From Chloroflexota bacterium (GTDB lineage Bacteria > Chloroflexota > Dehalococcoidia > RBG-13-53-26), in the NCBI GenBank assembly GCA_030616195.1, contig JAUWXW010000043.1:1-9585 (forward strand): a stretch of 9,585 bases of DNA. Reading direction: 5' to 3'. The notes under the pieces are model-generated. The model was not told the DNA's origin. It was given only the letters and a program-made list of their open reading frames with translations, and ran no database searches. A program made the position numbers and the translations under genes. Below are positions 1 to 9,585 of the stretch, one piece after another. The first letter of the stretch is position 1; each line of letters opens with the position of its first letter.

Positions 1-794
1 ACGGCCAGGCCGCAAACCAGCAGGGCTCCTACCTTCAAGGTACGCTGCTTCAACCTGTTAAACAGCACAACAATACCAGCCAAGGTTAGGAAGCTCAGAG
101 CTATCCAGGGTTCCAGGCTTTGAACAGTGTGCTTGCCTCCCCCCAATAATTCCTCCTTCCACTGCGCTGTCATAAACCAGCCAACTATAGGAGGAACAGG
201 CAATGCCATCAGTGAACCCAGCAACCAATCACGCCTCAAGACCCGGACGACAATGTGAATAAACAGCCACAGGATAACGGGGAAATAGACAGCCAGCAGC
301 AACCACACCCACCAGGCAGAGCCAAGACTCTTCATAGTCAAGGCATGCTCCAAGAGGAAAAACCCGACCACCAGTAATGGAATCAAGGCATAGCCCAACC
401 AGGTGAAAAACCAAGTTGGTCTATTGTGTTGCCATCCATAGACAGCTACACCAACCGTACAGATGAGGATAACTACCAGCCAGCCAATGTTCGACCACTG
501 GTGAAGAGCAAAGAGCATGGCAAAAAGGAAATGAGGCAACGCAGCCACTAAGGTCTCAGCCCAATTGCTGCTATTGTGCACCTCGTTCAACTCATCAGCG
601 ACTTCCTTAACGGGCCCAAAAGATCGTACCGCTGCGCTGGCTGCCTCCTCCTCTGAGAACCCGGCTTCTTTCAATTCTTCCACCTGGTCCTCAAAGTGGG
701 CATATAGCTCGCAGAGGGTCTCTCTCTTTGAGGAGGAGTCCAGCCTCAGTTTTGTTCTCACATCACCAAGGTAGCGTCTTGGTCCAGTCGACAC
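1..794 (-). CDS. HAAS-domain integral membrane protein, 3' end cut by window edge
   Basis: The frame is open from a GTG at 794 to the window edge (264 codons) without a stop. Residues about 7-75 resemble the HAAS/permease-prefix signalling domain: YLGDVRTKL, then a helical ELYAHFEDQVEEL stretch, then GFSEEEAASAAVRSFG. From about residue 80 on there are six or seven hydrophobic segments (about 82-98, 104-120, 128-150, 160-183, 190-210, 228-246, 255 onward), so it is a polytopic inner-membrane protein with a cytoplasmic N-terminal helical domain. HAAS proteins are commonly encoded beside a PadR regulator, as here: padR ends 14 bp upstream. AGGA lies about 10 bases before the GTG. The same frame is also open upstream to an ATG at 863 inside padR, but the GTG gives the N-terminus usual for the family. 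The transported or sensed molecule is unknown, and the C-terminus is not seen. Confidence 0.75.
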   Translation of the reverse strand, partial: MSTGPRRYLGDVRTKLRLDSSSKRETLCELYAHFEDQVEELKEAGFSEEEAASAAVRSFGPVKEVADELNEVHNSSNWAETLVAALPHFLFAMLFALHQWSNIGWLVVILICTVGVAVYGWQHNRPTWFFTWLGYALIPLLVVGFFLLEHALTMKSLGSAWWVWLLLAVYFPVILWLFIHIVVRVLRRDWLLGSLMALPVPPIVGWFMTAQWKEELLGGGKHTVQSLEPWIALSFLTLAGIVVLFNRLKQRTLKVGALLVCGLA

Positions 795-808
795 GCTTCG
801 CCGTCCTG

Positions 809-1144
809 CTAAGTAATCAATGGCTGCATAACCAGGTTTACGGCAGAGGAGAAGCCTTGCCATTCAGCTACCTTCTCCTCCAGCAACCTTAAACCCTTCT
901 CTGTCAAATGATAATATCTTCTTTCCTTCCCCGGGGTAAGCCGGTCCCAGCTTCCTCTAACTAGCCTGGCTGCTTCCAAGCGATGCAGAGCTGGATAAAG
1001 GGTGCCCTCCCTGAATTTGAAGTAACCGTTGCTCCTTTTCTTCAACTCCTTGATAATCTGATAGCCGTACATTGGCTGGATACTCAGCAAAGAGAGAAGC
1101 AAAGTGTCGGTATTCCCTTTCAGAAGTTCCCGCCTGTAATTCAT
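809..1144 (-). CDS. PadR-family transcriptional regulator
   Basis: A short (111 aa) PadR-type winged-helix repressor, expected to bind DNA as a dimer in the cytoplasm. The N-terminal helix-turn-helix runs about residues 12-60 with the family motifs MYGYQI (25-30) and REGTLYPALHRLE (45-57). The wing is GKERRYYHLTEKG (72-84), followed by a short dimerisation helix. The frame can be extended to a GTG at 1171, but the ATG at 1144 is preceded by a strong purine-rich site (AAGAAGGTGAAGG) and gives the usual N-terminus, so I chose it. It lies directly upstream of the HAAS membrane-protein gene and very probably controls that gene and itself. A palindrome in the upstream region (1185-1202) is a candidate binding site. 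The effector is unknown; PadR proteins often answer to phenolics, drugs or envelope stress. Confidence 0.9.
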   Translation of the reverse strand: MNYRRELLKGNTDTLLLSLLSIQPMYGYQIIKELKKRSNGYFKFREGTLYPALHRLEAARLVRGSWDRLTPGKERRYYHLTEKGLRLLEEKVAEWQGFSSAVNLVMQPLIT

Positions 1145-1158
1145 GCCTTCACCTTCTT
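1145..1158 (-). promoter_or_regulatory. Ribosome binding site deciding the padR start
   Basis: Read on the minus strand, AAGAAGGTGAAGGC precedes the ATG at 1144 with suitable spacing. Nothing comparable precedes the alternative GTG at 1171. This favours the shorter PadR. Confidence 0.6.
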
Positions 1159-1179
1159 TCAAGCTTTTCACAATGATCT

Positions 1180-1209
1180 AGGATAGCAGAAAGCATTCTG
1201 CTCCCGCAA
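1180..1209 (-). promoter_or_regulatory. Candidate padR promoter with an operator palindrome between -35 and -10
   Basis: On the minus strand TTGCGG (1209-1204) and TATCCT (1185-1180) are separated by 18 bases; the match to consensus is weak (3/6 and 4/6). What makes the site notable is a perfect 7-bp inverted repeat, AGCAGAA-N4-TTCTGCT (1185-1202), filling the spacer. PadR repressors usually bind palindromes that overlap their own promoter, so this is a plausible autoregulatory operator. No experimental or comparative support is available here. Confidence 0.35.
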
Positions 1210-1301
1210 GCTTGAAGACTTGAAGTAGTTCAAATGTCACCAGTAGCCCAGAAAACCAAGGGTAGCCAACAGCCCAAAAGTAGCGATTGAAATTTCCGAG
1301 C

Positions 1302-1359
1302 ATAGGGCAGGGGCTCTGTCCCCTGCCAACCGAGGCGGGTGGCGGAGCACCCGCCCTAT
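1302..1359. repeat. Double stem-loop palindromic element (REP/REPIN-like)
   Basis: Two perfect 8-bp hairpins with 6-base loops stand side by side: GGCAGGGG (1306-1313) with CCCCTGCC (1320-1327), and GGCGGGTG (1334-1341) with CACCCGCC (1348-1355). The whole 58-bp unit is bounded by a 7-bp inverted repeat, ATAGGGC (1302-1308) and GCCCTAT (1353-1359), that competes with the inner stems. This paired-hairpin design with complementary ends is typical of REPIN-like or small non-autonomous repeat elements. There is no T-run on either side, so it is not a standard intrinsic terminator. It lies between degV and padR, downstream of the degV stop. Confidence 0.6.
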
Positions 1360-1360
1360 C

Positions 1361-1399
1361 GCAACGGGGCAATGGCTGATTTTGGGAGGAGCCGTTGCC
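1361..1399. repeat. Third stem-loop next to the palindromic element
   Basis: GGCAATGGCT (1368-1377) pairs with AGCCGTTGCC (1390-1399) over 10 positions with one G-T pair and a 12-base loop. GCAACGG (1361-1367) can pair instead with CCGTTGC (1392-1398), giving two alternative folds. Read from degV on the minus strand, this would be the first hairpin met after the stop codon, about 70 bases on. It could stabilise or end that transcript, but it lacks a following T-tract. Confidence 0.45.
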
Positions 1400-1417
1400 T
1401 TGACAAGTTGAGGTCAC

Positions 1418-1435
1418 AATGGCAGACACGATTGT
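1418..1435 (+). repeat. Intergenic 18-mer repeat, copy 1
   Basis: AATGGCAGACACGATTGT matches the 18-mer at 6431-6448 at 17 of 18 positions and in the same orientation. Both copies lie outside coding sequence. Function is unknown; it may be the remains of a dispersed element or a shared binding site. Confidence 0.4.
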
Positions 1436-1465
1436 TGGATACTATCAAGGCCAATCTGCTTCGAG

Positions 1466-2323
1466 TCAATCTTCAGCATAGAAGGCAACACCCAAAGCCC
1501 CGCTCCCCGTAGAATAGCCCATTATTGGGCTCAACTCAGTAAGCCATAATTGAACGCATTCAAATTCATCACGCACACGCTCCACAAGCCTTTCGCCTTC
1601 CTCAGGAGCATTAGCATGGTGAACTGCCACATGCACTGGTTTGGCACCCACCCTTTTGTGCATTGCTTCCAGCAGTTGATTGACCCCCTTCTCTTTGCTT
1701 CTAGTCATACCAATAAAACGAGCTACGCCGTTTTTCCAAGTGAGCACTGGCTTGACATTAAGCCACGCTCCTAGCCGGCTAGCCACCTTGGGTACCCTCC
1801 CTGTTCGATAGACATGACCAATAGTCTCCAGAACAAAGACAAGATCAACCTTCGCCCTTACTTCTTTCGCCGCTTCCACAGCCTCAACCAGACCCCTCCC
1901 TTCAGCCACCGCCCGGGCTGCAGCAAGCACAACAAATCCCTCTGCTCCCGTAACAGTCTGGGAGTCTAACACCTCGATATGGGCATAGCCAGACTCCTTC
2001 TGCACCTGCTCTCTGGCCAACAAAGCCGCGTTGTAAGCCATGCTTACTTTGGAGGAAAGGGTAATACAGAGGATGCTCCCGGCATTACTGCTCAGACTGC
2101 GGTAGGCCTGTACGAAATCTGCCGGAGGGGGGGCAGAGGTAGAGAATAAGTGTGGTGCCGTTTCCAGCAGTTGGTACACTTCAGATGGGCTTATATCCAA
2201 CCAGTCACGATACACCTTGCCATCAAAATAGATGTTAGGTGTTACCAAGTGAATCTCATATTGCTCCAGTATGTCCCTGGGAAGACAGGCTATGCTATCA
2301 GTGATAATCGCTACCTTGCTCAT
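1466..2323 (-). CDS. DegV family protein (fatty-acid-binding fold)
   Basis: A 285-aa cytoplasmic protein of the DegV family, whose members bind a fatty acid between two alpha/beta domains; in Firmicutes the related FakB proteins present the fatty acid to the kinase FakA. Visible family marks are the N-terminal TDS (residues 8-10), the STS motif before PPPADF (61-70), the serine loop LSSKVSMAYNAA (89-100), GHVYRTGRVPK (169-179) in place of the usual GGR loop, and the C-terminal STGSGALGVAF (271-281). Length is normal. The second motif is divergent, so ligand preference cannot be inferred. No fakA-like kinase is present in the window. It lies 50 bp downstream of the DUF362 gene on the same strand, so it may be read through from the lar operon or from its own weak promoter. 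Confidence 0.88.
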   Translation of the reverse strand: MSKVAIITDSIACLPRDILEQYEIHLVTPNIYFDGKVYRDWLDISPSEVYQLLETAPHLFSTSAPPPADFVQAYRSLSSNAGSILCITLSSKVSMAYNAALLAREQVQKESGYAHIEVLDSQTVTGAEGFVVLAAARAVAEGRGLVEAVEAAKEVRAKVDLVFVLETIGHVYRTGRVPKVASRLGAWLNVKPVLTWKNGVARFIGMTRSKEKGVNQLLEAMHKRVGAKPVHVAVHHANAPEEGERLVERVRDEFECVQLWLTELSPIMGYSTGSGALGVAFYAED

Positions 2324-2350
2324 ACGGGGTTCTTACCTGTCTTATACACC

Positions 2351-2377
2351 GTATTACTGTGTTAGTATCGATGTCAA
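2351..2377 (-). promoter_or_regulatory. Weak candidate promoter for the degV gene
   Basis: A perfect TTGACA (minus strand, 2377-2372) overlaps the stop codon of the DUF362 gene. The best -10 at usable distance is TAATAC (2356-2351) with a short 15-base spacer; a better TATAAG (2346-2341) is too far at 25 bases. It could give degV some independent transcription, but spacing is poor in both cases. Confidence 0.25.
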
Positions 2378-3498
2378 TGCTCGGTGGGACCGTTGTCAAC
2401 AGCAGCCAGTGACAGGCTAATCAAGTGGTAGCCTAGATTCCCTAGCTCCAACCTCTGGGCTACCTTAAGCTGGACCAGACTGTCTGTTTCATTCAACTTC
2501 CCCATTCTATCAGGAGAAACGAGGGGTACTGGGTTAAGGACAACAGGAGCCTGGTCTATCAAGTCCAAGGAGGCTTTATCAATGGCTACCGGATCCAGGG
2601 CGGCCAGGATACCGATGTCCGGGACTATCGCTCTGCCGGCAGGATGAGCACAGTCACAGCAAGGTGTCACGTCTTGGATGAAGTTTATGAACCCTGCCCT
2701 CCCTCTGAATCCAACCATTGCAGCCGAAGCGGCATGGGCCAGGTATACCTGAAATCGCGATTTGTTACCCCTCTCCCAAAACAAAGCACCAGTGGGACAC
2801 GCAAAAAGACAGGTACTGCAGTGGAGGCACTTCTCCCAATCTCTGTTCGGCTTTCCGTCCTGCATAACTATAGCAGTGGTAGGACACACCTCGACGCAAG
2901 CCTCGCATCCATTGCACTTTGACTCATCCAGTATAGGCGTATTCATCCTATGCTGCTCCCTTTTGGCTTCCTTGGTTACACAGCCCATGCCCAGATTCTT
3001 TATGGCCCCACCGAAGCCAGTTATCATATGCCCCTTCACGTGAGACAAAACGAGCAAAAAGTCCGCCTGGTGGATCTTGGTGGCAACCTTAACCTCATCC
3101 AGCTCGCAGCCCTCAACAGCGCCTTGCACCGGCACGGAGACGCCCTCATACCCATCTCCGTCGGCTATGATTACAGGCGCTCCAACAGTCTCTTCGACAA
3201 AGCCGTTAAAGGCCGCTGTTGACAGATATTTGCTTTCGGTATTCCTTTCCCCTGGGTACAGCGCTGTGGTATCGGTAACGAAAGGCCTGCCGCCTGCCTG
3301 CTTGACTAGATCGACCACCCTGCGTACCAAAGCAGGCCTGATATAGGTTATGTTCCCCAACTCACCCATGTGCAGCTTGACAGCCACCGAGCCGCCTTTA
3401 GGTATGAGAGCCAGGATCGTCGATTCCATACAGAGGCTTTCTATCCCCGATAGGACGTCTTCTCCCTTCGCGTAGTCGAAAAAGAATACGTTTGACAT
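2374..3498 (-). CDS. DUF362 protein with two 4Fe-4S ferredoxin motifs, coupled to the lar operon
   Basis: A 374-aa protein of the DUF362 Fe-S family (COG2768 type). No enzymatic role is established for this family. The N-terminal half has the family signature KLHMGE (41-46) and the segment SHVKGHMITGFGGAIKNLG (152-170). A bacterial ferredoxin insert follows with two CX2CX2CX3CP motifs (C195, C198, C201, C205; C224, C227, C230, C234), predicted to bind two 4Fe-4S clusters. A CCDC motif (280-283) and DPVAIDKASLDLI (302-314) close the DUF362 fold. There is no signal peptide or membrane segment, so it is cytoplasmic. By eye, H157, K167 and H183 match in spacing the H174/K184/H200 trio of lactate racemase LarA. 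The gene starts 3 bp after the larC stop, so it is translationally coupled to NPN cofactor synthesis. I infer a redox protein that may use NPN; the family assignment is firm, the role is not. Confidence 0.88.
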   Translation of the reverse strand: MSNVFFFDYAKGEDVLSGIESLCMESTILALIPKGGSVAVKLHMGELGNITYIRPALVRRVVDLVKQAGGRPFVTDTTALYPGERNTESKYLSTAAFNGFVEETVGAPVIIADGDGYEGVSVPVQGAVEGCELDEVKVATKIHQADFLLVLSHVKGHMITGFGGAIKNLGMGCVTKEAKREQHRMNTPILDESKCNGCEACVEVCPTTAIVMQDGKPNRDWEKCLHCSTCLFACPTGALFWERGNKSRFQVYLAHAASAAMVGFRGRAGFINFIQDVTPCCDCAHPAGRAIVPDIGILAALDPVAIDKASLDLIDQAPVVLNPVPLVSPDRMGKLNETDSLVQLKVAQRLELGNLGYHLISLSLAAVDNGPTEH

Positions 3499-3501
3499 TT
3501 C

Positions 3502-4692
3502 TCAACCCCGAGTAGGAGCATCTAACTCTTTGAAATTCCTTTGAACTTCGGCGTAAACCTGACTTATGGGGACACCACAGTCCTCGGCTGCCTTCTTGCA
3601 GTCTTCATACTCTGGGACTACCTTGGCTATAGTGTCGCCTCTATAAGCTACCTTCACTCGTATCTTCCCGAAGCTGGTTTCGACAGAGTGGGAGAAACGA
3701 GCTAGAGAAAAACGTTGTCTTTCGCTAAACCTAACCCCCAGGGTGGTGCTCTCCTCAAGAATGATGTCAAGCAGTTTCCCTACTGCTTCGCTCTCGGCCA
3801 CCACAGAGAGCAAAGTTCCGGGACGATTCTTTTTCATTTGCACCGGAGTAAGAAACACATCTAAAGCCCCGGCCCGTAGAAGGCGCTCCATAATGTGGTC
3901 GTAGAGTTGCGGGTTCATATCGTCGATATTCGTTTCCAGAACCGTGACCCGTTCGGCGGCATAACCATCAGCCTGCTCCACCGACTCGCCAAGGAAAACA
4001 CGCAGGAGATTAGGCACGTGCAGATCCATCTTGCCCGCCCCATAGCCGACACCATGTATCTTCATAAGAGGCATATCACCAAAGCGGGCAGCAATGCTGG
4101 TGACTATCGCTGCCCCTGTAGGAGTAGTCAATTCACCCTCCACATCGGTAGCGCGTACCGGGACCTCTTTCACTAGCTCAGCAGTAATAGGAGCAGGAAC
4201 CGGTAGCAACCCGTGGCTGCATTTCACCAAACCCTGGCCCAAATTCAAGGGTGAGCAACTCACCTCCTCAACTCCTAACATCTTCAGTCCGACCAGGGTA
4301 CCAACAACATCGATGATGGTATCAACTGCACCTACTTCGTGGAGATGTACCGCATCGAGGTCCTTGTGGTGTACTTTGGCTTCTGCTTCCCCTAATCGGA
4401 TGAAGATACGCTTACCTTGCTGTTTAATATCGTCACTCAGGTCGCTCTGATCGATTAGACCAAGGATATCTGCGAGCCCTCTTCCTCCCTCATCGCCCTG
4501 GGCAACCACCTCTACATATATACCCGATATACCTTGTTTGGCCACCCTTCTAGCCTCGACATGATAGCCCTCCAGACGAAGTGCGCCTAGTCCCGTTCTT
4601 AGCCCATCGATATCCACTCCGAGGTCTATCAGAGCACCGAGAATCATATTCCCACTGATGCCCGAAAAGCAATCAAAATACGCCGTCCTCAT
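3502..4692 (-). CDS. larC: LarC, nickel insertion protein for the nickel-pincer nucleotide cofactor
   Basis: LarC is a CTP-dependent cyclometallase that inserts nickel into the dithio-pincer nucleotide made by LarB and LarE. This is a full-length 396-aa protein. The LarC1 part (about 1-245) starts with AYFDCFSGISGNM (4-16) and has the histidine cluster HHKDLDAVHLHEVGAVDT (108-125) and ELTTPTGAA (187-195). The LarC2 part (about 250-390) starts with LETNIDDMNPQ (252-262) and holds MKKNRPG (286-292). In L. plantarum the two parts are joined by programmed frameshifting; here one uninterrupted frame encodes both. The start overlaps the larB stop by 4 bp (ATGA), and the stop is 3 bp before the DUF362 gene, so all are one operon. 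No larA follows. Confidence 0.95.
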   Translation of the reverse strand: MRTAYFDCFSGISGNMILGALIDLGVDIDGLRTGLGALRLEGYHVEARRVAKQGISGIYVEVVAQGDEGGRGLADILGLIDQSDLSDDIKQQGKRIFIRLGEAEAKVHHKDLDAVHLHEVGAVDTIIDVVGTLVGLKMLGVEEVSCSPLNLGQGLVKCSHGLLPVPAPITAELVKEVPVRATDVEGELTTPTGAAIVTSIAARFGDMPLMKIHGVGYGAGKMDLHVPNLLRVFLGESVEQADGYAAERVTVLETNIDDMNPQLYDHIMERLLRAGALDVFLTPVQMKKNRPGTLLSVVAESEAVGKLLDIILEESTTLGVRFSERQRFSLARFSHSVETSFGKIRVKVAYRGDTIAKVVPEYEDCKKAAEDCGVPISQVYAEVQRNFKELDAPTRG

Positions 4693-5450
4693 CGCCGCTT
4701 CCTACTCCGTTGATTTATCAGACTGGCGAGATAGCCAGCCCCAAATCCATTGTCAATATTGACCACCGCTACGCCGGGAGCGCAGGTGTTGAGCATACCC
4801 AGTAGCGCCGCCAGTCCTTGAAAGCTGGCTCCGTATCCCACGCTGGTAGGAACAGCGATAACCGGCTTATCCACCATGCCTGATATGATACTGGCCAAAG
4901 CGCCTTCCATCCCCGCCACGGCAACAATCACGTTCGCCTGGAGCAATTTCTTATTGTGATCCAAAAGGCGGTGCAGGCCAGCTACCCCTACATCATAGAG
5001 CCGCTCCACTCGATTGCCCATAGCTTCGGCGGTTACCGCTGCCTCTTCTGCTACCGCTATGTCTGCTGTACCGGCAGTAGCCACCAAGACCAGCTCTTGA
5101 CTTGAAACTGGAACTCCATCTCCTATAACAATCAACCTTGGCAATGGATGATAGTGAGCCTTATCGGTAGCCTTCTGAAGCGCGGCAAATACCTCAGGAC
5201 CCGCCCTGGTAGCCAGGATAGTACCTGCTGATAGCAATAGGTGCTCTACAATCTCTACCACCTGCTCCACCGTCTTCCCCTGGCATAGAATCACTTCTGG
5301 AAAACCCTTGCGCAGAGAGCGGTGATGGTCAAGCTTGGCAAAACCCATCTCCTCATAGGGCAGCAGCTTCAGTTGTTCCAGGGCCTCCTCTACGCCCGCG
5401 TCCCCTGCCCTGACCTTCTCCAATAACTCCCGAAGCCGCTCACGATTCAT
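4689..5450 (-). CDS. larB: LarB, pyridinium-3,5-biscarboxylic acid mononucleotide synthase
   Basis: LarB carries out the first step of nickel-pincer cofactor synthesis: it carboxylates the pyridine ring of nicotinic acid adenine dinucleotide and hydrolyses the anhydride, releasing AMP. The 253-aa protein has the LarB N-terminal part with LDHHRSLRKGFPEVI (40-54) and a PurE-like C-terminal domain with TAGTADIAVAEEA (125-137), VAGMEGALASI (178-188) and PTSVGYGASFQG (201-212). C223 in MLNTCAPG matches the cysteine reported to form a covalent adduct with the dinucleotide in L. plantarum LarB (C221). Length and motifs are normal and all key segments are present. The ATG overlaps the larE stop (ATGA), and GAAGG lies 9 bases upstream inside larE. 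Cytoplasmic. Confidence 0.96.
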   Translation of the reverse strand: MNRERLRELLEKVRAGDAGVEEALEQLKLLPYEEMGFAKLDHHRSLRKGFPEVILCQGKTVEQVVEIVEHLLLSAGTILATRAGPEVFAALQKATDKAHYHPLPRLIVIGDGVPVSSQELVLVATAGTADIAVAEEAAVTAEAMGNRVERLYDVGVAGLHRLLDHNKKLLQANVIVAVAGMEGALASIISGMVDKPVIAVPTSVGYGASFQGLAALLGMLNTCAPGVAVVNIDNGFGAGYLASLINQRSRKRR

Positions 5451-6259
5451 AGGTACAATCCTTCGTTCATGCTGCCGGTACGATACCCGGCCAGGTCCAG
5501 AGTAATATAAACATAACCCAGTTCTTTAAGACGTGTCACTATACGTTGGCGGTTGGGTTCCTCAAGCAGGAGGCGCATCTGTTGTGGTTCCACCTCAATT
5601 CTTGCCATCCTGTCATAGTGACGAAGGCGCAATTGACCGATTCCCAGGCTGTGAAGAAAAGTCTCTGCTTCCTCTACTGTGGCAAGGGACTGCTTGGTGA
5701 TAGGGGTACCGTAGGGAAACCGTGAGGCTAAGCAGGCAAGGGAAGGCTTGTTCCAGGTAGGCAATCCCAGCTCCCTGGAGAGGAGCCTTATCTCATCCTT
5801 GGTTAGCCGCGCCTCCTGCAGGGGACGGCGCACCCCTAACTCGTCGGCGGCACGCATACCCGGCCGATAGTCACCCAAATCATCGTAGTTTGAACCGTCG
5901 ACTACATTCCGCATCCCCTGCTCCCTGGCAATCTGCCCCAGCTCACCGAAAAGCTCAAGCTTGCAATAATAACAGCGTTCAGGCGAATTAGCTACAAAAT
6001 TCGCGTCCTCCAGCTCTTTGGTCTCAATTACGAGATGCCTTGCCGACAAAGACCTGGCTACCTCTGTTGCCGCAGCTATCTCCTGTGAAGGGTAGGTGGG
6101 GGAGACCGCTGTTACCGCCAGCACCCTTCCCTCCAAGACATCAGAACACAGCTTGAGAAGGAGTGTACTATCTACTCCGCCCGAATAAGCAACGACGATA
6201 CTATCCATTTGTACCAACATTGCTTTCAAGCGGCGGAGCTTTTCCTGAGTAGAAATCAT
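5447..6259 (-). CDS. larE: LarE, ATP-dependent sulfur transferase of nickel-pincer cofactor synthesis
   Basis: LarE adenylates the two carboxylates of the LarB product and converts them to thiocarboxylates. It is a PP-loop ATP pyrophosphatase: SGGVDS (residues 26-31 from this start), then ERCYYCK with C96 and C99, DGSNYDDLGDYRPG, KPSLACLASRFPYG with C176, and the usual C-terminal GYRTGSMNEGL. I place the start at the ATG at 6259 because GAGGAA (6275-6270) lies 10 bases upstream and the N-terminus MISTQEKLRRL is the family norm; this also puts the cysteine at 176, the number of the sacrificial cysteine in L. plantarum LarE. Upstream starts at 6280 (ATG) and 6286 (GTG) are in frame and would add 7 or 9 residues. 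First gene of the operon, with its own promoter. Cytoplasmic, 270 aa. Confidence 0.95.
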   Translation of the reverse strand: MISTQEKLRRLKAMLVQMDSIVVAYSGGVDSTLLLKLCSDVLEGRVLAVTAVSPTYPSQEIAAATEVARSLSARHLVIETKELEDANFVANSPERCYYCKLELFGELGQIAREQGMRNVVDGSNYDDLGDYRPGMRAADELGVRRPLQEARLTKDEIRLLSRELGLPTWNKPSLACLASRFPYGTPITKQSLATVEEAETFLHSLGIGQLRLRHYDRMARIEVEPQQMRLLLEEPNRQRIVTRLKELGYVYITLDLAGYRTGSMNEGLYL

Positions 6260-6269
6260 AGTTGGCAGG

Positions 6270-6275
6270 TTCCTC
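6270..6275 (-). promoter_or_regulatory. Ribosome binding site deciding the larE start
   Basis: GAGGAA on the minus strand, 10 bases before the ATG at 6259. The alternatives at 6280 and 6286 have only a weak GGA upstream. Confidence 0.5.
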
Positions 6276-6327
6276 GTCATGAGCACGTTGTTCCAAGTGG
6301 ACTTCGAGAGACCAGTCTTCTGATGAG

Positions 6328-6356
6328 ATTATAAGCCAAGTAGAGTGAAAGGACAA
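6328..6356 (-). promoter_or_regulatory. Sigma70-type promoter of the lar operon
   Basis: On the minus strand TTGTCC (6356-6351), a 17-base spacer, and a perfect TATAAT (6333-6328). Transcription would begin near 6321, giving an untranslated leader of about 60 bases before larE. Just upstream, GGGTAAC (6361-6367) and GTCACCC (6383-6389) form an imperfect inverted repeat around CAATTG that could be a regulator site, but I do not recognise it. Confidence 0.65.
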
Positions 6357-6511
6357 AGAAGGGTAACGAAGCGCGGTCAATTGTCACCCTGAGGCCGCGT
6401 ATGGGTGGCGTAAGGCCACACCGCCATCGGAATGGCAGACAGGATTGTCAAAGAACCTCCTCCTGGGCTTCCCGAACGCTCTTAGCCGACACCAGCACAA
6501 AAGACACGAGG
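6357..6511. other. Non-coding gap between two divergent promoters
   Basis: No supported gene. It contains a small hairpin, GTGGC (6405-6409) with GCCAC (6415-6419), a 5-bp CGCGG/CCGCG inverted repeat (6372-6376 and 6395-6399), and the second copy of an 18-mer repeat (6431-6448). A 92-codon open frame at 6401-6679 has the composition of chance sequence and runs across the downstream promoter, so I do not call it. Confidence 0.5.
6431..6448 (+). repeat. Intergenic 18-mer repeat, copy 2
   Basis: AATGGCAGACAGGATTGT differs at one position from the copy at 1418-1435. It lies between the divergent larE and dehydrogenase promoters, about 60 bases upstream of the plus-strand -35 box. Confidence 0.4.
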
Positions 6512-6540
6512 TTGACAGGCCACAGGCAGGATGATATATT
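6512..6540 (+). promoter_or_regulatory. Sigma70-type promoter of the SDR/VOC/binding-protein unit
   Basis: Perfect TTGACA (6512-6517), a 17-base spacer and TATATT (6535-6540). The start would be near 6547, so the leader before the dehydrogenase ATG is about 170 bases, unusually long. It drives the plus-strand genes away from the lar operon. Confidence 0.7.
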
Positions 6541-6548
6541 GCTATCTT

Positions 6549-6719
6549 GGTCGTCTCATAGACGGTGCTGTGTCACGACCTGCCGACTCGACGGGAGATT
6601 GGCTTGCAGAATTGTTCCCAGTCAAATATCTCCGTGCCAGAGGACGAAGGGCTGCACGACGTTAGCCTCTACGGGCTGACACTAATCGCGGTATCTGACT
6701 GAAGACAAAGGAAGATTAC
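6549..6719 (+). promoter_or_regulatory. Long 5' leader of the dehydrogenase gene
   Basis: A predicted untranslated region of about 170 bases. It can form GGTCGT (6549-6554) with ACGACC (6575-6580), or alternatively the inner hairpin CGTCT-CAT-AGACG (6552-6564); these two overlap and exclude each other. I do not recognise a known riboswitch. The leader ends with AAGGAAG six bases before the ATG. Confidence 0.3.
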
Positions 6720-7565
6720 ATGATCTTAGACAAGTTCAAACTGACGGACAAGGTGGCCATTATCACCGGGGCAGGGACCGGGCTCGGCCGTGGAATATCC
6801 TTGGCCTTCGCTGAGGTAGGTGCGCATGTGGTCTGCGCGGCGCGCGGGGCAGAGGCGCTCGAGGCTACCGCCAAAGATGTACGTGCTCTGGGGCGAAAGT
6901 CTCTGGTCGTTCCCACAGATGTGACCAAGATCAAACAGATAGACAACCTGGTGAATAAGACGATGCAGGAATTCGGCCGAATAGACATATTTGTCAACAA
7001 TGCCGGCGGCGCCTATCTTATCAAGACGCTGGACATGAGCGAAGGGGAGTGGGACGGGTTCATCCGTCTGAATCTGACCAGCGTTATGCTGTGCAGCAAA
7101 GCAGTGGCTAAGGTGATGATGGAGCAAAAAAGCGGCAACATCATCAATATGTCTTCTCAGGCTGGCCGTCAGGGAATCGCCAAGTACGCCGCCTACTCTT
7201 GTGGCAAGGCGGCTGTTATGACCCTGACCCAATCGCTGGCCTGGGAATGGGCTCCCTACAACATTCGGGTCAACGCCATTGCCCCAGGCCCGGTACGTCA
7301 TGAAAGGACCAAGGACTTCTTCAGCATGATGCCAGAGGAGGTAAACATGGCTTCCCTGATGATTAAGCGATTCGGAGCGCCCGAGGATATAGCCGCCGCT
7401 GCTGTTTACCTCGCCTCCGATGCCTCAGACTGGGTCACCGGCCAGACCCTCAACATAGATGGCGGCCAGCGCTACAGCTATACGTATGACGACGAGGTCG
7501 TTGACATGCTGGTTACCTATGCCAGGCCGTTCTTTTGGGGGGAAGGTGGTGTCCCTGGCGCATGA
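6720..7565 (+). CDS. Short-chain dehydrogenase/reductase (SDR), classical type
   Basis: A 281-aa NAD(P)-dependent oxidoreductase with the Rossmann fold. The cofactor loop is TGAGTGLG (16-23), TDVT (66-69) contacts the adenine, and NNAG is at 93-96. The catalytic set is complete: N118, S146, Y159 and K163 (YSCGK). PG at 189-190 and the C-terminal GQTLNIDGG (241-249) are as in 3-oxoacyl-ACP reductase and hydroxysteroid dehydrogenase relatives. An arginine after the second strand (AAR, 40-42) hints at NADP use, which is inference. About 32 residues follow the IDGG motif, more than in the usual 250-aa enzyme. The start has a good AAGGAAG site. First gene of the plus-strand unit, followed 58 bp on by a VOC protein. 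The substrate (a secondary alcohol, ketone or acyl-CoA derivative) cannot be told from sequence. Confidence 0.93.
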   Translation: MILDKFKLTDKVAIITGAGTGLGRGISLAFAEVGAHVVCAARGAEALEATAKDVRALGRKSLVVPTDVTKIKQIDNLVNKTMQEFGRIDIFVNNAGGAYLIKTLDMSEGEWDGFIRLNLTSVMLCSKAVAKVMMEQKSGNIINMSSQAGRQGIAKYAAYSCGKAAVMTLTQSLAWEWAPYNIRVNAIAPGPVRHERTKDFFSMMPEEVNMASLMIKRFGAPEDIAAAAVYLASDASDWVTGQTLNIDGGQRYSYTYDDEVVDMLVTYARPFFWGEGGVPGA

Positions 7566-7601
7566 CCGAAAAGAGGAGAGACCGTCGAATTAGCTACTAA
7601 C

Positions 7602-7617
7602 AGTTAGGGAGGTAACT
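7602..7617 (+). promoter_or_regulatory. Ribosome binding site displayed in a hairpin loop before the VOC gene
   Basis: GGGAGG (7607-7612) is exactly the loop of a small hairpin, AGTTA (7602-7606) with TAACT (7613-7617), placed 11 bases before the ATG at 7624. The stem is only 5 bp, so the fold may be weak. Confidence 0.35.
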
Positions 7618-7623
7618 ACAGCA

Positions 7624-8043
7624 ATGAAAGTGGAGAGAATTGACCATATCCATGCCTATGCCAAGGATGCAAACGCCGCGGCTCAACTATTCGGCGAGCT
7701 ATTCGGATCAGAGTTCGCCCCCCCTTGGGAGTCGGATGAGTGGGGCGTTCGAGCTCGCTTTCACCCACTGGGGTTCGAATTCCTTCAGCCGACCGACCCG
7801 AACGGATTGGTAGCCCAAACACTGGCAGATCGGCAAGAGGGCATACTGTGTATTTCGTTGAAGGTGCCTAACATGGATGAGGCGATTGCCGAAATGGAGT
7901 CACGAGGCATCAAACTGATCCACCTGTTTCAGGTGGGCCAGAATAAGGAGGCATTGTTCGACTCCACCAATACCTTTGGGGTGCAGATCGAGCTCTGTGA
8001 ATATCCGGGCGACGACATTGTAAAGGCTTCTTTTGAAGAGTAG
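7624..8043 (+). CDS. VOC-superfamily (glyoxalase/bleomycin-resistance fold) protein
   Basis: A 139-aa single protein of the vicinal oxygen chelate fold with two beta-alpha-beta-beta-beta modules, the size and shape of methylmalonyl-CoA epimerase relatives. The expected metal ligands can be placed at H8 (IDHIHAYAKD), E52 (FEFLQP) and E123 (VQIELCEYP). The second-module histidine of the GxxH pattern is replaced by cysteine (GILC, C76), so metal binding may be altered. The function is not resolved: epimerase, lyase and dioxygenase-like members all share this fold. It follows the SDR gene by 58 bp with a strong GGGAGG site, and is probably in the same transcript. Cytoplasmic, with no signal peptide. 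Confidence 0.82.
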   Translation: MKVERIDHIHAYAKDANAAAQLFGELFGSEFAPPWESDEWGVRARFHPLGFEFLQPTDPNGLVAQTLADRQEGILCISLKVPNMDEAIAEMESRGIKLIHLFQVGQNKEALFDSTNTFGVQIELCEYPGDDIVKASFEE

Positions 8044-8170
8044 CGATAAATGTGTCCAACAGGAGGCTGAAAACTCCCCAATCATGGGCCAAGAATAGGG
8101 CTCTTGAAGGTCAGGACAGCCTCGACGGCCAAAGGAGGTTGACGCGTAGCGTTGAAGTATAGAAAATGAA

Positions 8171-8188
8171 TTCGCTTGACTTAGCGAA
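8171..8188 (+). promoter_or_regulatory. Inverted repeat before the substrate-binding protein gene
   Basis: A perfect 6-bp inverted repeat, TTCGCT-N6-AGCGAA, ending about 8 bases before the AAGGGGGT ribosome site of the next gene. It could be an operator or a leader hairpin that affects translation. The surrounding gap (8044-8207) has no supported gene and no convincing promoter. Confidence 0.4.
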
Positions 8189-8207
8189 AAGCTGAAAGGG
8201 GGTTAAC

Positions 8208-9440
8208 ATGAAACACTACTTTAGGATGGGTGTAGCCGCGCTCCTGGTACTAGCCTTGCTGCTTGCCACGCCTGTGCTGGGTTGCGGCGACGAAGATGAG
8301 GAAGGGGAGGAGAAAACCATCACCATAGGCATGCTCACAGACCTTACCGGTCCAGCGGGGCCTGCCCTGGTTCCCTTGCTCTGGGCCTTCCAGGACCAAA
8401 TCAAGTATATCAACGAGGAAGACCCTATCCCCGGGGTACAGTTAGAAGTCATCACTTATGATACCAAGATGGACGCTGCCAGAGGCATACCCGGCTACGA
8501 GTGGTTGAAAGAGCAGGGGTCAGAGGTCATTGTCACTATTTTCGACTACGATGCAGCAACGCTAAAGCCCTTTGCCGAAAAGGACAAGATCCCGCTGGTC
8601 TCATTGATTGTCTCCGAGCCCCTTCTGGAGCCTCCCGGATGGGTGTTTTGTATCAACTCCGCTATGCCTTTGCAGTTGGTGACTGTCCTAAAGTGGATCG
8701 GTGAGCAGGGGGATTCTAGCGAAGAAGTCCTCAAGATCGGTTGCATAGCCCCGTTCGCGGGCGCTGGCATTGAAGCAGAGGAGAAGTTGAGGGAGTACTG
8801 CCAGGATCACCCGGAGAGGTTTGACTACGTTGAGGGTTTCCTGGTCCCCTTTGCCACCATGAGCTGGCCCGGCGAGACAGAGAAGCTAGAGGACTGTGAC
8901 TGGATAGCTTTCGCCGGGGCTACCGGCATGAACATAGCTAGCTTTGTGGAGCAGTACCGGGACAAGGGATATGAGGCAAAGTTTTTCGGCCAGGAAGCCG
9001 TGGCCTCTTTCTGGGGATATGTAACGGACAAGGTAGGCTTCGAAGCCCTTGACGGGTCGGTTTTCTGGGTTGGGGCAGCATGGTGGAGTGACCCCTATCC
9101 CGTGGTCGATTTCCTTAAAGGGCTTCTACATGATTACCACCCGGCTGAAGCTGAGGATATAATGCATGAAAGCATAGGGTACATAGGTGGAGGCGTGCAA
9201 ATGTATTTCTTCCTTCAGCTTTTGCAGCAGGCGATAGAAGAGGTAGGCGCCGAAAACTTTGATGGCCAGGCTTTCTACGACACGGCGGTAAACTTCGAGA
9301 CGACTGTGGGAGGCCTTGAGGAATGGGACTTCAGCGATACCAAGCGGTATTGCCAGAACCACGGGAGGATCCACAAGGTTAACGCCGAGACAGAAGACCT
9401 GGAAATCGTCGGTGAATGGGTACCCCTGCTGACGGACTGA
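8208..9440 (+). CDS. Lipoprotein substrate-binding protein of a branched-chain amino acid type ABC transporter
   Basis: A 410-aa extracytoplasmic binding protein of the LivJ/Peripla_BP_6 type. The signal peptide has KHYFR, then a hydrophobic core (8-25) and a lipobox ending VLGC, so C26 should be lipidated. An acidic linker follows (DEDEEGEE), then the first strand ITIGMLTDLTGPAGP (38-52), which is the family hallmark. The two-lobed fold follows, with VIVTIFDYDAATLKPFAEKDKIPLVS spanning the usual hinge and first-lobe elements. Length is usual. The ATG has an AAGGGGGT site. The matching permease and ATPase genes are not in the window and would be expected downstream. Members of this family bind amino acids but also many aromatic or aliphatic acids and amides, so the ligand is open. 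Its place after SDR and VOC genes suggests uptake of the compound they process. Confidence 0.9.
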   Translation: MKHYFRMGVAALLVLALLLATPVLGCGDEDEEGEEKTITIGMLTDLTGPAGPALVPLLWAFQDQIKYINEEDPIPGVQLEVITYDTKMDAARGIPGYEWLKEQGSEVIVTIFDYDAATLKPFAEKDKIPLVSLIVSEPLLEPPGWVFCINSAMPLQLVTVLKWIGEQGDSSEEVLKIGCIAPFAGAGIEAEEKLREYCQDHPERFDYVEGFLVPFATMSWPGETEKLEDCDWIAFAGATGMNIASFVEQYRDKGYEAKFFGQEAVASFWGYVTDKVGFEALDGSVFWVGAAWWSDPYPVVDFLKGLLHDYHPAEAEDIMHESIGYIGGGVQMYFFLQLLQQAIEEVGAENFDGQAFYDTAVNFETTVGGLEEWDFSDTKRYCQNHGRIHKVNAETEDLEIVGEWVPLLTD

Positions 9441-9585
9441 TGATCGACCGGTAACACGGTAGAGAAAAGCGGCGTTGTGGTGGGCCTCAACAGGACTGCG
9501 GGGCTATGCAGTCTACGGCGATGCTCAGCATCATTATGGCCTGGGGGACGCAGCGCAAGAGGTTGACCAGATAACGCGTCCGCGG
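9441..9585. other. Tail without a supported gene
   Basis: After the binding-protein stop I see no terminator with a T-run. A 5-bp hairpin, GATGC-TCA-GCATC, lies near 9519-9531. One plus-strand frame is open from a TTG at 9475 to the window edge (37 codons), but it has no clear ribosome site and I recognise no family, so it is left uncalled. Confidence 0.4.

Follow-up and report, generated by a model that had tools for sequence, protein, structure and literature searches.

Which protein uses the nickel-pincer nucleotide (NPN) where the operon that makes it comes without larA? The question is raised by the window, i.e., the whole 9,585-nucleotide stretch of Chloroflexota DNA analyzed here, in which the NPN biosynthesis genes larE, larB, and larC share an operon with a gene for a DUF362 protein. 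In the available text of PMC11796402, about 15% of surveyed genomes carry larB, larE, and larC without larA, and non-LarA NPN proteins are expected. From gene order, a predicted LarA-type fold, the identity and spacing of three residues, the position of a ferredoxin domain, co-occurrence with larB/larC, and recurrent linkage, we infer cofactor binding, a covalent tether, hydride chemistry, and an electron route. We favor, with slightly better than even confidence, the reading that the window DUF362 protein is a LarA-clan, NPN-dependent redox enzyme that uses NPN in catalysis.

A DUF362 gene closes the larEBC operon

Four tightly packed minus-strand genes make up the operon: larE, larB, larC, and DUF362 last. 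LarE (5447..6286) is a sulfur transferase with the CXXC-C cysteines C105, C108, and C185 (TIGR00268, 340 bits), LarB (4689..5450) serves NPN biosynthesis (NF033503, 291 bits), and LarC (3502..4692; PF01969, TIGR00299, NF052512) inserts nickel into the NPN precursor, all three identities being confirmed by Pfam and NCBIfam. The larE/larB and larB/larC overlaps are 4 bases each, and only 3 bases (3499-3501) separate the end of larC at 3502 from the DUF362 gene (2374..3498; ORF call, Pfam, predicted structure). Its product is a candidate NPN-dependent enzyme of 374 aa with an inserted 2[4Fe-4S] ferredoxin. The original prediction had given this reading frame and the 3-bp spacing correctly, leaving the minus strand unstated, and its claim that larA is missing holds for the window, where none of the 10 proteins scanned with Pfam is a LarA. 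A DegV gene (1466-2323) comes after the DUF362 gene. On the plus strand, an SDR oxidoreductase gene (6720-7565) starts divergently from larE, and beyond it lie genes for a glyoxalase/VOC protein and a periplasmic binding protein (7624-9440; Pfam), which may provide an uptake or metabolic context for the cluster. The window contains no tRNA and no Rfam match at gathering thresholds.

Kinship of the DUF362 protein with LarA

The window protein is a full-length member of DUF362 (PF04015; 153.5 bits versus a gathering cut-off of 24) with two 4Fe-4S motifs recognized by Pfam/NCBIfam. Together with 240 relatives listed by two database searches, it forms an alignment in which H157 (codon 3028..3030), K167 (2998..3000), and H183 (2950..2952; all on the minus strand) are each invariant (241/241). 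As originally predicted, their spacing of 0, +10, +26 is exactly that of LarA H174 (the catalytic His), K184 (the NPN attachment Lys), and H200 (the nickel ligand), and in a LarA comparison set of 19 ORFs assembled in this analysis these positions hold H in 18/19 (one gap), K in 19/19, and H in 19/19. The LarA numbering, like the roles assigned to K184, H200, H174, and H108, matches the accessible portion of PMC11770544.

Alignment of the two families with hhalign pairs the three residues gap-free, with a probability of only 27.5% and an E value of 6.5e-4. Its score of 37.3 compares with 23.9 for the best column-shuffled control, and none of 200 such controls reached 37.3; the residue match with LarA exceeds chance. 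Taken alone, the DUF362-LarA profile match is weak (probability 27-33%). Residues 135-185 of the window protein also match positions 144-194 of the Lar_N profile (PF09861; E 0.0017, 18.0 bits), below the gathering cut-off of 23.3, which is exceeded by the relatives P0046 (24.5 bits) and P0122 (24.6 bits). A lack of fold similarity to LarA, which would have refuted the original prediction, did not come true: the predicted structure has the LarA N-terminal domain fold. Most LarA-family structure alignments stop at LarA residue 266-271 (model residue ~317-332 of a chain that ends at 374), and by these alignment ranges the LarA C-terminal substrate domain is absent from the window protein. The 2[4Fe-4S] ferredoxin domain (residues 187-243; 2770..2940, minus strand) is an insertion shortly after H183, as placed by Pfam Fer4 and by structure matches over model residues 187-243. 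For catalytic H108, the generic DUF362-LarA alignment, a sequence-based comparison, has no His at the aligned place, in agreement with the predicted lack of a counterpart.

Further positions had been put forward as shared. G(+4) and G(+15) are conserved in both families, and F(+5) and G(+7) are common to both but less conserved in DUF362 (168/241 and 156/241); the matches at E(+20) and R(+23) carry no weight and were dropped as support for kinship (LarA, 5/19 and 2/19; DUF362, 54/241 and 69/241). The remote kinship with LarA is real, as supported by profile, Pfam cross-match, and predicted fold. The window protein resembles the LarA superfamily (DUF2088, Lar_N) in its N-terminal domain, in the H/K/H pattern, and in having larB/larC/larE alongside, and differs from it in the missing C-terminal domain and H108 counterpart, the inserted ferredoxin, and the subthreshold Lar_N score. 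Such kinship is not new: DUF362 and DUF2088/LarA are both filed in Pfam clan CL0471, and the accessible part of PMC11770544 uses DUF362 as an outgroup. The likely novelty lies in function: a LarA-like nickel-pincer site coupled to electron transfer through iron-sulfur clusters. Our literature search, mostly outside subscription journals, found no proposal of NPN use by DUF362, and for PF04015, COG2006, "Fe-S center protein," and Npun_F2552 it returned nothing relevant beyond PMC11770544.

Limiting this kinship to ferredoxin-fused DUF362 proteins, as first suggested, proved too narrow. The H-x9-K motif occurs in 76/92 fetched DUF362 loci, 66 of which add a His at K+13 to K+16, in a sample that comes mostly from lar-bearing genomes and with a generic DUF362 model seeded on bearers of the H-x-K motif. 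Six weak DUF362 relatives of ~250 aa (L169-L174), from LarB-negative Chloroflexota genomes, are devoid of it. The few close relatives of the window protein that carry a taxon name are from Chloroflexota, Dehalococcoidia, and Bathyarchaeia, and one source calls the ferredoxin-containing type "uncharacterized Fe-S center protein." A P0001 search of viral contigs gave eight pattern matches and no relatives.

DUF362 co-occurs with NPN biosynthesis genes

Of 201 Chloroflexota genomes, 104 have a LarB match above the cut-off and 68 have DUF362; 56 have the two together (odds ratio [OR] 8.3, p 3.6e-10, kinship of genomes ignored), at an E<1e-15 cut-off for DUF362 that was chosen after the list was seen and removes 14 weaker matches, 11 of them in LarB-negative genomes. 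The yardstick pair LarA-LarB gives an OR of 8.9 in the same genomes. With all 82 DUF362 matches at E<=1e-6, the association has an OR of 4.2 (p 2e-6, again disregarding kinship). When the 116 genomes lacking LarA at E<1e-15 are taken separately, LarB accompanies DUF362 in 17/21 cases versus 19/95 where DUF362 is absent (OR 17, p 2.2e-7, uncorrected for kinship), and LarA-positive Chloroflexota genomes show no association (OR 1.5, p 0.59). The 247 Bacteroidota genomes include 18 with LarC and 37 with DUF362, 16 of them with both (OR 79, p 2.9e-13, likewise ignoring kinship). Half of the LarC-positive Bacteroidota (9/18) have no Lar_N match, and DUF362 is present in 7 of those 9; a 375-aa DUF362 type, defined after the lists were seen, occurs in 11 Bacteroidota genomes, all LarC positive. 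DUF362 was also found in 13/13 LarB-positive genomes picked, from a total of 30, for having no or weak Lar_N matches, a set with no comparison group, and Synechococcus elongatus combines LarC and DUF362 without a Lar_N match.

The same genomes bear on the alternative that DUF362 retains the fold of the LarA N-domain while binding another ligand, with lar co-occurrence arising from similar, often anaerobic, hosts and linkage being incidental. We regard this as unlikely, though a serious contender. Statistics blind to kinship would leave room for it, LarC is absent in 21/37 DUF362-positive Bacteroidota genomes, Bacteroides ihuae has DUF362 without LarC, and the triad residues H and K are intact in all seven DUF362 proteins examined from larC-less Bacteroidota. 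In addition, the tethering-Lys position of lar-linked DUF362 proteins holds Lys in L028, L058, L071, and L219-L222 but Ala in L061 and L166. Against this alternative, the association spans two phyla and holds in genomes without LarA as well.

Conversely, NPN biosynthesis genes occur without DUF362, which is absent in 19/36 LarB-positive, LarA-negative Chloroflexota genomes. Corynebacterium glutamicum and Methanocaldococcus jannaschii have LarC without Lar_N or PF04015; in Haloferax volcanii, LarC is accompanied by a PF04015 match that passes E<=1e-3 and fails 1e-6. Together, the larC-less DUF362 proteins with triad residues, the lineage with a K-to-A change, LarC without DUF362, and the DUF362-less genomes imply that NPN has other users even if DUF362 is one of them, and that some DUF362 proteins may do without it. 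These observations weigh against the preferred reading, as do the missing H108 and LarA substrate domain and the weakness of the profile match taken alone. On the LarA side, eight Bacteroidota genomes in which no LarC was found (G532, G536, G552, G563, G594, G625, G677, and G689) have weak Lar_N matches (profile ~47-194, ORFs of 424-441 aa), suggesting that LarA-like proteins without an NPN pathway may exist.

Linkage with larBCE recurs in distinct DUF362 subfamilies

Physical linkage was surveyed in the 80 best LarB loci of GTDB genomes. Ferredoxin-type models read no DUF362 there, and the generic model, built from 74 seeds from L100-L238 that include L219 (same contig as L058), places DUF362 beside 6/80 of these loci (L028, L037, L058, L061, L071, and L080); LarA flanks 1/80 (L030). 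Matches in L024 (25 bits) and to the L028 polyferredoxin (27 bits) were dropped as DUF362, as was L220 13333-15069, an AAA ATPase by Pfam.

Several arrangements were seen. In L221 and L222, which are 94% alike, the genes run DUF362-larC-larE-larB on a single strand; in L220, a polyferredoxin encoded in two ORFs stands between DUF362 and larC-larE-larB, again on one strand; and in L028, L058/L219, and L071, a DUF362-polyferredoxin pair diverges from larC-larE-larB. The order in L061 and L166, which are 96% alike, is DUF362-SDR-larE-larB, and in L166 larC comes after these. Their DUF362 proteins are only about 25-28% identical to those of the loci with a twin-arginine-like (Tat-type) signal, and the two linkages therefore look independent, whereas L220 shares 42-46% identity with L028/L058/L071, and their linkages may be related. 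Looser cases are L167 (larB-larE-larC with a frameshifted DUF362 2 kb on), L125 (a larE-like gene beside DUF362), and L121 (a LarA gene beside DUF362). The lar-linked DUF362 genes of L166 (9013-10365) and L061 (5792-7144), in which Ala replaces the conserved Lys, are followed by an SDR oxidoreductase gene and larE-larB; the SDR proteins are just 35% identical to that of the window, and the resemblance between the arrangements may thus be coincidence.

Such repeated tight clusters with widely divergent DUF362 subfamilies, at only about 25-27% identity, speak against the idea of another ligand and incidental linkage. So does their frequency: for the 16 Bacteroidota genomes that have larC as well as DUF362, the expectation is 0.07 DUF362 genes within 3 kb of larC, and such neighbors were seen in four genomes from three lineages (P for three or more lineages, 6e-5).

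A different role, that of an NPN carrier or store passing the cofactor from LarC to LarA or another enzyme, would suit a gene that directly follows larC, a product devoid of the LarA substrate domain, and the DUF362-LarA neighborhood of L121. We consider it highly improbable, since it is hard to see what an inserted ferredoxin or a polyferredoxin partner would do in an NPN carrier, and DUF362 adjoins larBCE in four genomes without any Lar_N match (G024, G567, G642, and G646).

The linkage thus extends beyond one genome, as the original prediction required, in that other DUF362 subfamilies adjoin larBCE elsewhere; the exact larEBC-ferredoxin-DUF362 order was not found a second time among the best 10 or 6 candidates scored per genome, as the genomes searched yielded no relative at 57% identity or closer. 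Ferredoxin-type DUF362 occurs in 9/201 Chloroflexota genomes (best 10 candidates per genome) and in 2/298 genomes of one class at E<=1e-60, with a best identity of 43% (best 6 candidates per genome). The window protein differs from the rest of its type in lying in a larEBC operon, whereas no lar genes were seen near its sampled 40-43% identical relatives in the available stretches L116 (19.9 kb), L117 (8.7 kb), and L118 (only 4.0 kb).

Iron-sulfur partners and the proposed chemistry

The Bacteroidota DUF362 type of ~310 aa has a twin-arginine-like N-terminal signal, read by eye, with RR in 11 of 13 listed proteins and RK in L220 and L238. Tat signals usually mark proteins exported already folded around a cofactor. 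In 23/24 loci, the Tat-type DUF362 gene adjoins one for a polyferredoxin whose 4Fe-4S domains include the Fer4_5 type, and this two-gene module recurs in Bacteroidota (L239-L258, L028, L058, L071, and L220), mostly without adjacent lar genes. Bacteroidota thus encode as a separate partner what the window protein carries as an insert, a pattern that favors an exchange of electrons with the LarA-like site.

In the chemistry that we propose, NPN made by the LarB, LarE, and LarC proteins encoded directly upstream would be carried by the DUF362 protein, with K167 tethering the cofactor, H183 capping nickel, and H157 acting as a single acid/base. The pincer would accept a hydride from, or donate one to, the substrate, as in LarA. 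Whereas LarA gives the hydride back to the same carbon, the ferredoxin insert of DUF362 would move two electrons out (or in), making the overall reaction an oxidation or a reduction; in Bacteroidota, this route would run through the separate polyferredoxin beside Tat-type DUF362. By extension, and tentatively, at a little under an even chance, DUF362 proteins may form a second, redox-active branch of NPN enzymes, with the nickel pincer seated in the LarA N-domain and electrons carried by iron-sulfur proteins that are inserted, fused, or supplied as a Tat-type/NapH-like partner system. They would then account for part of the NPN users in larBCE-positive, larA-less genomes, possibly including cyanobacteria such as S. 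elongatus.

Iron-sulfur clusters would also fit an electron-transfer or maturation protein for NPN synthesis, e.g., one that reduces [4Fe-4S] LarE, with no part in NPN catalysis. The window LarE has the CXXC-C cysteines of the [4Fe-4S] type, for which the proposed cycle, in the accessible text of PMC9283937, needs an extra reductant, and ferredoxin parts or partners belong to both the ferredoxin and the Tat type. However, a LarA fold with an NPN-holding triad is unexpected in a plain electron carrier, 48/104 LarB-positive Chloroflexota genomes do without DUF362, and the Tat-type signal on the Bacteroidota partner suggests work outside the cytoplasm, away from LarE, so that this role appears improbable.

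This large uncharacterized family is a concrete candidate NPN user by virtue of its predicted LarA N-domain fold, key residues, and larBCE co-localization, and NPN catalysis by DUF362, the reading that we prefer, is testable by published coexpression and labeling methods. Should DUF362 prove to bind NPN, use of the cofactor would extend beyond racemases/epimerases, and nickel-pincer hydride chemistry would gain a connection to iron-sulfur clusters.

Relation to known NPN enzymes and to Npun_F2552

The fold matches of the window protein model include PDB 9q3j and 9q3k, LarA-like NPN enzymes with a single catalytic His, in which, as in DUF362, one of the two catalytic histidines is missing (PMC12611868, available text). 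According to the same source, these enzymes keep H108 and have Asn for H174, whereas the window protein keeps the H174 equivalent and lacks H108, and they have no iron-sulfur part, unlike the window protein. A cyanobacterial NPN user is described in the accessible part of PMC11796402 as yet to be identified and as distinct from LarA in sequence and fold.

The Npun_F2552 family (NCBIfam NF052623) weakly matches both the window protein (1.2e-7), which falls far below the equivalog cut-off of 500 bits, and the lar-adjacent DUF362 of L071 (1.6e-19). Going by its name, Npun_F2552 is presumably a cyanobacterial protein. On the strength of the two weak matches, its family is probably a relative of DUF362.
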